Under the pieces are notes generated by a model. It worked only from the letters and a program-made list of their open reading frames with translations, did not search any database and was not told the origin of the DNA. Below are positions 1-64,000 of a stretch of DNA of 64,000 nt, in pieces (position 1 is the stretch's first letter; every line of letters begins with the position of its first letter). The stretch is taken from NCBI GenBank assembly GCA_900320055.1, contig ONQS01000002.1, forward strand, positions 1 to 64,000. Direction: 5' to 3'. Source of the stretch: an uncultured Prevotellaceae bacterium (GTDB lineage Bacteria > Bacteroidota > Bacteroidia > Bacteroidales > Muribaculaceae). A program made the translations under genes and the position numbers.

Positions 1-180
1 GCCGCCCTTCGGGCGTCTTCCCGTGCGTTAGCACGGTTTGATGCAGAGACGTTTCAACGCAGGGTTAACTGCTATATCGTTACCTTCGTTTAATTCGTTC
101 CATTCGCCGACTTTATAATCTTAGCATGGGGCGATGAGGGCGCGGATGCCATTGTATTTGTTGTATTTATTGTTTTCTTG
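1..180. other. Intergenic stretch with small hairpins and a dispersed repeat
   Basis: No convincing gene. Two small hairpins are visible (4-14, GCCC/GGGC; 22-35, CGTGC/GCACG). Bases 49-88 resemble bases 50256-50288 beyond the prophage: both contain ACGTTTC, AGGGT and CTGCTATATCGTT followed by CCTT. On the minus strand both copies lie past the 3' end of a gene, so this looks like a host extragenic repeat or a decayed gene tail. Confidence 0.5.
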
Positions 181-212
181 TTAGGGGGCGTGCGGACAAA
201 ACGGACGAAACG

Positions 213-246
213 AAAACAAGCGCCGGGACGGTGTGCCTCGGCGCTT
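213..246 (-). terminator. Rho-independent terminator after pnp
   Basis: Read on the minus strand, AAGCGCCG (246-239) pairs with CGGCGCTT (225-218) and is followed by a T-rich tract. It lies about 25 nt past the pnp stop codon. Confidence 0.75.
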
Positions 247-271
247 ATTATTTTCAAGTTGAGTATAATTC

Positions 272-2548
272 TTACTCGTCGTCGCGACGGTCGTCGCGGC
301 GGGGACGGCGCGGGCCGCCCTGACGGGGACCGCGGTTACCACCCTGGCCACCAGGACGGGGACCATTGGGGCGAGGACCACGGTTGCCACCGGGACGGGG
401 ACCACGGTTACCACCCTGCTTGCGCTCGTCATAGCCCTCGGGCTTGTCCTGCAGGGCGCGCATCGACAGGCGGAACTTGCCGGTCTTCTTGTCAATCTCG
501 ATGAGCTTGACAGTGACCTCGTCGCCCTCGTGCAGACCGCTGGCCTCCATGTTCTCGAGGCGGTCCCAGCTGATCTCGCTGATGTGCAGCAGGCCGTCGC
601 GGCCAGCCATGAACTCAACGAATGCACCGAACTCGAGGATGCTGACCACCTTGCCGGTGTAGATCTGGCCCTCCTCGGGAACTGCGGTGATGGCCTTGAT
701 GCGGGCCACGGCAGCCTCGATGCTCTCCTTGTTGGCAGCAGCGATCTCGACGATTCCCTTGCCGTCGACCTCCTCGATGCTGATGGTGGTTCCAGTCTCT
801 TCCTGCAAGCCTTGAATAACCTCGCCACCCTTGCCGATAACAGCACCGATAAATTCCTTGTCGATGACCATGGTAACGATGCGGGGCACGTGGGGCTTGT
901 AGTCCTCACGGGGTGCGGGAATGGCCTCGTTGATGAGGTTGAGGATGTGGAGACGGCCTTCCTTGGCCTGGTGCAATGCCTGCTCGAGGATCTCGTAGGG
1001 CAGGCCGTCGCACTTGATATCCATCTGAGTGGCGGTGATACCGTCGACGGTACCCGTCACCTTGAAGTCCATATCACCCAGGTGGTCCTCATCGCCCAGG
1101 ATGTCGCTCAGCACGGCGTGCTTCACGTTACCCTCGTCGGTGATCAGACCCATAGCGATACCGGCAACGGGCTTCTTGAGTTTGATACCTGCGTCGAGCA
1201 GTGCCATGCAACCTGCGCAGACGGTAGCCATCGACGACGAACCGTTGCTGCTGAGGATGTCGCTCACGACGCGGATGCAGTAGGGGTTATCCTCGGGGAT
1301 CATGCGCTTGAGGGCGCGATGGGCCAGGTTGCCGTGACCGATCTCGCGGCGGCTCACGCCACGGGGAGCACGGGCCTCACCTGTCGAGAAGGCGGGGAAG
1401 TTATAGTGGAGCAGGAAACGCTCGTTCTCATGACGCAGCACGTCGTCGATGAGTTTCTCGTCGTCCTTGGTGCCCAGGGTGACGGTAGCCAATGCCTGGG
1501 TCTCGCCACGCTTGAACAGGGCCGAGCCGTGGGGATAAGGCAGATAGTCGGGCTCGCACAGGATGGGACGGATCTCGTTGGTCTTGCGGCCATCCAGACG
1601 GATATGCTCATCGAGGATGCAACGGCGAACGGCGTCGCGCTGCACTTCCTCATAATAGCGCTTGATCATCGGCTCCTTCTCCTCGCGCTCCTCCTCGGGA
1701 ATGGTCTCCATGAACTCGTCGTAAGCCTTCTGGAAGGTCTCGTTGCGCCACTGCTTGTCGGCCTTACCAGCCTTGGCTACAGCATAGCACTTGGGGTAAA
1801 TCTCCTTGCGCACGCGCTCGTGGAGTTCCTCGTCGTCGGTCTCGTGGCAATACTCGCGCTTGGCGATGCCCAGTTCGCGGGCCCACTCCTTCTGCACGAG
1901 GCACATGGGCTTGATAGCCTCATGGGCAGCCTTCAAGGCAGCAATCAGGTCATCCTCGCTCACTTCGTCCATTTCGCCCTCGACCATCATAATATTATCG
2001 TAAGTCGCACCTACCATCAATTCCATGTCAGCCTTTTCAATCTGCTCAAACGTCGGGTCGATAACGAATTGGCCGTCGATGCGTGCAACGCGCACCTCGG
2101 CAATGGGCTCTTCAAAGGGCACATCGCTCACTGCGATGGCTGCCGATGCGGCAAGACCTGCCAGGGCATCGGGGGCGTCAACACCGTCGCTCGAGAACAT
2201 CAAGATGTGAACGATAGTGTTGGCATGATAATTAGAGGGGAACAAAGGCCTCAGCACGCGGTCTACGAGGCGGGCGGTCAGGATCTCATAATCACTAGCG
2301 CGGCCCTCGCGACGGGTAAAGCCTCCAGGGAAACGGCCATAGGCCGAGAATTTCTCCTTGTATTCAACGGTAAGGGGCATGAAGTCCACGCCCTCGTCGG
2401 CCTCCTTGGCCGAGCACACGGTGGCGAGCAACATAGTGTTGTTCAGCCTCAATTCAACTGCTCCATCGGCTTGCTCAGCAAGTTTTCCAGTCTGCAGAGT
2501 GATCTCACGTCCGTCACTCAATACGATGGTTTTTGTAGTAGGTGTCAT
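272..2548 (-). CDS. pnp: Polyribonucleotide nucleotidyltransferase (PNPase)
   Basis: PNPase, a trimeric 3'-5' phosphorolytic exoribonuclease of RNA decay. The protein is about 758 residues: two RNase PH domains, then a KH domain (the segment with [14 protein letters not shown] is the KH GxxG loop) and an S1 domain ([15 protein letters not shown]). The start is set at [10 protein letters not shown] because the more upstream in-frame codons lie at or before the promoter at 2651-2658. The last 50 or so residues form an extra low-complexity tail of GNRGPRP-like repeats ending in RRDDRRDDE, longer than in enterobacterial PNPase. This looks like an RGG-type RNA-binding tail. Monocistronic, with its own promoter and terminator. 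Family identification is secure. Confidence 0.97.
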
Positions 2549-2650
2549 AAAATAATTACTATAATATTGGATAAAATAGGCAGCGTCGTGACAAAACAGT
2601 CTATGTGGCTGTTTTGCACTGGGTTTACACCCATTTTCTAAAAAATCGTG

Positions 2651-2658
2651 CAAAGGTA
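2651..2658 (-). promoter_or_regulatory. Bacteroidota -7 promoter box for pnp
   Basis: The plus-strand CAAAGGTA reads TACCTTTG on the minus strand, an exact match to the Bacteroidota -7 consensus TAnnTTTG, about 100 nt ahead of the chosen pnp start. Confidence 0.75.
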
Positions 2659-2856
2659 CACATTATTTTCCAATTTATCGCTATGATTCCCTCCTTTTAA
2701 ATATAATTCACAGCCGTTTCGATGACATTTGCCACCCGCAGGCCCCTGAGTCGAGGGGCCACCCGCTGCCGCACAGCCCATCGCCACAATCGGCACAAAA
2801 AGCCCTACAAAGGAGTAAAACTGAAAAAATTATGCACTGATTAACAAAAAAAACAT

Positions 2857-2864
2857 TACCTTTG
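2857..2864 (+). promoter_or_regulatory. Bacteroidota -7 promoter box for the M16 peptidase
   Basis: TACCTTTG on the plus strand, 53 nt ahead of the peptidase ATG. The 2549-2916 gap thus holds two divergent promoters. It also contains a GC-rich hairpin near 2741-2760 (GGCCCCT/AGGGGCC); nothing else is recognisable there. Confidence 0.75.
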
Positions 2865-2916
2865 TGACCAACTAATAACCACATCAATAACTATTCCCTA
2901 AATAATAGAAAAAACG

Positions 2917-5820
2917 ATGAGAAAAATCCTATTCATGATGCTGACCGCCATGGCATGCCTGGCCATGGCTCAAGCAGCGCCCGTGGGAACGACTGTTCCC
3001 GGCGACCCTATGGCTACACAGTGCTACACACTGAGCAACGGCCTGAAGGTCTTCCTGAGTGTTAACCACCAGAGCCCGCGCATCACAGCCCACATCGCCG
3101 TGCGCACCGGCTCGCGTAACGACCCCGCCGAGACCACCGGTCTGGCCCATTATCTGGAGCACTTGATGTTCAAGGGCACCCAGCAGTTCGGCACAAGCAA
3201 CTATCAGGCCGAGAAAGCCCTGCTCGACACTATCGAGGCCCGCTACGAGCAGTACCGCCTCGTGAAGGATCCCGAGCGCCGTCGCGTGCTCTACCACGAG
3301 ATCGACAGCATCTCGCAACTGGCCGCCCAGTACAACATTCCCAACGAGTATGACAAACTCATGGCCGGCATCGGCGCCATCGGCACCAACGCCTATACCA
3401 GCACCGACGTCACCTGCTACACCGAGGACATCCCCGCCAACGAGGTCGACCGCTGGGCACGCATCCAGAGCGACCGTTTCCAGAATATGGTCATCCGCGG
3501 TTTCCACACCGAGTTGGAGGCTGTGTATGAGGAGTACAACATCGGCATCGCCCAGGATCAGCGCAAACTGTTCGAGGCCTTGAGCGCCAAGATGTTCCCC
3601 ACCCACCCCTATGGCACCCAGACGACCATCGGCACGCAAGAGCACCTCAAGAATCCGTCGATCACCAACATCAAGAACTACTTCCACAACTACTACTGCC
3701 CCAACAACGTGGCCATCTGCATGGCTGGTGACTTTGACCCCGACGAGGTCATCACCATCCTGGAGCGCCACTTTGGCGGCTGGAAGCCCAACGACAATCT
3801 GACCCGCCCCGAGTTTGCTCCCCTGCAGCCCATCACATCACCCATCGACACCACCGTCATCGGCCAGGAGGCTGAACTGGTGGCACTGGGATGGCGCTTT
3901 GGCCAGGCCAACTCGCTGGAGAACGACACCGTCGACGTCATCGCCCAGATGCTGTCCAACGGCACCGCCGGCCTGATCGACCTGAACCTGAACCAGCCCC
4001 TCAAGATCATGGGCGCCGGAGCCTACAGCGACCAGATGACCGACTACTCGATGCTCATGCTCGCCGGATATCCCAACGAGGGACAGAGCCTGGAAGAGGT
4101 GCGCCAACTGCTGCTGGGCGAAATTGCCAAACTGCGCGCCGGCGACTTTGACGACGACCTGCTCGTGAGCGTGGTCAACAACAACAAGTTGAACTACCTG
4201 CGCGCCCTGGACAACAACAGTGCCCGCACCCGCCAGTTGGTCAATGCCTTTATCAACCACGTGGATTGGGCTCAGGAGGTCGGCAAACTCGACCGCATGG
4301 CCGGCATGACCAAGCAGCAGATCGTGGACTTTGCCAACCGCCACCTGCTGGACAACAACTTTGTGTGCGTGTACAAGCGCATGGGCGTTGACACCACCGA
4401 GAAGAAGATCGACAAGCCCCAGATCACTCCCATCCCCACCAACCGCGACAAGCAGAGCGACTTTGTGAAGAACATCCTGGGCGAGAGCGTCAAGCCCATC
4501 CAGCCCCAGTTTGTGGACTACAGTAAGGAGATGACTGTGGGCCAGACCAGCAAGAAGTTGCCGCTGCTCTACAAGCACAACGACCTGGACGACCTGTTCA
4601 CGCTGACCTACAAGTATGACTTCGGCAACACAGCCGACAACCGCTATGGGACCGCGCTGGGCTACATGGACTACCTCGGCACCGACAAGATGAGTGCCAC
4701 CGAGTTTAAGCAGCGCCTGTACAAACTGGCCTGCAACATCTCGATGAACGTGAGCGACAACGAGACCTACCTGACCCTGAGCGGTCTGAGCGAGAACATG
4801 CCCGAGGCACTGAAACTCGCCGAGAACCTGATGCAGAATGCCAAGGCCGATGAGAACGCCTACAAGAGCATGGTCGACGTCATCCTCAAGAGCCGCAACG
4901 ATGCCAAGCAGAGCCAGGACGAGTGCTTCAACCGCCTGAACGAGTATGGCATGTATGGTCCCCGCAACGAGTACACCAACATCATGAGCGCTCAGCAGTT
5001 GCGCGACACCAAGCCCGCCGAACTGATCAACCTGGTCAAGGGACTGCGCGACATGCAGCACACCGTCGTCTACTACGGTCCCATGACCGAGAAACAACTC
5101 AACAAGTGCCTGAGCAAGGTGCACAAGACCAAAAAGCACCTGGCAGCCGTGCCCGTGGGCACGCCCTACATGGAGCAGACCACCCCGAAGACCGAAATCC
5201 TGCTGGCACCCTACGAGGCCAAGAACATCTACATGGTACAGTACCACAACGAGGGCACCCAGTGGGCACCCGAACACGCCGCAACCATCAACCTGTTTAA
5301 CGAGTACTTTGGTGGCGGCATGAGCGGCATCGTATTCCAGGAACTGCGCGAGGCTCGCGGTCTGGCCTACTCGGCTGCCGCCTACTACCGCCAGCCCTAT
5401 GAGAAGGGACATCCCGAGTATGCCATGACCTACATCATCACCCAGAACGACAAGATGATGGACTGCGTGCGCGAGTTTAACAACATCGTGGGCACCATCC
5501 CTCAGAGCGAGGCCGCCTTTGCCCTGGCCAAGGAGTCGCTGATGAAGAAGTTGGCCAGCCGCCGCACCGTTCGTGGTGGTGTCCTCAACAGTTACATCTC
5601 GGCCCAGCGCCTGGGTCTGGACTACGACATCAACTCGGTGGTCTACAAGGCACTGCCCAACCTGCAGTTGAACGACATCGTCAAGTTTGAGCAGCAGTCG
5701 ATGGCCGGCAAACCCTACCGTTACCTCATCCTGGGTGACGAGAAGGAACTCGACATCGAGGGCTTGGAGAAGATTGCTCCCATCCGTCGCCTCACGCTCG
5801 AAGAAATCTTCGGATACTAA
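2917..5820 (+). CDS. Secreted M16 family zinc metallopeptidase
   Basis: A 967-residue insulinase-type peptidase with an N-terminal signal peptide (hydrophobic LFMMLTAMACLAMAQA). The inverted zinc motif HYLEH is at residues 78-82, and the downstream acidic helix ELEAVYEEYN supplies the third ligand. The layout is that of a double M16 protein: an active first half, then a second half lacking HxxEH but keeping the RGLAYSA-type M16 C motif (EARGLAYSAAAYY). It is probably periplasmic or outer-membrane associated, degrading peptides or processing exported proteins. Transcribed alone from a strong promoter; a convergent hairpin follows. High confidence in the family; the substrate is unknown. Confidence 0.95.
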   Translation: MRKILFMMLTAMACLAMAQAAPVGTTVPGDPMATQCYTLSNGLKVFLSVNHQSPRITAHIAVRTGSRNDPAETTGLAHYLEHLMFKGTQQFGTSNYQAEKALLDTIEARYEQYRLVKDPERRRVLYHEIDSISQLAAQYNIPNEYDKLMAGIGAIGTNAYTSTDVTCYTEDIPANEVDRWARIQSDRFQNMVIRGFHTELEAVYEEYNIGIAQDQRKLFEALSAKMFPTHPYGTQTTIGTQEHLKNPSITNIKNYFHNYYCPNNVAICMAGDFDPDEVITILERHFGGWKPNDNLTRPEFAPLQPITSPIDTTVIGQEAELVALGWRFGQANSLENDTVDVIAQMLSNGTAGLIDLNLNQPLKIMGAGAYSDQMTDYSMLMLAGYPNEGQSLEEVRQLLLGEIAKLRAGDFDDDLLVSVVNNNKLNYLRALDNNSARTRQLVNAFINHVDWAQEVGKLDRMAGMTKQQIVDFANRHLLDNNFVCVYKRMGVDTTEKKIDKPQITPIPTNRDKQSDFVKNILGESVKPIQPQFVDYSKEMTVGQTSKKLPLLYKHNDLDDLFTLTYKYDFGNTADNRYGTALGYMDYLGTDKMSATEFKQRLYKLACNISMNVSDNETYLTLSGLSENMPEALKLAENLMQNAKADENAYKSMVDVILKSRNDAKQSQDECFNRLNEYGMYGPRNEYTNIMSAQQLRDTKPAELINLVKGLRDMQHTVVYYGPMTEKQLNKCLSKVHKTKKHLAAVPVGTPYMEQTTPKTEILLAPYEAKNIYMVQYHNEGTQWAPEHAATINLFNEYFGGGMSGIVFQELREARGLAYSAAAYYRQPYEKGHPEYAMTYIITQNDKMMDCVREFNNIVGTIPQSEAAFALAKESLMKKLASRRTVRGGVLNSYISAQRLGLDYDINSVVYKALPNLQLNDIVKFEQQSMAGKPYRYLILGDEKELDIEGLEKIAPIRRLTLEEIFGY

Positions 5821-5832
5821 TCCACCCGTGTA

Positions 5833-5903
5833 GAGACGCAAAACTTTGCGTCTCCCCTGCAACAATCAGGGTCCTTAAAGTCGTTCATGACTTTAGGGAC
5901 CCT
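5833..5903. terminator. Two consecutive hairpins between convergent genes
   Basis: GAGACGCAAA pairs with TTTGCGTCTC (5833-5854, 2-nt loop). Then a 15-bp stem with one mismatch (5868-5882 with 5889-5903) has a 6-nt loop. They sit between convergent genes and probably act as a bidirectional terminator. The second stem contains the same GTCCTTAAAGTC unit as the tandem repeat at 6916-7014. Confidence 0.6.
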
Positions 5904-5928
5904 AACCGTTTTATCTATGGTAAAGGTT

Positions 5929-6882
5929 TTATCCTTTAATCTCCAGTTCTTTAATCGCCTTCTTGCAGATGCCCTCGTGGCGGCACACCATGTAGATGAG
6001 CAGCAGGTTCAGCACCACGATCTCAAAGGCGAAATACAACCACGGCATATCGATAATCACCGCAATAAAGCAGGCGATGATGCGTGTGTTGAAGGTCAGG
6101 ATGTTGGTATACTTCATCAGCGGCAGACTCAGGCCACGGAAGTAGTCGCGGAACTCCTGGCTGGGAGCCTCGCCGCCAAAGCGCTGCTTGATGGCGGCAC
6201 GCAGGCGCTGCATGTTGGGCGTCATGCGCTCCTGGTTGGCGGTGTAGCCACGATAGAAGAACAGCGGCACCTTGCTCCAGAAGTTGCGTCCCCACGACAG
6301 GTTGTGATACTGCTCGCTGAGGGCAGCCGTGTTGTCCAGTTCACTGCCCTGCTCTCCCTTGAGGAAATAGAGGTGGAACTGACGATAATAGTCGGCCATG
6401 GCCGCTTGCAGCGCGTGGCTCAGACCCGAGGCGATACCCAAGGCCCATATCTGCCACTCATGGCTGGAGAAATACATACCCAGCAGGCTGTCGCCAAAGT
6501 CCAGTTCCCTGAACACCAGCGCGAAACTGATGGCAGCAAACCAGAAGTCGCCGCTCACGCCGTCCAGGATGCGGCCCATGCGGGAATACTGCTGCGTCAG
6601 GCGTGCCAACTGGCCGTCGGCACTGTCAAAGGTGTCGGCCCAGGTGATGAGCAGCATGCCCAACCAGTTGAGCCAAGCCAAATCGGGCTGGCCAAAATAT
6701 AACAAGATACCACCTGCCACGCCCATAAAGATGCTGGCAACGGTGATCGCATTGGGACTCACGCCCAATTTTGCAAAAAACTTTGCCCATAGAAATCCCA
6801 GGGGGCGGTGGAAGTGGAGGTCAAACCACTCCTCGGTATCTGACGACTTGAGTGAAGCCTGATATTCTTCTTTTAATGTCAT
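5929..6882 (-). CDS. CDP-alcohol phosphatidyltransferase family membrane protein
   Basis: 317 residues with the family signature DxxDGxxAR-x8-GxxxDxxxD intact (DSADGQLAR ... GRILDGVSGD, about residues 85-110), so the catalytic aspartates are present. Several hydrophobic segments flank it. The family transfers a phosphoalcohol from a CDP-activated donor to an acceptor alcohol in the inner membrane during phospholipid or related head-group synthesis; the acceptor here cannot be read from sequence. It lies downstream of the ATP-grasp gene on the same strand, about 130 nt away across a tandem repeat, so co-transcription is possible. Family confident, exact substrate unknown. Confidence 0.9.
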   Translation of the reverse strand: MTLKEEYQASLKSSDTEEWFDLHFHRPLGFLWAKFFAKLGVSPNAITVASIFMGVAGGILLYFGQPDLAWLNWLGMLLITWADTFDSADGQLARLTQQYSRMGRILDGVSGDFWFAAISFALVFRELDFGDSLLGMYFSSHEWQIWALGIASGLSHALQAAMADYYRQFHLYFLKGEQGSELDNTAALSEQYHNLSWGRNFWSKVPLFFYRGYTANQERMTPNMQRLRAAIKQRFGGEAPSQEFRDYFRGLSLPLMKYTNILTFNTRIIACFIAVIIDMPWLYFAFEIVVLNLLLIYMVCRHEGICKKAIKELEIKG

Positions 6883-6915
6883 GTTTTTCAGTTTTCTTTT
6901 TCAGTTTTAGTGTCC

Positions 6916-7014
6916 AGTCCTTAAAGTCCTTAAGGTCCCTAAGGTCTCTAAGGTCCTTAAAGTCCTTAAGGTCTCTAAAGTCCTTAAGGTCCCTAAGGTC
7001 TCTAAAGTCCTTAA
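6916..7014. repeat. 9-bp tandem repeat, 11 units
   Basis: Eleven consecutive units of the form RGTCYYTAA (AGTCCTTAA, GGTCCCTAA, GGTCTCTAA and so on) run from 6916 to 7014, followed by a partial AGTCCC. The stop codon of the ATP-grasp gene (7011-7013) lies in the last unit, so the array starts exactly at the gene end. Such short-unit arrays vary in copy number by slippage. Confidence 0.9.
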
Positions 7015-7880
7015 AGTCCCAGATGCGCCTTGGCCAGTGCCAGAACAGCCTTGGCAATGTGGGGAGCCGACTCGTTGCGGCACGGTGCGAAACTGGGCCA
7101 GTCGTTGAAGTCGATGATGCGGATGGTGCCGTCGGGATCGACGATGCAGTCGCCGCCATAGATCACGACGTTCAACTCCTCGGCGGCACGCGAGCAGATC
7201 TCCTTCAACTCCTTCAGGTCGATGTCGATGCCCTGGCTGTGGCCATTCACCTCTTCCCAGCCATACTTGCTATGGCCCTCGTCAAAGGGGTAGAACCAGT
7301 AGAAGAACTGCGAATCCTTCACGCCATAGAACTTCACCAGGTCGCCCTGCAGGTGCACGTTGATCACAGCACGCGTGATGCCACGGTAGAAGTACTCCTG
7401 CAGCACCTCCTGAGCCTCCTCGGGATGGCGCACATAACTCACGTCCTCCTTGTGCATGGCGTGGAAGTCGCCACGCTTGATCCAGCACGACTTGAAGCCC
7501 GCCTTCTTGAGTTGGGGCTTGATGTTCTCGTTGGTGTTGACAATCAGGCTCTCGGGATAAGGAATGCCATTGCCCAGCAGGATGCGAGTCATGCGCTCCC
7601 GCGTGCAGTTCTCGATGCCATAGCCCGAGTTGATCACCAGTTTGCCCTCATCCTCGAGGCGCTGCAACTTGGCGATGCTCTCGCGCTCGCGGCACATGGC
7701 CAGCACCACCGGCTCGCTGATCTCCTGGTTGTTGAATTGTTCCTCGCTATACACATTCACCTGGCAACCACGCTTGCGCAGTTGTTCTGCCACAAGGTTA
7801 AAGATAGCCGTGTCGTTGCCAATGTGGTTGGGCGAATAAGCCCCTGCGCGCATCACGCCCGCAATAGTAATATCTGCCAT
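7011..7880 (-). CDS. ATP-grasp domain protein (RimK/glutathione-synthase-like)
   Basis: 289 residues resembling ATP-grasp ligases. A pre-grasp domain comes first (residues 1-80). The nucleotide-binding core follows, including CWIKRGD, the acidic AVINVHLQGDLVKFYGV strand, and the metal-binding C-terminal motif IRIIDFNDWPSF (Asp and Asn ligands). These enzymes join a carboxylate to an amine or thiol through an acyl-phosphate; the specific substrate is not evident. It is transcribed from a TATCTTTG box at 7947-7954. Its 3' end merges into the 9-bp tandem repeat and a phosphatidyltransferase gene follows. Fold assignment good, role unknown. Confidence 0.8.
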   Translation of the reverse strand: MADITIAGVMRAGAYSPNHIGNDTAIFNLVAEQLRKRGCQVNVYSEEQFNNQEISEPVVLAMCRERESIAKLQRLEDEGKLVINSGYGIENCTRERMTRILLGNGIPYPESLIVNTNENIKPQLKKAGFKSCWIKRGDFHAMHKEDVSYVRHPEEAQEVLQEYFYRGITRAVINVHLQGDLVKFYGVKDSQFFYWFYPFDEGHSKYGWEEVNGHSQGIDIDLKELKEICSRAAEELNVVIYGGDCIVDPDGTIRIIDFNDWPSFAPCRNESAPHIAKAVLALAKAHLGL

Positions 7881-7946
7881 TATTCTTTAATAATCTTCTT
7901 AATAATGATTGATGCGGGCCAAAGCCCGCCTGCATAATTTGGGCTG

Positions 7947-7954
7947 CAAAGATA
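7947..7954 (-). promoter_or_regulatory. Bacteroidota -7 promoter box for the ATP-grasp gene
   Basis: Minus-strand TATCTTTG, 67 nt ahead of the start codon, matching TAnnTTTG. Confidence 0.65.
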
Positions 7955-8046
7955 CAAAATTTTGTAATAGAGACATCTAAAACTCAAGAAAAAAGCCTTT
8001 TGGATAGCCCTATCAGATTTTTTTTGGAAAAAATCGGCCAAAATAC

Positions 8047-8076
8047 TTGCAGGAATAAAAAAAAGCAGTACCTTTG
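8047..8076 (+). promoter_or_regulatory. tRNA-Ser promoter (-33/-7)
   Basis: TTG at 8047-8049, 19 nt spacer, TACCTTTG at 8069-8076: a textbook Bacteroidota promoter, 38 nt ahead of the mature tRNA 5' end. It points toward tRNA-Ser and, beyond it, the prophage integrase. Confidence 0.85.
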
Positions 8077-8113
8077 CACTCGCTATTGAAAAATTCTTTT
8101 CAGCATGGCATCC

Positions 8114-8200
8114 GGAGAGGTGGGTGAGTGGCTGAAACCAGCAGTTTGCTAAACTGCCGTAGGGGTAACTCTACCGCAAGTTCGAATCTTGTCCTCTCCG
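8114..8200 (+). tRNA. tRNA-Ser(GCU)
   Basis: An 87-nt class II tRNA. The acceptor GGAGAGG (8114-8120) pairs with CCTCTCC (8193-8199). The anticodon stem GCAGT/ACTGC encloses the loop TTGCTAA with anticodon GCT (8148-8150). A long variable arm and a T-arm containing TTCGAAT are present. CCA is not encoded. The last 14 nt plus one following base form the prophage attachment core, so the tRNA stays intact after integration. Confidence 0.97.
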
Positions 8201-8201
8201 C
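8187..8201 (+). repeat. attL core (15 bp, within tRNA-Ser)
   Basis: Identical to 50071-50085. It covers the T-stem end, the acceptor 3' strand and the discriminator of the tRNA, plus one base. Confidence 0.92.
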
Positions 8202-8300
8202 ATAACGTGTTACCACATTTTTCAAGAAAAACCATAGACGAAATAGAGACGATATTTCTAGAACCTTTTGCATTCCTGGTCCGCCAAGAATGTAAAAAAA

Positions 8301-9458
8301 ATGTGTCCCAGAACAAAAAAGTTAAATTCTCTTGGTGAGGTGCTGCAGTACACCCCACCCAAGTTGCACACCGGTGCAAAATGGTATGTCGACTTCTACG
8401 CTTATGACCCAGCAGATGGGTCGATGCGCCGGAAAAAGTACCATGTTGACAATGCCGGGAAGGTGAAAGATCGCCGCCTCAGGGCGGCGCAACTCATCGA
8501 GTCATTGACCAGGCTGCTTCGCTCGGGCTGGTCACCTTGGGTAAACTCTGACACCAGTCGCGCCTACATTTTATTTGATGAAGCCGTCAAAAGATATTTG
8601 GCTCATGTGGAGCGGTTGCCGGCATACCACACGCGCAAGTCCTATGAGTCACGATTGCATATACTCCTGGAGTATAATGCCAGCCGGTTGCTGCCCATCC
8701 GGTACGTTTATCAATATGACACGGCATTCGTCAGCGACTTCCTGGACTACGTCTATCTTGACCGAGAAACGTCAGCCAGGACAAGGAACAATTACCGCCA
8801 ATGGTGCCTGTCATTGGCTGAATTCTTCATTGAAAAGCAATACATGTCGGCCAATCCGGTCAGCAAAATCAAAGAACTGGCCGAGTCCGGCAAGAAGCGG
8901 CGGCCATTGACGGCAGCCATGCTCAGACAACTGGAGGCTAATATCAAGTCGCGTGACCCGTGGTTTTACCTCGCTTGCATGATGGAGTACTACACCTTCA
9001 TACGCCCAACCGAGTTGAGCCATGTCAAGGTCGGTGACATCAGCGTCAAGGAGCAGAGCGTGTTCATCAGCGCCGACCACTCCAAGACTAAGCATGACGG
9101 CAAGGTCGGATTGAACACCAGAATCATCAAGATGATGATTGACCTTGGTGTGTTCCAATACCCGAGCGAGTTCTACCTATTTGGCCCCAGGGTGACTCAT
9201 CCTGCAGAAAAAAGAAGCGACGGCGAAATGTTCCGTCGTCGCTGGAATATATTGGTTAGAAAGGGGCTTGGATGGGATGACTGTTACCAGTTCTACAGCC
9301 TCAAGGACAGCGGGCTGCGCGATTTGGCCAACGCCGAAGGCATCGTTATCGCCAGAGACCAGGCGCGTCACAGTGACGTGGCCACCACCAACAAGTATCT
9401 GCAGGGGCGTGATGCACCAGTGCATGAAGAGACCAAGCGCTTCACTGGCGGCCTTTAG
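8301..9458 (+). CDS. int: Phage tyrosine site-specific integrase
   Basis: About 385 residues. An N-terminal SAM-like core-binding domain comes first (ARTRNNYRQWCLSLAEFFI), then the catalytic domain. The first catalytic Arg is in FIRPTEL, a Lys candidate lies in SKTKHDGK, the box II region YSLKDSGLRDL has Lys where most relatives have His, then ARHSDV (His) and NKYL (nucleophile Tyr). The SLKDSG variation is common in Bacteroidota integrases. The start is placed at the ATG at 8301; a TTG 33 nt upstream is also open. The gene follows tRNA-Ser by 100 nt on the same strand with no clear promoter of its own, so it may rely on read-through. It overlaps the convergent tail gene by 4 bp. Confidence 0.93.
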   Translation: MCPRTKKLNSLGEVLQYTPPKLHTGAKWYVDFYAYDPADGSMRRKKYHVDNAGKVKDRRLRAAQLIESLTRLLRSGWSPWVNSDTSRAYILFDEAVKRYLAHVERLPAYHTRKSYESRLHILLEYNASRLLPIRYVYQYDTAFVSDFLDYVYLDRETSARTRNNYRQWCLSLAEFFIEKQYMSANPVSKIKELAESGKKRRPLTAAMLRQLEANIKSRDPWFYLACMMEYYTFIRPTELSHVKVGDISVKEQSVFISADHSKTKHDGKVGLNTRIIKMMIDLGVFQYPSEFYLFGPRVTHPAEKRSDGEMFRRRWNILVRKGLGWDDCYQFYSLKDSGLRDLANAEGIVIARDQARHSDVATTNKYLQGRDAPVHEETKRFTGGL

Positions 9459-11488
9459 TCTTCAATCCTGTAGAAATACCCTGTCACAAGCGGCGATATG
9501 CCCCGATGTGTAATATTATACTCCAGTTTCTCGCATGCGAATTTCTGCCCATGGATTAGAAACACGTCGTTAGGTCCAATCAGTTGCGGCATTATGAACT
9601 TGATGCAATGTTTCACTGTCGTGTCAATGACTGTCGCTTCAGCCATTGCCTCTGAAAAAAGTGACTTGTCACCACTGTTTGAGAATGTCTGATTGAGTTC
9701 GATGAACTCTGTCTGCCCTATCGTGTTGCCTGGATCTATGCCCTGGGCAGTAACAAGCCAATCATGAAAACTGACTGGCCTAGGCCAATAGAATTGGATA
9801 TCCGTCCATTTAAATGTGCATTGTCTCGGTACGACACCGATGTACATCAGGTCCGCTTTGTCCTCATTCTTATCCAGATCTTGCTCGCCCTCGATGAGCG
9901 CCTCAATATCCAACACGTCATTAGTGGATACACTGTCCGTCCCGATATGCTGGATATCGGGGCGTGTGTACACGTCAACAGGCTGGGATCCTAATGTCGT
10001 GTCATCATATCCTCGCTGAGTGTGTGATGTCTTGACCGTTGGACAATCCCATGTAGTTATAGGACATGGCACAATTTTTAGGCTGATATCCAAGTCGCTC
10101 TTAGCCTGGTTGCGCCTCAGTGCCCTCTTCTGGTTGACCTCCTTGAACTGATAATTGCCGGCATCCCCAACTACAATGAACTGGTGCCCTTGCACTGCAA
10201 AGATCTTGCTCTTGTCCGCTTTGCTTACTCCACCGTTCGCTAACGCTGTCTGCATCTCGCTGATGGTGGAGTAAGTGCTTGAGTCCAATTCTACGGCAGC
10301 CATAATATCCTCGCTAATATGATCAAAGCCATCTTCAACATCAGCAAAACCTATATTGCCGTTTGATATGTCAGTTGTCTCGTCCTTGTCAATCTCGACC
10401 TGGTACTCGTCCACCACACGGTTACAATGTCTGATTGTGCTATACTCCCAGTAATTACTCCGGCGCATCACACTGGTCTTTTTGGTCGACTCATTGACAT
10501 TTAACACGATGCCCAATAGGTGCTCAATCTGGGTGATGAACTCGTTGAGAGTCCAGTGTGGCAGCGCCTTATTGAGTTCGATTCGGTTGTTAGCCGTGAC
10601 GATGAAAAGATGCCTGAATAATGAATTGCGAAGCAAAGAGAGTTCTGATTCTTCTGTAAGCGGATAACCAACAGCGGCAAGCACTTTACTGATCATCATC
10701 AGCAGCATAGGTTGAAATGATGGAATGACCTGTGGCACATTGGTCGGATCCCCATTGGGCCAGGAATAACGAAATTCAGGATAAAACCGTTTGTTGGATT
10801 GGCTGTCATCTTCATCTCTCCTAAGGACGTAGCCATTAACGATCACACCACCGCCCTCGAGATTGTTGGCCTCAGCATTGTTGGTCCCTTCGCGATATGA
10901 TGCCGTCTCATTGATGACAGGGAACATAACGCCCTTGTCTGTTGCTGTATTACTGTTTTCCCCCTCTGCGTTGGCCCACCATCTCAGCATCCATTCCGTG
11001 TATGCTATCGGCGGAACATATCCTTCGGGATAGTTGGCCTGGTGCTCCAGGTCGAGCAGCACCAAGGCATCACCCTTGTGGTGCTCTTGAGCCTCTGCTG
11101 GGCGCCAATGTATAATGTTATACCAGTCTCCCAGATCAAGTTCGTCGACATATATGTCATTGCCACGGGAGTAGAAATTCATCTCACTGATACCTCCCAT
11201 CAGTTGCACCTTCGCCACTTGATCTGTAACCTGGTGGAGAACAGCCTTGCCGTCGAGCACGACCTGATTGTCAACAAGCAGCACGGCTTGATATTCCGCA
11301 TAATGAGCGGCGATGTCTTTACGGTTGATTGCTCCTACTATCTGCCTGTTGGTCCTCTCCTGCAGAGGGAGTTCGATATCATATGTATATGATCCGGTCT
11401 TAGTGAAGTAGGTGTTCTCTCGCGTGAGTTTAATGGACACTTTTTCGCTGAGGACGGCCTGCTTGCCGTTGAGATATAATTCTATCAT
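9455..11488 (-). CDS. Phage tail protein (distal tail/baseplate-like), 677 residues
   Basis: A large structural protein with no recognised motif, beginning MIELYLNGKQAVL. The start is chosen by analogy with phage proteins of this shape and because 11488 overlaps the upstream gene end at 11485. The N-terminal region is beta-rich (GSYTYDIELPL) and looks like a distal-tail or hub-associated domain; a long acidic, Asp/Asn-rich C-terminal part follows. It is the last gene of the late transcription unit, directly after the lysis cassette. The tail role is inferred from size, composition and position; receptor-binding or hub function are alternatives. Confidence 0.55.
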   Translation of the reverse strand: MIELYLNGKQAVLSEKVSIKLTRENTYFTKTGSYTYDIELPLQERTNRQIVGAINRKDIAAHYAEYQAVLLVDNQVVLDGKAVLHQVTDQVAKVQLMGGISEMNFYSRGNDIYVDELDLGDWYNIIHWRPAEAQEHHKGDALVLLDLEHQANYPEGYVPPIAYTEWMLRWWANAEGENSNTATDKGVMFPVINETASYREGTNNAEANNLEGGGVIVNGYVLRRDEDDSQSNKRFYPEFRYSWPNGDPTNVPQVIPSFQPMLLMMISKVLAAVGYPLTEESELSLLRNSLFRHLFIVTANNRIELNKALPHWTLNEFITQIEHLLGIVLNVNESTKKTSVMRRSNYWEYSTIRHCNRVVDEYQVEIDKDETTDISNGNIGFADVEDGFDHISEDIMAAVELDSSTYSTISEMQTALANGGVSKADKSKIFAVQGHQFIVVGDAGNYQFKEVNQKRALRRNQAKSDLDISLKIVPCPITTWDCPTVKTSHTQRGYDDTTLGSQPVDVYTRPDIQHIGTDSVSTNDVLDIEALIEGEQDLDKNEDKADLMYIGVVPRQCTFKWTDIQFYWPRPVSFHDWLVTAQGIDPGNTIGQTEFIELNQTFSNSGDKSLFSEAMAEATVIDTTVKHCIKFIMPQLIGPNDVFLIHGQKFACEKLEYNITHRGISPLVTGYFYRIED

Positions 11489-11919
11489 CGTTTTCTTAAT
11501 AATATAATAATGAATAATGCACAGCCAGCCACGGCACCAGCCCACATCAGTGCCTTTTGCCACCAGTGAAGGAAGTTAACTTCCTTCACTTCGGTCCTGG
11601 TAATCGTGATGACCTTGGGGATAGTGTCACGGATAGTGTCCGCTACAAACATCTTATTGACGTTGACGGTATGATGCCAACGCTCGATGACAACAGTGTC
11701 GCCTTGGACATAGTGATAGATACTGTCTCGCATCATCAGCGTGTCGCGCACAATGTCCACATGGTCGCGCTCTGTAACCTTTTCTGTGATGACCGGCACT
11801 TCCTTGGTCAACTCAATGGTTCTGCACCCGCTTAGGGCTATTGATAGAATAAGCAGCAGTAAGACCACTATCGTCAAGAACATCAGTCCTCGAAACAGAT
11901 TTTTGTAAGATTCTTCCAT
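11485..11919 (-). CDS. Probable unimolecular spanin (u-spanin)
   Basis: A 144-residue protein. A hydrophobic signal (FLTIVVLLLLILSIA) ends in a lipobox, LSGC at about residues 29-32. A periplasmic part of about 85 residues rich in Val, Thr and Asp follows, then a C-terminal transmembrane helix (ALMWAGAVAGCALFIIILL) and a basic end (RKR). An outer-membrane lipoprotein anchor plus an inner-membrane C-terminal helix in one chain is the defining topology of u-spanins such as T1 gp11, which fuse inner and outer membranes in the last step of lysis. It is immediately downstream of the amidase and holin-like genes. The start is set at MEESYKNLF; more upstream codons run into the amidase gene. Confidence 0.75.
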   Translation of the reverse strand: MEESYKNLFRGLMFLTIVVLLLLILSIALSGCRTIELTKEVPVITEKVTERDHVDIVRDTLMMRDSIYHYVQGDTVVIERWHHTVNVNKMFVADTIRDTIPKVITITRTEVKEVNFLHWWQKALMWAGAVAGCALFIIILLRKR

Positions 11920-11923
11920 AGCA

Positions 11924-12334
11924 TTACAGATTGGCGTATTCTTTCCTAGCATCAAACGACGGGCAAGCCTTGGCCGCAAAGTCTCGGTGCCCGTAGATCT
12001 TCGCTTGTGGATATTTCTTCTTCAGCATCTTCAGCAACTGCAGCAGGGACTTCTTCTGGGCTTCGGTGCGCGTGTCCTTGGGGCTCTTCATGTCCTTGGC
12101 CACGCCTCCGATGTAGCACACACCGATGCTATGCTGGTTGTGCCACTTGCAGTGCGCACCGATGGCACTCTCTGGGCGACCTGCATGAATAGACCCGTCT
12201 AGGTACACCACGTAGTGGTACCCGACGTCTTTGAATCCACGCTGCTTGTGCCACGCACGGATGTCGCCCACAGTCGTCGGGCGGCCCTCAGGCGTCGCCG
12301 AACAGTGGACGATGATCTCATTGATTGTTCTCAT
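11924..12334 (-). CDS. Phage endolysin, N-acetylmuramoyl-L-alanine amidase
   Basis: A 136-residue single-domain Amidase_2 (T7-lysozyme-like) enzyme that cuts between muramic acid and the stem peptide. Zinc ligands are visible in IIVHCSAT (His10), in GHRDF near the end, and in CPSFD (Cys in the third-ligand position). The DVGYHYVVYLDGSI strand is typical. There is no signal peptide, so release depends on a holin. It overlaps the upstream holin-like gene by 17 bp and is followed after 4 bp by the probable spanin. Confidence 0.92.
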   Translation of the reverse strand: MRTINEIIVHCSATPEGRPTTVGDIRAWHKQRGFKDVGYHYVVYLDGSIHAGRPESAIGAHCKWHNQHSIGVCYIGGVAKDMKSPKDTRTEAQKKSLLQLLKMLKKKYPQAKIYGHRDFAAKACPSFDARKEYANL

Positions 12335-12614
12335 CTTCTTCCTCCTCCTCGTTTATGTTATCATTAACTATGTCCACAACGCCTTGGGCACTATCGCGCC
12401 CCATGCGTCTGAACTGGCGTTTAATTTCGTTGTGGGTGTATAGCGCCAACCCGAATACGCCTGCGGCAAACGCAATGGCTTCACCGACATAGGCGATGAC
12501 GGATGAGTGGATGTACTGGATGGAAAAGAATGACACAAATGCCAGCACGATGGCACTAGCCAGCATCGCTATTGCTGATCCATACTGGATCCAATCCTTG
12601 GTGTTCTGTTTCAT
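12318..12614 (-). CDS. Putative holin (two transmembrane segments)
   Basis: 98 residues. The two hydrophobic helices are about YGSAIAMLASAIVLAFVSFF and SVIAYVGEAIAFAAGVFGL, and the C-terminal tail is strongly acidic (NEEEEEDE). Size, topology and its place just before the amidase match class II-like holins. The start MKQNTKDW at 12614 follows the upstream stop with a 4-bp overlap. No sequence family is recognised, so the holin call is positional; the neighbouring multi-pass protein is an alternative holin. Confidence 0.6.
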   Translation of the reverse strand: MKQNTKDWIQYGSAIAMLASAIVLAFVSFFSIQYIHSSVIAYVGEAIAFAAGVFGLALYTHNEIKRQFRRMGRDSAQGVVDIVNDNINEEEEEDENNQ

Positions 12615-13069
12615 TGTATCACGATTTTTAAAGCGCTCACCAACGCCATATACACACTGATGACGAGTCCTATCTCTACTCGCCATTGCCAATTATCACG
12701 CCCTGCGGCAATGCACACGATCAATGGCAGCAAGCACGCCGAATTGACCGCAAGCACCCAGCCCGTCAGCAAGGTGAAAGCCATCACCGCTGCGATGATA
12801 TGCACCCGCTCATCGGTCTTATTCCACACGTCGGCGGCACCCGTGAACACGATCGCGCCAATACCCATTGCGGCAAGCCATTGCCATCTTGGAGGCGTAA
12901 CGCTTAACATGGCAGGAAGCAGCATAACCTGTGACCATAGCGCTACAAGCAGCAGCCATCGCCATCGCTTGGAGAGCGCGGATATGCTGCGCTGCGTACC
13001 CGTCGTCAACGACATACCAGCAAGCAGGATCACAAACGTGATCATTGCTATATAAGCAAGCCTACTCAT
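12611..13069 (-). CDS. Multi-pass membrane protein of the lysis region
   Basis: 152 residues with four to five predicted transmembrane helices (starting YIAMITFVILLAGM) separated by short loops, one with the Trp-rich PPRWQWL. It is not a family I recognise. It lies between a tail-assembly-like gene and the putative holin with 4-bp overlaps on both sides, so it is translated with the lysis cassette. It may be a holin partner, an antiholin or an exclusion protein. The membrane nature is clear; the function is not. Confidence 0.55.
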   Translation of the reverse strand: MSRLAYIAMITFVILLAGMSLTTGTQRSISALSKRWRWLLLVALWSQVMLLPAMLSVTPPRWQWLAAMGIGAIVFTGAADVWNKTDERVHIIAAVMAFTLLTGWVLAVNSACLLPLIVCIAAGRDNWQWRVEIGLVISVYMALVSALKIVIQ

Positions 13070-13590
13070 CTTGGCATCAGATTAAGTTTGGGCGGATATC
13101 CTGCTGTCACATCAAAGGCTTCGACGTCCTCAATGGTTGTCATGGCGTTCACCTGGGCCTTATGCGCTTCGGTGACGTTGAGCGCCTCAGAGGCATATAC
13201 CTCAAGTGCGCTGAGCATCTGCAACCACAACGCGACAGGAAATGTGAAGGCCTCCCCATTAAACCACTTGGTCACATCCTCAGCACCAGTCGCTTGATAA
13301 GCCTCGATGCTGAGGCGCAACTGCTGTCTTGTTGGGGCATCCAACCACATGGGGATTCCCCCTAAGTAGAACTGATTGACAGCCTCACTTTGGTCATGGT
13401 CACCAATACGCATGAGCGCATCTTCTTTGGCCATGGCCAGCAATTCTTCTTGTGTCGGTTCTGGCGCTACATATTCATGATAGCCTGCCAGGGCAAGGAT
13501 GTCTTTGCTCGGCGCCATATAGGTATATTCTCCCACCGTGATAGGCTTGCCGTCCCATATTTCTCCATTGTCATTGATGTACTGTTTCAT
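13066..13590 (-). CDS. DUF4376-like phage protein (tail-fibre-associated)
   Basis: 174 residues. The N-terminus is a short linker (MKQYINDNGEIWDGKPI). The C-terminal half is helical, with ALWLQMLSALEVYASEAL and TIEDVEAFDVTAGYP resembling the DUF4376 domain found beside tail-fibre genes in many phages. The position between fibre-tip genes and lysis genes fits a fibre-assembly or tip accessory role. The family resemblance is from memory and only moderate. Confidence 0.5.
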   Translation of the reverse strand: MKQYINDNGEIWDGKPITVGEYTYMAPSKDILALAGYHEYVAPEPTQEELLAMAKEDALMRIGDHDQSEAVNQFYLGGIPMWLDAPTRQQLRLSIEAYQATGAEDVTKWFNGEAFTFPVALWLQMLSALEVYASEALNVTEAHKAQVNAMTTIEDVEAFDVTAGYPPKLNLMPR

Positions 13591-14132
13591 ATCTCATAAT
13601 AAAAATTAACTTCAACCATCTTGTTCGTCACTCTCGTCCCATCAGCACCGGCATCTATGTACTTCTGTTTGGTCCCGATTGGCACTCGGATAAGAGATGT
13701 CGTCCAGAAGTTAGCCATGCCTTTATTCCCTGCATAGTCTGGAATCACATCAGGTTCCAATATGTCGACCACATCCCAAGTGATACCCGTCAACCTATTA
13801 GCACCGGTAAGGCCCGTTTCAGACTGATCGTTAAAGTTGTATGGAACGCGCACATAAGAGCAACTGTAACCGAAATTATAAAGATAGTTGCTGGGCAGTT
13901 TCCCCTTGAGGTGGATGTACATAATGTGCTTGCCAGCGGTGGCATCAACGTATGTTTTTTCATAGTTCTTACCATTACCGTAAAAAGTTGCCAACGCTCC
14001 ATCCAAAATGATATAATCCACATAACTAAGCATGTAATTTCCGATGCTGAGTTGCGTGTCACTGTCTAGTTCGAAATCAAATCTAACGCAATCAGGATGC
14101 TCAATGGGTGTTCTCCTTGCGTCACGCATCAT
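13587..14132 (-). CDS. Fibre-tip-like protein with BspA/LRR-type cap
   Basis: About 181 residues, beta-rich. Near the end is RVPIGTKQKYIDAGADG, resembling the closing cap of BspA-type leucine-rich repeats in Bacteroidales surface proteins. The start is placed at 14132 because a strong GGAAAGGAGG lies 7 nt upstream; an in-frame ATG at 14150 would precede that site. The upstream sequence has a run of seven C (minus strand) at 14161-14167. With its neighbour it is a candidate receptor-contacting tip protein. No firm homologue is known to me. Confidence 0.5.
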   Translation of the reverse strand: MMRDARRTPIEHPDCVRFDFELDSDTQLSIGNYMLSYVDYIILDGALATFYGNGKNYEKTYVDATAGKHIMYIHLKGKLPSNYLYNFGYSCSYVRVPYNFNDQSETGLTGANRLTGITWDVVDILEPDVIPDYAGNKGMANFWTTSLIRVPIGTKQKYIDAGADGTRVTNKMVEVNFYYEI

Positions 14133-14189
14133 AGCCCGCCTCCTTTCCAATGGCCAAATAGGGGGGGTAATTGGCTGATATTTAATTTA

Positions 14190-14780
14190 TTAGACATTAG
14201 TTAATTTACTTATCGGTTTAACTTTGTTTGCATAATCACCTGCAGCATCCTGATAGGCCGCTAAAGCATTGTCAGGACAATACACTGCGGTCATGTTGTA
14301 AATGTTGCTGCTTAGGCCTGATGGAGGTACCATCGAATTAAATATCCAGATGCCTGTCGTATCTATGCTAATACCAGTGCCAATCGAGTTGAAACTAGCC
14401 GGGAAATAGTATCTGCTGCACCTTGTCCTTCTGAACGCACGCTCCTTAGTAGAACGCAAGTTAGGAGGGCAGTAAGCGATGCCCGTGTTTAACGTGTAGG
14501 CAAATGCCTCGTAAGGTAACGACGTTATCTTCTTGAAGTGTGACAAATCAGGCATCGGCTCTTTGGCCGCGCCCACTCGGCCGCCAAACTTAAGGATATT
14601 GTCCATTTGCTGCTGTGTGACAGCGGCACATTCTTTTGCGGTCATACCATCTGGAGATGCGCACCAGCCCGCGTTGTAGAACAATCCCATGTATTTCGGG
14701 TTGTCAGTCGCGTTGATGACGAATGGAGCGGGCTTCCCTACCATCTGTGATCTGCGGCGTATGATCTCGTTAGTCAGCAT
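14190..14780 (-). CDS. Fibre-tip-like protein with BspA/LRR-type cap
   Basis: 196 residues. The C-terminal motif [17 protein letters not shown] followed by KPI matches the terminal cap of BspA-like leucine-rich repeat proteins. The middle contains short aromatic repeats ([15 protein letters not shown]). It overlaps the collagen-like fibre gene by 11 bp, so it is translated with it and probably sits at the distal fibre end. It shares the cap idea with the following gene but little other sequence. A receptor-binding role is inferred. Confidence 0.5.
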
Positions 14781-16092
14781 ATTCGATCATCAGCAAATAG
14801 TTCTCCTGGATAGAAAATTCGTAGGTATGGCCAGCAGTTATCTCCGGAAGTTCGTACTTGCCTCCATCCTCGGGGGTCTTGACCGAAGATGGAAACGCGA
14901 AGTTGCTGAATCCGGTAGCGGCCGTGAATCGGCCTGCATAGATAGCCAGACCATTGGATGTGGTGTTGAGCGTGATGGTCAGTGACGTGATCGATCCAAA
15001 GCGGTAGAACGTATTAGGGTCCAACGCTTGTGTGACGGCTCCCGTTCCGGACACGACGACTAGAGGAACGGTTGTATCCCCTGGCTCGCCTTGCGGTCCC
15101 TGCGGACCAGTTGGACCAGTCGGCCCGGTAGGACCAGTCGGCCCGGTAGGACCTTGTGCGCCCTGCGGACCCTGCTTGCCCTGCGGCCCCTGCGGACCTT
15201 GCTCCCCTTGGGCGCCCTGTTCACCCTGCGGACCCTGCGGACCTTGCGGGCCCCTCATGTCGGCTTCTGCCCAGTGATCGCCCTGTTTGCTAGTCACCCA
15301 CACATAGTATGTAGTGCCGAGCACGTAGCACATCGTCTTCTGCTCGGCAGTGGGATTTTCAGGCAGTTCATCCTCGCTAGATATGCCCACATATCCTGCT
15401 ATTTGCCCTGCACTGCCTCCGCCTCCGCCGATAGACACCCATTTGGTGCCATCCCAACGGATGGTCGTGTCAGAAGACGCATCGCAGTAGATTGCATTTG
15501 TGTCCAACGGCAACTGCAACCATCCACGATCGGCATATTTATAGTAGAGGCGGCGAGTGCCAGGATAATATACCACGGTGCCGACCGCTTGCTGGTTAAG
15601 GTCTGCGCCCACCATGCTGCTGATAACTCGACGCTGGACATGGTCACCACTAAGTTCTTGCATCCCGGTTGCCGATGTCCAAGTGTACAAGCGTCTGGTA
15701 TGCAGATTGATATAGATGACACCGACACGACAGCCCCAAAACTCTGTCTCACCAGAGGTATTGAGATAGCGCAGTTGCTGGCGGGCGGCATTATAGTAGA
15801 TGTCGCCGGTTGCAGGTGTGTAGGTCCACTCACCACCGTCCACTCCATCTAGGACAGCGTCCATCGACGCCAAGGGCACAACACGCGACTGATGCCATAT
15901 CGTGATGCCGTATCCGTTCAACTGAGCATACGCATCGAGTACCTCCCGGAGAGTTGCCATATCGACACCCTGGTCGAAATAGTTAAGGAGTTCGAGCAGA
16001 AGTGATCCGACACGCAGTGCGGTGTTTTCTCGTTCCTGGTCGGCATCACGTATTTCGACCGCTTTATCGATCAACTGATCCTTCGTTGCCAT
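14770..16092 (-). CDS. Tail fibre with collagen-like repeat
   Basis: About 440 residues. The N-terminus is a helical attachment region ([19 protein letters not shown]), followed by beta-rich modules. Then come about 20 Gly-X-Y triplets at roughly residues 279-339 ([12 protein letters not shown], then five GPT in a row) and a C-terminal globular domain. Gly-X-Y repeats form trimeric stalks in phage fibres. The GPT part is encoded by near-identical 18-bp DNA repeats, so stalk length can change by slippage. The start at 16092 was chosen because earlier codons overlap the upstream gene. Confidence 0.85.
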
Positions 16093-16097
16093 AGCGA

Positions 16098-16955
16098 TTA
16101 ATTGCCCAAAGTAATCCACATGTCAACATCATCCTGCACATCAAGGCAGCGCAACCTAGTGAGTTTGGTGCCGGCAACACTCATTATGCTCCAGCGTTCA
16201 TCACCGCCTGCATCGGAAATCTGCACGCCTACGTCGATATAAGACCCATCAGTGTACGTCAAGTCAATATCCAGCGATGAGCCTATCCGCACATACTTGG
16301 GCAGGGTGTTAACGATCTTGATGGGCTTCTGGAGATCAGTGTCCAACTCCACATGCACACCGACGTATCCCTCGGGGATGCCGCCGCCTTCATCGTCGAG
16401 TGTGTCGATGATCCCTTCGTAGTAGGGGCTCGGCATATCATCCGTTACAGACACGTTGATTGTCGTGCCGGCCGAGTCGGTCTCGCTGGAGCCGGACTCC
16501 TGGTTGGGAGTCACGTTGGTTTCGAACATCTCGTTGCCCAAGACACGGTAGCGGCCGTCGCGCTGGGGCCACAGGAATACCAGGTCATCAGCGTTGGCCT
16601 GACGGCAGAAGCCTACAGCGTCGGCATTAAGCCCAGGATAGCGGAAAGCCGCCGTGTTGTTGAACGTCTTTGATGGTTCATCGCCCTGGCTTTCAGAGTT
16701 CACGTTGCTTTGCGGTGAGACCAAGTCGATGCGATGCCAATACGCGTCTGCCGCAAGGATGAAGTCTCCCGTCAGCGTTCCCAACCGGCGCATTGTAGCG
16801 TCGTCGTCTTCGACATCGACACGTTTGGGCCATGCCATGATATCGCTCTTTGGGATGTAATACACGTGAGGGCGCAGACCCGGCAAGACGGTCTCCCCTT
16901 TGCAATGTTCGAGGCTATCATACAGAGCCTCATTAGCACAGTTGTTTTTTGCCAT
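16098..16955 (-). CDS. Tail-tube-like protein, long paralogue of 33593-34207
   Basis: 285 residues. The first 180 or so are very similar, in protein and DNA, to the product of 33593-34207 (shared [46 protein letters not shown]). The remaining 100 residues (from about [10 protein letters not shown]) are an added beta-rich domain absent in the short copy. The beta-strand pattern and a position next to the capsid gene in the other copy suggest tail-tube or decoration protein; the extra domain may make this one a specialised (terminal or decorated) tube subunit. It has its own TATTTTTG promoter box at 16979-16986. The duplication is firm; the role is inferred. Confidence 0.55.
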
Positions 16956-16978
16956 AATATTATAAATTTGATTTAGTG

Positions 16979-16986
16979 CAAAAATA
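16979..16986 (-). promoter_or_regulatory. Possible -7 promoter box for the long tail-tube-like gene
   Basis: Minus-strand TATTTTTG fits TAnnTTTG, 24 nt ahead of the start codon, in an AT-rich gap of 67 nt. Confidence 0.45.
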
Positions 16987-17022
16987 GCCCGCACACTCGG
17001 CCGACAAAAAGACAAAACACAG

Positions 17023-17577
17023 TCAGAACAAGACCGTGCCGCCAGCGCTGCCTCCGCTCGATCGACGTGACTGCCTCAAGGCCGAGCGGACATTCTCGAG
17101 GGCATCGCACACCATGGCAACGCCCATCAGTCCCGTAAGTTGCGCCATCACTTCAGCCATTTTCAGTACCGATGCATACAGTTTCGGCGTGATCCAGTCA
17201 CGCCGCCTTCGGGGCTCGCCACTGGTATATCCCCCACCCCATTTGGGGTCTCGCTTGCGGGGCTCATTCAGATGATGCTCCTCTCGATATACGGGGTTGA
17301 GGAATTGCAGATCGCCTCCGTTGCCATGGATGTATCCGCGCCCCACGCCCATAGCCTGATAGGCGCCATATTGCAGAAACTCCAGCACAATATGGGCACT
17401 TAGACCCTCATGCATAGCATCTGCTGTCATCGACTGGGCCAGTGCTCCGGTGTCGTGCACATCCAGATCCAACTGCTTTTCGCGCCAGATCTCAATCATC
17501 TTATCGCTCCACCCGTCAATCCACTGGTCGACATCCTGTGCAACCTGTGCAGGGTCTCTGGGTTCGATCACGTCCAT
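17023..17577 (-). CDS. Head-tail joining/neck-like protein (HK97 gp10-type)
   Basis: 184 residues. The N-terminal helix WIDGWSDKMIEIWREKQ, then DTGALAQSMTAD and YGAYQAMGVGRGYIHGN, resemble HK97 gp10-like tail-completion proteins, where a DTGxLxxS segment is common. The C-terminus is Ser/Gly/Arg-rich (RQSRRSSGGSAGG), perhaps flexible. It lies in a tightly overlapping run with the genes upstream. The assignment is by motif and position only. Confidence 0.5.
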   Translation of the reverse strand: MDVIEPRDPAQVAQDVDQWIDGWSDKMIEIWREKQLDLDVHDTGALAQSMTADAMHEGLSAHIVLEFLQYGAYQAMGVGRGYIHGNGGDLQFLNPVYREEHHLNEPRKRDPKWGGGYTSGEPRRRRDWITPKLYASVLKMAEVMAQLTGLMGVAMVCDALENVRSALRQSRRSSGGSAGGTVLF

Positions 17578-18068
17578 TGCGAGGCGTCAAAGGTCAAGTC
17601 AACAGGTTCATTCACCTCTACGCGGAAGTAGAGGCCCGTGCATCCGTTCAGGAAGTATTGTCCCAACTCGTTTGTCCTGAGCGAATCTGTGCGCAGGTAT
17701 ACCATCTCGTTAGACAAGGCATCCTCATCGATGATCATGCGGGACATCAACTGTTGCAACAGCCGGCGGCAGACATCGAGGGCTGCCTGGTATGAGTCCA
17801 TCGTCTTAATGTTGTAGCGGCGCAGCAGGTAGACCATCAGCACACGCGTGTTGAAGTAGCCGCCATTTCGCTGGCGGGTGATGCGTCCATCGCAAGTGTC
17901 ATCGACACAGAAGAAGGCGTTAGCCGTGCGGAACTGCTGCAGCATGCCCTGCAGACCGCCAGGACCTGAACAGGTGCAAAACCGGAACCCGGAGGTCTGG
18001 GCTAGGACATTGTGCTCATACAGGCTGCGGAAGTAGCCTATGTAGTCAAAGAGTTGTTTTGCGTTCAT
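17568..18068 (-). CDS. Tail-terminator-like phage protein
   Basis: 166 residues. The helix-rich start MNAKQLFDYIGYFRSLYE and the C-terminal segment GLYFRVEVNEPVDLTFD have the look of small tail-terminator or minor-tail proteins. It starts with an ATGA overlap on the upstream gene and overlaps the following gene by 10 bp, so the set is translationally coupled. It contains four Cys in the first 60 residues. I cannot name the family with certainty. Confidence 0.4.
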   Translation of the reverse strand: MNAKQLFDYIGYFRSLYEHNVLAQTSGFRFCTCSGPGGLQGMLQQFRTANAFFCVDDTCDGRITRQRNGGYFNTRVLMVYLLRRYNIKTMDSYQAALDVCRRLLQQLMSRMIIDEDALSNEMVYLRTDSLRTNELGQYFLNGCTGLYFRVEVNEPVDLTFDASQWT

Positions 18069-18835
18069 TTTTTGGAGGATTTTTTAAAGTCTTCGGCCTC
18101 TTGAGCCTTTGCATTGAGTTCGGTGAGGGCGCGCCAGGTGTCCATCTCCAGCACTTCGTTCTCCTTGGTGATGTCGCCACCAGTGAGTGCTCTGATCTGG
18201 TTATCCATGATGCTGCGCATGTCGGGCTCTGTGCCGCCACCGGGCTTAAAAAACACAGGGAACAGTTGGGCAAACATTTCCTTGAGTTGTGCCCACCACT
18301 GGATAATCATCAACTGTTCCCACTCCTCAAGAGCGCGGGTGATGCCAGGATACAACACGCCGGCGAGTTGACTGATGGCGCCCATGGAGCGGGACATCAG
18401 CACTCCCTGGTAACAGTTCTCGCCAATTAGGTAGGTCTTGAACGGCACGCCGTGGAAGGCGGCATTGAGAGCCGAGTAACTGTGCCAGCGATGCCGCAAC
18501 TCGTCTAGTCTGACAGGAATGTTGCCGGGGCGCTGCACCCACTCCAGTTGCTCGATCATCCACGCCATTTTCTCGCGGTCGATGAGGAACGATATAGTCG
18601 TGTCCTTACCGGAACACACCGCGCGCACCTTGCAACGCCAACGTGTGGCCTCGCGGTAAATGATCGACATGCCCGTAAGATGCAACAGGATGGCGAGCCG
18701 GGCCTGCTCGCTCGACGGGTTGCGCTGCAATGAGCGGAAAACCATGGCCAGTTCGTCTTGCGAGAGTTCGTCCCAGGACTGTGGCAAGGAGAATGATAAC
18801 TTGTTGTCATCAGCCGAAAAAGTAGCACGGATCAT
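18065..18835 (-). CDS. Phage protein, possible tail assembly chaperone
   Basis: 256 residues. The N-terminal part (SLPQSWDELSQDELAMVF) resembles tail-assembly-chaperone-like proteins that start with a Trp/Asp-Glu-Leu segment. The middle is helical with many Trp, and the end is charged (AQEAEDFKKSSKK). The stop overlaps the next ATG in an A-rich context (CCAAAAAATGA), so coupling, or a rare frame slip, could join it to the next product. It sits between a connector-like and a terminator-like gene. Confidence 0.4.
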   Translation of the reverse strand: MIRATFSADDNKLSFSLPQSWDELSQDELAMVFRSLQRNPSSEQARLAILLHLTGMSIIYREATRWRCKVRAVCSGKDTTISFLIDREKMAWMIEQLEWVQRPGNIPVRLDELRHRWHSYSALNAAFHGVPFKTYLIGENCYQGVLMSRSMGAISQLAGVLYPGITRALEEWEQLMIIQWWAQLKEMFAQLFPVFFKPGGGTEPDMRSIMDNQIRALTGGDITKENEVLEMDTWRALTELNAKAQEAEDFKKSSKK

Positions 18836-19616
18836 CTTTCTTGTTAGAATAGGGGGTGAATGTATTGGCCTGGTGAGCGCTTGACGTCTTATAGGTCTCG
18901 AAGGTATCGAGATGGCGCTCCAGGAACTCGATGATCTGAGCCATGTGCCAGCGGATCATCTTCTGGGTACCGGTGATATAGGCGCCTATAAAGAGCAGAG
19001 CCTTGTGGAGCAATGCCGTCTGTTCTTTCCCGAGGTCGCCGCCGAGCAACGCCATGCGCATCTCGAGGTGGAGGTCTTCAGACATGTACTGCTTAAGCAG
19101 TTCCTCAGCAGCATCGATGACTGGACGCAGTTCGGTCATCTTAGTGCGGTGAGCATCCGTGACACCCATGACGGGCAACTGGCGTTTGGCATTCCACACC
19201 AGCGAGGCGAATGCACCTATAGCAATGGCATGTTCCCGCCACTGTTCTTTGCCACGCAGCGCGTCGAGCAGGTCATCGACGGCATCATCACGGCTGTCGC
19301 GCACCTGTTGAGCCAGGCGCAGCACTCGGTCACGGCTGGCAGGTGCGACGTTCTGGTTGCTCACTACGCCAAATCCGTTTTCTGTCAGCACCAGATCGAG
19401 ATGCGGTATGGCTAGATTATAGGCCTCGAGTACAGCCACACGCGTAGCAAGCCTCAGCGTTTCGACATCATCGGACACGCCGGGGCCAACGATACGCTGA
19501 GCGAGACGTATGCCATTGTCAAAATATGCCGAGATGCGGTTATAGACGACATCATCGGGCATAACAGCCGACGGGCAGTAACGTTCAAAATCTTCTCGGG
19601 TTATGTTGATGTTCAT
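18810..19616 (-). CDS. DUF6712-like head-tail connector protein
   Basis: 268 residues, mostly helical. The N-terminal part (YNRISAYFDNGIRLAQRIVG) and a second helical half with KRQLPVMGVTDAHRTKMTELRPVIDAA recall the DUF6712 proteins next to portal genes in Bacteroidales phages. Directly downstream of the portal-like gene with a 4-bp overlap, so a connector or adaptor function is likely. The family name is from memory. Confidence 0.55.
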   Translation of the reverse strand: MNINITREDFERYCPSAVMPDDVVYNRISAYFDNGIRLAQRIVGPGVSDDVETLRLATRVAVLEAYNLAIPHLDLVLTENGFGVVSNQNVAPASRDRVLRLAQQVRDSRDDAVDDLLDALRGKEQWREHAIAIGAFASLVWNAKRQLPVMGVTDAHRTKMTELRPVIDAAEELLKQYMSEDLHLEMRMALLGGDLGKEQTALLHKALLFIGAYITGTQKMIRWHMAQIIEFLERHLDTFETYKTSSAHQANTFTPYSNKKDDPCYFFG

Positions 19617-20992
19617 GATTCAGAATTATTTTTGAGTGATACTTGCTTGGCATCGTTGTGCTCATCGAGCGTTGTGAGCATGATCATCGGCACATCAGGC
19701 TCCACCTTGTCCTGCCATCCGTTATAGTAGATGATCACCTGGTGCACCTTCAGCATCAGGTCATGCCAGGACTTTTCAAGCGACTGTTTGAGCGTGAACA
19801 ACTCGCGCTTGTCGCTGCCCGAGTTGTTACTCTGACTCTTGCCGGGCGTCGCACCCACCAGGTTAGGATGGATATTGTCGCCGTAGCAGGTCATGTTGGC
19901 GGCCTCCTGGATGTCCTCGCTCCAGTCGCCGCCTTCTTTGCCGGCATCGATGGTATTGATGCGCACCATCCTGATCTCGTTGCCATTCGGGTCGATGTAG
20001 TAGCCCGTAATCCAGACCTTGCCGCTGTTCTCGATGCCGGCGACGAAGTTCTTGATGTTCTCTTTCTCTTTGTTGATGCGCTCCTGGATCTTGAGCGGGT
20101 CACTGATGTGTTCCTCTTCACAGATGTTATACCAGTAGTCCTTGTGGACTTCCACCTGGTACTTCACGCTCGCATGGTTCTTGAGTTTCGCCTTCTTGCC
20201 GATGCCGATCAGCCGCTTGATGTCGAACCAGTCGCCACGGAAGATGGCGGTGTAGTAAGGCACAGGATAGTACTGCAGCCCCGGAGTCGGATAACGCACC
20301 AGGATAGCGAACTTGCGGGCTTTGGTGCGCTCCTTGGTGATGCCGTCGGCGCCAGGTGCACGTCCCATCAGCACCTCGAGGTGACCCAGCGGGTTCTTTT
20401 CGTCCAGCAGCATGATACTCTCAATGTCGCTCTTCTTTGCCGGACGCTTACGCCAGTTAGCATAGAAGATGTGGTTGATGCGCCCATGTTCGTCGGCCTG
20501 CTCCATGCGGCAGTAGCAAGACTCCTTGTGTCGCACCTGCACGATGCGTGACCCGTCCTTCGAGAGGATGATCACCGCCACGCTGAAAAAGAAATACTTC
20601 ATGTCCGTCGCCTGCTCCAGGAAGAACTCCGGCAGCGAGTTGTCCATCATCCAGCGGCGAATCTCGGCGTCCCTGGTCGGCTGCCCAGTCTCGATGTCGT
20701 TGTACTTGAGGCCGGCGCCATAGCAGGTCAGCACGTTGAAGTACTTGTTCTGGCTCATGATCTCGTCTTTGCCGATGAGGTGAATCATGTGGAAGGGCAG
20801 CAGGTCATCGGGCCCAAACGGGATGTAGTTCGTCTTGGGGTAGAACGGCAACGGCTTTGCTGCAGGGATACCATCCTCATCGAAGATGTCGCCGCTGTCG
20901 GTCATCTCGCTCATCTCGGCATTCACCTTGGAGCCTTCTACGCGGAAGACCTCGCCCTTGGGGAATGGGAATGTTGTCTTGTCCATTGTCAT
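19613..20992 (-). CDS. Phage portal protein (probable)
   Basis: 459 residues, the usual portal size. Features are the N-terminal PFGPDDLLPFHMIHLI, a membrane-like aromatic stretch (MKYFFFSVAVIILSKDG), the long helix IQERINKEKENIKNFVAGI that fits the portal stem, and the Asn/Ser-rich loop PGKSQSNNSGSDKRELF before a C-terminal helix. The start is at MTMDKTTFPF, a 4-bp overlap with the upstream small gene. It lies next to connector-like genes but 8.7 kb away from terminase, which is unusual. The portal call rests on this composition and position. Confidence 0.65.
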   Translation of the reverse strand: MTMDKTTFPFPKGEVFRVEGSKVNAEMSEMTDSGDIFDEDGIPAAKPLPFYPKTNYIPFGPDDLLPFHMIHLIGKDEIMSQNKYFNVLTCYGAGLKYNDIETGQPTRDAEIRRWMMDNSLPEFFLEQATDMKYFFFSVAVIILSKDGSRIVQVRHKESCYCRMEQADEHGRINHIFYANWRKRPAKKSDIESIMLLDEKNPLGHLEVLMGRAPGADGITKERTKARKFAILVRYPTPGLQYYPVPYYTAIFRGDWFDIKRLIGIGKKAKLKNHASVKYQVEVHKDYWYNICEEEHISDPLKIQERINKEKENIKNFVAGIENSGKVWITGYYIDPNGNEIRMVRINTIDAGKEGGDWSEDIQEAANMTCYGDNIHPNLVGATPGKSQSNNSGSDKRELFTLKQSLEKSWHDLMLKVHQVIIYYNGWQDKVEPDVPMIMLTTLDEHNDAKQVSLKNNSES

Positions 20993-21258
20993 AGATATAT
21001 TGTATTGTTATTAATCTCAAACAGGGTCACGTCCCTGAACTCACGGATAACATTGCTCTTGGGCAACCTCACGCGATGGGTGCCTTTGCGCCAGTGGCCG
21101 CCGATGCAGACGGCGCCTTTGTATTCCAGGATATCACCGGTCGCGAGTTTCCACAGGCGCAAGTCAACCGGCTGCCCGCTCTCGAGTAGCAGGATGGCGT
21201 CCTTGATGTGCAGCACGCCCTTGGGCCTATTCGAAGGTGTCGTCAAACGTCTCATCAA
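20989..21258 (-). CDS. Small phage protein of unknown function
   Basis: 89 residues, basic at the start (MMRRLTTPSNRP) and beta-rich afterwards (GVLHIKDAILLLESGQPVDL, GDILEYKGAVCIGGHW). It overlaps the upstream gene by 32 bp and the portal gene by 4 bp. The fold could be a small SH3-like barrel. No recognised family. Confidence 0.45.
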   Translation of the reverse strand: MMRRLTTPSNRPKGVLHIKDAILLLESGQPVDLRLWKLATGDILEYKGAVCIGGHWRKGTHRVRLPKSNVIREFRDVTLFEINNNTIYL

Positions 21259-22237
21259 AGATGCGCGGTGTTATGGGCACTGTCGTCACTGTACGGAGCG
21301 ACGCGCGGTGCCAGGTGAATGTGAAGGCCGGTAGGTGCCCCTCTTCATCGGTGTGCTTGACCGAAACGTCGTCGATGACGACTGGGTCGGTCACAGCGCC
21401 ATTTTCTATCAGCATAACCTCGGTTGAGCGAGCCAGCGAGCGGAACAGTTCCACCTCACTTGGCCGCAGTGGACCGGTGTTGGACTTCACCGAATCTTCC
21501 TCGCGGATGTCGTAGGTTGTCATAATAGTACCTATGGCAGCCTGCTCTCGAGTAATCTTCTGCGTATGCTCATTCATGCCGGTGAAGTAGGCAGGTTCCC
21601 ACACCGAGAAGTCGTTACGAAACAACAGGCCCAAACGAGTAGCGCAGGTGGGCCGCACGCGGTATAACATGCGTCGGTTACCAGCCTTGACCACATATTG
21701 GACAAGACGGCCCTTACTCTCGTCCACCAGCAGCGATGGCGAGCAGTCCACCTCTTGCAGCGATTGTGCCGGCACACCGGATGCCAGCACAATGTCACCA
21801 GTCGACAGCGTCGTGCCATCAGCATAGACACATGACGCGACAATATCCGCAGATGTATCCAGCAGCGCCGTCACCATTTCGCGACGGTTAAGCGTCGTGG
21901 TGCGCTCGCCCATGACGGGTGACAGGAAATGCCCGGCAACAAAGTCAGCGCCAGACATGGTCTGCTTTGTGCCAGACCTGAGGATAAGAACCCTTTTCGA
22001 GCCCTGCCCAGAGACCGCAAACTCGTACTGCGCCAGCATGTCGCTATCGGATGTTGCCAGTAAACGGTCCAGGTCATACACAGACACCTTGTCGGATATA
22101 GGCGTGTACTTGTTCTGTAGCAGAAGCCCGCTCGCGCTTGCGATGGTCAATGTGATAGGCGATGTTGCGGTAATCTGCAATTCGTCAAACTCTGACGAGA
22201 AGCATACCCATGGCCATGTATTATCATAATTAATCAT
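21227..22237 (-). CDS. Phage structural protein, tail-like, 336 residues
   Basis: A beta-rich protein (ITATSPITLTIASASGLLL, RVLILRSGTKQTMSGADF) without recognised motifs. The C-terminus is rich in Thr and Phe/Asp (FDETFDDTFE). It is the first gene after the operator-controlled promoter at 22375-22382 and a terminator-like hairpin, and leads into the portal-connector-tail operon. A tail-tip or head-decoration role is possible. The start at 22237 gives a leader of about 130 nt. Confidence 0.5.
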   Translation of the reverse strand: MINYDNTWPWVCFSSEFDELQITATSPITLTIASASGLLLQNKYTPISDKVSVYDLDRLLATSDSDMLAQYEFAVSGQGSKRVLILRSGTKQTMSGADFVAGHFLSPVMGERTTTLNRREMVTALLDTSADIVASCVYADGTTLSTGDIVLASGVPAQSLQEVDCSPSLLVDESKGRLVQYVVKAGNRRMLYRVRPTCATRLGLLFRNDFSVWEPAYFTGMNEHTQKITREQAAIGTIMTTYDIREEDSVKSNTGPLRPSEVELFRSLARSTEVMLIENGAVTDPVVIDDVSVKHTDEEGHLPAFTFTWHRASLRTVTTVPITPRIFDETFDDTFE

Positions 22238-22269
22238 AACGCGAAGTTAATATAGATCATACTCTCAAT

Positions 22270-22305
22270 AAAAGACAAAACCCGCCGCGCCTCACGACGC
22301 AGCGG
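22270..22305 (-). terminator. Terminator/attenuator hairpin in the leader of the structural operon
   Basis: On the minus strand CCGCTGCG (22305-22298) pairs with CGCGGCGG (22289-22282), 8 bp with one G-U, followed by GTTTTGTCTTTT. It lies between the promoter at 22375-22382 and the next gene, so many transcripts would stop after about 95 nt unless antiterminated. Confidence 0.65.
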
Positions 22306-22374
22306 AGAAGAACTTTAAAACTATAAACCTTATCAATTCTCGGTATACATGAAAAAAAAATCTATTACTCTCCG

Positions 22375-22416
22375 CAAAGTTACAATATATATTTGGTAAA
22401 CCAAAAATATATTGTA
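22375..22416. promoter_or_regulatory. Operator-promoter element O1 (22.4 kb copy)
   Basis: The minus-strand -7 box TAACTTTG (22375-22382) is followed upstream by an inverted repeat: 22381-22396 pairs with 22401-22416, 15 of 16 bp (TACAATATATATTTGG, 4-nt centre, its complement). The left arm itself holds a plus-strand TATATTTG box. The same arrangement occurs at 28.3 and 49.5 kb, which marks it as a binding site of a phage regulator. Confidence 0.75.
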
Positions 22417-22472
22417 GGAAAAGCGACGACTGGCACATGAACCAGCCGCCGCTCGAGCGAAGGATTAAGTGT

Positions 22473-22760
22473 TTAGTTGGTTGGGATCATAGCCCATGTA
22501 GGGTAAACGGTGGAGACGCTCACTTCATAGCCCAGGCGCCACATGACGGTGGATATCAAGTTAAGGTCTATCGTCACCATGTCGGCCAGCGTGGACTGAA
22601 TCTCGGCGGTAGTCTTATATTCCACATCGTCGTCGCCATAGGTAGCCGGGCGATAGTTCAGCAGCCATTGCAGCAGCGGCATCATCTCTTCTTTGGCCTC
22701 TCCGTTTTTCACTGCATCCATATTCTTGTGCAGCACCTCAAGATAATTATCGTTGCTCAT
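22473..22760 (-). CDS. Small acidic phage protein of unknown function
   Basis: 95 residues, acidic and helical (MDAVKNGEAKEEMMPLLQWL), last of a seven-gene block of overlapping small genes. A strong ribosome binding site GAAAGGAGG lies a few bases before the ATG, inside the preceding gene. Genes like this usually act early on host functions, but nothing in the sequence shows what it does. Confidence 0.5.
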   Translation of the reverse strand: MSNDNYLEVLHKNMDAVKNGEAKEEMMPLLQWLLNYRPATYGDDDVEYKTTAEIQSTLADMVTIDLNLISTVMWRLGYEVSVSTVYPTWAMIPTN

Positions 22761-23007
22761 CCTGGCCTCCTTTCTCTTTAAAGTGTTTCAGGAAATAGCC
22801 AATGGCCTTGTGGTAGCGTTCAAGATTTTTCACTGAACTGAACTGTGCCTGGCTGTTGCCGAAGCCCTCGAGGTCAACCGTGAAAATTGTGAAGCCGGGG
22901 TCATCGGGATCCTCTGGGTACACACGACGCGACACCTTGACCTTGATGTTGTCTTCAGGATAATCTATGGTCACGCTCTTCTCACATGTGGTGCTCCTGG
23001 TACTCAT
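22747..23007 (-). CDS. Small phage protein of unknown function
   Basis: 86 residues, beta-rich N-terminal half (SVTIDYPEDNIKVKVSRRVY) and a helical C-terminus (ERYHKAIGYFLKHFKEKGG). It is preceded by AAAGGAGGTGG. The Gly-Gly near its own end is the translated ribosome binding site of the next gene. Overlaps the next gene by 14 bp and the previous by 4 bp. Confidence 0.5.
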   Translation of the reverse strand: MSTRSTTCEKSVTIDYPEDNIKVKVSRRVYPEDPDDPGFTIFTVDLEGFGNSQAQFSSVKNLERYHKAIGYFLKHFKEKGGQDEQR

Positions 23008-23291
23008 ACTGCAGCCACCTCCTTTCTTGCGGTCATGCGCGTCATGCCGTTATAGTCTGAGTTGATTTGCCATCTGTCGCCATCCCAATTCAGGAACTGG
23101 CGGTTGCCCATAAAGACGCCCAGGTAATCCCAATTGTTGTTGGGGGCATTGAACGCCTGAACCTTCAAGTGGTGTTTCTGGCTTGTGGCCATCATGTCAC
23201 CCATGCGGCGAATCTCCTGGAAGGTGCACTCTGTATCGGTCACCACCTTGCGACCGTTGAGCAGTTGGAAATGATAACTCTTGGCGTTCAT
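23004..23291 (-). CDS. Small phage protein with WxYLGxFxGNxxF motif
   Basis: 95 residues. The motif NWDYLGVFMGNRQFLNWDG is mirrored in the product of 23674-24087 (EWRYLGTFHGNGEF), suggesting two diverged copies of one small domain. Strong site AAGGAGGTGAGG upstream. Function unknown. Confidence 0.5.
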   Translation of the reverse strand: MNAKSYHFQLLNGRKVVTDTECTFQEIRRMGDMMATSQKHHLKVQAFNAPNNNWDYLGVFMGNRQFLNWDGDRWQINSDYNGMTRMTARKEVAAV

Positions 23292-23677
23292 ACGGCCTCA
23301 CCTCCTTCCTCTGGCTCAAATGCGATGGTGCCGGACTCCAACTTGTCCATGTCTATCTCCCCAGCGAGTTCAGCAAGATAGACCACTGCCGCCTTGGGCT
23401 GGGAGGTCTGGTTGGTGGGGTCGCCGCAGTAGATGGTGATCTGGCAGTGGCCTGGGACACCGGAATAAGGCTCAACGACCAGGTCTCGAGCCCTTGACTT
23501 GGCATACTTGCGGTCCAGCAATCGGCAATGGTCCTTGATGGCCTTGATTAGATCCTGAGTGGGCTTCTTGCCTTTGATAAGGCGATGCTTGAGGCGCGAT
23601 GCGAACAATGCCGCCTCTTCTCCTTTACGGTTCGAAGCCTTGTATGTCACTACCTCGGTGCAGAAATAGATCTTCAT
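23288..23677 (-). CDS. Small phage protein of unknown function
   Basis: 129 residues beginning MKIYFCTEVVTYKASNRKG. A basic helical middle (ALFASRLKHRLIKGKKPTQD) is followed by a beta-rich end (CQITIYCGDPTN). The start at 23677 is fixed by GAAAGGAGGTG 6-7 nt upstream and the ATGA overlap; a longer open frame upstream is a shadow of the neighbouring gene. Function unknown. Confidence 0.5.
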   Translation of the reverse strand: MKIYFCTEVVTYKASNRKGEEAALFASRLKHRLIKGKKPTQDLIKAIKDHCRLLDRKYAKSRARDLVVEPYSGVPGHCQITIYCGDPTNQTSQPKAAVVYLAELAGEIDMDKLESGTIAFEPEEGGEAV

Positions 23678-24087
23678 TGGGCACCTCCTTTCTTCATGTT
23701 CCTGGCAGTCCGCTGCTGGCAAAGGCGGCAGTAGGACTGATAGCCGGTCCCCTTGGAATTGAACATGCGCAGCGGCTTGAATTGGCCACAGCAAGAGCAG
23801 CGCTTCTTCTCGGGCTGAATCTCGTTGACCATCAGCCCGTCCACTCCACGCTTGATGGTACAGGCAAGGCCTTCGGCTGAGGTAAACTCGCCATTGCCAT
23901 GGAATGTCCCCAGGTAACGCCATTCACCAGTGATCGAGACACCAGGTTTTGCCGGCTCATACATGCAGACATTGATATCTCCATGTTTAGTGGCCGTTGT
24001 GTCGCCATACTCGAGGCACATATTCCTATCGCCACTCAACTTGTGAATCTCCTTGAGGTTCACATAGAACTTGAAATCGGCTATCAT
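23674..24087 (-). CDS. Zinc-ribbon-containing small phage protein
   Basis: 137 residues. The N-terminal half carries EWRYLGTFHGNGEF, related to the neighbour at 23004-23291. The C-terminal half has CSCCGQFKPLRMF then YCRLCQQRTAR, two CxxC knuckles 20 residues apart that should bind one zinc ion, as in HNH-like and recombination-associated ribbons. A preceding GGAAGGAGGTG site sets the start. Probably nucleic-acid binding; more cannot be said. Confidence 0.6.
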   Translation of the reverse strand: MIADFKFYVNLKEIHKLSGDRNMCLEYGDTTATKHGDINVCMYEPAKPGVSITGEWRYLGTFHGNGEFTSAEGLACTIKRGVDGLMVNEIQPEKKRCSCCGQFKPLRMFNSKGTGYQSYCRLCQQRTARNMKKGGAQ

Positions 24088-24644
24088 GCTTCAGCACCTC
24101 CTTCCTGGTTCTCGTGCTGCTGGCGGGCAGCGGCACGGTTATCATCCACCTGCTTGATGTACTTGTCGCGCAGTTCCTCCATGAGTTTGTTGTAGTGTTC
24201 ACAGATGGCCTTGCGCTCGTCGGTTGCGATCTGAGCGCGGTCATTGAAGCGGCCTTCAGCATCGGCAAGTCTCATAATCTCCTGACGGGAGAGACCGATG
24301 CGCTGCGCTTCCAGGTTGCTGATGCGGGTGGTGAAGTCGTCAAGGTCGCCCATGCCCTCGGTCGGGGCATCGAGGCGCAAGGCATGGCGCAGGTCGGCAC
24401 GCTTATCCTTCAGGTGCTCAATCTGAGTCTTGAGGTTGAGTCGCTGCAGGGCGAATTGTTCTTTGATGCTGGTGCGCTCCAGTTGGTAGGCGTTCTTGAT
24501 GATGCGGTAGCGCTCATCCACCTCGTGCAGTTCCTGGGCCTTTTTGTTCATCAAGGCTTGACGGGCACGGGAATATTCAGCCTCTGTGTGTTGATTGCGC
24601 ACGGCAGCCGGGCTGGTCCAGTCGTTTTGTTGATTGCCGGTCAT
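24084..24644 (-). CDS. Coiled-coil phage protein
   Basis: 186 residues, almost entirely charged helix (QALMNKKAQELHEVDERYRI, HYNKLMEELRDKYIKQVDDN) with heptad spacing, so a long coiled coil. The start at 24644 (MTGNQQNDW) is set by AAAGGAGGTG 9 nt upstream and shares one base with the stop of the previous gene (TAATG). A scaffold, spacer or nucleoid-type role is possible; unknown. Confidence 0.55.
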   Translation of the reverse strand: MTGNQQNDWTSPAAVRNQHTEAEYSRARQALMNKKAQELHEVDERYRIIKNAYQLERTSIKEQFALQRLNLKTQIEHLKDKRADLRHALRLDAPTEGMGDLDDFTTRISNLEAQRIGLSRQEIMRLADAEGRFNDRAQIATDERKAICEHYNKLMEELRDKYIKQVDDNRAAARQQHENQEGGAEA

Positions 24645-24907
24645 TACTTCACACCTCCTTTCTTGATGTCGATGGCGCTCATCAGCGCGAAGTGGAGCAC
24701 CCAGGCGATGCACCAGGGGGCAGGGTTGCCGGCCTGGCCTTCGCTGATGAGCCAGCCCATAAGGCTGATGAAGGCGCACAACGCCAGCAGGGTGTTGACT
24801 GAAGTGGAAATTGCAATTTTTGCAAACGTCAGCAGCGCCTTGACCGCTGCTGTGGCCAGCGCCTCGATGGGCGCACTCTCTCGGTTGATTTGAATGGTTG
24901 TGTTCAT
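24644..24907 (-). CDS. Small membrane protein, first gene of the SD-led block
   Basis: 87 residues starting MNTTIQINRESAP, with two transmembrane helices (about AVKALLTFAKIAIS and TLLALCAFISLMGWLIS) and a Trp-rich third hydrophobic part (PWCIAWVLHFALM). The start codon directly abuts a 20-bp hairpin in its leader, and there is no ribosome binding site here although all following genes in the block have one. May act in superinfection exclusion or membrane targeting; inferred only. Confidence 0.5.
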   Translation of the reverse strand: MNTTIQINRESAPIEALATAAVKALLTFAKIAISTSVNTLLALCAFISLMGWLISEGQAGNPAPWCIAWVLHFALMSAIDIKKGGVK

Positions 24908-24908
24908 A

Positions 24909-25120
24909 ACACTTGTTGGGTATAGCAATTGGCAGTATATAAAAACGGCTGCCTGTTCCGTTGCTATACCCAACAAGTGTCATCCCGAGGGAGTGCCATT
25001 TATGGATCGGAAAGGCAGCCTTCTATCGGCTGGTTTTCGGGCATAAAAATAGCCCGAAGCAGATTCGAGCGGCTAACCGGCACTCGTGCGGCGATGACTA
25101 ACATCGTTGGGTATAGCGCT
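24909..25120 (-). promoter_or_regulatory. Structured leader, possible attenuator
   Basis: Perfect 20-bp inverted repeat: 24909-24928 (ACACTTGTTGGGTATAGCAA) and 24961-24980, ending one base before the start codon. On the minus strand GGCTGCC (25020-25014) can instead pair with GGCAGCC (24953-24947), which is followed by GTTTTT, a terminator form. The two pairings interfere. GTTGGGTATAGC occurs a third time at 25106-25117. A hairpin TTCGGGC/GCCCGAA lies at 25036-25058. Confidence 0.6.
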
Positions 25121-25129
25121 GCAAAGTAA

Positions 25130-25146
25130 ATTCTAAATTTTAGAAT
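25130..25146. promoter_or_regulatory. 17-bp palindromic operator O2
   Basis: ATTCTAAATTTTAGAAT, a perfect palindrome with one central base, beside CAAAGTAA, a near match to a minus-strand -7 box for the small-gene block. A one-mismatch copy lies at 26902-26918 and a half-site at 49495-49502. Confidence 0.6.
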
Positions 25147-25171
25147 GACCAAATATTTAAGCAAGAAAAAT

Positions 25172-25229
25172 CCGAAAATATGCTTTAAAACATATTTTCG
25201 GACATATTAAGCAGATTCAAACCTGCTTA
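25172..25229. repeat. About 58-bp direct repeat, left copy
   Basis: About 90% identical to 28058-28114 in the same orientation. It contains CCGAAAATATG/CATATTTTCGG (11 bp) and TAAGCAG/CTGCTTA (7 bp) hairpins. It follows the stop codon of the 25234 gene, so it probably also ends that transcript. Confidence 0.75.
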
Positions 25230-25233
25230 GTCG

Positions 25234-25878
25234 CTATTTAATATCTTGCAGTCCCATATCAATGCCAGTTTCTCTGTCAATTCTTTCCTGGATTCTTGTA
25301 AAATGAATTGATAACTTGAGTAAAAGAAGATACAATCCAAAGTTACTTAACGTGAACATCCTGTTAGTACAGAACTGTTGAACCAGATCCTTGGTGAGAG
25401 GCAAACTTATTACTTGGTCAAAGAACGCAATGGCATCATGATCTAATCCCTGCCCTTTTGGGAGAAACATCGCTTGTGTAACATGTTGCGCTTTTATGTC
25501 TTTCAGGTGATTCTCTGCGGCAGATGGATTCTGCGCATTGACCAATTGTGCATATTTTTCAAAATTGATCAACGGCACATACATGACCCTGCATGGATTG
25601 ATTCTTTGGTTGTCCAGAGACATGTCACATGTGTTTGACAGTAGGAGCGCTTTAATGTTCCCTGTCTTAGACAAGTCCGGCAACCACACATAAAAAGCGT
25701 CACTTATACCATCACCTTGGAGAAGGTAATCAACGTCGCTAAGCGCACAGGTATAGAATGACGCCTTTGAGCGATCAGTGGGAAATCGCTTTAGTTCGTC
25801 AATCAAAGCACTCCTGGAAGGATCTGACAGATATTGAGGTAGATATAAACTGATTTTATCCGCAAATTCTTCCATCAA
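25234..25878 (-). CDS. Cassette protein 3, unknown, with a SNTCD motif
   Basis: 214 residues. Motifs: LLQGDGISDAFYVWLP, then ALLLSNTCDMSLDN, then a helical C-terminus (LSNFGLYLLLLKLSIHF, ERIDRETG). A QGD segment followed by LSxTCD is a pattern I associate with uncharacterised proteins scattered among mobile and defence-related loci, but I cannot name the family. It starts with an ATGA overlap on the 96-residue partner, so the pair is translationally coupled. Base composition is more AT-rich than the surrounding structural genes, which suggests recent acquisition. Confidence 0.5.
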   Translation of the reverse strand: MMEEFADKISLYLPQYLSDPSRSALIDELKRFPTDRSKASFYTCALSDVDYLLQGDGISDAFYVWLPDLSKTGNIKALLLSNTCDMSLDNQRINPCRVMYVPLINFEKYAQLVNAQNPSAAENHLKDIKAQHVTQAMFLPKGQGLDHDAIAFFDQVISLPLTKDLVQQFCTNRMFTLSNFGLYLLLLKLSIHFTRIQERIDRETGIDMGLQDIK

Positions 25879-26165
25879 TCAACCAAATCCCAAAAATTAT
25901 CATTTACCAGTTGTGCAAACTCTGCAGGCATCGGCTTCGAATTATTAATGATGTCCGAGATGAAGTCATAGAGGATTTTTGATTCCTCGGCTTGGTGCAT
26001 GGCGCCGCCATAAGATATGTTAGAAGACATGGAACTGATATTATCCCACGACAACTCCGTCACATTCTGGGTTCCAGAATCAATACTTTGAATACCAATC
26101 GCAACAGATGGTGAAAAAGTTACGGCTAAAATAATGTAGGTGAATGATGCCGTTGATTTGTTCAT
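25875..26165 (-). CDS. Cassette protein 2, small, unknown
   Basis: 96 residues. A hydrophobic stretch near the N-terminus (ASFTYIILAVTFSPSVAIG) could be a membrane anchor or buried helix. The acidic C-terminal helix ILYDFISDIINN is followed by MPAEFAQLVNDNFWDLVD. It is sandwiched between the other two cassette genes (2-bp gap before, ATGA overlap after), implying a joint complex or regulator-effector relation. No family recognised. Confidence 0.45.
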   Translation of the reverse strand: MNKSTASFTYIILAVTFSPSVAIGIQSIDSGTQNVTELSWDNISSMSSNISYGGAMHQAEESKILYDFISDIINNSKPMPAEFAQLVNDNFWDLVD

Positions 26166-26167
26166 AG

Positions 26168-26797
26168 TCAGTCTGTGATGATTTTCTTGAAATACTTGTT
26201 ATCGAACAGTTCTTCAGAGCGACGGAACATTTCAGTCAGTTCTTCCTGACACGGAAGAGCATCACCACCATGCTCGTGATGATGGTTTACTGAAACAAAC
26301 AGCCCATCATGGACCCCATTGCGAGGCTCGACCTCAATATTGACTGATTCCTCTGCACTTTCAATAAATCTGAATGATATTTTTGTGCATTGGCTGCCTG
26401 TAGGAGAAATCTCCATTGAGGGGTTTACAAACCTTTTCCACATCCACTCTGTTGAGGACGATGGCAGTTCCAACCACTGATATTCACCGTTAGTTCCATA
26501 GGCGCTATAGGCCATAGAGACTCCCTTTTGAGCAGATAATTCGGAAAATTCTTTTACATATTTGGCAAGATCCTCAACATTGTGCGCCTTCACCATGATT
26601 TTTGTTGGACCAATGACAACAGCCGGAACCGGTTTGTTTTTTACTGCTATCACATAACCTTCGGGTCCCATACCGTGATAGGTGTCAAGCGGATTCCCAA
26701 ACAGATTTTTGCAAAATTCACTATCTGGCACAGGGACAACAGACAGTGGTTTAGCGAACACTGCCACAAATGCCAGGCTAATGCAATCCTTTTTCAT
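26168..26797 (-). CDS. Cassette protein 1, unknown (possibly TIGR04255-like)
   Basis: 209 residues. An N-terminal beta strand region (SLAFVAVFAKPLSVVPVP), PAVVIGPTKIMVKAHNVEDL, a Trp pair STEWMWKRF, then TKISFRFIESAEESVNIEVE and FVSVNHHHEHGG. The layout loosely recalls the sporadically distributed TIGR04255 proteins, but this is a weak impression. The His-rich NHHHEHGG could bind metal. First gene of the operon, driven by TATCTTTG at 26886-26893 beside an O2 palindrome. A profile search would settle the family. Confidence 0.45.
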   Translation of the reverse strand: MKKDCISLAFVAVFAKPLSVVPVPDSEFCKNLFGNPLDTYHGMGPEGYVIAVKNKPVPAVVIGPTKIMVKAHNVEDLAKYVKEFSELSAQKGVSMAYSAYGTNGEYQWLELPSSSTEWMWKRFVNPSMEISPTGSQCTKISFRFIESAEESVNIEVEPRNGVHDGLFVSVNHHHEHGGDALPCQEELTEMFRRSEELFDNKYFKKIITD

Positions 26798-26885
26798 AAT
26801 TTACTGTTTATCAGTCGTTCTGTTACTGGTTTTATTCGCTTTCAATAATTTAGTGGGAAGAGGCTGTAATCTGATTATATCGATG

Positions 26886-26918
26886 CAAAGATAATGCCAT
26901 CATTCTAAATTTTAAAAT
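26886..26918 (-). promoter_or_regulatory. Cassette promoter with O2 operator
   Basis: Minus-strand -7 box TATCTTTG at 26886-26893. The near-palindrome ATTCTAAATTTTAAAAT at 26902-26918 (one mismatch to the 25130 site) occupies the spacer and -33 region. This gives the three-gene cassette its own promoter, apparently tied to the same regulator as the small-gene block. Confidence 0.6.
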
Positions 26919-26982
26919 AAAAATTAAAAAAAATACTGAAATAGAGTAAAATTTCATTGAGATAGCATATTCAAACCAGAGC

Positions 26983-27018
26983 AAAAAAAACGCGCCCCGC
27001 ACAGCCCTCGATGGGGCG
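26983..27018 (-). terminator. Terminator after hicB
   Basis: On the minus strand CGCCCC (27018-27013) pairs with GGGGCG (26998-26993), followed by CG and eight T (26990-26983). It isolates hicAB from the cassette downstream. Confidence 0.75.
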
Positions 27019-27064
27019 GCACGGGACGCAAGAGCTCTTTAGTGTGTTAATGGTTAGGAATTGA

Positions 27065-27505
27065 TTATTGAACATAAGACACGGCGGGCCTGTCAATCAT
27101 CTTCAGGCCACAGCCCAGGTCATGGGCAAGGCGTTCCAGCCCTGCATTGATTTTGTCGATCTGTTTCTTTTGGGGTTCACGGATGGATGAAACGTACTGG
27201 CGCAGAATCGACGGATTGATGCCGATATATTTTGCCGTAGCCGTCACGTCGAGCGGATAGTAGTCAAAGAAGGATCCGACGTCCAGGCGGAAGTCGAACT
27301 CAATTTCCTCGGGAAAATCCTTGCCTTCCTCAGCGGCCATTTCTCGGAACTCACGGGCGGCTTCCTTGATGTCCTCCATCGCCTCACGAGCCGAACGGCC
27401 AAAGCCGTTCAGGCCGTAGTTGCCCACGCTCTCAGTAGCGAAGCACGAGAAGTTGCCCTTACCCTTGCCTCGCTCCACAATCGCGAGCAGTGTTAATTTT
27501 TTCAT
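27065..27505 (-). CDS. hicB: HicB-type antitoxin
   Basis: 146 residues. The N-terminal partial RNase-H-like domain (LLAIVERGKGKGNFSCFAT, GFGRSAREAMEDIKEAAREF) is followed by a C-terminal HTH (DVTATAKYIGINPSILRQYV). HicB binds and neutralises HicA and represses the operon. It lies 113 nt after hicA, longer than usual, and the gap begins with a hairpin overlapping the hicA stop codon. Confidence 0.85.
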   Translation of the reverse strand: MKKLTLLAIVERGKGKGNFSCFATESVGNYGLNGFGRSAREAMEDIKEAAREFREMAAEEGKDFPEEIEFDFRLDVGSFFDYYPLDVTATAKYIGINPSILRQYVSSIREPQKKQIDKINAGLERLAHDLGCGLKMIDRPAVSYVQ

Positions 27506-27611
27506 AATGTAACTACAAGTCTTGAAAGGTATGCTAATTATTCTTCATATTCTCTACAAAAAGAGCCCAAAACATGACAGTTCCATGATCAATTTTCGGG
27601 ACAAAAGAGCT

Positions 27612-27630
27612 CTCGGGCTTAAAGCCCGAG
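27612..27630 (-). terminator. Hairpin at the hicA/hicB junction
   Basis: CTCGGGCTT/AAGCCCGAG, 9 bp with one central base, overlapping the hicA stop; on the minus strand AGCTCTTTTGT follows. It could partly terminate or process the message and so set the toxin to antitoxin ratio. Confidence 0.5.
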
Positions 27631-27804
27631 CAACTCTTTCTCAATAGATTTCAGAGTCCCAGGTGGGATCTCCTTGCTTCCATGACGCGGCACTGGCGCC
27701 TTGTTGCCCGTGATGGGGCTGTACCAGATGTCATGCCGTGTCCCGTGCCTGTCAATCGTGCATCCCGCACGGCGCAGGCGTCTAATCAATTCATGGTACC
27801 TCAT
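27619..27804 (-). CDS. hicA: HicA-type mRNA interferase toxin
   Basis: 61 residues starting MRYHELIRRLRRAGC, the standard HicA dsRBD-like fold, with the catalytic His in DRHGTRHDIWYSP and the conserved VPRHGSKEIPPGTLKSI. HicA cleaves mRNA during translation arrest. Start chosen over upstream codons because the -7 box at 27839-27846 would make those leaderless or untranscribed. Part of the cassette framed by the 58-bp repeats. Confidence 0.9.
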   Translation of the reverse strand: MRYHELIRRLRRAGCTIDRHGTRHDIWYSPITGNKAPVPRHGSKEIPPGTLKSIEKELLGL

Positions 27805-27810
27805 AATTTT

Positions 27811-27846
27811 AAAGAGCTCTTTTGTCATATTGACAATGCAAAGGTA
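27811..27846 (-). promoter_or_regulatory. hicAB promoter and palindromic box
   Basis: Minus-strand TACCTTTG at 27839-27846. Just downstream, between the transcription start and the hicA start codon, is the palindrome AAAGAGCTCTTT at 27811-27822, a plausible HicB operator. GAGCTC-containing boxes also occur at 27032-27040 and 27606-27611. Confidence 0.6.
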
Positions 27847-27931
27847 ACACATTTGTTACAACCCACCAAATATTTTCACGAAAAAAATAACAAATAAGTT
27901 ACATTTTTACCGTTTTCAGTAATTATGAGGC

Positions 27932-27965
27932 AAAAAAAATCCCGCAGGAGGGCATTCCCACGGGA
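27932..27965 (-). terminator. Rho-independent terminator upstream of hicA
   Basis: On the minus strand TCCCG (27965-27961) pairs with CGGGA (27944-27940), with an inner GGG/CCC, followed by eight T (27939-27932). It stops leftward transcripts entering the hicAB cassette. Confidence 0.7.
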
Positions 27966-28057
27966 TAGCAGCCTGCGAGCAGGCCTTGAGATCTTTAAAT
28001 GCACCGCAAAATTGGGGAATATATTGTAAATGTACAACATGTTTTGCCAGAAAATTG

Positions 28058-28114
28058 CCGAAATATGCTGTAAAACATGTTTCCGGACACATTAAGCAGA
28101 TTCAAACCAGCTTA
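28058..28114. repeat. About 57-bp direct repeat, right copy
   Basis: Matches 25172-25229 with about six differences, same orientation. Both copies include AAGCAGATTCAAACC. Together they bracket hicAB and the three-gene cassette (about 2.9 kb). Confidence 0.75.
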
Positions 28115-28231
28115 TTCCTGGTCAATTGGAGGGATGAACCCGCGCACTCTGTCCTCATTTTTGAACGCCGGGGAGATAAGCAGACAAGCGCAGCCATCGC
28201 CAGCAGCGACATCGGGGCGTGGGGTTGGGCA

Positions 28232-28317
28232 CAAAAAAAAAGTGAGCGGGCATCACTGCTGGCTCACCGTGTTGTGCAAACTTTATTAAAATAGTCCTTG
28301 TTATGTTCAACGTGAAA
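28232..28317 (-). ncRNA. Candidate antisense regulatory RNA, about 85 nt
   Basis: It starts about 7 nt past a TACCTTTG box (28324-28331) and ends in a terminator: GTGAGC (28267-28262) pairs with GCTCAC (28247-28242), then nine T. No open frame of note. Its middle is the complement of plus-strand 28278-28295 (AAACTTTATTAAAATAGT), which is identical to 49579-49596 in the repressor mRNA leader; the match continues for four more bases with one G-U pair. It could therefore pair with the repressor message 5-27 nt ahead of its AUG. The plus strand also shows a relic ATGTTCAACG resembling the repressor start, so this may be a recycled immunity-region copy. Confidence 0.55.
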
Positions 28318-28323
28318 GCACTG

Positions 28324-28363
28324 CAAAGGTAACATATATTTTTGGTTTTCCAAATATATTTTG
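28324..28363. promoter_or_regulatory. Operator-promoter element O1 (28.3 kb copy)
   Basis: Minus-strand TACCTTTG (28324-28331) followed by the inverted repeat 28332-28363 (ACATATATTTTTGG, TTTT, CCAAATATATTTTG). The plus strand has TATTTTTG inside the left arm. Spacing between box and repeat equals that at 22.4 and 49.5 kb. Confidence 0.75.
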
Positions 28364-28408
28364 ATGGTCAAGTATATAAAATGCCCCTAGATGGTAGGGG
28401 CAAGTTAA

Positions 28409-28984
28409 TCAGTCTTTCTTGGCTTCACCCGTCTGGGTGATGGCAAGGAAGATACCAGCCACCACGACAGCGCCCATGCTCTCGAGGTATTCAACCATGT
28501 TAGCGAAACTGCTGCCCTTGGTGATCACGTCATCGAAGATGACCACCTTGCGGCCATTGAAGAACTTCGCATCGAATTTGAGGACCGACACCTTGGAGAT
28601 AGACTTGCACACCTTGTGCTCGTGCAGAGCCAGTCGGTTGCCCTCGACCTTGATGTGCTTGAAAGCGTTAGCCATCTTGGTTGCTTTGCAAACCTCACCC
28701 GCGAACTGCTCGTAGCGCATGCAGGTTCTCTCCTGGGTGCTTGCAGGGATGCAGACCAGGGTACAGCCTTCGAGACCGGGCAGGTTCTCATCGAGCGTCT
28801 TGCTGACCCACTGGGCGACCTCGCTAGAGGTGTTCACGTCGCCGTCCTTGAATTTCCAAACCTTCTTGCGGATGCCCCAGGCTTGTCCTGTAGCCTGCAC
28901 CGAGGTAGGGATGTAGGTGAAACGTGCTGCCATGAAAATGTTGTCGTTGTTGACAAATGCTGAAGTGTTGTTGATGCGTACCAT
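28409..28984 (-). CDS. Phosphoribosyltransferase-fold protein
   Basis: 191 residues with the PRPP-binding signature VVIFDDVITKGSSFANMV (two acidic residues followed by TKGSS) near residue 150. The N-terminal part has the ComF/amidophosphoribosyl-like ENLPGLEGCTLVCIPAST with a substrate loop. It may salvage a base for phage DNA synthesis or activate a modified nucleotide. It stands alone with a structured leader of about 165 nt upstream. Confidence 0.85.
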   Translation of the reverse strand: MVRINNTSAFVNNDNIFMAARFTYIPTSVQATGQAWGIRKKVWKFKDGDVNTSSEVAQWVSKTLDENLPGLEGCTLVCIPASTQERTCMRYEQFAGEVCKATKMANAFKHIKVEGNRLALHEHKVCKSISKVSVLKFDAKFFNGRKVVIFDDVITKGSSFANMVEYLESMGAVVVAGIFLAITQTGEAKKD

Positions 28985-29031
28985 AATAAAGAATGTTTTA
29001 GTGAGTTAATATTTTTTATTGACACTGCTTT

Positions 29032-29149
29032 GTGGCGAGCGATGTTAGTGACTTCCAGCAAGGGTTGTCAGGACAATTACTACCCCATCCGGGGCTGGAG
29101 AATTGTCTGGAACAACTCGACATGGCCCTTGCCTGTCACGTGTCGCCGC
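29032..29149. ncRNA. Nested-hairpin structured element upstream of the phosphoribosyltransferase
   Basis: Successive pairings in one long stem: 29058-29063 with 29127-29132, 29064-29068 with 29112-29116, 29072-29078 with 29101-29107, and 29083-29086 with 29091-29094. A further possible outer stem is 29032-29038 with 29143-29149 (one G-U if the plus strand is transcribed). CCGCA/TGCGG at 29146-29159 competes. It lies 48-165 nt upstream of the phosphoribosyltransferase start on the minus strand, so it may be its regulatory leader, or an independent RNA. Confidence 0.5.
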
Positions 29150-29172
29150 AACTTTGCGGTGGCTAATAAAAA

Positions 29173-29606
29173 ATGACTCACTGGACATTCATGGCACGCA
29201 TCACCCTCACGGCAGCCACAACGGCACCCATCACTAGGCAGCGGCATCCCTTCCCGTTGAAGGCAACCACGGGCATACCATCAGCAAAAGAAATTCATAG
29301 GCGACATAGCACAATCCCAATGGGCCAGAGCCGATGGCAACCAGCCCATCGAAGAACCCTAGTCTGTAGCCAACAGGAGAGAGCCAGCGCCACGGCAATA
29401 AGCGGGTGGCCACAGCCGATGAGCGACCATGTAAGGCAAGCATGTAAGGTTGATGGGGTGAGCGCGAGAGGGGAGCAAGTCCCAAGGTGCCCGTCCTCAC
29501 GGTTATGAACAGCCCGCATGGTACCACCAAGGGCACACCACATCACACCCGAGAGATTGGGCCAATTGGTGGCTATCCTTTCAAGTACTTGAAGAGATGG
29601 AAACAA
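29173..29606 (-). pseudogene. Possible decayed small membrane-protein gene
   Basis: No single frame is convincing. In one frame MFPSLQVLERIATNWP and SGVMWCALGGTMRAVH look protein-like, a second frame then reads GYRLGFFDGLVAIGSGPL, and the first frame resumes with MPVVAFNGKGC and MGAVVAAVRVMRAMNVQ before a stop at 29173. This suggests a frameshifted relic, perhaps a holin-like protein. The whole 28985-29715 interval lacks any other credible gene. Confidence 0.25.
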
Positions 29607-29715
29607 CTGGAAAGATTAACGCCTACCATATAGACAAAAAAAATGACGCGACCCTCACGGGCGGCGACATTCTGATGAAATAGAAATTAACTGCATTTGG
29701 TATAAACAAATAAGT

Positions 29716-31347
29716 TTACCACGAACTGGTGACACCCATTGAGAATGCCACCTTGGGGAAGCGCTCACAGCCGATGCACAGCGTGTCGAAGGCGTCGCTG
29801 CCGTCGGTGCGGGCTTCCAGTTTATCCTCCTCGGTCTCGGCCAACTTCTCCCCACGCTTATCTTTGCCGCCATTATACACACCGGCTGTCTGTATCGACA
29901 CCAGCAAGTCCTCGTTGTTCTCACGGTTGATCATCACCTTGAGCCTTGACTTGCCCGCCAGCATGCGATTGATGAGCAATTGCTTCTCGATGTGGCGCAT
30001 GGGTTTGCCGATGTACACCTCATTCACGCGCCATCCCTTGGAGCGGAACGCCTCAATGATGACCCACTTGAAGTCCTCATCGTTCACGGCATAGTTGCTG
30101 CCCAGCGCCGTACTGTCAAAGTAGAAAACGACCTCTTTGCGTTTGTGGTGACGGTAGTAGAGGCAGAAGTCACTCACCAGTTCGGGCAGTTTGCGCTCGA
30201 ACTTCACAAAGAATGACTTCAGCACCAACAATTGACTCTTGCGAGGCTGCCCGGCAACGAGCCAGTTGATGTTGCTGTTGTAGTCGAATGCAATGGCGAT
30301 GGGTTGGTTGGTGTCCACGTCACTGTCGGCAAGCGAGCACGGTTCCTTGATTTTGTCGAACTGGTACTCCAGGTTATCCAGGTAACTGAAGTTGGCAGCA
30401 CTGTACTTGTTGCCCTCGGTCATCGAGTTGTAGAAGCCGTCACGGGCGATGCCGATGCGCTTGCACAGTACCGACGTCTGGAACGTCAACGGCGGCAGGT
30501 CACGCTTGAGTTGATTGATAAAGGCCTCACCCAGCACCTGCATATTGTAGATGGTGCTGGCCTCACGATAGTAGGTCGCCACGCTACGCATGCGGCACAG
30601 GTCACGGTGCAGCGTGCTGATCTTGGACCTGATGGATCGGGACGGCTCTTTCCCTGAAGCCACCATTTCACGGATGTGCTTCTCATATCGCCAAATTTCA
30701 CAGACCGTGCCCTGGATGAGCGCGATGAGTTCCTTGTCGCACTTCTTTTCATAGTCCAGGAACCAGGAGCCCTTCTTTGTCACCGGCATGTCGCTCGTGA
30801 TGAGCATGCCATGGTGGAAGTAGTGCTTGCCGAAGTATTGACGGTTGCCACGATTAGCGGGCAGCGTCTCATCCTTGAGTTGCTCAAAGTTGATAAACTT
30901 GGCCTCATCAATATCCAGCGCGTCATAGGACTGCGAGTTTGACGTGCCGGCACGATCCTGTGAGATGATGAAGCCGATGCTTCCGTTGTAGAACGACAGC
31001 ACGTTCTCGTAGTTCTCCGGCTTGAAGATGGGCTCAGGCCATCCCCAAGCCTTTGGCGGCTTGATACCGATGCACCAATGGATGTTGCGCTTATAGCCCA
31101 GCGTCTCCCAATGCGTCAGCATCGACGGCAGCGTGTTGGTGAGCGCACGCTTACAGTTGGGCGAGACGATACCCGTGATGGAGCCAGGCATGCGCTGCAT
31201 GTTCCTGAGGTTCCACATCGCATGGATGACACCCTTACCCAGGGCACGCCCGGCACACAGGATGGTATCCTTTGCACCGGTGTAAATCACCTCCTGTTGG
31301 ATGTCATTCATGTAGAACGGCTTCGGTTCAATCGGCTTCATCGTCAT
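29716..31347 (-). CDS. terL: Terminase large subunit
   Basis: About 543 residues. The ATPase has an atypical Walker A, CAGRALGKGV, Walker B YDALDIDEAKF, and a coupling motif near LITSDMPVTKKGS. The RNase-H-like nuclease has acidic residues in IAFDYN, VVFYFDSTA and DGSDAFDTLCIGC. It cuts and pumps phage DNA into the prohead. Start at 31347 (or two codons later) overlaps the upstream small-subunit-like gene by 20 bp. Confidence 0.92.
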   Translation of the reverse strand: MTMKPIEPKPFYMNDIQQEVIYTGAKDTILCAGRALGKGVIHAMWNLRNMQRMPGSITGIVSPNCKRALTNTLPSMLTHWETLGYKRNIHWCIGIKPPKAWGWPEPIFKPENYENVLSFYNGSIGFIISQDRAGTSNSQSYDALDIDEAKFINFEQLKDETLPANRGNRQYFGKHYFHHGMLITSDMPVTKKGSWFLDYEKKCDKELIALIQGTVCEIWRYEKHIREMVASGKEPSRSIRSKISTLHRDLCRMRSVATYYREASTIYNMQVLGEAFINQLKRDLPPLTFQTSVLCKRIGIARDGFYNSMTEGNKYSAANFSYLDNLEYQFDKIKEPCSLADSDVDTNQPIAIAFDYNSNINWLVAGQPRKSQLLVLKSFFVKFERKLPELVSDFCLYYRHHKRKEVVFYFDSTALGSNYAVNDEDFKWVIIEAFRSKGWRVNEVYIGKPMRHIEKQLLINRMLAGKSRLKVMINRENNEDLLVSIQTAGVYNGGKDKRGEKLAETEEDKLEARTDGSDAFDTLCIGCERFPKVAFSMGVTSSW

Positions 31348-31948
31348 CAGGTTTTTGAGGGTGAAACAGTTCGTCAGCATTGAAGTCAACCGGTTCGAAC
31401 TCGACATCCTCTACCTCCTCGCTCCAGTAGGATTGGATTTTCTTCTGGATACGCTCGCGGATGTTGGGGATTGGTTTGAAGCCCGCCACGCTCGGGTCAT
31501 CCGTCGGTTTGAACGGCTGTGGAATAATCTTATCAAAGCCACGATCGAGAAGGTCTTCCTTGTCCAACTGTGTATATTTGGCATACTTGTCGGCAGCCGC
31601 CACCATGCTCTTGGCGTCCTTGTTGACCTTGGCCATGTTGTAGGACTCCTCAATCATCTGCAGGAACTTGAAGCGGTGATACTCCTTGGTCGTCTTGTGC
31701 ATCTCGCCCATGATGGCCTTGATGATGCGGATATCCTGGTAGGCCTGTGTGCGCTGCACCCCATGCTCACGCATGATACGGTCTGCGATGTCACGGTCAC
31801 GCGTCAGCGGCCACTGCAGCCAGTAGGTATACACCTCCCTGAGTCGCAATAGCCGCTGTTGCATTGCAGCCGGCACATGTGCCTGTTGCATCTGCTCGAC
31901 GGAGTCAAACAGATGTTCCTTGGCCAGTTCAATCGACGGAGCGCTCAT
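31328..31948 (-). CDS. Terminase-associated protein (small-subunit-like)
   Basis: 206 residues. A helical N-terminal region with an HTH-like part (DIADRIMREHGVQRTQAYQD), then a long helix (HRFKFLQMIEESYNMAKVNK), and an acidic C-terminus (DELFHPQKPDDDEAD). Its place directly before terL suggests DNA recognition during packaging. Two small-subunit candidates precede terL; this is the nearer. Confidence 0.65.
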   Translation of the reverse strand: MSAPSIELAKEHLFDSVEQMQQAHVPAAMQQRLLRLREVYTYWLQWPLTRDRDIADRIMREHGVQRTQAYQDIRIIKAIMGEMHKTTKEYHRFKFLQMIEESYNMAKVNKDAKSMVAAADKYAKYTQLDKEDLLDRGFDKIIPQPFKPTDDPSVAGFKPIPNIRERIQKKIQSYWSEEVEDVEFEPVDFNADELFHPQKPDDDEAD

Positions 31949-32268
31949 AGGTCTTCATCAGCGGCCATGTCCCGCAGGTAGTTATGCGTCAACTGAACCG
32001 CCAGCGGTGAGCCGACATCAGCCAACTCAAGTTCACGCTTACGCAGCCGGTGGGCCGTCTCAGCCTTCGCCTTGAGATACACCTTGCGCAATGGCGACCG
32101 CTTGTCGGTCAACGCAAGGCGCAGTTTGTCCTCATCATATCCGATGAGGGCTGCAATCTCGGTGATCGGCGTGAGATCCCCGGCAAGTTCCATAATACGC
32201 TCCACAGTAGAACCGTCAAAGTATTGAGGGCTCGAATCCGGTCTTTCGTAGGTGATTGAATCCATCAT
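31945..32268 (-). CDS. Small terminase-like HTH protein
   Basis: 107 residues. The HTH-like segment TPITEIAALIGYDEDKLRLAL followed by SPLRKVYLKAKAETAHRLRK and the end SPLAVQLTHNYLRDM closely match the pattern of phage small terminase subunits (spacing of a GY-HTH and a C-terminal amphipathic helix). It overlaps the upstream gene by 53 bp and the next by 4 bp. Confidence 0.65.
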   Translation of the reverse strand: MMDSITYERPDSSPQYFDGSTVERIMELAGDLTPITEIAALIGYDEDKLRLALTDKRSPLRKVYLKAKAETAHRLRKRELELADVGSPLAVQLTHNYLRDMAADEDL

Positions 32269-32698
32269 TCAACTGATTATAGATATTGAAGTCACTCAGT
32301 ATCACGCCACACTCTGCCCGTCCACCGACCGTCTGGTTTTGACTCGTGACGATGCACACCCTGTGCGCGTCGTTACACATCAGCACCACCTTGGAGTGGT
32401 TCTGGCACAGTACCACTTCATCGCACACACCCCGCATCATCGGCAGCAGTTCCATCGTCTTCTTGGTTGCCTTGAGGTCCAGGAATAAGGAGCAAGTCTG
32501 TACCAGCGACGCCTTCTTGAGACGGTGCAGCCGCCTGAGGAAGGCTTCGCTGGTCGAGAATGTGGAAATGGTAAGTTGTGCCGGTCCCGTCTGCTGTAGT
32601 ACCTGCTCGATTACCTCAGCCAGGTTGGTGCGGCTGTCAAAATAGACCTGGCAGGGAGTTTTTGATAGCGGCGCCAGCGAGAACGCCACCTCACTCAT
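32216..32698 (-). CDS. PLD-like phage protein
   Basis: 160 residues. The segment QNHSKVVLMCND then VTSQNQTVGGRAECGVILSD follows the HxK ... S/TxN ... E order of a phospholipase-D-like half domain, and the N-terminal strand region QLTISTFSTSEAFLRRLH fits that fold. A nuclease or DNA-binding role near terminase is reasonable; lipase activity is unlikely. The start at 32698 overlaps the upstream gene by 8 bp; a longer open frame upstream is a shadow. Confidence 0.6.
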   Translation of the reverse strand: MSEVAFSLAPLSKTPCQVYFDSRTNLAEVIEQVLQQTGPAQLTISTFSTSEAFLRRLHRLKKASLVQTCSLFLDLKATKKTMELLPMMRGVCDEVVLCQNHSKVVLMCNDAHRVCIVTSQNQTVGGRAECGVILSDFNIYNQLNDGFNHLRKTGFEPSIL

Positions 32699-33506
32699 CG
32701 CCTTCTGCCTCAAGATCGACACCCAACTGCAAGAGTTCGGCGCTGACCTTGGTGCCCAAAGCGCCACCGGCAGCGCGGAGGTCTGCAATGGCAGCAGAAA
32801 TTTTGGACAGGGCTTCAGTGCACTTCTCGCCGTCACCATCGCCGTAGGCTTTGATAAGAGCAGCCTTCCACTTCGAGATAGACTTGCGGGCAGCGTTGAT
32901 TCTCGCCTTATCCTTTTCGGGGGCTTGGGCATCTGTAGTGTTGTCTGCCACGACAGTAGCAGGCTCCTGACCGATGACGAAGCCGTCATACTTCGCCAGG
33001 TTCTCGCGATAACGTCGGTCGGCCTCATCCAGCAGTTTCAGGAACTCATAGCGGTCACACGGGGGAGCCGCTTCCATCTCCTTGAGGCGGTGATGCAGGT
33101 CGCGCACCTTGTGGTAGTTCTCGATGTTGCCGTCCCACAGGGCCTGGATCTCGGCAGGAAGCCGGTCATGATCAAGACGCTTGCCACGAGCGATGGTGCC
33201 CTGAGGCAACTCGGCATCGGTGGTGATGACCAGTGCGTCCTTCAGAGTCTGCTCCACGCGAGGCATCACTTCTCGCTCCATCTTCACCACGTCGGCAACG
33301 GTGAGGCCATCCAGACGGATCTTCAAGTGCTTGCGCAACTCATACTCTACCTTGTCTGCAAAGCGTTCAGGACGGCGCACGATGTTGGTATACAGCACAC
33401 GGTTGCGGTTCAGTCGCAGCAGCATGGTCGCACCAGCGACGATGTCACGTTCATGGGCAGGCTGGTTCAACCAGTCCTGCATCTTCTGTGTGAAATTATT
33501 GTCCAT
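32691..33506 (-). CDS. Conserved phage protein of unknown function
   Basis: 271 residues starting MDNNFTQKMQDWLNQ. The N-terminal region is RDIVAGATMLLRLNRNRVLY, followed by charged helices (LRKHLKIRLDGLTVADVVKM). The C-terminal coiled stretch carries KARINAARKSISKWKAAL. It resembles proteins I associate with Bacteroidales mobile elements but has no named role. It lies between capsid and terminase genes. Confidence 0.5.
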   Translation of the reverse strand: MDNNFTQKMQDWLNQPAHERDIVAGATMLLRLNRNRVLYTNIVRRPERFADKVEYELRKHLKIRLDGLTVADVVKMEREVMPRVEQTLKDALVITTDAELPQGTIARGKRLDHDRLPAEIQALWDGNIENYHKVRDLHHRLKEMEAAPPCDRYEFLKLLDEADRRYRENLAKYDGFVIGQEPATVVADNTTDAQAPEKDKARINAARKSISKWKAALIKAYGDGDGEKCTEALSKISAAIADLRAAGGALGTKVSAELLQLGVDLEAEGDE

Positions 33507-33592
33507 ATAATTTTTGGTATTAAAAAGCGGGCTCTCGCCGTTGCCGAAGAGGGCCCGCAACTCCTATGAAATTACGATATGAAAACCAAGTG

Positions 33593-34207
33593 TCAGCCGT
33601 TGGCAGGCCAAGCGCTACCGTCAGCGCCACTAATGTCACCGTCTTCAGTCTCGATCTTGCCCAGATAGTAGGGGCTGGGCATCTCATCGGTTACAGAGAC
33701 GTTGATCGTCGTGCCGGCCGAGTCGGTCTCGCTGGATCCGCTCTCCTGGGCAGGGGTAACATTGGTCTCGAACATCTCGTTGCCAAGGACACGGTACTGG
33801 CCGTCGCGCTGCGGCCACAGGAAAACCAGATCATCAGCGTTGGCCTGGCGGCAGAAGCCCACAGCGTCGGCGTTAAGGCCTGGATAGCGGAAAGCAGCCG
33901 TGTTGTTGAACGTCTTGGACGGATTGTCGCCCTGACTTTCAGAGTTTACGTTGCTCTGAGGCGTGACCAGGTCGATGCGGCGCCACTTCTTGTCAGCAGC
34001 CAGCACAAAGTTGCCGTTCAACTGACCGAGTTTCTTCATCGTCGCACCGCTGTCAGAGATTTTGGTGCGCGTGGGCCATGATGCGATGTCGCTCTTCGGG
34101 ATGTAATAAACGTGAGGACGCAGTCCGGGCAGGACGGTCGTACCCTTGCAATGTTTCAGACTCTCATACAGAGCCTCATTAGCGCAATCATTATTGTTAG
34201 GTGTCAT
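33593..34207 (-). CDS. Tail-tube-like protein, short paralogue of 16098-16955
   Basis: 204 residues sharing almost all its length with the N-terminal 180 residues of the 16098-16955 product, including [16 protein letters not shown] and VFLWPQRDG. It directly follows the major capsid gene, a common place for a tail-tube or head-decoration gene. It ends with an unrelated tail (EDGDISGADGSAWPANG). Being the shorter, it may be the main tube subunit. Confidence 0.55.
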   Translation of the reverse strand: MTPNNNDCANEALYESLKHCKGTTVLPGLRPHVYYIPKSDIASWPTRTKISDSGATMKKLGQLNGNFVLAADKKWRRIDLVTPQSNVNSESQGDNPSKTFNNTAAFRYPGLNADAVGFCRQANADDLVFLWPQRDGQYRVLGNEMFETNVTPAQESGSSETDSAGTTINVSVTDEMPSPYYLGKIETEDGDISGADGSAWPANG

Positions 34208-34241
34208 AGTCAGGATTTCCTTTCTTAAATGCGGTGAATAA

Positions 34242-35210
34242 TTACACGTGGAGTTTGCCCACCATCAGGTTCTCGGGCGAGAGGCTCTCAAACTGCACAC
34301 CAAAGAACATCGTGGCAATGAACTGAAGCACAAATGCGGCGTGCTTCTCGACGGCGATATCCTCTTCTTCGTCCTCCTGGTTGACGCCCACCAGCATGTT
34401 GCTACGCGGCGTCAGATAAACATAAGGCGACTTGGCCATGTTGTACAGGGGCACAAAATGGACGTTCTCAAAGCCCTCGATCACGGGCTTATAAAACTCA
34501 TTGTTGTAGGGCAGAGCGCCGTTGCTGGCCTGATAGTCCTTCAGGTAGGCACGGTAGATAGCGCGTGAGCAATACAAGTTAACCTCACGGTCATCATTGT
34601 CCACAAGCAGATCACTAGCACTCTCACACATGGCAGTCAACTGGTCAATGGCATTGTTAGCATTGATGGCAGCGTCAAACTCAAAGAGGTTGCCGAGATC
34701 TGTGCTGACAGTAGGCGTGGCGGCGCCAATCTCGGCTGTCATGATCGTGTCAAAGCCGTTGAACAGGTCTTTGCTCTTTGTGCCGTTGTCGTTGCGCACG
34801 GCATCAAAGATGTGCGCAGCCAGATTGTGACCCAGCTTAGCGCTCAGGAAGGCCAGCACACGGCGGGCAATCTCGACGTTGGTCAACTGCTCGCCCTTAG
34901 TGATGGCGCTGTCATAGATACTCTTGACAACACTGTTGGGGCTGAAGTTCTTCACGACGGAGCCAAAGAAGGTCTCCAGCGTGCGGCCGTTAGCTTTGAT
35001 ATCGTCATCATCGACGCGCGTTTCGCTGTAGGGACCAAGCTCAATGTCACCGCTCAACTCGCCCACGGTTTCCTTAAAGCGGATGCCACGGCGTACAGTC
35101 ATGTACTGAGTGGTCTTACGCATCGAGTGCATGGGGACTTGGAGCAGTTCTTTACGGTACTTGTGGGCGCTTTGCGCCAATTCTGCAGGATTAATTACAA
35201 CTTTACCCAT
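34242..35210 (-). CDS. Major capsid protein (HK97-like)
   Basis: 322 residues. An N-terminal arm (AHKYRKELLQVPMHSMRKTT) is followed by an extended E-loop-like region, a helix-rich core (EIARRVLAFLSAKLGHNLAA) and a beta-rich end (PYVYLTPRSNMLVGV, HAAFVLQFIATMFFGVQF). The order and size are those of HK97-fold capsid proteins, and the gene directly follows the protease-scaffold gene (2-bp gap). Confidence 0.8.
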   Translation of the reverse strand: MGKVVINPAELAQSAHKYRKELLQVPMHSMRKTTQYMTVRRGIRFKETVGELSGDIELGPYSETRVDDDDIKANGRTLETFFGSVVKNFSPNSVVKSIYDSAITKGEQLTNVEIARRVLAFLSAKLGHNLAAHIFDAVRNDNGTKSKDLFNGFDTIMTAEIGAATPTVSTDLGNLFEFDAAINANNAIDQLTAMCESASDLLVDNDDREVNLYCSRAIYRAYLKDYQASNGALPYNNEFYKPVIEGFENVHFVPLYNMAKSPYVYLTPRSNMLVGVNQEDEEEDIAVEKHAAFVLQFIATMFFGVQFESLSPENLMVGKLHV

Positions 35211-35212
35211 GA

Positions 35213-36277
35213 TTAGATGATGTCTTTGATGGAGTCATACAATTTTTTGCTTGTAACGGCGGCAGGAGCGTCCTCGCCAGTCGTCTCGTCGACCTTTTTG
35301 GTCTCTTCGCCGGGAGCCTTCTGCAGATTGGCAACCTGCTCACGCAGTTCGGCGATGGTAGTGTCACGCTCGGCGATGGCCTTCTGGTCAGCGTCGTGCT
35401 GTGCGTTCAGTTCATTAATCTTGGAGTCGAGGGTGCGCAACTGCTCCTCAGTGAGATTGGCACTGCCGCCCTCCTCGCATTCCATCTTGGCCATGGAGAG
35501 GGCCACGGCCAGTGCAACGAAATTGATAATCTTCTTCATGCTCTTTTCTTCATTATGTGGTTTTGTTTCACTGTCAGACTTTTTGCCCGTCAGCAGGTCC
35601 CGGATACCACGTATGCCATCTAGGATGTCCTGCAGTTTCAGGCCGAAGCCCGGGCGATCAGGCTGGATTTCCAGACCGTTCATTGTCAGGCCCAGCGCAT
35701 TGAAGCGCTTAGCGACGGCATTAGTCACTGCCGGGGCCTCATCGGCCGGTTGGTCAACCACCTCATCGACAAAGCCCCAGTCAAGGGCTTCCTGGGCGGT
35801 CAGCCAGCACTCCTTGTCCAGGAGTGCCAGCAGTTCCTCCTCGCTGTGGTTCTTGCAACGGGCAGCATACATGGCGGCAAGCGTGCGGTCAATCTTCTCG
35901 TTCTCGTCTTTGAGATGTTGCAGGTCGGCGATGATCGACTCGATGTCATTCGCGTTGACCTGTCTCCAGATGTCAACAAAGTTAGAGCAACGATGTACCA
36001 GGAAGAACGCGTACTTGCCCATCTTGATCTCCTTCGCGCCCATGGCAATCACCGTGGCGGCGCTGGCCACGAAGCCGCTCAGGTAAACCGTCACGTCACC
36101 ATGATCGAGCAACTGCTGGCGGATATCAAGGCCGTCATCCAGGCTGCCGCCCAGCGACGAGATCTTCATGTCCACGTGCTTGCCCTTATACTCCTCCAGT
36201 TTCTGGCGGATGGACGCCTTATCGGTATCCAGCCACCAGTAGCCGATATAGTCATCTATGATAATCTGATAGTTCAT
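35213..36277 (-). CDS. ClpP-like prohead protease fused to scaffold domain
   Basis: 354 residues. The N-terminal 170 are a S14-type serine protease: oxyanion region ISSLGGSLDDG, catalytic Ser in GFVASAATVIAM, His in FLVHRCSN, and a later Asp-containing VDEVVDQ. The C-terminal half is charged and coiled (TIAELREQVANLQK), the expected scaffold. It cleaves capsid and itself during maturation. Promoter box TAAATTTG at 36303-36310. Confidence 0.85.
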   Translation of the reverse strand: MNYQIIIDDYIGYWWLDTDKASIRQKLEEYKGKHVDMKISSLGGSLDDGLDIRQQLLDHGDVTVYLSGFVASAATVIAMGAKEIKMGKYAFFLVHRCSNFVDIWRQVNANDIESIIADLQHLKDENEKIDRTLAAMYAARCKNHSEEELLALLDKECWLTAQEALDWGFVDEVVDQPADEAPAVTNAVAKRFNALGLTMNGLEIQPDRPGFGLKLQDILDGIRGIRDLLTGKKSDSETKPHNEEKSMKKIINFVALAVALSMAKMECEEGGSANLTEEQLRTLDSKINELNAQHDADQKAIAERDTTIAELREQVANLQKAPGEETKKVDETTGEDAPAAVTSKKLYDSIKDII

Positions 36278-36302
36278 GCGGTCGATATTTTTCTAATCAT
36301 CG

Positions 36303-36310
36303 CAAATTTA
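36303..36310 (-). promoter_or_regulatory. -7 box for the protease-capsid operon
   Basis: Minus-strand TAAATTTG fits TAnnTTTG, 26 nt before the protease start. Confidence 0.5.
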
Positions 36311-36409
36311 TGACAAACGATTATCCCCATAAAAGACGGGAAAAGCCTGATGCAGCGCTTCACAGCGCCATTCTCAGGCCATTATCAATCATCTTTATGG
36401 TAGAACAAA

Positions 36410-36835
36410 TCAATCAACTATACGAAGCAGACCTAGCGGAGTAGTCCACGTCACGGTAATCGTCTTACCGCTACGCTCGGTAGTCTTATCCGGGTATGTA
36501 TCCACTACAGTGGCCACAGGCCATGGCTGCTCATCAAGCCCAATCAAGTACTGATTGCCCTGAGTGGTGGTGATACGCCAGCACAGATGGCGGTCATCCA
36601 CCCAGAAGTCATCAGTAGTGTGCATTGTAAGCCTAACTGTAGTAAGCCTCGAGCCGTCTTCGACGGATTCGCTGGTCTCGCAAGAGGCAAAGCCATCCAA
36701 GCATATAGGATTGAACGGCCTATAGTACTGCAACAGTGCCCGGTGGTCATCAAGCAGCACCACATTGCGCATGTGGCGAGGCGACAGGATCCATTCCGCT
36801 TTGGCGATGTTATTATATAATTGTTGTCGTGACAT
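36410..36835 (-). CDS. Phage protein of unknown function
   Basis: 141 residues, beta-rich second half (RLTTVRLTMHTTDDFWVDD, TITVTWTTPLGLLRIVD), start MSRQQLYNNIAKAEWI. Monocistronic-looking between the 164-residue gene and the protease. It could be a minor head or attachment protein. No family recognised. Confidence 0.45.
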   Translation of the reverse strand: MSRQQLYNNIAKAEWILSPRHMRNVVLLDDHRALLQYYRPFNPICLDGFASCETSESVEDGSRLTTVRLTMHTTDDFWVDDRHLCWRITTTQGNQYLIGLDEQPWPVATVVDTYPDKTTERSGKTITVTWTTPLGLLRIVD

Positions 36836-36906
36836 AGAATATTATGTTGAGTGTTGTACGGGATTGTGCGGGCCTGTGCAGGCCTGTGCAGGGTTGTACG
36901 CTATTT

Positions 36907-37401
36907 CTAAAATTCGGGCGGCTTGTCCGATTTTTTCCGAGCAGAATTTTGCAGGTTAATTCCTCGTCTGGTATAGGCATCGCGGATGCGATAATACCTC
37001 TGGCGCACTGTCTCCACCCGGTCCAGACCAATTCCATGCATCTCGCACCATGCAGCGATGCGCGTGTTCACGCCGATGCGCGTGTTCTCAAGCCTGGACA
37101 AATCTGACCATAGGTTCTGTGTAAACAGGTCCTTGATGGCTTCTCGCACGGCATCCTGGCCTTTAGGCCCCAGGTAATGCCACTTCTCCGGCGGCTTCGC
37201 CTTAGACTCAGGGATGACGATCGCCGTGAATCCATCTCCACCAGTCTGCGGTTTTGCCCCTTTAGGCACCTGTTGGAGAAAAGCACGTATCACTGCATTC
37301 TCGTTGCTCTGCGACGGGAACTTGACAGGATCTCCCAGCGAGTGCGTCAGCCACTCAGCCAGGTACTTTTCAAGTCTGATGTATATAACAATCTGTTCCA
37401 T
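36907..37401 (-). CDS. Phage protein of unknown function, possibly DNA-binding
   Basis: 164 residues. The first 80 are mixed, with GGDGFTAIVIPESKAKPP; the rest is helical with the HTH-like LSRLENTRIGVNTRIAAWCE and RQRYYRIRDAYTRRGINL and a basic end. It has its own promoter with a palindrome (37415-37455) and lies next to the iteron-like array, so a replication or regulatory role is conceivable. Unknown. Confidence 0.45.
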   Translation of the reverse strand: MEQIVIYIRLEKYLAEWLTHSLGDPVKFPSQSNENAVIRAFLQQVPKGAKPQTGGDGFTAIVIPESKAKPPEKWHYLGPKGQDAVREAIKDLFTQNLWSDLSRLENTRIGVNTRIAAWCEMHGIGLDRVETVRQRYYRIRDAYTRRGINLQNSARKKSDKPPEF

Positions 37402-37414
37402 AAGAGATAGACCA

Positions 37415-37455
37415 CAAAGTTATAATAAATCGTTGGTTTCAACAATATATCGTTG
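37415..37455. promoter_or_regulatory. Promoter with palindromic operator at 37.4 kb
   Basis: Minus-strand TAACTTTG (37415-37422), then ATAAATCGTTG/CAACAATATAT (37425-37450) as a degenerate inverted repeat, overlapping CAACAATATATCGTTG (37440-37455), one base different from the perfect palindrome at 50038-50053. Confidence 0.6.
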
Positions 37456-37493
37456 GAAAAATTAAATCCAAAATAGTGGGCACATTTTCGCGA

Positions 37494-37717
37494 CTACAAC
37501 GCCTACAAACGACTACAATTAATTAAAGCATTGAAATAGACATAGTTATATTTTTCGGGGCTTCGCCCCACCATGCCTACAAATGTAGATATAGTAGATA
37601 TTTGTAGGCAATATCATAAAAATGTAGAAAAATGTAGGCGCTTGTAGCGGTTTGTAGGCATAGAGAAAAACCGCTAAACCGCTGATTTTACGCAATGTAG
37701 CCCTTGTAGGCATTGTA
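37494..37717. repeat. Iteron-like array of TGTAG/CTACA repeats
   Basis: Thirteen TGTAG or CTACA pentamers: four as CTACA (37494, 37503, 37513, 37577) and nine as TGTAG between 37584 and 37717, often extended to TTGTAGGC. A perfect 11-bp inverted repeat joins 37574-37584 and 37600-37610. A GGGGC/GCCCC hairpin lies at 37557-37569. The 37402-37835 interval has no credible gene and is AT-rich, as expected for an origin or a regulator-binding array. Confidence 0.65.
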
Positions 37718-37835
37718 GAATTAAAAACCTGCTCAATTTTTTGAGAAAAACACATCCTAACGGCACGAAAATGGCGGCCGCCCCACTTCAGGGACGACCG
37801 CCACAGTCTCCTACATTATGTCAAATAAGAATCAC

Positions 37836-38393
37836 CTAAAAGCCATCATAGATGGTTTTCTTTTTCGGTGGAACGTAATCAGGAGACAATTGCTTTTCAA
37901 CATCATTCAATGCTATGCCCAGTTTCTTGCCCCATACATCAGACTTCCATGTCTTCTCCGCCCATGATGTCGCGCTCGTGAGTTCCAGGCGCACCTTCAG
38001 CACACCCTTTGAAATGATATGTTCTATTGTCCGCCTGTCAATGGGGTAAAAGTAAACCATCTCGTCTCGATAGATAAACACCGGCTCGCCTTCATTGTTA
38101 TAGTACATGCTATCTATCTCTTGCATGCACCACCGGCTATCTGGATGCAACTCAACGACCTCACCTCCGCCCAACTTCAGCAGCATGACAGCTTCCTTCG
38201 ATCGATAAACGCGACCATCATCTTTCACCGTGATATGGTAAACTGTGTCACTGTTAGCAGCATTACAATCAAGCATTATTGTGTACTCGTGGTAATCTAT
38301 CTTTTCATAAGCAACTACCTGTGTCGCGAACTTTCCCCATGATGGAGTCGCAGCACACACTATTATAATGATCATCAATAAAAACCTACGCAT
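37836..38393 (-). CDS. Exported protein, probable lysogenic-conversion gene (moron)
   Basis: 185 residues with a signal peptide (LLMIIIIVCAATPSWG) and a beta-rich mature part (YEYTIM-type strands, DDGRVYRSKEAVMLL, VFIYRDEMVYFYP). It has its own promoter (TAACTTTG at 38416-38423) and stands apart from phage operons, so it may be expressed in the lysogen and alter the cell envelope. No known family. Confidence 0.55.
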   Translation of the reverse strand: MRRFLLMIIIIVCAATPSWGKFATQVVAYEKIDYHEYTIMLDCNAANSDTVYHITVKDDGRVYRSKEAVMLLKLGGGEVVELHPDSRWCMQEIDSMYYNNEGEPVFIYRDEMVYFYPIDRRTIEHIISKGVLKVRLELTSATSWAEKTWKSDVWGKKLGIALNDVEKQLSPDYVPPKKKTIYDGF

Positions 38394-38415
38394 AACACTC
38401 CAGTTTTTGTGGTTG

Positions 38416-38423
38416 CAAAGTTA
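38416..38423 (-). promoter_or_regulatory. -7 box for the exported moron
   Basis: Minus-strand TAACTTTG, 23 nt before the start codon. Confidence 0.6.
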
Positions 38424-38464
38424 AACTATTATATCTAAATCAGCAATAATCGTGCCAACTATCA

Positions 38465-41400
38465 TCAGCGCTTGGGGTTATTGACCATGCGTTGATAACG
38501 CCTGTACTGCTTGTCCAGGCCGCGCTCGCCGTCCATTACCACATAGGCCTCAATGCCTTCGTCAATGGCTTGCTGCAACCGGGCGATGGCATCGGTCTGC
38601 TCCTGGACCGATGCGGCCACCACTGCAAACCTCTGGTCCCCATGGGCGGCCATCTGCTGCTGAGCGGCCACTGTCTGTCCCAGGATCCTGCCCTGGCCGA
38701 TCGCGCGGCTCACGTCCTCAGCCGACAGAGACCCCACCGTGTTGTTGCGCTGCGCCTGGTCGATCATCCTCAGCACCGGGGCCAGGTTAGGGTTGGCGAC
38801 TGCCTCGTGGTTGGCCACAAACTCGTTGGCATGGACCACGCCAACCTCACGGCGGTCGTCATGGTCCCTCCTTGTGAAACCACCCTCATAGTAGCCCGCC
38901 TGTTGCGCTTGGTGCTGCTTCTGGATCGTTGCAATCTGGATGGCGCCAGCAGCCGCCGCCATCGCAGCAGCAATCGGACCCAGAATCCAATTGGCCTTCG
39001 ACGCACTGGCATACGCGTTGATGGCCGCCAATGCCGTCGAAGCGATCGCCTGCGCAATCTCGATCTTCTGAGCACGCTTGTCATACTTCGTCTTGATCTT
39101 CGCTATCTCCTTCTGCTTCTTCTCTTCCAGTTTTTGCGCTTTCTTCTGATTGTTACCCGCAGCCTTGATCTGCTCGTCGTAAGATTCAGTGACCTTGGCC
39201 ACTTCCAAATCACGGCTAGCGTTAGCATATTCGGTATAAGATGCCAGCCCCTGATTCATGATGGCAAATGCGGCCGAAGCCATCTGCCCTATAGTCTTCA
39301 ATTTTTCGGGGATGGTTTCTCCCAGGCTGTCAAATCCGGCTTCCCACGTCTCAACAAGGTTGGTGACAAGAGTAGCCCATTGCGATCCCTCACCACTGAC
39401 AAGTTCTGATATCTTGTTGTGATAGTTCTGGATGATCTGCCAGCGACGGGAGTTGTAGTCTTCTTCTGAAATCAGGCCTTGCTTATATACATCCTCAAGG
39501 GCGGCCATTTGCTTGTCCCTGCTGTCCGCAGCATCTGTGAAGTCCTGATTAGGTGCCTTGGTGCCGGTCTTGGTATTCACCTCATCGCGGTACTTGCGAC
39601 GGATAGCATCCTTGGCCTCCTCGGCTTGCTCGGCCTTTATTCTCTCCTGATTCAGCATTTCATCAACTACCGCCAACTCGGCATCCATGCGGTCCTTCGC
39701 TCCCTGCTGGGAGTAGATGTACAGCCAGGCGGTCATGTCCTCCTCCATCTGCTTGCGCTGGCGAAGTTCCTCATCCTTAGTTGCCTTGTCCAAGTCGCGT
39801 TGGGCCTTATAACGAGCTCTTGACCCTTCCTCCTCAAGGTCGCGCACCTTGGTCAAATACTCAATGTCAATGTCTGCGAGCCTCTTGTCAAGTTCGCGCT
39901 TGTTGTGGTATGCGGATTTGTTGTCCGGATTGTAATACTCCATGTTCGCCGCATTCTTCTTGTCATCGCGATCATAGGCCAGTTTCTCTTTTTTCAGGCT
40001 TAGGATTTCCTCTTTGTACTTCTTTTTTTCCTCCTCGGCCTTTTCTCGCAATTTGGCAGCGTCAGCGGATTCCTCTGCATTAAATTTCTTATATACTTTA
40101 TCAGATGCTTCATAGTACTCCTGGGCCGCCTTATGTTTTTTTACAAGATAAGTCTCATAATCAATGAGGCCTTCATTGTATTCATTAAGAGCTATCTTAT
40201 TCTGCTCTGACAAGTTTTTCTCAACGGCATCTTTCGCATCTTTGAATACATTTTTCTCAAGGGCGGCAGCAATGCGGGCTTGCTTGGCTTCCTCCTGCTG
40301 ACGTTTCTTCTCCTCGGCGGCAGCGGCCTTGGCGGCCTTTTCTTGTGCCTTGCGTTCCTTATCACTCATCGGGGCGGTATAGGATATCCTTGGCGGGGTG
40401 CCAGAGTTTGGTGCTGAGGCTCCGGTTACATTATACTCGCCCTGGAGCCATTGGTTGGCATCTCGATATTCTTTAATCTTCTTGTTGTTCTCGTTGATCT
40501 GCTTGTTGTTGTCCTTGATGGCATCAATATTCTCATGTATTGATTTGTCAAGATTGTAAATGCCCTCATTGATGTCCGCCCAATCCTGGTTGATAGGACG
40601 GCGTGCGTCATCATTGGCTGCAGCATCTCGTCGGCGCTCTCCCAATGTTGTGACAGTCTGTTTGCGGTTCTCATTATCTCGCTGATGCTTCCTGTTCTGC
40701 TCCTCAAGTTCAAGGATGGCTTTCTCATTCTCCATGATTTTCTCGGCGGCAGCCCTGGCTCGCGCATTACGGATGATAGAGTCCGTGAGGTTGTCATATG
40801 CATTCTTTGCCTTGCCTGCCATAACTTCCTCAGCCGAGAAGTTGCTAAATACGGTCGGATATAACCTATTCATCTCTTTGGCGGCTTCGATACGTTTGTT
40901 GCGGGCAAGATTCTCGTTGGTGGCAGCAGCATAAAGGGCTCGAAGGTTGGCAACCTCGCTATCTGAGAACCTGTTAGAGCCTTCCTCTACATCTCTCAAT
41001 GACTGCAGATACTCGCGCTGCTTACGTGCCGCCTCGGTCGCTGCCCTGGTATTGTCTCCATATCTTTTAATCAGTAGGGCAAAACCCGCTACTGCAGCCG
41101 TGATGCCGGCAACGAGTAATCCGATGGGACTAGCGTGTATAACAGCCGAGAATATGCGCATTTCCATGGCGGCCTTCCGGACATTGCCTGTTAATAGCGC
41201 CACGGCAGCATAAGCCAATTGGGTAACTGCCGTCCAGGCAACAGTGGCAACCTTGGCGATCGTCTGTGCTGCAGCGTGGCCTTTTGTAGCAATGGCGGCA
41301 GCGTTAACTGCTACGGTATAGGCTCCAATAGATAGCGCCAGTGATATGATAAGGCCTTTGTGGTTTGATAAAAATGTGATGAGCATCGACAGCACGCGCA

Positions 41401-42847
41401 TGAAGGCGCTTGTGCCGGTGATGGCATACTTCATTGCCGGGGCCAGTTTCTGACCCAGTTCGACGGCCATTTCCTGGAAACCCTTCTTTGCCTTATCTAG
41501 TTGAGCCTGTACCGTATTGTTCTGCACCTCAAACTCCTTGGTGACGCTCGTGCCCTCCTTGTAGGCCTGGTTGGCTGCCAACTGCTGTTCCTTCACCATC
41601 TCCACGTTGCCGGCGAGTGCGGCAAGCACGCCGCTGGCTCGTGCACCATCGGTGCCCATGGACTCGAACACGGGCGCGAGCACAGAGATGTCGCCCAACT
41701 TGTTCAGTTGTTCCAGCAGCATGATCAGCGCCTCGTTGGTATCCTTCTTCAGGACGGCATTGAACTTGGAGATTTCCATGCCGGTAGCCTTGGCTATCTT
41801 GGCAGGATCCTGGAACAGTTTCATGATGAGTTGAGACAATGCCGTTGCCGACATCTCGACAGCCTGTCCTTGGGAATCTAGGACAGCCGCAAATCCCATA
41901 ATCTGAGGGATGGTCATGTTGGCCTGTTTGCCCACACCTGCCAAGCGCTGAGCAAAGTTGGCCAGGTATGGAGCCGATGCCGTGCAATTCTGCGACAGTT
42001 CATTTATGACCGAGCCCACCGACAGCAGCGACTGCTCCACTCCCAGGCGCTGCTTGTCGCCGAAGATGTCAGTCAATTTCGATAGGGTCAGCGTTGCACC
42101 CTCACCCAGGTCGTCCAGCGCCACGTTGATCACGTCTGCAGCCTTGACAAATCCCAGCACATCTTCTTCGGTCTGCATGCCCAGGCGGCCAGCCTCTTGA
42201 GCCAGTTTGTTCAGATCCTCTCGTGCCGTCCTGGTGTCCATCCCTTTGAAGGCCTCGTTGAGGTGCTCCACCTCTTCGGCTGTCATTCCGGTGTACTTCC
42301 GGACATTCGCCATCTCAGCCTCCATCTCCGCATAGGCTTGAACAGCCTGCCGCCCAGCCATCGTCAAGCCGGTGAAAGCGGCCACTGCGCTGGCAATGCT
42401 CATGCCCCAGTTGTTGATCGTGCCATTGATGCGGCTGATGAGCGACTGATGCTCCTTGAATTCGGCATCCACCGACTTGATCTCAGCCTTGACGCGTTTG
42501 ATGACTGCGACGTGCTTGTTCCAGGCATCGCTCCCACGCTCAATGTGCTCCAGGTCATTCTGCAGTTGTTTCAAAACCAGGCGCAGTTCCTTGGGAGATG
42601 CCTTGCTCAGTTTCTTCATGGCGGCCTCAGCCTTCTGGGCGTTGGTCTGTACACGGCTCATGGAACGCTCCACCTTCTTGATCTCGGTGTCCATGCGAGC
42701 CATGCCCTTCAAATCGCCGGCCTTCTCAAAGGCGGCCTTCTTCTTGTTCAGATCGTCGAGTTTGTTGCCCAGTTCAGCCAATTTGTGCTGTGCCGATTTG
42801 GAATTGACCTCGATATCGACCTGTGCTCTCTGTTCTATATTTGCCAT
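38465..42847 (-). CDS. Phage tail tape measure protein
   Basis: 1460 residues, the largest gene. The TP901-type core lies near residues 160-480 (YAEMEAEMANVRKYTG, TREDLNKLAQEAGRLG-like segment, GVGKQANMTIPQIMGFAAVL). A hydrophobic region follows (KGLIISLALSIGAYTVAVNA, LLVAGITAAVAGFALLIKRY), then long coiled coils rich in Lys, Glu and Ala, and a C-terminal Gly/Ala segment. Length sets tail length; this predicts a tail of over 200 nm by the usual rule of thumb. It is located upstream of the head genes, an unusual place. Promoter at 42865-42872. Confidence 0.92.
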   Translation of the reverse strand: MANIEQRAQVDIEVNSKSAQHKLAELGNKLDDLNKKKAAFEKAGDLKGMARMDTEIKKVERSMSRVQTNAQKAEAAMKKLSKASPKELRLVLKQLQNDLEHIERGSDAWNKHVAVIKRVKAEIKSVDAEFKEHQSLISRINGTINNWGMSIASAVAAFTGLTMAGRQAVQAYAEMEAEMANVRKYTGMTAEEVEHLNEAFKGMDTRTAREDLNKLAQEAGRLGMQTEEDVLGFVKAADVINVALDDLGEGATLTLSKLTDIFGDKQRLGVEQSLLSVGSVINELSQNCTASAPYLANFAQRLAGVGKQANMTIPQIMGFAAVLDSQGQAVEMSATALSQLIMKLFQDPAKIAKATGMEISKFNAVLKKDTNEALIMLLEQLNKLGDISVLAPVFESMGTDGARASGVLAALAGNVEMVKEQQLAANQAYKEGTSVTKEFEVQNNTVQAQLDKAKKGFQEMAVELGQKLAPAMKYAITGTSAFMRVLSMLITFLSNHKGLIISLALSIGAYTVAVNAAAIATKGHAAAQTIAKVATVAWTAVTQLAYAAVALLTGNVRKAAMEMRIFSAVIHASPIGLLVAGITAAVAGFALLIKRYGDNTRAATEAARKQREYLQSLRDVEEGSNRFSDSEVANLRALYAAATNENLARNKRIEAAKEMNRLYPTVFSNFSAEEVMAGKAKNAYDNLTDSIIRNARARAAAEKIMENEKAILELEEQNRKHQRDNENRKQTVTTLGERRRDAAANDDARRPINQDWADINEGIYNLDKSIHENIDAIKDNNKQINENNKKIKEYRDANQWLQGEYNVTGASAPNSGTPPRISYTAPMSDKERKAQEKAAKAAAAEEKKRQQEEAKQARIAAALEKNVFKDAKDAVEKNLSEQNKIALNEYNEGLIDYETYLVKKHKAAQEYYEASDKVYKKFNAEESADAAKLREKAEEEKKKYKEEILSLKKEKLAYDRDDKKNAANMEYYNPDNKSAYHNKRELDKRLADIDIEYLTKVRDLEEEGSRARYKAQRDLDKATKDEELRQRKQMEEDMTAWLYIYSQQGAKDRMDAELAVVDEMLNQERIKAEQAEEAKDAIRRKYRDEVNTKTGTKAPNQDFTDAADSRDKQMAALEDVYKQGLISEEDYNSRRWQIIQNYHNKISELVSGEGSQWATLVTNLVETWEAGFDSLGETIPEKLKTIGQMASAAFAIMNQGLASYTEYANASRDLEVAKVTESYDEQIKAAGNNQKKAQKLEEKKQKEIAKIKTKYDKRAQKIEIAQAIASTALAAINAYASASKANWILGPIAAAMAAAAGAIQIATIQKQHQAQQAGYYEGGFTRRDHDDRREVGVVHANEFVANHEAVANPNLAPVLRMIDQAQRNNTVGSLSAEDVSRAIGQGRILGQTVAAQQQMAAHGDQRFAVVAASVQEQTDAIARLQQAIDEGIEAYVVMDGERGLDKQYRRYQRMVNNPKR

Positions 42848-42864
42848 AATATTGCCTTTTTAGG

Positions 42865-42872
42865 CAAAGATA
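42865..42872 (-). promoter_or_regulatory. -7 box for the tape measure gene
   Basis: Minus-strand TATCTTTG, only 18 nt before the start codon, so the leader is about 10 nt. GCCTTTTTAGGC lies between. Confidence 0.6.
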
Positions 42873-42952
42873 TGGCATGTCCTCGGCACCCGAAAAGACG
42901 CAAAACGGGTGTCCTTCCGCTCTCTTTGCGACACCGCCGCAAAGGTTTACCT

Positions 42953-43169
42953 CTCGCTCGCCGTACCAGTCTCTATTTCAGCCGTAAAAAGGGTGGAAAA
43001 GATACGGCGAGCGAGGGGTCCAGGCGCATGAGTGCGCCCATCAGGCGAGCAAAACCCGTCCAAAATAGGGTTTTGCGAGCCCGCCCAGCCGAATTTCATT
43101 CGGCTTGTGTGCCTTTGCACCCTCCACTGCCCTACGCTCGGCGGGCGCTTACCGCTTTAAATTTAGCGG
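42953..43169. other. Hairpin-rich non-coding block
   Basis: Five stems in a row: 42953-42965 with 43003-43015 (13 bp), 43023-43028 with 43033-43038, 43050-43057 with 43068-43075 (8 bp), 43087-43093 with 43099-43105 (7 bp), and 43152-43156 with 43165-43169. The 42873-43454 interval has no credible gene; open frames there are chance. It could be a structured RNA or an origin-like element. Confidence 0.55.
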
Positions 43170-43282
43170 AATATGCGAAGGCGGCTGCGTGCTGCGGTAA
43201 TTCGGCATCACACGCGAAAAAATGGCGCGACCATCACTGGTGGCACCATCGGTTATCAACTAATAACTAAATTCACTTGTGC

Positions 43283-43308
43283 AGGGAGGGGCGGAATCGA
43301 ACCGCCCA
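43283..43308 (-). other. tRNA 3'-end-like fragment (T-arm)
   Basis: On the minus strand GGGCGG, TTCGATT, CCGCC then CTCCCTG looks like a tRNA T-arm and acceptor 3' strand. No matching 5' acceptor strand (CAGGGAG or AGGGAGG) or cloverleaf lies upstream, so it is a fragment, perhaps an old attachment site or a piece of a lost phage tRNA. Confidence 0.35.
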
Positions 43309-43417
43309 GGGTTGTTTTTAGACACCCTATCTGAGGGCTTTGCTGTAATATCAACTTACAAAACAATATCCTTAAAAGATTTTATTAATAACTCCCTTTC
43401 TCCCCCACCATTTCATT

Positions 43418-43440
43418 CTACTTCATATAACACCTCCTTT
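43418..43440 (-). other. Orphan ribosome binding site with a two-codon frame
   Basis: AAAGGAGGTG (43440-43431) is followed 4 nt later by ATGAAGTAG (43426-43418). It lies just after the last gene of an SD-led block and looks like the start of a deleted eighth gene. Confidence 0.4.
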
Positions 43441-43454
43441 CTTTTTGTTAAAAA

Positions 43455-43682
43455 TTAGTTTTTTGCCACTAATACGACCTCACCACCAATCGCTAGGGCT
43501 TTCTCAAACATGTCCCTGCACCGCTTCGGCGGTGTGTCATAATATCTCTTGGTCAGTCCAAACAGCGAGCAGTGGGTCAAACCACCAGCCTCTCGCATGT
43601 TGGAGTTGATGCCGCACTTGCAGTCGCCGCAACAGTAGGGGACTTCATAGAACGGGCCCTTGCCGTTGATCGTCACCTTCAT
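43455..43682 (-). CDS. Small Cys-rich phage protein
   Basis: 75 residues with CCGDCKCG and two further Cys (THCSLFG, KRCRDMF), which together could bind zinc. Follows the DUF551 gene directly. The weak AGAGGTAGTAGG upstream differs from the strong sites of its neighbours. Function unknown. Confidence 0.5.
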   Translation of the reverse strand: MKVTINGKGPFYEVPYCCGDCKCGINSNMREAGGLTHCSLFGLTKRYYDTPPKRCRDMFEKALAIGGEVVLVAKN

Positions 43683-44000
43683 TTAACCTACTACCTCTGG
43701 AATGGGCATCCAAAGAGTAACATCCGATAAATACCCACCAACACGGTATGAGTAGAACGCGGGGAGCCCTTGGTTGTTTAATTTCCAGTAAACGCCTTCC
43801 GTCGTACCCCCAAAACTCTTGCTATGCACTAGAACCACCACGTCTCGCTCTGGCCACGAATCTTCTAAACGAATCCAGTTAGGATGATTGTCAGCCCAAA
43901 CAGCACCATTGTAGAATGCGGCTCTGACCCTTGCATCGCTACCTTTATCACCGCTGCAATAGTCAATTGCTTGTGCACAAATTTCATCTTCACGGTTCAT
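43683..44000 (-). CDS. DUF551-like phage protein
   Basis: 105 residues. NWIRLEDSWPERDVVVLVHS followed by VTLWMPIPE is the DUF551 hallmark (W-I ... P ... V-L-V ... T-x-W-x-P-x-P), a domain of phage accessory genes. The start is marked by AGAGGAGGTGAG. It overlaps a 55-residue gene upstream by 11 bp. Confidence 0.75.
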   Translation of the reverse strand: MNREDEICAQAIDYCSGDKGSDARVRAAFYNGAVWADNHPNWIRLEDSWPERDVVVLVHSKSFGGTTEGVYWKLNNQGLPAFYSYRVGGYLSDVTLWMPIPEVVG

Positions 44001-44157
44001 TTCTCACCTCCTCTTGTATTTCTGCCGTCACCCATCCATCACTGGCTGACACATGAACAACAACATTAAAGTCATTGTCTTTGTTGTCATAGCAGTACAT
44101 GGCTGCTGCATCTTTTATTTCGTCGATAAACGCTTCTTTGTTTTTAATCTTGCTCAT
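43990..44157 (-). CDS. 55-residue phage protein
   Basis: A short gene reading MSKIKNKEAFIDEIKDAAAM and ending in EIQEEVRNEP. It fills the otherwise empty gap between two genes, overlapping the next by 11 bp and the previous by 14 bp, the usual spacing in this block. Its 3' end contains the ribosome binding site of the DUF551 gene. Function unknown. Confidence 0.55.
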   Translation of the reverse strand: MSKIKNKEAFIDEIKDAAAMYCYDNKDNDFNVVVHVSASDGWVTAEIQEEVRNEP

Positions 44158-44395
44158 CGTCGTTGATTTCTTCTAAGTCGTTTATCTCATATTCCCATTC
44201 ACAGGCGTCTCTCTCGCTGATGTTGTCAGCGAGGAAGTCCATGGCTGCGTCACATTCGCGGTCAATATGGAGGGTATCGAATCCATCTGGCCATCTCGCT
44301 TCCATGTGCTGGAGGGATTCAAAAACCTCATCGCTGACTGTCATTGTCACACCAACATTATATTTAACCGTGACTTCAAGTTTAATTCCTTTCAT
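44144..44395 (-). CDS. Small acidic phage protein
   Basis: 83 residues, acidic C-terminus (YEINDLEEINDDEQD), N-terminal strand KLEVTVKYNVGVTMTVSDEV. Unlike its neighbours it has no clear ribosome binding site. Function unknown; acidic proteins of this kind sometimes mimic DNA. Confidence 0.5.
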   Translation of the reverse strand: MKGIKLEVTVKYNVGVTMTVSDEVFESLQHMEARWPDGFDTLHIDRECDAAMDFLADNISERDACEWEYEINDLEEINDDEQD

Positions 44396-44401
44396 GCTTC
44401 T

Positions 44402-44677
44402 TCATTTCATTATTTCGTATTTTTCAGGGAAAACCGCTAATGATTTCACAAATCGTTCTGCGTCTTCTCTATTGCTGAATTTGCTGGCAAGCAACTGGGT
44501 AACAAACATTATTTTGCCACCATAGACAATATCACCGCTAAGGTGCAAATACGCATTAGGGTAGAATCTTGAGAACAGGCCATTTCTTTTGACAAAATAT
44601 TTACCTTCTTCGCGAATCAGTTTGCCATTAAGGTTATAATATCGCCAATCAATTTCCTTGACAATCTTGAACTTCAT
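44402..44677 (-). CDS. Small phage protein of unknown function
   Basis: 91 residues, basic, MKFKIVKEIDWRYYNLNGKL then a WxR-free helical end (FSNREDAERFVKSLAVFPEK). AAAGGAGGTGAAC precedes the ATG. Unknown. Confidence 0.5.
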   Translation of the reverse strand: MKFKIVKEIDWRYYNLNGKLIREEGKYFVKRNGLFSRFYPNAYLHLSGDIVYGGKIMFVTQLLASKFSNREDAERFVKSLAVFPEKYEIMK

Positions 44678-44691
44678 TGTTCACCTCCTTT

Positions 44692-45174
44692 CTAGAACTT
44701 AATTATAAAAACCTTTCTACCTTTGGGCGCACCCCACTCAGGGCGGCCATACCCATCAGTGATGGCTTTAATTTCCTTAGTCATCGTCTCACGAGTGTAA
44801 CCTAAGTGAAAACACACATGAGTGAAATTGTCAATTAAAAGGGGATCCACTAAACGGATGCAGCGCTCACAATCAATGTCTCTAGGCTTGCAGCATGTAC
44901 CATGTCTGTGAGAATAGCACAGCCTTTTAATCCAAAAAGGCTTGATGTCGCGGTACTCTTCGGTTTTCTCGCCACGCTCAATCATCCGATACCACTTTTG
45001 TTTGAGAATTAAGTGTAAGACCATGGGAACAGCAAAGTGTTCTTCAAATACTTCTTCTGAAACTACCATACCGGCATCAGGAATATGCACTTTTTTAAAG
45101 CGCCGAAGACAAACATATTCTTGACCGACCACTAGAGCGTTCAGCGGATCAGCCTTAATGCAAGTGGCTTTCAT
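44692..45174 (-). CDS. ASCH-like domain protein
   Basis: 160 residues. LHLILKQKWYRMIERGEKTEEYRD is split by the family pattern of ASCH (PUA-like) proteins: a strand, then a helix with G-x-K-T-x-E-x-R, and the ending EWGAPKGRKVFIIKF adds a final strand. A Cys cluster CCKPRDIDCERC lies between. ASCH domains bind or modify RNA and nucleotides. SD AAAGGAGGTAAG upstream; 4-bp overlap with the previous gene. Confidence 0.7.
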   Translation of the reverse strand: MKATCIKADPLNALVVGQEYVCLRRFKKVHIPDAGMVVSEEVFEEHFAVPMVLHLILKQKWYRMIERGEKTEEYRDIKPFWIKRLCYSHRHGTCCKPRDIDCERCIRLVDPLLIDNFTHVCFHLGYTRETMTKEIKAITDGYGRPEWGAPKGRKVFIIKF

Positions 45175-45503
45175 GGCTTACCTCCTTTCTTGGTTGCGTC
45201 ATACCAATTCAGACGATAATACGGAATCAGCAGTGTTGAATATCTGGCACCTTGCCTAAAGAAGCTAAGATGACCATGTTGATATGAGTAGGAGTCTTGA
45301 TGAGTGAACATGATTTCTTTAGTTTTCTTGTGTTTTTTATTCAAGTCATCAACAAAAGCACTTATCTCTTGAATCATATCCCTGAAAATACCGGGGCCTT
45401 CGCAAGCCCGATACTCTATCTTATCACGCAGGAACTGCTGAAGCAATTCAAATTTTTGCCCTTGCACCCCATAAATTCTGATATCCGTTGTAACAATAAT
45501 CAT
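45171..45503 (-). CDS. Small phage protein of unknown function
   Basis: 110 residues, MIIVTTDIRIYGVQGQKFEL followed by basic helices and aromatic-rich YSYQHGHLSFFRQGARYS. GAAGGAGGTGAG precedes it. Coupled to neighbours by ATGA overlaps on both sides. Unknown. Confidence 0.5.
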   Translation of the reverse strand: MIIVTTDIRIYGVQGQKFELLQQFLRDKIEYRACEGPGIFRDMIQEISAFVDDLNKKHKKTKEIMFTHQDSYSYQHGHLSFFRQGARYSTLLIPYYRLNWYDATKKGGKP

Positions 45504-45772
45504 GACTCACCTCCTTCCTGCTCATCGGCGTATGTCCATGCAATAAGCCGGTCAGCCTCCATGGCGTAAAAGACTGCATCTTGTCCTGGAACAGTGAAAA
45601 TCTTGATGTGGCCGCCGTCGATGTGACCAAACGAATAACCCGAGGTGAAGTCACCATCATCCCAAAGGAAAATGACCTCACGCGTTGCATCGATCGTGTA
45701 CAATTCTTTGGAACTGTGGCCAAAGACGATTTCACGACCTTTGTCTGTTTTGATTCTGATTTTGTTCTTCAT
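45500..45772 (-). CDS. Small beta-rich phage protein, first of the right SD-led block
   Basis: 90 residues starting MKNKIRIKTDKGREIVFG; beta-rich and acidic. The start at 45772 was chosen because the longer open frame upstream runs into the primase gene. It has no strong ribosome binding site, as with the first gene of the other block. Unknown function. Confidence 0.5.
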   Translation of the reverse strand: MKNKIRIKTDKGREIVFGHSSKELYTIDATREVIFLWDDGDFTSGYSFGHIDGGHIKIFTVPGQDAVFYAMEADRLIAWTYADEQEGGES

Positions 45773-45791
45773 ATCGTAAATAATTAAATGG

Positions 45792-48700
45792 TTAATCCTC
45801 CCATAATTCTTTCTGCCTGGGCTCAGGCTGAGTGGGCTTAGGCTCCTCGATGTCTTCAATGCCGGATGTGGCAATGACTTCAAGGTTAAGGCCATATTTC
45901 TCCTTGAGCATGTTGTAGTCGAAGCAATAGGCGCGATCTATTGTGTCGGTATTCTGCAACTTTTCGAAACCATGATCATCAGTCACCGTCATCGTCTCAT
46001 GCCGCCCATCGATGATGTTTTTGAAACGGACCGATTTCTTGGTGCCGATAAATTCCGGCGAATGCTCCAGGTAGTACGACAGCGTCTCAGGCGGCAGCAC
46101 ATTGGTGGCTACCTGTCGCCCATTGCGGCGATACAGCATAAACACGCGGTTCTTGCGAAGGAACAGCACCGGTCTTGATTGGCTCCATTCGATCAGCCCA
46201 CTGTCGGTCTTCCACCGGGAAACATACTTGACACGAAAATCCGAATCTCTGAAAATGACACCATCCTGGAATAGGAACGAAACCGTATCCCAGAAGTGCG
46301 ACAATTCGTTACTATTAGTATTTTCCTTTGCCTGTAACTCGATGTGCTCGACGCACACGCGCAGCATGTCCTTGTACTCGATGGGGATATCCAGGACACC
46401 GCCCAGTGTCCTGAGGATGGCCAGGGGAATCACCCAGTTATCCCTGATTCGGTCAATCACGTCAAACCCTCTTAGGTTGTCAATGATGTCGCTCTTGGCG
46501 GTCTTATAGTTGCCGACGAACTCAGCCTCCACCTTAGCGCGATGCTTGAGGATCTGCAGCGTGAGGTGGGTAAATCCAATCTTGCGTAGCGTCTTCAATT
46601 CCTCGAATCTGGCTGCAGCCTCAGGGCTGAATGCCGACACGCTGAAGTGGAGAAACAGCACTCGGGTAAAGAGGGCGATGTCGGCGGTCGGCATCTCCTG
46701 GCCACTGAGGATGATGCCGCTATCCATTGCCATCTGTTCGCGCTTCTTGTAGTCAGATTCACGGCTTGCGCGTGAACGACCAAGGCCCTCCCAGATGTTC
46801 TTGAGAAAGTCCACCTTTTGATATTCGATGTCGTTTTTATACTCATCGATATGCACGAGAGCATTGGCACACTGAGCGACAACGATACCCAGTGATGGCA
46901 CTGACGTATTAGACAACGTGGTCGCTTTGTTGTCTGCGATAAAGAATGACATCAGGGCTTCAGCCAGCCCACTCTTACCGGTGCCCACTGGACCGAAGAG
47001 GTTGAGAATCGGGAAATGGTTGGTGAAGCCAAAGATGATATCCCTAAACAGAGTGGCCAGCAGGAAGCAGATGCCTACCTTGCCATTGTCGCCGAAGACA
47101 TTGATGATCTTCTGTGACACGTCATGCAGCGAGATTGCGCTTAATGGCATGTGGACAAACTGACGCTCGAATGCGAACAACTGCTTGTCGTTCTTATAGA
47201 GTTTGCTCGAGCCGGGCAGATACCAGTTGCCTTTGTCTCCAAGTCGAACGATGCCATATTCGTCAGCCTCTACCCATTGGTCATCAGCCTGTGCGCCGTT
47301 ACCAAATGCCCAGAAGCCTTGTTGCTGCCACCCCAGTTGGGTAATCTCTATAGCCGTCTCTGTTTGCTCATACAGATACAACTTCAGTTTGGTGAGTTGC
47401 TCTTCTTTGGCCAGCCAAATGTAATTGCCCAGCGACTCAACCCTCATTTTGAACTTCTGCAGGGAGCAAAGGTCTTCCTGCTTGAGTTCGATGACGTCTT
47501 CAGCACCACGATTGTTCTTGATTTTGTAGAGACGCTTGGACAGCACGCTGTCCTTGATGTGGTACATGGGCAGCAGCGTGAAGTTGGACCATTGCTGCTC
47601 GCCACGTTCGCCGATGGCGAAGTAGCAGTTGTCAGCGGCATAGAAACCGTATTTGTCCAACAACTCACGGTTGATCAACTGTCCTTTCCGGGATGATATC
47701 TTCTTCTCCTTGTCGGCTTTTCGTGCCTTGGAGAGTGCCGACTTCCACATCGCCTTGTCTGGGTAGAACTTCTGCAACTGCTTGAGCAGCATCTGCTCCT
47801 TGACATCATCATGGATGTAGGCCACAATCTGCACGAGTTCGTTGACTACCTCGCTCTTGACTTCAGCAGTCTCGGCACCTTGAAACTTCATCGCGCCATA
47901 CCACACGATGAAGTCCTGGGACTCGATCGCCTCGAGTGCTGCAGGGCTGTTGATGAAACTGTCCGGGTCTTGTTTCTCGCCGTCCTCAGTCAATGGTATC
48001 TCCTTGACGATGACGCCAAGGCCAGCCTTAAGGGCCGTGAGGCCATTGGTGCAGACGAACTTCTTCCCTGCACCCATCTTCTCGCCTGGCTTTGCTGGGT
48101 CTGCGTCCGGAATGAAGCACACACGATGAGCATGAGGCTTGAGCAGTGCGAACTGCTCAGCCTGCCATGCACCACCCAGGGGCGCTACGGTGTTGGTGAT
48201 GCCGATAGCCTGTAACTTGATGGCGTCCGGCGCGCCTTCGACGAGAAAGAAGATATCCTCCTTCCTGGCTTGCGAGATAGCATTATCGATGCCAAAGATA
48301 GTGCCCTTCTTGTGGTAAAGGTCGCTGTCCTTGCTGTTCATGTACTTTGCCTTGCTCGTGCCGGTAAGATCTCGAGCGGTGAAGCCGATGACATGACGAA
48401 ACCTGTCCTTGATGGGAATCATCAGGCGGTTGCGGTAGAAGTCGTAGATTTCTCCCCGGTCATTCTTGTTGAGCAGGCCCATCTCGATCATCAGTTCGAT
48501 GGAGTGCCCTGCAGTGCGTGCTGCCTGATATAGAGAATCATTGGCAGCATCAGCAAAACCGATGCGGTTCTCCTCTACATAGGTGATGCCCCATCCACGG
48601 CTGTCAGTGGCATACTTGTAGGCGAATTTGGCTTTGTCATTGTCTGCATGGATGGCTTCAACGTAGAACTGGCAAGCCCATTCATTGAGCATTCGCATAG

Positions 48701-49043
48701 CCTCACGCTTCTTGTCCAGTGCAATCTCTTCGGCAGTCCTTGGCTCGTTGTGCTCCTCGATGCGCACACCATACTCTTTGGCCAGCGTCTTCACCGCTTC
48801 AGGGAATGAAAGGTGGTCATACTTCATCACGAATGAAATGGCGTCACCCCCGTTGTCCCCCTGGGGACACCCCCCAAAGCAGTGCCATGACTGTGTCCTG
48901 GCGTTGACATGGAAGGACGGCGTCTTCTCCTTATGGAATGGGCAGCATGCCTTCCCATGGGAGAGTTGGCCGATGCGCCGTTGGACGACATCCGTGATGT
49001 CTGCCCTGTTCAGGACAGATTCAATGTCTCTCTCGTTAAACAT
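45792..49043 (-). CDS. Primase-helicase replication protein
   Basis: 1083 residues in three parts. First, a CHC2 zinc-binding domain (ACCPFHKEKTPSFHVN, then HCFGGC) at residues 30-60. Second, a DnaG-type core with TOPRIM (FFLVEGAPDAIKLQAIG, CFIPDADPAKPG). Third, a C-terminal P-loop ATPase: Walker A LFGPVGTGKSGLAEA, Walker B ALVHIDEYKND, and the sensor-like DSGIILSGQEMPT. The protein would prime and unwind phage DNA. It sits directly after the early regulators, so is expressed early. Confidence 0.9.
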   Translation of the reverse strand: MFNERDIESVLNRADITDVVQRRIGQLSHGKACCPFHKEKTPSFHVNARTQSWHCFGGCPQGDNGGDAISFVMKYDHLSFPEAVKTLAKEYGVRIEEHNEPRTAEEIALDKKREAMRMLNEWACQFYVEAIHADNDKAKFAYKYATDSRGWGITYVEENRIGFADAANDSLYQAARTAGHSIELMIEMGLLNKNDRGEIYDFYRNRLMIPIKDRFRHVIGFTARDLTGTSKAKYMNSKDSDLYHKKGTIFGIDNAISQARKEDIFFLVEGAPDAIKLQAIGITNTVAPLGGAWQAEQFALLKPHAHRVCFIPDADPAKPGEKMGAGKKFVCTNGLTALKAGLGVIVKEIPLTEDGEKQDPDSFINSPAALEAIESQDFIVWYGAMKFQGAETAEVKSEVVNELVQIVAYIHDDVKEQMLLKQLQKFYPDKAMWKSALSKARKADKEKKISSRKGQLINRELLDKYGFYAADNCYFAIGERGEQQWSNFTLLPMYHIKDSVLSKRLYKIKNNRGAEDVIELKQEDLCSLQKFKMRVESLGNYIWLAKEEQLTKLKLYLYEQTETAIEITQLGWQQQGFWAFGNGAQADDQWVEADEYGIVRLGDKGNWYLPGSSKLYKNDKQLFAFERQFVHMPLSAISLHDVSQKIINVFGDNGKVGICFLLATLFRDIIFGFTNHFPILNLFGPVGTGKSGLAEALMSFFIADNKATTLSNTSVPSLGIVVAQCANALVHIDEYKNDIEYQKVDFLKNIWEGLGRSRASRESDYKKREQMAMDSGIILSGQEMPTADIALFTRVLFLHFSVSAFSPEAAARFEELKTLRKIGFTHLTLQILKHRAKVEAEFVGNYKTAKSDIIDNLRGFDVIDRIRDNWVIPLAILRTLGGVLDIPIEYKDMLRVCVEHIELQAKENTNSNELSHFWDTVSFLFQDGVIFRDSDFRVKYVSRWKTDSGLIEWSQSRPVLFLRKNRVFMLYRRNGRQVATNVLPPETLSYYLEHSPEFIGTKKSVRFKNIIDGRHETMTVTDDHGFEKLQNTDTIDRAYCFDYNMLKEKYGLNLEVIATSGIEDIEEPKPTQPEPRQKELWED

Positions 49044-49045
49044 AA

Positions 49046-49303
49046 TCAGTTGAAGATGTTATAGCCCTCGAACTTGTCTGAAGAATTGGGATAGATGCTC
49101 AGGCATTCACCGAAACTGTTCCAGCGCACGCGCCTGGTGCGAAAATGCGTTTGCCCCTTATACTTGCGCTTGCACGGCTGTTGTATCGTGCCGATGACCG
49201 ATTGAACCTTCCCGTTTTTGAGGTTCATCTGTTCAAACTCGATGTCCGAGCGATGCTCAATGGCACGCTCCCAATCTGCTATTCGTTTACCGTTGTATCC
49301 CAT
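49046..49303 (-). CDS. Small early phage protein
   Basis: 85 residues, basic (KRKYKGQTHFRTRRVRWNSF), start MGYNGKRIADWERAIEHRSD. Its place between the Cro-like gene and primase makes it an excisionase or replication-accessory candidate; sequence gives no proof. Overlaps the upstream gene by 25 bp. Confidence 0.45.
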   Translation of the reverse strand: MGYNGKRIADWERAIEHRSDIEFEQMNLKNGKVQSVIGTIQQPCKRKYKGQTHFRTRRVRWNSFGECLSIYPNSSDKFEGYNIFN

Positions 49304-49467
49304 GATTCAATAATGTTGGTTATCGCCGCTTGCTCGAGCAGCGAGAGGTTGTCGTTTCGTAATTTGTAATAGAATGTGGCAAGTGCCCAGCCGGTAGTGG
49401 CCGTCACGCGCTTGACGAAAAGTTTCTTGTTGTCGTCGTCCAGAGTGTCATAAAATTTCTTTAGCAT
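49279..49467 (-). CDS. Small Cro-like regulator candidate
   Basis: 62 residues, MLKKFYDTLDDDNKKLFVKR followed by VTATTGWALATFYYKLRN, consistent with an HTH. It is divergent from the HTH repressor across a shared operator region, as Cro is from CI. First gene of the leftward early transcript (promoter 49525-49532). Confidence 0.55.
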   Translation of the reverse strand: MLKKFYDTLDDDNKKLFVKRVTATTGWALATFYYKLRNDNLSLLEQAAITNIIESWDTTVNE

Positions 49468-49494
49468 AGAAAAATATAAAATAAATCTTTGGTT

Positions 49495-49563
49495 ATTCTA
49501 AAATTTATTATTAAATTTGGAATGCAAAAGTAAGATATATATTTGGTATCCAAAAATATTTAT
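49495..49563. promoter_or_regulatory. Divergent immunity promoter region with O1 and O2 sites
   Basis: Minus-strand TACTTTTG (49525-49532) drives the early operon. Beside it lies O1: 49535-49546 with 49550-49563 (ATATATATTTGG, TAT, CCAAAAATATTTAT). The plus-strand TATATTTG (49538-49545) inside O1 can drive the repressor. ATTCTAAAATTT at 49495 with AAATTTGGAAT at 49513-49523 forms a degenerate O2. Confidence 0.7.
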
Positions 49564-49605
49564 TTGGTTTTGTGTGTTAAACTTTATTAAAATAGTTCTT
49601 TAATT

Positions 49606-49983
49606 ATGTATAACGGAGAGATAATCAGAGACTTGCTGAAACAGCAAGGAAAGAAGGCCAAAGATTTATTAGCGGCTTTGGAAGTCAATTCTAACGGCTC
49701 AATCAGCCAGTTGGTCAAGGATGCTAATCCGACCGCAAGGAGGTTGGAGATTATCGCAGACTTCCTTGAAGTACCGATTGACGCCTTGTTCCTACGTGAG
49801 CACAACCACAGTGGATACAATGTTGTAGGCAATGGTAACCATGTGGCCAACATCACTATTGGAACGCTCAAGGGCAAACTGCATGATCAGCAGCAGATCA
49901 TAGCGGAAAAAGACAAAAGAATCCAGCTTCTCGAGGAGATGCTGGAGATGTATCGGCAGCGTCTAAGCGAGCAAAAGCCATAG
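49606..49983 (+). CDS. HTH repressor with coiled-coil C-terminus
   Basis: 125 residues. XRE-type HTH at residues 5-65 (LLKQQGKKAKDLLAALEVNS, ISQLVKD, ARRLEIIADFLEVPIDAL). A short linker with GYNVVGNGNHVANITIG, then a heptad-rich helix (KDKRIQLLEEMLEMYRQRL) for dimerisation. It lacks a peptidase domain, so induction is not by RecA-type self-cleavage. It reads away from the early genes and ends near attR: the probable immunity repressor. Its leader (49552-49605) is complementary to the 28.3-kb small RNA. Confidence 0.8.
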   Translation: MYNGEIIRDLLKQQGKKAKDLLAALEVNSNGSISQLVKDANPTARRLEIIADFLEVPIDALFLREHNHSGYNVVGNGNHVANITIGTLKGKLHDQQQIIAEKDKRIQLLEEMLEMYRQRLSEQKP

Positions 49984-50037
49984 ACGCGTTATAGACGATA
50001 ATGTGTTTTTCCAGGGCTGCAACCGGTTCAAAATCAA

Positions 50038-50053
50038 CAACAATATATTGTTG
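50038..50053. promoter_or_regulatory. 16-bp palindrome beside attR
   Basis: CAACAATATATTGTTG, perfect palindrome, 18 bp before attR. One base different from 37440-37455. It may be an integrase/excisionase arm site or a repressor site that controls the phage end. Confidence 0.5.
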
Positions 50054-50070
50054 GATAACCTACAATATAT

Positions 50071-50085
50071 TCTTGTCCTCTCCGC
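50071..50085 (+). repeat. attR core (15 bp)
   Basis: TCTTGTCCTCTCCGC, identical to attL at 8187-8201. The host sequence to the right begins with the original tRNA terminator. Confidence 0.92.
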
Positions 50086-50090
50086 CTGAG

Positions 50091-50120
50091 CAACCGACCG
50101 CAGCAGCGGCCGGTTGTTTT
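50091..50120 (+). terminator. Native tRNA-Ser terminator, displaced by the prophage
   Basis: CAACCGACCGC (50091-50101) pairs with GCGGCCGGTTG (50106-50116), one mismatch, then TTTT. Before integration it lay directly past the tRNA. Confidence 0.75.
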
Positions 50121-50192
50121 GGTTTTGTAATGATATAGAAGTTGGCCCATACCCTGCGGGGCTAATGTGAATTACACTAATTTGACTCATTG

Positions 50193-50248
50193 AATGCGAA
50201 TTTTAAATATAAATTCGTTATATTCGTCTCATTTGCGGAATTCGCATT
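50193..50248. repeat. Extragenic inverted repeat
   Basis: AATGCGAATT (50193-50202) and AATTCGCATT (50239-50248), a 10-bp perfect pair around an AT-rich 36-nt loop. Host intergenic element; the dispersed repeat shared with 49-88 follows at 50256-50288. Confidence 0.6.
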
Positions 50249-50320
50249 AAAAAAAACGTTTCAGGGTCGACTGCTATATCGTTTCCTTAATTATATTCAA
50301 TGGGCTGGAAACGGGCGGCG

Positions 50321-50842
50321 TTATTGCTGCTCATCAAGGTCTTGCAGTCGCTCTATCATCTCGGCGTCTGCTGAATTCCAGTTGCCGGGCTTATAGTTCT
50401 GATAGAGCAGGTATACAGAGGCGACAAGTACGATACCCAACAACACATATTCAAATTCCATGCTGGCAGACTTGAACCATCCGACAGACATCGACAAGAG
50501 ACATACGAGCCAAATGACAAGGGTTAAAAGACTCATGGATCGGCTTTTCTTCTTGTAGTAGTGCAATAAACGATCGGGAGTGTCGGCATCGCCAATTTTG
50601 CTGATGAGCCAACCATTTAACGCAACTATCCACGTAGCGATGCAGCAGAAAACTATAGAGAACGCTAAGCGCACCATATCCTCTTTGCTGCCATCATATT
50701 GGAATATCATCCACACGATCATGAGTATGAGGACTACCATTCCGGCTAATAAGCCGCGACGTGTTCTCGACTTGATCTTGTCCTTGATCTGCTGGAACAA
50801 TTCATCCCTGCCTAGGCAGTTCATTTCTTCAGGTTTCGTCAT
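50321..50842 (-). CDS. Small membrane protein with four helices
   Basis: 173 residues. A charged cytoplasmic N-terminus (FQQIKDKIKSRTRRG), then four hydrophobic helices (GLLAGMVVLILMIVWMIF, AFSIVFCCIATWIVAL, LLTLVIWLVCLLSMSVGWF, YVLLGIVLVASVYLLY) and a short acidic tail (IERLQDLDEQQ). Host gene beyond the prophage. Not a family I can name. Confidence 0.6.
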   Translation of the reverse strand: MTKPEEMNCLGRDELFQQIKDKIKSRTRRGLLAGMVVLILMIVWMIFQYDGSKEDMVRLAFSIVFCCIATWIVALNGWLISKIGDADTPDRLLHYYKKKSRSMSLLTLVIWLVCLLSMSVGWFKSASMEFEYVLLGIVLVASVYLLYQNYKPGNWNSADAEMIERLQDLDEQQ

Positions 50843-50915
50843 GTCTTTACATATTTAATGAGGTTAATCACTTCGCTTCTCCCTACCCTGCCATTCCGGC
50901 TCTCTCTGCAGCGGG

Positions 50916-51305
50916 CTATTTCTCGTAGAGTTCCAGTGGCTGGCGGTCGGGGTCGTAGAAGAAGACAAAACGCTTGCCAGTAGCGGCATCGGTGCGGATA
51001 GCCTCGTGAGCGATACCCATCGACTCGAGTTGGGTCACGGCGGCATCAACGTCATCGACCTCAAAAGCCAGGTGACGCAGGCCTGCTGCCTCGGGGGCAG
51101 TCACACGCTCGGGCGGATTGTTAAACGAGAAGAGTTCTATCACATACTCGCCGCCAAGGGCCAGATCGGTCTTGTAGGACTCGGTCTCTGGCCGGTAGTT
51201 CTCGGCCTTGACCGTCAAGCCCAGCAATCGGGTGTAGAAGTCGAGGCTGCGCCTATAGTCAGAGCAGATGATGGCGATGTGATGCACCTTGTTGAGTTGC
51301 AGCAT
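50916..51305 (-). CDS. VOC/glyoxalase-like protein (YaeR/GloA2 type)
   Basis: 129 residues of the vicinal-oxygen-chelate fold. Metal-ligand positions are visible in KVHHIAIIC (His), YVIELF (Glu), LRHLAFEVDD (His) and QPLELYEK (Glu), the YaeR arrangement. It probably removes reactive small molecules such as methylglyoxal adducts. Followed by a 45-residue membrane gene. Confidence 0.85.
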   Translation of the reverse strand: MLQLNKVHHIAIICSDYRRSLDFYTRLLGLTVKAENYRPETESYKTDLALGGEYVIELFSFNNPPERVTAPEAAGLRHLAFEVDDVDAAVTQLESMGIAHEAIRTDAATGKRFVFFYDPDRQPLELYEK

Positions 51306-51314
51306 GAGTCGATA

Positions 51315-51452
51315 TCATTGATTGGGTTTGTTCTTTTTCTTCTTTTTCAGTTCAACGGCCACGGCGATGATGCTGATGGCCACACCCAGGATGCCGACAA
51401 GCAGCATCACCAGGTCAAAGTTCTCTTTCAAGCAGGTGGTGACAGATTCCAT
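51315..51452 (-). CDS. 45-residue single-pass membrane peptide
   Basis: A small gene between two larger ones: MESVTTCLKENF, a hydrophobic helix VMLLVGILGVAISIIAVAV, and a Lys-rich end (ELKKKKKNKPNQ), placing the C-terminus in the cytoplasm. It lies 26 nt after a longer gene and 9 nt before the glyoxalase gene, so it is part of that operon. Role unknown. Confidence 0.65.
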   Translation of the reverse strand: MESVTTCLKENFDLVMLLVGILGVAISIIAVAVELKKKKKNKPNQ

Positions 51453-51478
51453 GGGACGATACTAGATGGTTGGCGAGG

Positions 51479-52582
51479 TCAGTTCTTGTTGAGTTCCTTT
51501 TTGAAGAGTTCGTCGACAGCGGCCTTGAGGTTGGGAGCCAAGGGCGGAATGTGGTGGTTCTGCTCGAGGCGCCGCAGTTCGTTGATGTCCATCTCCACTT
51601 CGTTCTCTTTGCGGGTCTGCTTAAACTCCTTTTTGTCGATGTAGTCACGACCGATGGTAAAGGTCTCGAACAAGATGATATAGTCCTCGTCGGCTTGCTC
51701 AAAGTGGCCCGAGATCAGGGCTTGCTTCATCACCAGGTCGTCGATGCGCGACAGGCCCTCGTCGTTGATGTTATAGACCTCGTAGTAGGAATGTTTGTCG
51801 TTGGTTGTCCTGGGGGCTTTTTCCTTCTTGGGCTTGCCGCCGGCCTTGACGCGCGCTTCCTCCTTGGCCTGGTCGCGGTGATCCCTCAACATCCATCGGT
51901 CGAAGTTGGTCGTGCGCGTACCCTGCTGCAGGTCCTCGTCGATATAGCCCAGCACCGAGATGCTGTCGCTCACCAGCCGGCGTCCCGATGGCTCATGAGT
52001 AATCGTCAACTCGCCCTTGTCGGCCATCTTGGCGATCCGCTTGTAGTCCGGCAGGGTATCGATCTGCGCCCACTGGTCGATGTATCGGCCCACCAGCGTG
52101 CTGATGACGAAGCGGTACAGGCCGTTGCGGCCACGCGACACGCTACGGGTCTTGGACGAGACCTTCTTTTTGGCCAGGTCATAGGTGTTGTCCACCACGC
52201 CCGAGCGGAAGTAGATGGGGCCCTCGTCACTGACGTAGACACAGCGGAAGTAGGTCTGCACATAGAGCAGTTCCTTAGGCTTGACCACGACTTCCGAGAG
52301 TTGGAAATCGGCGTCCTGCATCACTACGCTCAGGCTGGGGATGGTGTCGAGATTGACATCCATTGCCTTGAAGGCCACGTGTGACAGGTAGAGGTGCTTC
52401 ACGCCCTTGGCATCAGCGAGCCAACCATCGTTGTCGGTCGTGCCCACCAGGGCGCCATTCTCGTTGGTGACACACACGGCTGCGATGGGCAGGCCGTAGG
52501 TATCAACGACCTGGACACGTTGCGCAAAGGCACTTGCCGCTATCGACAGCAACAAGGCCGCAACAAGTAATAATTTCTTCAT
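51479..52582 (-). CDS. Exported protein with carboxypeptidase-regulatory-like domain
   Basis: 367 residues. A signal peptide (LLLVAALLLSIAASAFA) is followed by a CarboxypepD_reg-like beta domain (VVDTYGLPIAAVCVTNENGA, then SDNDGWLAD-like turn). The larger C-terminal part is rich in Lys/Arg and unknown; it resembles exported proteins of Bacteroidota that follow such domains in surface or transport loci. It lies next to porQ, so an envelope role is likely. Confidence 0.7.
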   Translation of the reverse strand: MKKLLLVAALLLSIAASAFAQRVQVVDTYGLPIAAVCVTNENGALVGTTDNDGWLADAKGVKHLYLSHVAFKAMDVNLDTIPSLSVVMQDADFQLSEVVVKPKELLYVQTYFRCVYVSDEGPIYFRSGVVDNTYDLAKKKVSSKTRSVSRGRNGLYRFVISTLVGRYIDQWAQIDTLPDYKRIAKMADKGELTITHEPSGRRLVSDSISVLGYIDEDLQQGTRTTNFDRWMLRDHRDQAKEEARVKAGGKPKKEKAPRTTNDKHSYYEVYNINDEGLSRIDDLVMKQALISGHFEQADEDYIILFETFTIGRDYIDKKEFKQTRKENEVEMDINELRRLEQNHHIPPLAPNLKAAVDELFKKELNKN

Positions 52583-52605
52583 ACTTGAGATTTAGGATTT
52601 ACCCA

Positions 52606-53640
52606 TTATTTTAGTAGTTCACCGATGCTGGTGGTGAGGTTGAACATAAAGGTGGTCGCGCCCGTATGTGGACGGGCAAAGGCGGCTCCAAAACCGAAGG
52701 CTCTCACCTTGAGTCCCGCACCTACCGAGAGGCCCGACATAAAGTCGCGCTTGTAGGTGGCCATATCGGTGCGGGTGCGGTAGTTGTAACCGATGCCCAG
52801 ATACATGTTGTCGGTGGGCAGCACATCGGCCGCAAACACCAGGTGACGCAACAGGTTGCTGCCGAAGGACTCCTTCTTGATCAAGTCGCTATGAGGATTG
52901 TTCACGTCCGCGATCTTATAGTAAGGCGAGTTCCAGCGCGCGAGTTCATAGGCCGTGACATGCAAGCGGATGGGCGCCTTGCCCAGCATCTTGCTGAAGC
53001 CGACCTGGATGTCCCAGGGCAGGTTGTCCTTGTAGTCGTTAAACTTCTTGACCTGACCACCCAGATTCTTGGCCACGAGCGATGCCGAGAACTCATGGTC
53101 GGCATCATAGTAGTTGATACCCAAGTCGGCGGCCACTGCGCCGGCGGTGTAGGACTCATACTTGGAGTAAAGATACTTGAGGGTGATACCGCCACGGAAT
53201 TTGTCGCTGATGTCATGGCTATAGGTCAGGCTGAAGGCCATGTCGCTGGCACTGAAGGTACCCGTGGGAGTGCCATCGATGGCGGCGCCCTGCAGGTTGC
53301 CGTAGCCAAAATACTGGATGCCCACGCCCACAGCGCCATGCTCACTCACGCCCTGCCCATAGCGCAGGCCGGCAAAATTGGTCTCGCCGATGTAGCGCAT
53401 GTAGTTGATGCCCACCTGATGGTCAAACTCAGGTCCCAGCAGGGCTGGATTCTGTTCCACCAGGTTGATGTCATCATCGATGATGGTCAGGTTGTGGCCA
53501 CCCAAGCCATAGACGTGGCTCGAGGCGGGCACACTCAGGAAGTTGTAGGCCGTGGTCTTGGGGCCATCGTCGGCCATCAGGCGCAGGGCCGCGATCAGGC
53601 AGGCGGCCAGCAGTATGTAGTGACGCAGGTTGTTTGTCAT
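52606..53640 (-). CDS. porQ: Type IX secretion protein PorQ
   Basis: 344 residues: signal peptide (LAACLIAALRLMA) and a beta-barrel of the FadL/PorV type with alternating strands ending in a terminal strand (FMFNLTTSIGELLK). The motifs YNFLSVPASSHVYGLGG and NPALLGPEFD are typical of PorQ. It works with PorU, PorV and PorZ in attaching secreted proteins to the surface. This places type IX secretion in the organism, consistent with the sorting domain at 56536-57750. Confidence 0.88.
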   Translation of the reverse strand: MTNNLRHYILLAACLIAALRLMADDGPKTTAYNFLSVPASSHVYGLGGHNLTIIDDDINLVEQNPALLGPEFDHQVGINYMRYIGETNFAGLRYGQGVSEHGAVGVGIQYFGYGNLQGAAIDGTPTGTFSASDMAFSLTYSHDISDKFRGGITLKYLYSKYESYTAGAVAADLGINYYDADHEFSASLVAKNLGGQVKKFNDYKDNLPWDIQVGFSKMLGKAPIRLHVTAYELARWNSPYYKIADVNNPHSDLIKKESFGSNLLRHLVFAADVLPTDNMYLGIGYNYRTRTDMATYKRDFMSGLSVGAGLKVRAFGFGAAFARPHTGATTFMFNLTTSIGELLK

Positions 53641-53891
53641 ATCGTCGTTATTCTATCTCTAATCCATTTAAGTTTCGCAAGCATTTCGCTTGCCCACCGC
53701 GTAATGATTAACGGTCAATGGTTAATGAAATTCCGCCCCTAACCGGGAAACTCCACCATCCAACTCAATGATCGGCGCCATCAAGCCTTAACCCATTCAC
53801 CTCAAGTTCCTAAAGCGGCATAGCGACTTTAAAAACTTGAGTCATCAATATAATAACGAAAAAAAGCGCCGTTTAGTATACGGCGCAGGCT

Positions 53892-54131
53892 TCATTGCTC
53901 GGCATCGGTGACGTCAAGGTCCTCGCCCGCCTCGCTGATGACTTTTCGGGCCAGTTCCAGGTCACGCTCAAAGACGACGACCCTGACGGGAGCCATCCAG
54001 ATGGCATTGGCAGTGCTGTCGACAATCACGCCGGCGGGTATGCCGCTGGCCTCGAGCGCGCCCTTGACGATGTTGGCGCTGGCAGCATTGGAGTACTTCT
54101 CGAGCACAACGATTTTCTCTTCTTTGTCCAT
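53892..54131 (-). CDS. DUF2007 family protein
   Basis: 79 residues. VVLEKYSNAASANIVKGALE, GIPAGVIVD and VRVVVFERDLELARKVI fit the DUF2007 pattern of small putative signalling domains. It lies before mltG on the same strand. Function unknown in detail. Confidence 0.85.
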   Translation of the reverse strand: MDKEEKIVVLEKYSNAASANIVKGALEASGIPAGVIVDSTANAIWMAPVRVVVFERDLELARKVISEAGEDLDVTDAEQ

Positions 54132-54160
54132 AAAACTCGAATTTCTAATTATTACTGATT

Positions 54161-55174
54161 CTACTTGATGCCTCGGCTGTTGAGAGCGGCCTGGTAGCGG
54201 TGAGCGTTGTCCAGGTGGGAGGCGTAGTCACGCGTGAAGTCGTGATAGCCGCTGAAGTCGGGGCGTGCGCACATATACAGGTAGTCGTGCTGGGGCGCGT
54301 TGAGCACGGCATCGATGGTCGACTTCTCGGGCAGACGGATGGGACCGGGAGGCAGACCGTTGACACGATAGGTGTTGTAGGGCGATTGCAACTGGGTCAT
54401 GGCCACGGTGATGCGCTTGATCGAGAAGTCGCCGATGGCAAACTTCACGGTCGGGTCTGCCTGCAGGCGCATGCCCTGCTGGTAGCGGTTCAGATACAGG
54501 CGGGCCACCTTGCCACGCTCGTCGGCCTTGACGGTCTCCTCCTCGACGATCGAGGCGACGGTAGCCACCTCGTCGGGTGTGAGGCCCAACCGCTGTGCCT
54601 TGGCCTTGCGCTCGCTGGTCCAGAACTCGTCATAGTAGTCGTGCATGCGGTCGAGCATCTTCTCAGGCGTGATGTTCCAGTAAAACTCGTAGGTGTCGGG
54701 CATCAGCAGGCAGGCGATGGTCTGCGGGGTTTTGCCGTACTTGGCACACAGGGCGCTATCGGTGAGCGCCTGGCGCATCGCGTCGGTGCCGGCCATAAAG
54801 GTCTCGCCCCAGCGCTGCGTCCACTCGTCGAGGGTGCGCACGTTGTTGAAGGTGAAGCGCACACCGCTCTGGGCACCGTTCTTGATATAGCGGGCGGCGG
54901 TAAAGGGCGACATCCCCTGGGTGATGCGGAAAGCCCCCTCGCGGGCCTCGACGTTAGCCCCCATGAGCGACAACATCGTTGCCACACGCTCGCCATAGTT
55001 GACCTCGACATGGGCCTGAATGCTGTCTCTGATCGACTCGATGGTGCTGCCCTTGCGCATCTTGATCAGTCCCTCGGCAGGAGCGCCAGTGAACAGGTAG
55101 GGCGAGGCGCAAGCCACAGCAATGAGTACTAGTGCGGCGATAATGCCGACAATCCACTTCGATTTTTTGTTCAT
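54161..55174 (-). CDS. mltG: Endolytic murein transglycosylase MltG
   Basis: 337 residues. An N-terminal membrane anchor (WIVGIIAALVLIAVACA), a LysM-like region (LIKMRKGSTIESIRDSIQ), then the catalytic YceG domain with EEETVKADERGKVARLYLNR (catalytic Glu), MRLQADPTVKFAIG and the SPYNTYRVNGLPPGPI active-site loop. It cuts new glycan strands in the periplasm. Confidence 0.95.
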   Translation of the reverse strand: MNKKSKWIVGIIAALVLIAVACASPYLFTGAPAEGLIKMRKGSTIESIRDSIQAHVEVNYGERVATMLSLMGANVEAREGAFRITQGMSPFTAARYIKNGAQSGVRFTFNNVRTLDEWTQRWGETFMAGTDAMRQALTDSALCAKYGKTPQTIACLLMPDTYEFYWNITPEKMLDRMHDYYDEFWTSERKAKAQRLGLTPDEVATVASIVEEETVKADERGKVARLYLNRYQQGMRLQADPTVKFAIGDFSIKRITVAMTQLQSPYNTYRVNGLPPGPIRLPEKSTIDAVLNAPQHDYLYMCARPDFSGYHDFTRDYASHLDNAHRYQAALNSRGIK

Positions 55175-55243
55175 ATCTCTCTCTTTTCTGTATCTTTATA
55201 GTTTTGTTCTGTTGGTTTCGATCATAACGGCAGACAGCCCGCA

Positions 55244-56218
55244 TCATGCCCGCTCTGGCACCGAGGCCAGCAGCAGCCGCGCCGTGCCATTCATCTCCAC
55301 GCAGGAGGCGGCCGCCGGTATCAGCGCCGTCTCGCCACGGCTCAGACTCGCGCCTGGCATATTGTCGGCACTGAGCCGCAGGTCACCGTCGAGGCACACC
55401 GCTGCGACAAACGAGTGCCCCTCAGGCATGTCCAGCCGATAAGCGCCATCCACATCCAGCCGGCTCACGTCAAAGTCAGGGCTGCACACCAATCCGGTCA
55501 TCTGGCCTCCACCCTGGTCCATGTAATGCACCTGGCCGTCGCGCGGCTCATAGTCAAGCGCTTCCCGGGCCTGCTGCACGTGCAACTGGCGCAGGTTGCC
55601 GTCGGCATCGCGGCGGTTATAGTCCCACACGCGATAGGTGACATCGCTCGACTGCTGGATCTCGACAAGCAGATTGCCGGCACCGATGGTGTGGATCTGT
55701 CCCGCAGGGATGTAGAACGTGTCGCCAGGCCTGGACTCGACAGCATTGACCGCCTCAAGGAGCGTGCCGTCGGCCATGCGACGGTCAAATTCGGCCTGCG
55801 TCAAGCGGCGATTGAATCCTGTGCGGATGATTGCTCCCGCCTCGGCCTCCAGGATATACCACATCTCGTTCTTGCCCATGCAGCCGTGGCAGCGCATCGC
55901 CATCTCGTCGCCCGGGTGCACCTGCACCGAAAGGTCGCGACGGGCATCGATCAACTTGATGAGCAGCGGGAAACGGTCTCCATAGCGGCGATACACGTCA
56001 CGTCCCACCAGGTCAGCGCCATAGCGCCGCACCAACCCTGTCAGCGTAAGGCCCTGGTCCTCGCCCTGCGCCACGACAGACTCGCGCCCGGGCATCGCCG
56101 AGAGTTCCCAACTCTCGCCGATCGGTTCGCACTGAGCCGGTAAGCGCTTAAACGCCACCAGCCTGTCCCCGCCCCACAGCACGGGTTTCAAAACGCTATT
56201 GAACTTATAGATCTGCAT
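55244..56218 (-). CDS. manA: Mannose-6-phosphate isomerase, class I
   Basis: 324 residues. Cupin-type zinc enzyme, with HPGDEMA and KNEMWYILEAE (His, Glu ligands), QIHTIGAGNLLVEIQQ and the C-terminal regulatory-like cupin. It interconverts mannose-6-phosphate and fructose-6-phosphate. Promoter TACCTTTG at 56240-56247. Confidence 0.92.
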   Translation of the reverse strand: MQIYKFNSVLKPVLWGGDRLVAFKRLPAQCEPIGESWELSAMPGRESVVAQGEDQGLTLTGLVRRYGADLVGRDVYRRYGDRFPLLIKLIDARRDLSVQVHPGDEMAMRCHGCMGKNEMWYILEAEAGAIIRTGFNRRLTQAEFDRRMADGTLLEAVNAVESRPGDTFYIPAGQIHTIGAGNLLVEIQQSSDVTYRVWDYNRRDADGNLRQLHVQQAREALDYEPRDGQVHYMDQGGGQMTGLVCSPDFDVSRLDVDGAYRLDMPEGHSFVAAVCLDGDLRLSADNMPGASLSRGETALIPAAASCVEMNGTARLLLASVPERA

Positions 56219-56239
56219 ATCCTAGGCGATATCAACCGA

Positions 56240-56302
56240 CAAAGGTAGTGCAACCCGAGCACAATGGCAAGAAAAACTCGTTTTTCTTCCATTGCCGAGA
56301 CC
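56240..56302 (-). promoter_or_regulatory. manA promoter with upstream hairpin
   Basis: Minus-strand TACCTTTG (56240-56247). Upstream (56260-56300) is a hairpin with CAATGG and AAAAA/TTTTT stems and a CTCGG start. A similar hairpin lies upstream of the promoter at 61501. Confidence 0.55.
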
Positions 56303-56447
56303 ATAAAAAGACTAACCGGGTCATAAGCGTCAAAGACGTCCAGGTGGCTTTATCTCCACGAAGATAATAATATCGTCTTTCTTGTCTTCCGTATTGGGCG
56401 TTACTCGCTGCGCTCTCGTGTAGAGCGAGGCATCCGCATTGATGAAG

Positions 56448-56488
56448 TGGGCCCCATAAGTTGGACTAACAACAACTTATGGGGCCCA
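56448..56488. repeat. 16-bp perfect inverted repeat
   Basis: TGGGCCCCATAAGTTG (56448-56463), 9-nt loop, exact complement (56473-56488), stop side of the type IX protein gene. The outer base sequence with AAGTTGGACT loosely recalls an IS150-type end. Probably a terminator or an insertion scar; the 56219-56535 gap holds nothing else. Confidence 0.6.
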
Positions 56489-56535
56489 GTCTCATTGTCT
56501 GGCATCCTCTTGCGAGAGGATGTGGGATGTCCGGT

Positions 56536-57750
56536 TTACTTGATCACCTTGGCGGTGGTGCGGGTGCCGTCGGTGTAGGTGGTAACTACGATGTTTACGC
56601 CATCAACGGGCTGAGAGCTCTGCTGACCAGCCAGGTTGTAATAGGTAACACTGGCGACGGCCTTAGCAGCGCTGATCTCATCTACGGCGGTCGTGTTCTT
56701 GGTGATGACCACCTCTACGTCTTTGTAGATGTCATCGAAGGCCACGTCCAACTGATCTTCGCCATCCACGGTCAGCACGTAGGTCTGCTCGTTGTCCAGG
56801 CAGTAGTAGTTGCCATCCTCGGCGGGAGCAACGACGTTGCCATCGGCATCGGTCAGAACCAGGTCGGCCTGCTTGTTGGTGAAGGAGACGCGGAGATCGT
56901 TGGTGTAATAGGGTGTGCGGAATGCGGGCAAGCGGTGGGCGGGCAGTTCATACATCAGGGCCATACCCAACTCGTCGGCGAGCATGTAATAAGTCTCGTT
57001 GTTGAAGCAGAAGTTACCCGAGCGCATGAGGCTAGCCATCTCGGTCTCGGCCTGGTCATAGGCCATGTAACGATACTTCATCTTCACGTCGAACCAGTTG
57101 CACATCCACAAGGTGAGGTAGATGCCCTGACCCTTGTAGCAGAAGGGCATATCGGGATCATCGGGATTGCCAAAGGGGATGTCGATGAGCGTGCCGGGGT
57201 TGTCGGCCGTGGCATCCATGTCAAAGGTGCAGATAAATCCCGGATGGGTCTTGCCGTTGAGTTCGTAGCCACGATAGGTGACGGTATCGGTAAACAAGGG
57301 GCCAACGGGAGGGAACGTATTGTAGCCGTTAAGGATTTGACGTCCATCAAGCAGCGTGCCATCGGCCACGTTGCGGCACCAAGCGGTCACCTCGAGGTAA
57401 ACGCCCTTGGACGTGTTGTCACTGCCCATGTCATAGCCATCGAGAGCCAAGCCGATCACCTTGGCATTGGCGGGAAGGGTTGCGGTACCCACATTCACGT
57501 CGCCCTTGGTAAAGTCCTGGGCGGTAACGAGGTATTCAGGCTGGAACTTGAGCACGCGGCCCTCATTGCCGGTGGGGCCCACGTAATAGTTCTGGATATC
57601 CTGATACACATTCACATCCACCGGCAGCGCAAACAGCAAGGTGTCGCCCGCAGGCTGCTGCACATTGGCAGTGGTCATCTCGACTGTGGCATTTGCCAGG
57701 CCAAAGCCGGCAACTACCATAGCAATAACTGAAAGTAAGGACTTCTTCAT
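56536..57750 (-). CDS. Secreted protein with type IX C-terminal sorting domain
   Basis: 404 residues. Signal peptide (LLSVIAMVVAGFGLANA) and beta-rich mature part. The end VASVTYYNLAGQ ... VDGVNIVVTTYTDG, then TAKVIK, is the type A sorting domain recognised by PorU/PorV for anchoring at the surface. Together with porQ it supports active type IX secretion. Function of the mature part unknown; possibly adhesin or glycan binding. Confidence 0.85.
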   Translation of the reverse strand: MKKSLLSVIAMVVAGFGLANATVEMTTANVQQPAGDTLLFALPVDVNVYQDIQNYYVGPTGNEGRVLKFQPEYLVTAQDFTKGDVNVGTATLPANAKVIGLALDGYDMGSDNTSKGVYLEVTAWCRNVADGTLLDGRQILNGYNTFPPVGPLFTDTVTYRGYELNGKTHPGFICTFDMDATADNPGTLIDIPFGNPDDPDMPFCYKGQGIYLTLWMCNWFDVKMKYRYMAYDQAETEMASLMRSGNFCFNNETYYMLADELGMALMYELPAHRLPAFRTPYYTNDLRVSFTNKQADLVLTDADGNVVAPAEDGNYYCLDNEQTYVLTVDGEDQLDVAFDDIYKDVEVVITKNTTAVDEISAAKAVASVTYYNLAGQQSSQPVDGVNIVVTTYTDGTRTTAKVIK

Positions 57751-57874
57751 AATGTTTAGAAATTATTAAAAAAAAGTGTTTAATTCTACCTTGTTGATCT
57801 ATTGATAACGATGCAAATTAACTGTAAATAATCGATTTGACAAAATTATTTGAGCGATTTAATTTCACCAGGCA

Positions 57875-60565
57875 TTACGACTGCAACCTGGCGCGGGCGG
57901 CAACTTGACCGACCAGGAACACCGGCATGGTGCCCAGGATAATCCACAGCCAGTCCTTCAGTGCCAACGGCGCGCAGTTGAACAGCGGGTAGCAGTACTG
58001 CACGATACAGATCTGTCCCACAAAGATGACTGCTGCCACCGCCCAGAAGACCTTGCTGTCCTCCATGTTGTTAAACGCCCACTTGCCCGTGGCAAACGAC
58101 CTGGCGTTGAGCATATTCCAGAACTGCAAGAAGACAAACACGCTGAAGAACACGCCCATCTCGTAGGGGCTGATGTTGGGATTGATGCCGCGCATAAACA
58201 CGCGCCCGCCTTCGGCCTCACGCACAAACAGATAGTACATCACGATCATGAGCACGGCAAAGAGCATGCCGCTGATGAGGATAAACCGCATCATCGACGA
58301 GGTGATGATGCTCGCCTGCGAATCGCGAGGGCGCTGTTTCATCAGGATGCTGTTGGGCGGCAGCGAGGCCAGCGCCAGGGCGGCAAAGGTGTCCATGATA
58401 AGGTTAACCCACAGCATCTGGGTGACAGTGAGCGCCGGCTGCTTGCTGAAGAACGAGCAGATGGCCACAACCAGGCAGGCACAGACATTGACCGCCAACT
58501 GGAAGAGGATAAAGCGCTGGATGTTGCTGTAGAGCGAGCGGCCCCACAGCACAGCCTTGTTGATGCTGGTGAAGGAATTGTCGAGGATGGTGATGTCGCT
58601 GGCCTCCTTGGCCACGGCGGTGCCGTCGCCCATCGACAGTCCCACCTGGGCCGCATTGAGCGCCGGAGCGTCGTTGGTGCCGTCGCCGGTGACAGCAACC
58701 ACCTCGCCCTGCTGTTGCAGCAGGCGCACCAGGCGGGCCTTGTCGTCGGGACGGGCTCGGGCCATAACCTTGATGTGGGCGGCGCGCTGGGCGGCCTCGT
58801 CGTCGGTCATCGCGGCAAAATCGGTGCCGGTGATGATGGCATCATCGCCATCGCTGTCGGTCCACAGCCCCACCTGGCGGCCGATTTCGCGAGCCGTGGC
58901 TCCCGTGTCGCCTGTGACAATCTTGATCTTGACTCCGGCATTGAGGCTATCCTGGATGGCGGCAGGCACATCGGGGCGCACTGGGTCGCTGATGGCTACG
59001 ATGCCCAGCAGCGTCAGTGCAGGCACCTCGCCCGCCTGCAGGCGGTGTATCATTGCGTCCGCCTCATGGACGTCAGCCACCTCGGCACAGGCAAAAGCCA
59101 GGGTACGCATGGCCTTGGACTGATAGAGCGAGAGTTCGTCGGCCGTCTGCTGCAAGGTCACCCCTGCCACCGTCTGTTGGCAATGCCGCATGACAATCTC
59201 GGGCGCGCCCTTGACCAGCAGCAGGCATTGCCCGCTGGAGCGCTGCACAACGGTTGCCATATATTTTGTCATCGTCGAGAAGGGCAACTGAGCCACGGTC
59301 TCGACACTGTCGCGGATATCCATGTAATTCACACCCGCATCATGCAGCCAGAGCAGCAAGGCGCCCTCGGTGGGATTGCCCAGTGCCACGACTTGGCGCT
59401 CGTCGCTGTCGTCGAGAAAGGCGGTGCTGTTGCAGGCGATGCTCTCGCACACGAGTCGGCTCGCCTCGTCGTCGCCCATCGTGTCGCCCCCTTCCAGGCC
59501 ATAGAAGTGGGCCTGATAGACCTGCATCTTGTTCTGGGTGAGTGTGCCGGTCTTGTCGGTACAGATGACCGTGGCGGCGCCCATGGTCTCGCAGGCATGC
59601 ATGCGCCGAACCAGATTGTTGTGCTTCAGCATCTTGCGCATGCTCAGTGCAAGCGACAGGGTGACGCTCATGGGCAGTCCCTCGGGCACCGACACCACGA
59701 TGAGTGTGACGGCTAGCATCACCGTCTCGATAAAGTATTGGGCATCGGCCACAACGCCCTCGCTGCCCGACACGACGTATTCCAGCACACGGCCCAGCAC
59801 CAGCAGCCCCGCCATCACATAACTGCCGCGCGCGATGGTGCGGCCCAAGCGGTCGAGTTGCTGGGTAAGGGGGGTCTTGATGTGATTGTCGATCTGCGCG
59901 TCGCGGTACACCTTGCCATACTCTGTCATATCCCCCACCCGCTCGACGCGCATGGTGGCATGACCCTCGATGACGGTGCTGGCGCGCAACAGGGAATTAG
60001 CAGGATAGGTTGCCTCGGTGGCTTGGCTGGCCGCCTCGGCATCATGGGTCTTCCAGGTCGAGGGTTCGCCAGTGAACGAACTCTCGTCCACCCTGAGGTC
60101 GAAACTGTCGATCAAGACGCCATCGGCAGGCACCATCTCGCCCGTCTCGAGGATAACGATATCACCCACCACGATGTCCTGTCGCGGCACCTGGGTGATG
60201 TGACCGTCGCGCATGACCTTCACGCCCACATGGTCGTCGGTCTGGTTCAGGAGGCGGAACTTCTTGGCAGCGCCCACCTCGACCAGAAAGCCCACCAGCG
60301 TGGCCAGCACCACAGCGATGAGGATGCCCAGGGGCTCAAACAGCACGCTCATGCCGCTCTGGAGCCAGAAGTACTCATAGGCCGAGAGTCCCATCGACAG
60401 CACCAGTGCCACCAGCAGGATCTTGATCAGCGGGTCATCAAATTTGGCCAGGAACTGCTTCCACAGCGGTTCCCGCTCGGGAGGGGTGAGCACATTGATG
60501 CCATACCGCTCACGGCTGGCAATCACTTGTTGTATGGTTAAGCCTTTATCGTGTTGGCGTTTCAT
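57875..60565 (-). CDS. PMCA-type calcium-translocating P-type ATPase
   Basis: 896 residues. The P-type signatures are intact: PEGLP in the M4 helix, DKTGTLT with the phosphorylated Asp near residue 335, KGAPE in the nucleotide domain and TGDGTNDAPAL in the hinge. The N-terminal actuator and six C-terminal helices follow PMCA/SERCA-like bacterial pumps. It would export calcium from the cytoplasm. Confidence 0.93.
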   Translation of the reverse strand: MKRQHDKGLTIQQVIASRERYGINVLTPPEREPLWKQFLAKFDDPLIKILLVALVLSMGLSAYEYFWLQSGMSVLFEPLGILIAVVLATLVGFLVEVGAAKKFRLLNQTDDHVGVKVMRDGHITQVPRQDIVVGDIVILETGEMVPADGVLIDSFDLRVDESSFTGEPSTWKTHDAEAASQATEATYPANSLLRASTVIEGHATMRVERVGDMTEYGKVYRDAQIDNHIKTPLTQQLDRLGRTIARGSYVMAGLLVLGRVLEYVVSGSEGVVADAQYFIETVMLAVTLIVVSVPEGLPMSVTLSLALSMRKMLKHNNLVRRMHACETMGAATVICTDKTGTLTQNKMQVYQAHFYGLEGGDTMGDDEASRLVCESIACNSTAFLDDSDERQVVALGNPTEGALLLWLHDAGVNYMDIRDSVETVAQLPFSTMTKYMATVVQRSSGQCLLLVKGAPEIVMRHCQQTVAGVTLQQTADELSLYQSKAMRTLAFACAEVADVHEADAMIHRLQAGEVPALTLLGIVAISDPVRPDVPAAIQDSLNAGVKIKIVTGDTGATAREIGRQVGLWTDSDGDDAIITGTDFAAMTDDEAAQRAAHIKVMARARPDDKARLVRLLQQQGEVVAVTGDGTNDAPALNAAQVGLSMGDGTAVAKEASDITILDNSFTSINKAVLWGRSLYSNIQRFILFQLAVNVCACLVVAICSFFSKQPALTVTQMLWVNLIMDTFAALALASLPPNSILMKQRPRDSQASIITSSMMRFILISGMLFAVLMIVMYYLFVREAEGGRVFMRGINPNISPYEMGVFFSVFVFLQFWNMLNARSFATGKWAFNNMEDSKVFWAVAAVIFVGQICIVQYCYPLFNCAPLALKDWLWIILGTMPVFLVGQVAARARLQS

Positions 60566-60661
60566 TTGTCTGTTGTGGTCTATCTATTGATGTTTTGACA
60601 GTCTATGATACAAAAACCATGCCAAAACAACAACTAATTACAAACAACCAACAACCAGCAA

Positions 60662-61432
60662 CTAACGACCTATCTGCTTAGGCAACGGCTGACGCACAAA
60701 GCGCCGCTTGTTGAAGATCGAGTCCCAGCGCAGTTTGATCACGCCCCACAGCGCCTCAAAGAAGATGCTGCTGTTCATCTTGCTCGTGCCCAGCACGCGA
60801 TTGACAAACACGATGGGCACCTCCTTGATCTTGAAGCCCATACAGTGGGCCGTAAACTTCATCTCGATCTGGAAGGCATAGCCCTTGAACTCGATGGCAT
60901 CCAGATTGATCGATTGCAGCACCTCGCGGCGGTAGCACACATAGCCCGCCGTGGCATCACGCACCTGCATGCCCGTGACGAGCCTCACATAGGCCGACGC
61001 GTAGTAACTCATCAGCATCCTGCCCATCGGCCAGTTCACGACATTCACCCCCGAGATGTAACGCGAGCCCACGGCCACGTCGGCGCCACCAGTGGCACAA
61101 GCGGCCTGCAGTTCGTGCAGTTTGCCCACGGGATGGGAAAAGTCGGCATCCATCTCAGTCACATACTCATAGGTGTGAGCCAGCGCCCACTTGAAGCCTT
61201 CGATGTAGGCCGTGCCCAGGCCCTGCTTGCCCGCCCGCTTGAGCAGGTGCAGCCGTTCGGGCCACTGCGGCATCATCGACTCGACGATAGCGGCAGTGCC
61301 ATCGGGCGAATTGTCATCGACGATGAGCACATCAAACTGGTGCTCGGTCACCCCAAGCACGGCATTGATGATGTTACTGATGTTTTCCTTCTCGTTATAG
61401 GTAGGAATGATTACTAAACTGTCTGACTTCAT
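60662..61432 (-). CDS. Polyprenyl-phosphate mannosyltransferase (DPM1-like GT2)
   Basis: 256 residues. GT-A fold: IIPTYNEKENI, LIVDDNSPDGTA (nucleotide contact), EMDADFSHP (DxD) and QVRDATAGYVCYRREV. No C-terminal membrane domain, so the soluble DPM1 type. It transfers a sugar, likely mannose, from GDP to a polyprenyl phosphate at the membrane. Promoter at 61501-61508. Confidence 0.88.
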   Translation of the reverse strand: MKSDSLVIIPTYNEKENISNIINAVLGVTEHQFDVLIVDDNSPDGTAAIVESMMPQWPERLHLLKRAGKQGLGTAYIEGFKWALAHTYEYVTEMDADFSHPVGKLHELQAACATGGADVAVGSRYISGVNVVNWPMGRMLMSYYASAYVRLVTGMQVRDATAGYVCYRREVLQSINLDAIEFKGYAFQIEMKFTAHCMGFKIKEVPIVFVNRVLGTSKMNSSIFFEALWGVIKLRWDSIFNKRRFVRQPLPKQIGR

Positions 61433-61500
61433 CGGTGCTCAATCAAAATAAAGTAGAACTTCTAATATCAACAATTGTGTTGTCGCTGGTTGCGAAAATG

Positions 61501-61566
61501 CAAAGGTAGTACAAAAATTTGTGCAAATCGAGCACAATGCCAATTATTTTTTTTGAGCATTGTCGA
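61501..61566 (-). promoter_or_regulatory. Glycosyltransferase promoter with upstream hairpin
   Basis: Minus-strand TACCTTTG (61501-61508). Upstream 61525-61566 has CGAGCACAATGCCAA and TTGAGCATTGTCGAGA as pairing arms around a T-run, similar to the element at 56260-56300. Confidence 0.55.
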
Positions 61567-61727
61567 GATGCAGCCAAATTTATCTGAATTAATGAATAAA
61601 CGCATCGAGCCGCAGGATATTACAATTTTCCTCTCTTTTTTTTCTTTTTTTGTAACCCCTTGCACCAACCGAATCAGGGAATAATCAAAAAAAAGCGCCA
61701 AAAGATGCATAACACCAAGAAAAGCAT

Positions 61728-61735
61728 TACCTTTG
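61728..61735 (+). promoter_or_regulatory. -7 box for the DUF1599 operon
   Basis: TACCTTTG on the plus strand, 47 nt before the ATG. The 61433-61781 interval thus holds two divergent promoters and nothing else of note. Confidence 0.7.
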
Positions 61736-61781
61736 TAAGATTTTACAAAACGATCACAAGTTACAACCACTTGACAACAAT

Positions 61782-62336
61782 ATGCACGACACCAACAAAC
61801 AATACGATGAGGTGATAGGCCAGTGCCGCGAGTTGTTCATCAACAAGATGAAGGACTACGGGCCCTCGTGGCGCATCCTGCGCCCCCGCTCGGTCACCGA
61901 CCAGATCTTTATCAAGGCCAAACGCATCCGCACCCTGGAACTCAACGGCGAGAGCCTGGTGGGAGAAGACATCTGGCCCGAATTTATCGGCATCATCAAC
62001 TATGGCATCATCGGCCTGATACAGTTGCGCCTAGGCTATAGCGACGTCGTCGACATCAGCAACGAGCGCGCCCTGGAACTGTATGACCAACTCATCCAGG
62101 CGACCAAAGACCTGATGATCGCCAAGAACACCGACTATGGCGAGGCTTGGCGCGACATGCGGGTATCAAGTTATACCGACTTGATCCTCACCAAGATACA
62201 GCGCACCAAGGAGATAGAGAACCACAATGGTGCGACCCTTGTGAGCGAGGGCATCGATGCCAACTACCAAGACATGATCAACTACAGCGTGTTTGCCCTG
62301 ATCAAGCACAACGAGGGCTGTCACGACGACTGCTGA
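61782..62336 (+). CDS. DUF1599 domain protein
   Basis: 184 residues built from two repeats of the DUF1599 unit: KMKDYGPSWRILRPRSVTDQ with FIGIINYGIIGLIQL, and NTDYGEAWRDMRVSSYTDLI with YQDMINYSVFALIKH. It resembles nucleotide-pyrophosphohydrolase-type helical folds. Conserved in Bacteroidales next to a BT_3928-like gene, as here. Activity not established. Confidence 0.88.
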   Translation: MHDTNKQYDEVIGQCRELFINKMKDYGPSWRILRPRSVTDQIFIKAKRIRTLELNGESLVGEDIWPEFIGIINYGIIGLIQLRLGYSDVVDISNERALELYDQLIQATKDLMIAKNTDYGEAWRDMRVSSYTDLILTKIQRTKEIENHNGATLVSEGIDANYQDMINYSVFALIKHNEGCHDDC

Positions 62337-62413
62337 CCGTTGTCAATGACGGCGACCCGTCATTGAGCCATCCAGCAACCAATAACCAAGTATAGCAAAA
62401 CCAATCAACGGAA

Positions 62414-63742
62414 ATGACCATCACAGCATTCATAGGTGGGGTTAAAGGCGAGAAATGGTGCCAAATACTCACCCTGCTCATGCGGCTAACCATCGGCGGC
62501 GTGTTTATCTTCTCGGGATTTACCAAGGCCATCGACCCCTGGGGCACGTGCTATCGCGTGACCGACTATCTGGGCACCATGGGACTGATCGGGTGGACAG
62601 GCACGGCGCAGTTCATCGCCGTGGCGCTGGCCGCCCTCGAGACCGTGCTGGGCGTTGTCATCGCCGTCGGAGCCTATCGCCGCAGCGCGCCCTGGCTGGC
62701 ACTGGTGCTCATGCTGGTGATGACGCCACTGACGCTATGGCTGGCCATCAGCAATGCGGTGCCCGACTGCGGCTGCTTTGGCGACGCGGTGCACCTGAGC
62801 AACTGGGCCACCTTTGGCAAAAACGTGTTGCTACTGCTTGGCATCGGCTATCTGCTGATGTTTAACACCTCGCTGCGCGGCGTATACGGCCCTGCCGTCC
62901 AGTGGGTAGTGGTCGCATTGACGTTTGCCCTGGTGATGGCCATTGCCTATTATGGCTACTACGTGCAGCCGCTCATCGACTATCGTCCCTACCCCGTGGG
63001 CACACGCCTGGTCACCACGTCCGCCATCGAGGACAGCGACGAGGGCGAGGACGACTTTATCTTTGTCTACAGCAAGGATGGTCAGGAGCACGAGTTCACC
63101 ATCGACAGTCTGCCCGACGAGGATGACGGCTGGCAATATGTGACCCGCTACCATGCGCGCCGTCCCCACGGCAAGGTCATTGAGCAGCACGGCGACATAG
63201 GGAGTGGCATCGCCATCCTTGACGCTGACGGCAACGACATCAGCATCGACGTGCTGGGCGACAGCCATCACACACTACTGCTGCTGTTCCCCGACCTGCC
63301 CCATGTGGGTGTCGTCAACTCGTTTGCACTCAACGAACTCAACGATGCCGCCTTTGCCACTGGCACCGACGTCATCGGCCTCACGCCCGCCACAGCCCAA
63401 GAGATTGACTTGTGGCAAGACATCTCCATGGCCACCTACCCCATCTACAACATGGACGATAGCGAACTCAAGATGATTGCCCGCGGCAATCCCGCCGTGG
63501 TCTATCTTGAGGATGGCGTCATCGGCTGGAAACGCACCCTGTCGTCGCTCGATGGGGTGACGATGCCCGACCACTTCGGTGAACTGACCGACGACTACGA
63601 CCCCGACGCCATCATGACGGCGCTGATGCTGGCCTATCTGGCAGGAATGATCGCCCTGCTGATAATAAACCGCACCCACTTGGTGATCAAGCACCTGTTC
63701 TTCAGACAGAAGAAGGTCAACAACGATGCACCCACAACCTGA
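62414..63742 (+). CDS. BT_3928-like DoxX-type membrane protein
   Basis: 442 residues. A DoxX/MauE-like domain: MRLTIGGVFIFSGFTKAIDP, then four helices and the CGCFGDAV turn, followed by a thioredoxin-like extracellular part (VLGDSHHTLLLLFPDLPHVG) and C-terminal helix (MTALMLAYLAGMIALLIINR). It matches the BT_3928 family, which usually follows DUF1599 in Bacteroidales. Redox or membrane-maintenance role inferred. Confidence 0.85.
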   Translation: MTITAFIGGVKGEKWCQILTLLMRLTIGGVFIFSGFTKAIDPWGTCYRVTDYLGTMGLIGWTGTAQFIAVALAALETVLGVVIAVGAYRRSAPWLALVLMLVMTPLTLWLAISNAVPDCGCFGDAVHLSNWATFGKNVLLLLGIGYLLMFNTSLRGVYGPAVQWVVVALTFALVMAIAYYGYYVQPLIDYRPYPVGTRLVTTSAIEDSDEGEDDFIFVYSKDGQEHEFTIDSLPDEDDGWQYVTRYHARRPHGKVIEQHGDIGSGIAILDADGNDISIDVLGDSHHTLLLLFPDLPHVGVVNSFALNELNDAAFATGTDVIGLTPATAQEIDLWQDISMATYPIYNMDDSELKMIARGNPAVVYLEDGVIGWKRTLSSLDGVTMPDHFGELTDDYDPDAIMTALMLAYLAGMIALLIINRTHLVIKHLFFRQKKVNNDAPTT

Positions 63743-63779
63743 AACATCAACTCCCAGACATAAAACCCGATACAGACAA

Positions 63780-64000
63780 ATGATACTTAAAGAAGGACAA
63801 CCCATCGGTGAAAAATGGCACGTGGTGTACCTGATCAAGGAGAACCCCTATGCCGAGAGTTACCGCATCGAGGACGAGAGCGGCAACCCCTACTTCATGA
63901 AGATTTACCGTCTCAAGAACACGCCCGAAAAACTCATCCTGCCCGATGGTGATGTGGCCGAGATCGCCGCCTGCCGGCAATTGAACCACAAGAACATCGT
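63780..64000 (+). CDS. Protein-kinase-like protein, N-terminal part (cut by window end)
   Basis: 73 residues visible, MILKEGQPIGEKWHVVYLIK then ESYRIEDESGNPYFMKIYRL, the glycine-rich loop replacement and the beta3 Lys of a Ser/Thr kinase lobe, and ACRQLNHKNIV where a kinase has its alphaC Glu-helix and beta4. An in-frame ATG at 63726 would overlap the previous gene. Continues beyond the window. Confidence 0.65.
   Translation, partial: MILKEGQPIGEKWHVVYLIKENPYAESYRIEDESGNPYFMKIYRLKNTPEKLILPDGDVAEIAACRQLNHKNI

Follow-up and report, generated by a model that had tools for sequence, protein, structure and literature searches.

The sar RNA of phage P22 is encoded opposite the ant region, and the CI RNA of phage P4 and the c4 RNA of phage P1 are part of the leader of their own operon, whose lytic functions they keep off. 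To our knowledge, none of sar, OOP and the P1 and P4 RNAs acts in trans on the start of the maintenance repressor. According to the accessible part of PMC12197685, to which all statements taken from that source refer, sar is a small RNA by which the phage sets the lysis-lysogeny balance through pairing with a translation start; a table lists it as acting in trans, and the lysis-lysogeny antisense RNAs described there act on antirepressors, cII or late genes. In the literature, most subscription journals excepted, we found no antisense RNA against the start of a maintenance repressor and none such in a phage of Bacteroidota. What is new here is a candidate phage antisense RNA directed at the maintenance repressor's own start; antisense control in phages is itself known.

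The RNA proposed here is encoded in a prophage, 21 kb from the repressor gene that it would target. Like sar, it is predicted to pair with a translation start; unlike sar, which represses an antirepressor and supports lysogeny, it has the repressor as its target and would favour lytic growth. Lambda OOP also favours lytic growth by way of a lysogeny-promoting gene (PMC12197685), but OOP is cis-encoded and causes decay of the cII mRNA via RNase III, whereas the start region of the maintenance repressor is far removed from our candidate, which is thus not a cis-antisense RNA of the OOP type. With the c4 RNA of P1 and P7 (PMC12197685) and the CI RNA of P4 it has in common the principle of RNA-based immunity by antisense pairing; unlike these, it has its own promoter and terminator and a distant repressor gene as target, and does not lie in the leader of an operon that it would control. 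The RNA 24B_1 of Phi24B is likewise a phage small RNA that affects repressor activity (PMC12197685), but it is 20 nt long, is proposed to act on an antirepressor gene and to support lysogeny. Finally, prophage NC-SV encodes the small RNA svsR, which is linked to a repressor gene (PMC12803456, accessible part), but it is located at the 3´ end of cI, and its authors report there that they found no complementary target. If our proposal is right, the lysis-lysogeny switch would be one of mutual repression between one protein and one RNA, with the RNA under the operator of that same repressor, and it would offer a handle on this switch in temperate Bacteroidales phages; the natural matched and unmatched pairs of RNA and leader make it directly testable.

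The window, that is, the whole stretch of 64 kb that was analysed, contains a prophage that extends from a tRNA-Ser and an integrase gene (about 8.1-9.5 kb) to about 50 kb, the right end being an estimate. Most prophage genes are read leftward; the repressor gene is read rightward and lies at the right end. The RNA candidate lies in an intergenic stretch of about 556 bases that is flanked by the gene at 28409-28984, for which no Pfam match was found, and by the HicA toxin gene (27619-27852). The following features are relevant:

28409-28984, minus strand: phosphoribosyltransferase-like gene (partial PDB match, E 4.5e-4), synteny marker for the RNA locus in relatives
28324-28331, minus strand: -7 box of the small-RNA promoter, TACCTTTG, read directly (the plus strand reads CAAAGGTA)
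28232-28317, minus strand: small antisense RNA of about 85 nt, start placed from the promoter, expression predicted
28277-28299, minus strand: pairing core of the RNA with 23 contiguous pairs; the wider pairing spans 28270-28318
28233-28268, minus strand: intrinsic terminator of the small RNA, stem GTGAGC/GCTCAC followed by nine T, with two-sided stem changes in relatives
49606-49983, plus strand: phage repressor of 125 aa, the target gene (Pfam HTH_3, 23.7 bits with a cutoff of 23; PHROG 8, transcriptional regulator)
49571-49620, plus strand: predicted target site in the repressor mRNA, comprising leader and start codon (core 49578-49600)

The initial annotation had proposed a leftward promoter with an operator and an RNA of about 85 nt ending in a terminator, and all of these elements are found in the sequence. 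The box TACCTTTG was identified as a -7 box by the Bacteroidota-type promoter consensus, and a TTTG is located 19 bases upstream of it, where the -33 box would stand. An own promoter and an intrinsic terminator, as read from the sequence, are what a trans-encoded small RNA would have. Other identities of the locus were considered and rejected. A small peptide gene is ruled out, since the RNA strand contains no ATG-headed frame in the 91 nt translated. Membership in an Rfam family is ruled out as well, since at gathering score the only match in the window is the tRNA at 8114 and the RNA locus is unmatched. An attenuator for HicA, the next gene downstream, is ruled out because a TTACCTTTG box belonging to that gene stands nearly 400 bases beyond the RNA. 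After the HicA toxin gene (identified by Pfam), in the position of a HicB partner, comes a gene for which no Pfam match was found (27065-27852 for both, inside the prophage).

The 18-mer AAACTTTATTAAAATAGT is present at 28278-28295 and at 49579-49596, as the initial annotation had stated, and with up to four mismatches there is no third copy in the window. For the 75-nt repressor leader the longest exact match elsewhere in the window is these 18 letters, while 500 dinucleotide shuffles of the leader reached a maximum of 16. The initial annotation had placed the pairing 5-27 nt ahead of the AUG; the pairing is present, but its extent was understated. With G-U pairs allowed, 23 contiguous pairs cover leader positions -28 to -6; if small loops and gaps are tolerated as well, the pairing extends from -35 to +15, including the AUG. 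Among the 330 starts of open reading frames of at least 40 aa in the window, each taken at its first ATG, the repressor start ranks first, with 23 pairs against 15 for the next one, and it is also first by hybrid energy.

Searches with the DNA and with the neighbour gene yielded 16 versions of the locus (an identical copy in L020 was left out) from three phage lineages, grouped by the similarity of the neighbour gene:

Lineage A: the window (G000), G075, G058, I32038, L021, L022, L024, L069; neighbour gene 90% or more identical
Lineage B: G070, G004, G072, G098, L025, L026; neighbour gene 77-80% identical
Lineage C: G414, L027; neighbour gene 71-73% identical

I32038 is IMG/VR 3300032038_000550 and G414 is IMG/VR 3300003523_000362. 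Four named relatives are labelled Bacteroidales, Prevotellaceae or Muribaculaceae, one of them with roe deer rumen as source. Of the 15 loci whose neighbour was checked (all but L069), thirteen lie directly 3´ of a gene of the 28409-28984 type; in G072 and G098 the upstream gene is a different one, yet the type of gene downstream of the RNA locus is unchanged. The box TA(C/T)CTTTG is present in 15 of the loci, G058 having TACCTTCG, and the form TA(C/T)CTT(T/C)G in all 16. Both RNA and repressor are available for nine phages: G000, G075, I32038, G058, G070, G004, G072, G098 and G414. In G414 the 40-kb contig has to be read as a circle for the repressor and the RNA locus to stand in their usual order, about 20 kb apart; this points to a genome that is circular or circularly permuted.

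A search of the phages collection with the locus gave no match, and no such RNA was found in the 40 kb examined of G006, whose repressor is 59% identical. No RNA candidate emerged either from nine phages whose repressors are about 40% identical, but most of their stretches are short (5-34 kb), so that its place may be missed. When the DNA downstream of neighbour-gene relatives with less than 43% identity was inspected by eye, nothing comparable was seen in four of five. The fifth, G268 (L107), has the layout of the RNA locus, with a TACCTTTG box after the neighbour gene, then about 70 bases and a hairpin; there is no evident match to the leaders of the two best repressors, both on other contigs.

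The pairing of the terminator stem is kept in lineage A. In an alignment of seven sequences, 98.4% of the cells of the hairpin are paired, compared with 16-47% when the pairing is slid by 1-3 columns, and five of the nine stem pairs have a two-sided change, four of them in G058 alone and the fifth in L024 alone. Seven terminators were folded and are clearly stabler than their shuffles (z -3.6 to -6.1). A terminator-like hairpin that shares the GCAGTGATGC core with the RNA of the window was also seen in L015 (G087).

The promoter of the RNA is overlapped by an operator-like dyad, one of four in the window, where the half-sites were scored (dyads have no strand):

28336-28359: operator-like dyad over the small-RNA promoter, 19 of 20 half-site letters
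49537-49559: operator-like dyad in the divergent control region of the repressor, 19 of 20 half-site letters
22387-22410: operator-like dyad upstream of the structural operon, 19 of 20 half-site letters
50045-50068: weaker operator-like dyad immediately 3´ of the repressor gene, 17 of 20 half-site letters

The initial annotation had claimed a common operator at the RNA promoter and in the repressor region, and the dyads at 28336 and 49537 bear this out. Across lineage A the dyad at the RNA promoter is plainly conserved. In the other phages, all lineages taken together, RNA promoter and repressor region are alike in 15-17 of 20 letters, a comparison of ungapped AT-rich 20-mers made without a chance control. 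The repressor is predicted to bind the dyads. The structural operon downstream of the dyad at 22387 begins at 22237 (minus strand), and through this dyad the late genes may be under direct control of the repressor. The same dyad was observed in G075, L066 and L069.

The initial annotation had made its proposal depend on the complementarity being kept in related prophages, and it is kept in G058 and in the lineages of G070 and G414. In G058 (repressor 51% identical) leader and RNA have both changed, from ...TTATTAAAATAGT to ...TTATTAAATTGTA, and still have 17 identical letters in common. In the lineages of G070 and G414 the RNA follows the neighbour gene, its letters are entirely different, and it matches the repressor start of its own phage: G070 has 18 contiguous pairs, one of them G-U, with a core from -14 to +4 that covers the AUG, and in G414 an interrupted match from -35 to +2 comprises about 33 Watson-Crick pairs plus a single G-U. 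The matches of G004 (16 contiguous pairs, two of them G-U), G072 (19 pairs) and G098 (16 pairs), the latter two with an internal mismatch each, cover the AUG and are modest; that of I32038 is loose, with one G-U and flanking mismatches. In eight alignments the pairing lies over the start codon or, in G058, ends 9 bases ahead of the AUG.

To score the cognate pairs, 1000 dinucleotide shuffles of each RNA were used as null. The cognate score was never reached for G000, G075, I32038, G070, G072 and G414, and was reached by 2 shuffles for G058, 6 for G098 and 20 for G004. When RNAs were assigned to leaders without the near kin of the window (G075 and I32038), the true assignment had the top total among the 5040 that are possible with seven representatives, and it was likewise the best of 120 with five. 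The RNA thus shows complementarity to a distant translation start and coordinated change, as a trans-encoded small RNA would, three of the nine pairs being weak; for the larger part, the maintenance of the complementarity through change can be followed in the sequences themselves.

Several results weaken the case. The own leader was the best of 14 for four of the nine RNAs (G000, G058, G070 and G414). For G075 and I32038 the leader of the closely related window scores higher than the own one; the RNA of G004 scores slightly higher on the G017 leader (33.5, own 32.0), that of G072 on the G033 leader (38.5, own 33.5) and that of G098 on the G036 leader (35.0, own 31.0), for the latter two partly because the pairing reaches conserved first codons. 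The best baseline scores were 27.0-33.5 for nine phages with distant repressors and 35.5 for G006; with a baseline of 27.0-33.5, scores of 31-33.5 alone mean little, and since those of G004, G072 and G098 are within it, these three rest on synteny and the assignment test.

A scan of all promoter-like sites placed the RNA locus at the top in six of the nine phages, each at its better read length (G000, G075, I32038, G070, G414 and G058). In the first three an overlapping upstream site, from which the identical stretch would be read, has an equal score, and in G414 it ranks first at a read length of 110 nt and falls to rank 14 at 70 nt, because the pairing stretch is located at nt 58-94. Elsewhere it ranked 4th of 59 (G004), 2nd of 38 (G072) and 3rd of 47 (G098), unrelated sites reaching 40.5, 35.0 and 47.0, respectively; with a stricter box these ranks were 4th of 48, 2nd of 34 and 2nd of 39, and G058 was missed. 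RNAduplex energies, which over-extend across loops, were reached by 14 (G058), 32 (G070) and 39 (G004) of 1000 shuffles, so that several pairs are not conspicuous by this measure. The longest contiguous run of G414 is not unusual (32 of 1000 shuffles), its match being long but interrupted.

The kind of departures from perfect pairing allows a distinction between RNA pairing and a shared DNA element. In eight pairs (the near-identical G075 was left out), with G-U and A-C departures scored alike, 11 departures are G-U, one is A-C and nine are other mismatches. The one-sided chance of at least 11 of 12 being G-U is 0.003, for pairs that are not fully independent. This excess argues for RNA pairing in the given orientation, since a shared DNA site or a relic should give G-U-like and A-C-like departures equally. 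It would therefore be difficult to reconcile with another DNA operator or with a dead relic left by duplication of the immunity region, where a protein-binding site or an inert copy would stand at both places and no RNA pairing take place. Such an element would explain that the common stretch itself has a weak and partial dyad symmetry (6 of 8 arm positions) and that a true operator-like dyad adjoins it. However, the matched stretch shifts between lineages, from a core of -28 to -6 in the window to -14 to +4 in G070 and -35 to +2 in G414; it is in antisense orientation, with a promoter on one side and on the other a terminator in which two-sided changes keep the stem; and a dead relic would not follow the leader through three lineages. 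We consider this explanation improbable.

A duplication is nevertheless likely as the origin of the RNA. On the plus strand, ATGTTCAACG mirrors the pairing of the RNA with the repressor start, and like ATG runs that resemble this start are found there in G075, L022, L069, I32038 and L024; they are missing from L021 and G058. These runs point to an inverted copy of leader and start and not to a gene, and the RNA probably arose as such a copy of the repressor leader. Of the relic suggested in the initial annotation this origin is retained, while the dead relic is disfavoured. A common leader element of the genus was ruled out for the G058 form of the motif, AACTTTATTAAAWWG, which is distinct from the window's own form and is the one that the search covered: among 101 genomes of the genus it has four occurrences, and the RNA and the leader of G058 account for two of them.

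Taken together, the locus likely encodes a trans-encoded antisense RNA that is off in the lysogen and blocks translation of the repressor during lytic growth. In the lysogen, the repressor would occupy the operator that overlaps the RNA promoter and keep the RNA off. Upon induction, when the repressor is lost, or upon infection, when it has not yet been made, the RNA would be transcribed and pair with leader and start codon of the repressor mRNA, so that no new repressor would be translated. Mutual shut-off of repressor and RNA would render the lytic switch sharp and hard to reverse. Promoter, operator-like dyad, terminator and complementarity are visible in the DNA; expression of the RNA, occupancy of the operator, the translational block and the role in the lytic phase are what we infer from them.

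Pairing could in principle have the opposite effect and stabilise or activate the repressor mRNA, so that the RNA favours lysogeny, as the direction of the effect is unreadable from sequence alone. This is very improbable, since the alignments have the start codon covered or, in G058, the pairing ending 9 bases ahead of it, and the operator-like dyad over the RNA promoter of the window would silence the RNA in the lysogen.

The repressor might not be the only target. The first or second gene after the RNA often has its own TA..TTTG promoter and a repressor-like leader, and these cargo genes differ in kind, encoding an RNase_T/BRCT exonuclease, a HIRAN-domain membrane protein or a lipoprotein-like protein. 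Cargo genes with leaders that match the RNA were noted in L022 (10923), L023 (about 5100), L024 (about 3700), L029 (5853) and L126 (6030). One sequence, GTCAAACTTTATTG, whose letters are particular to L024, stands both in the RNA and in the exonuclease leader of that phage. For seven of 12 neighbour-gene leaders (in I32038, L024, G058, L022, G070, G072 and G098) only 0-2 of 400 shuffles did as well as the RNA, and in G058 the lipoprotein-like gene just downstream ranks first of 241 starts (18 pairs), with the repressor second (17). The main targets of a real RNA could accordingly be adjacent cargo genes or host mRNAs, with the repressor as a side target. We regard this as rather unlikely: the phage of the window has no such cargo gene and only two copies of the motif, the repressor being the outstanding target, and of the 12 leaders, whose windows were all picked by eye, the other five are weak (9-63 of 400 shuffles); four leaders (that of L022, the two of G004 and that of L025) are a better fit to the RNA of a different phage.

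With the repressor as main target, the match of neighbouring cargo leaders means that the regulon of the RNA may be wider. A tentative extension, which we hold to be possible but do not favour, is that the RNA is the hub of a lysogeny shut-off regulon, comprising the repressor and exchangeable cargo genes expressed in the lysogen that have the recognised leader in common. Leader and RNA would then evolve together, and one transcript, set free by a drop in the repressor, would silence both immunity and lysogenic conversion genes.

Two further observations were made in the window. A second repeated non-coding element is present at 28060-28110 and 25175-25225, in two intergenic gaps of one region; both copies contain ATTAAGCAGATTCAAACC, their flanks are alike, and they have inverted repeats. 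Close to the right end of the prophage, 50321-50842 has an AgrB match slightly under the Pfam cutoff (22.3 vs 23 bits).
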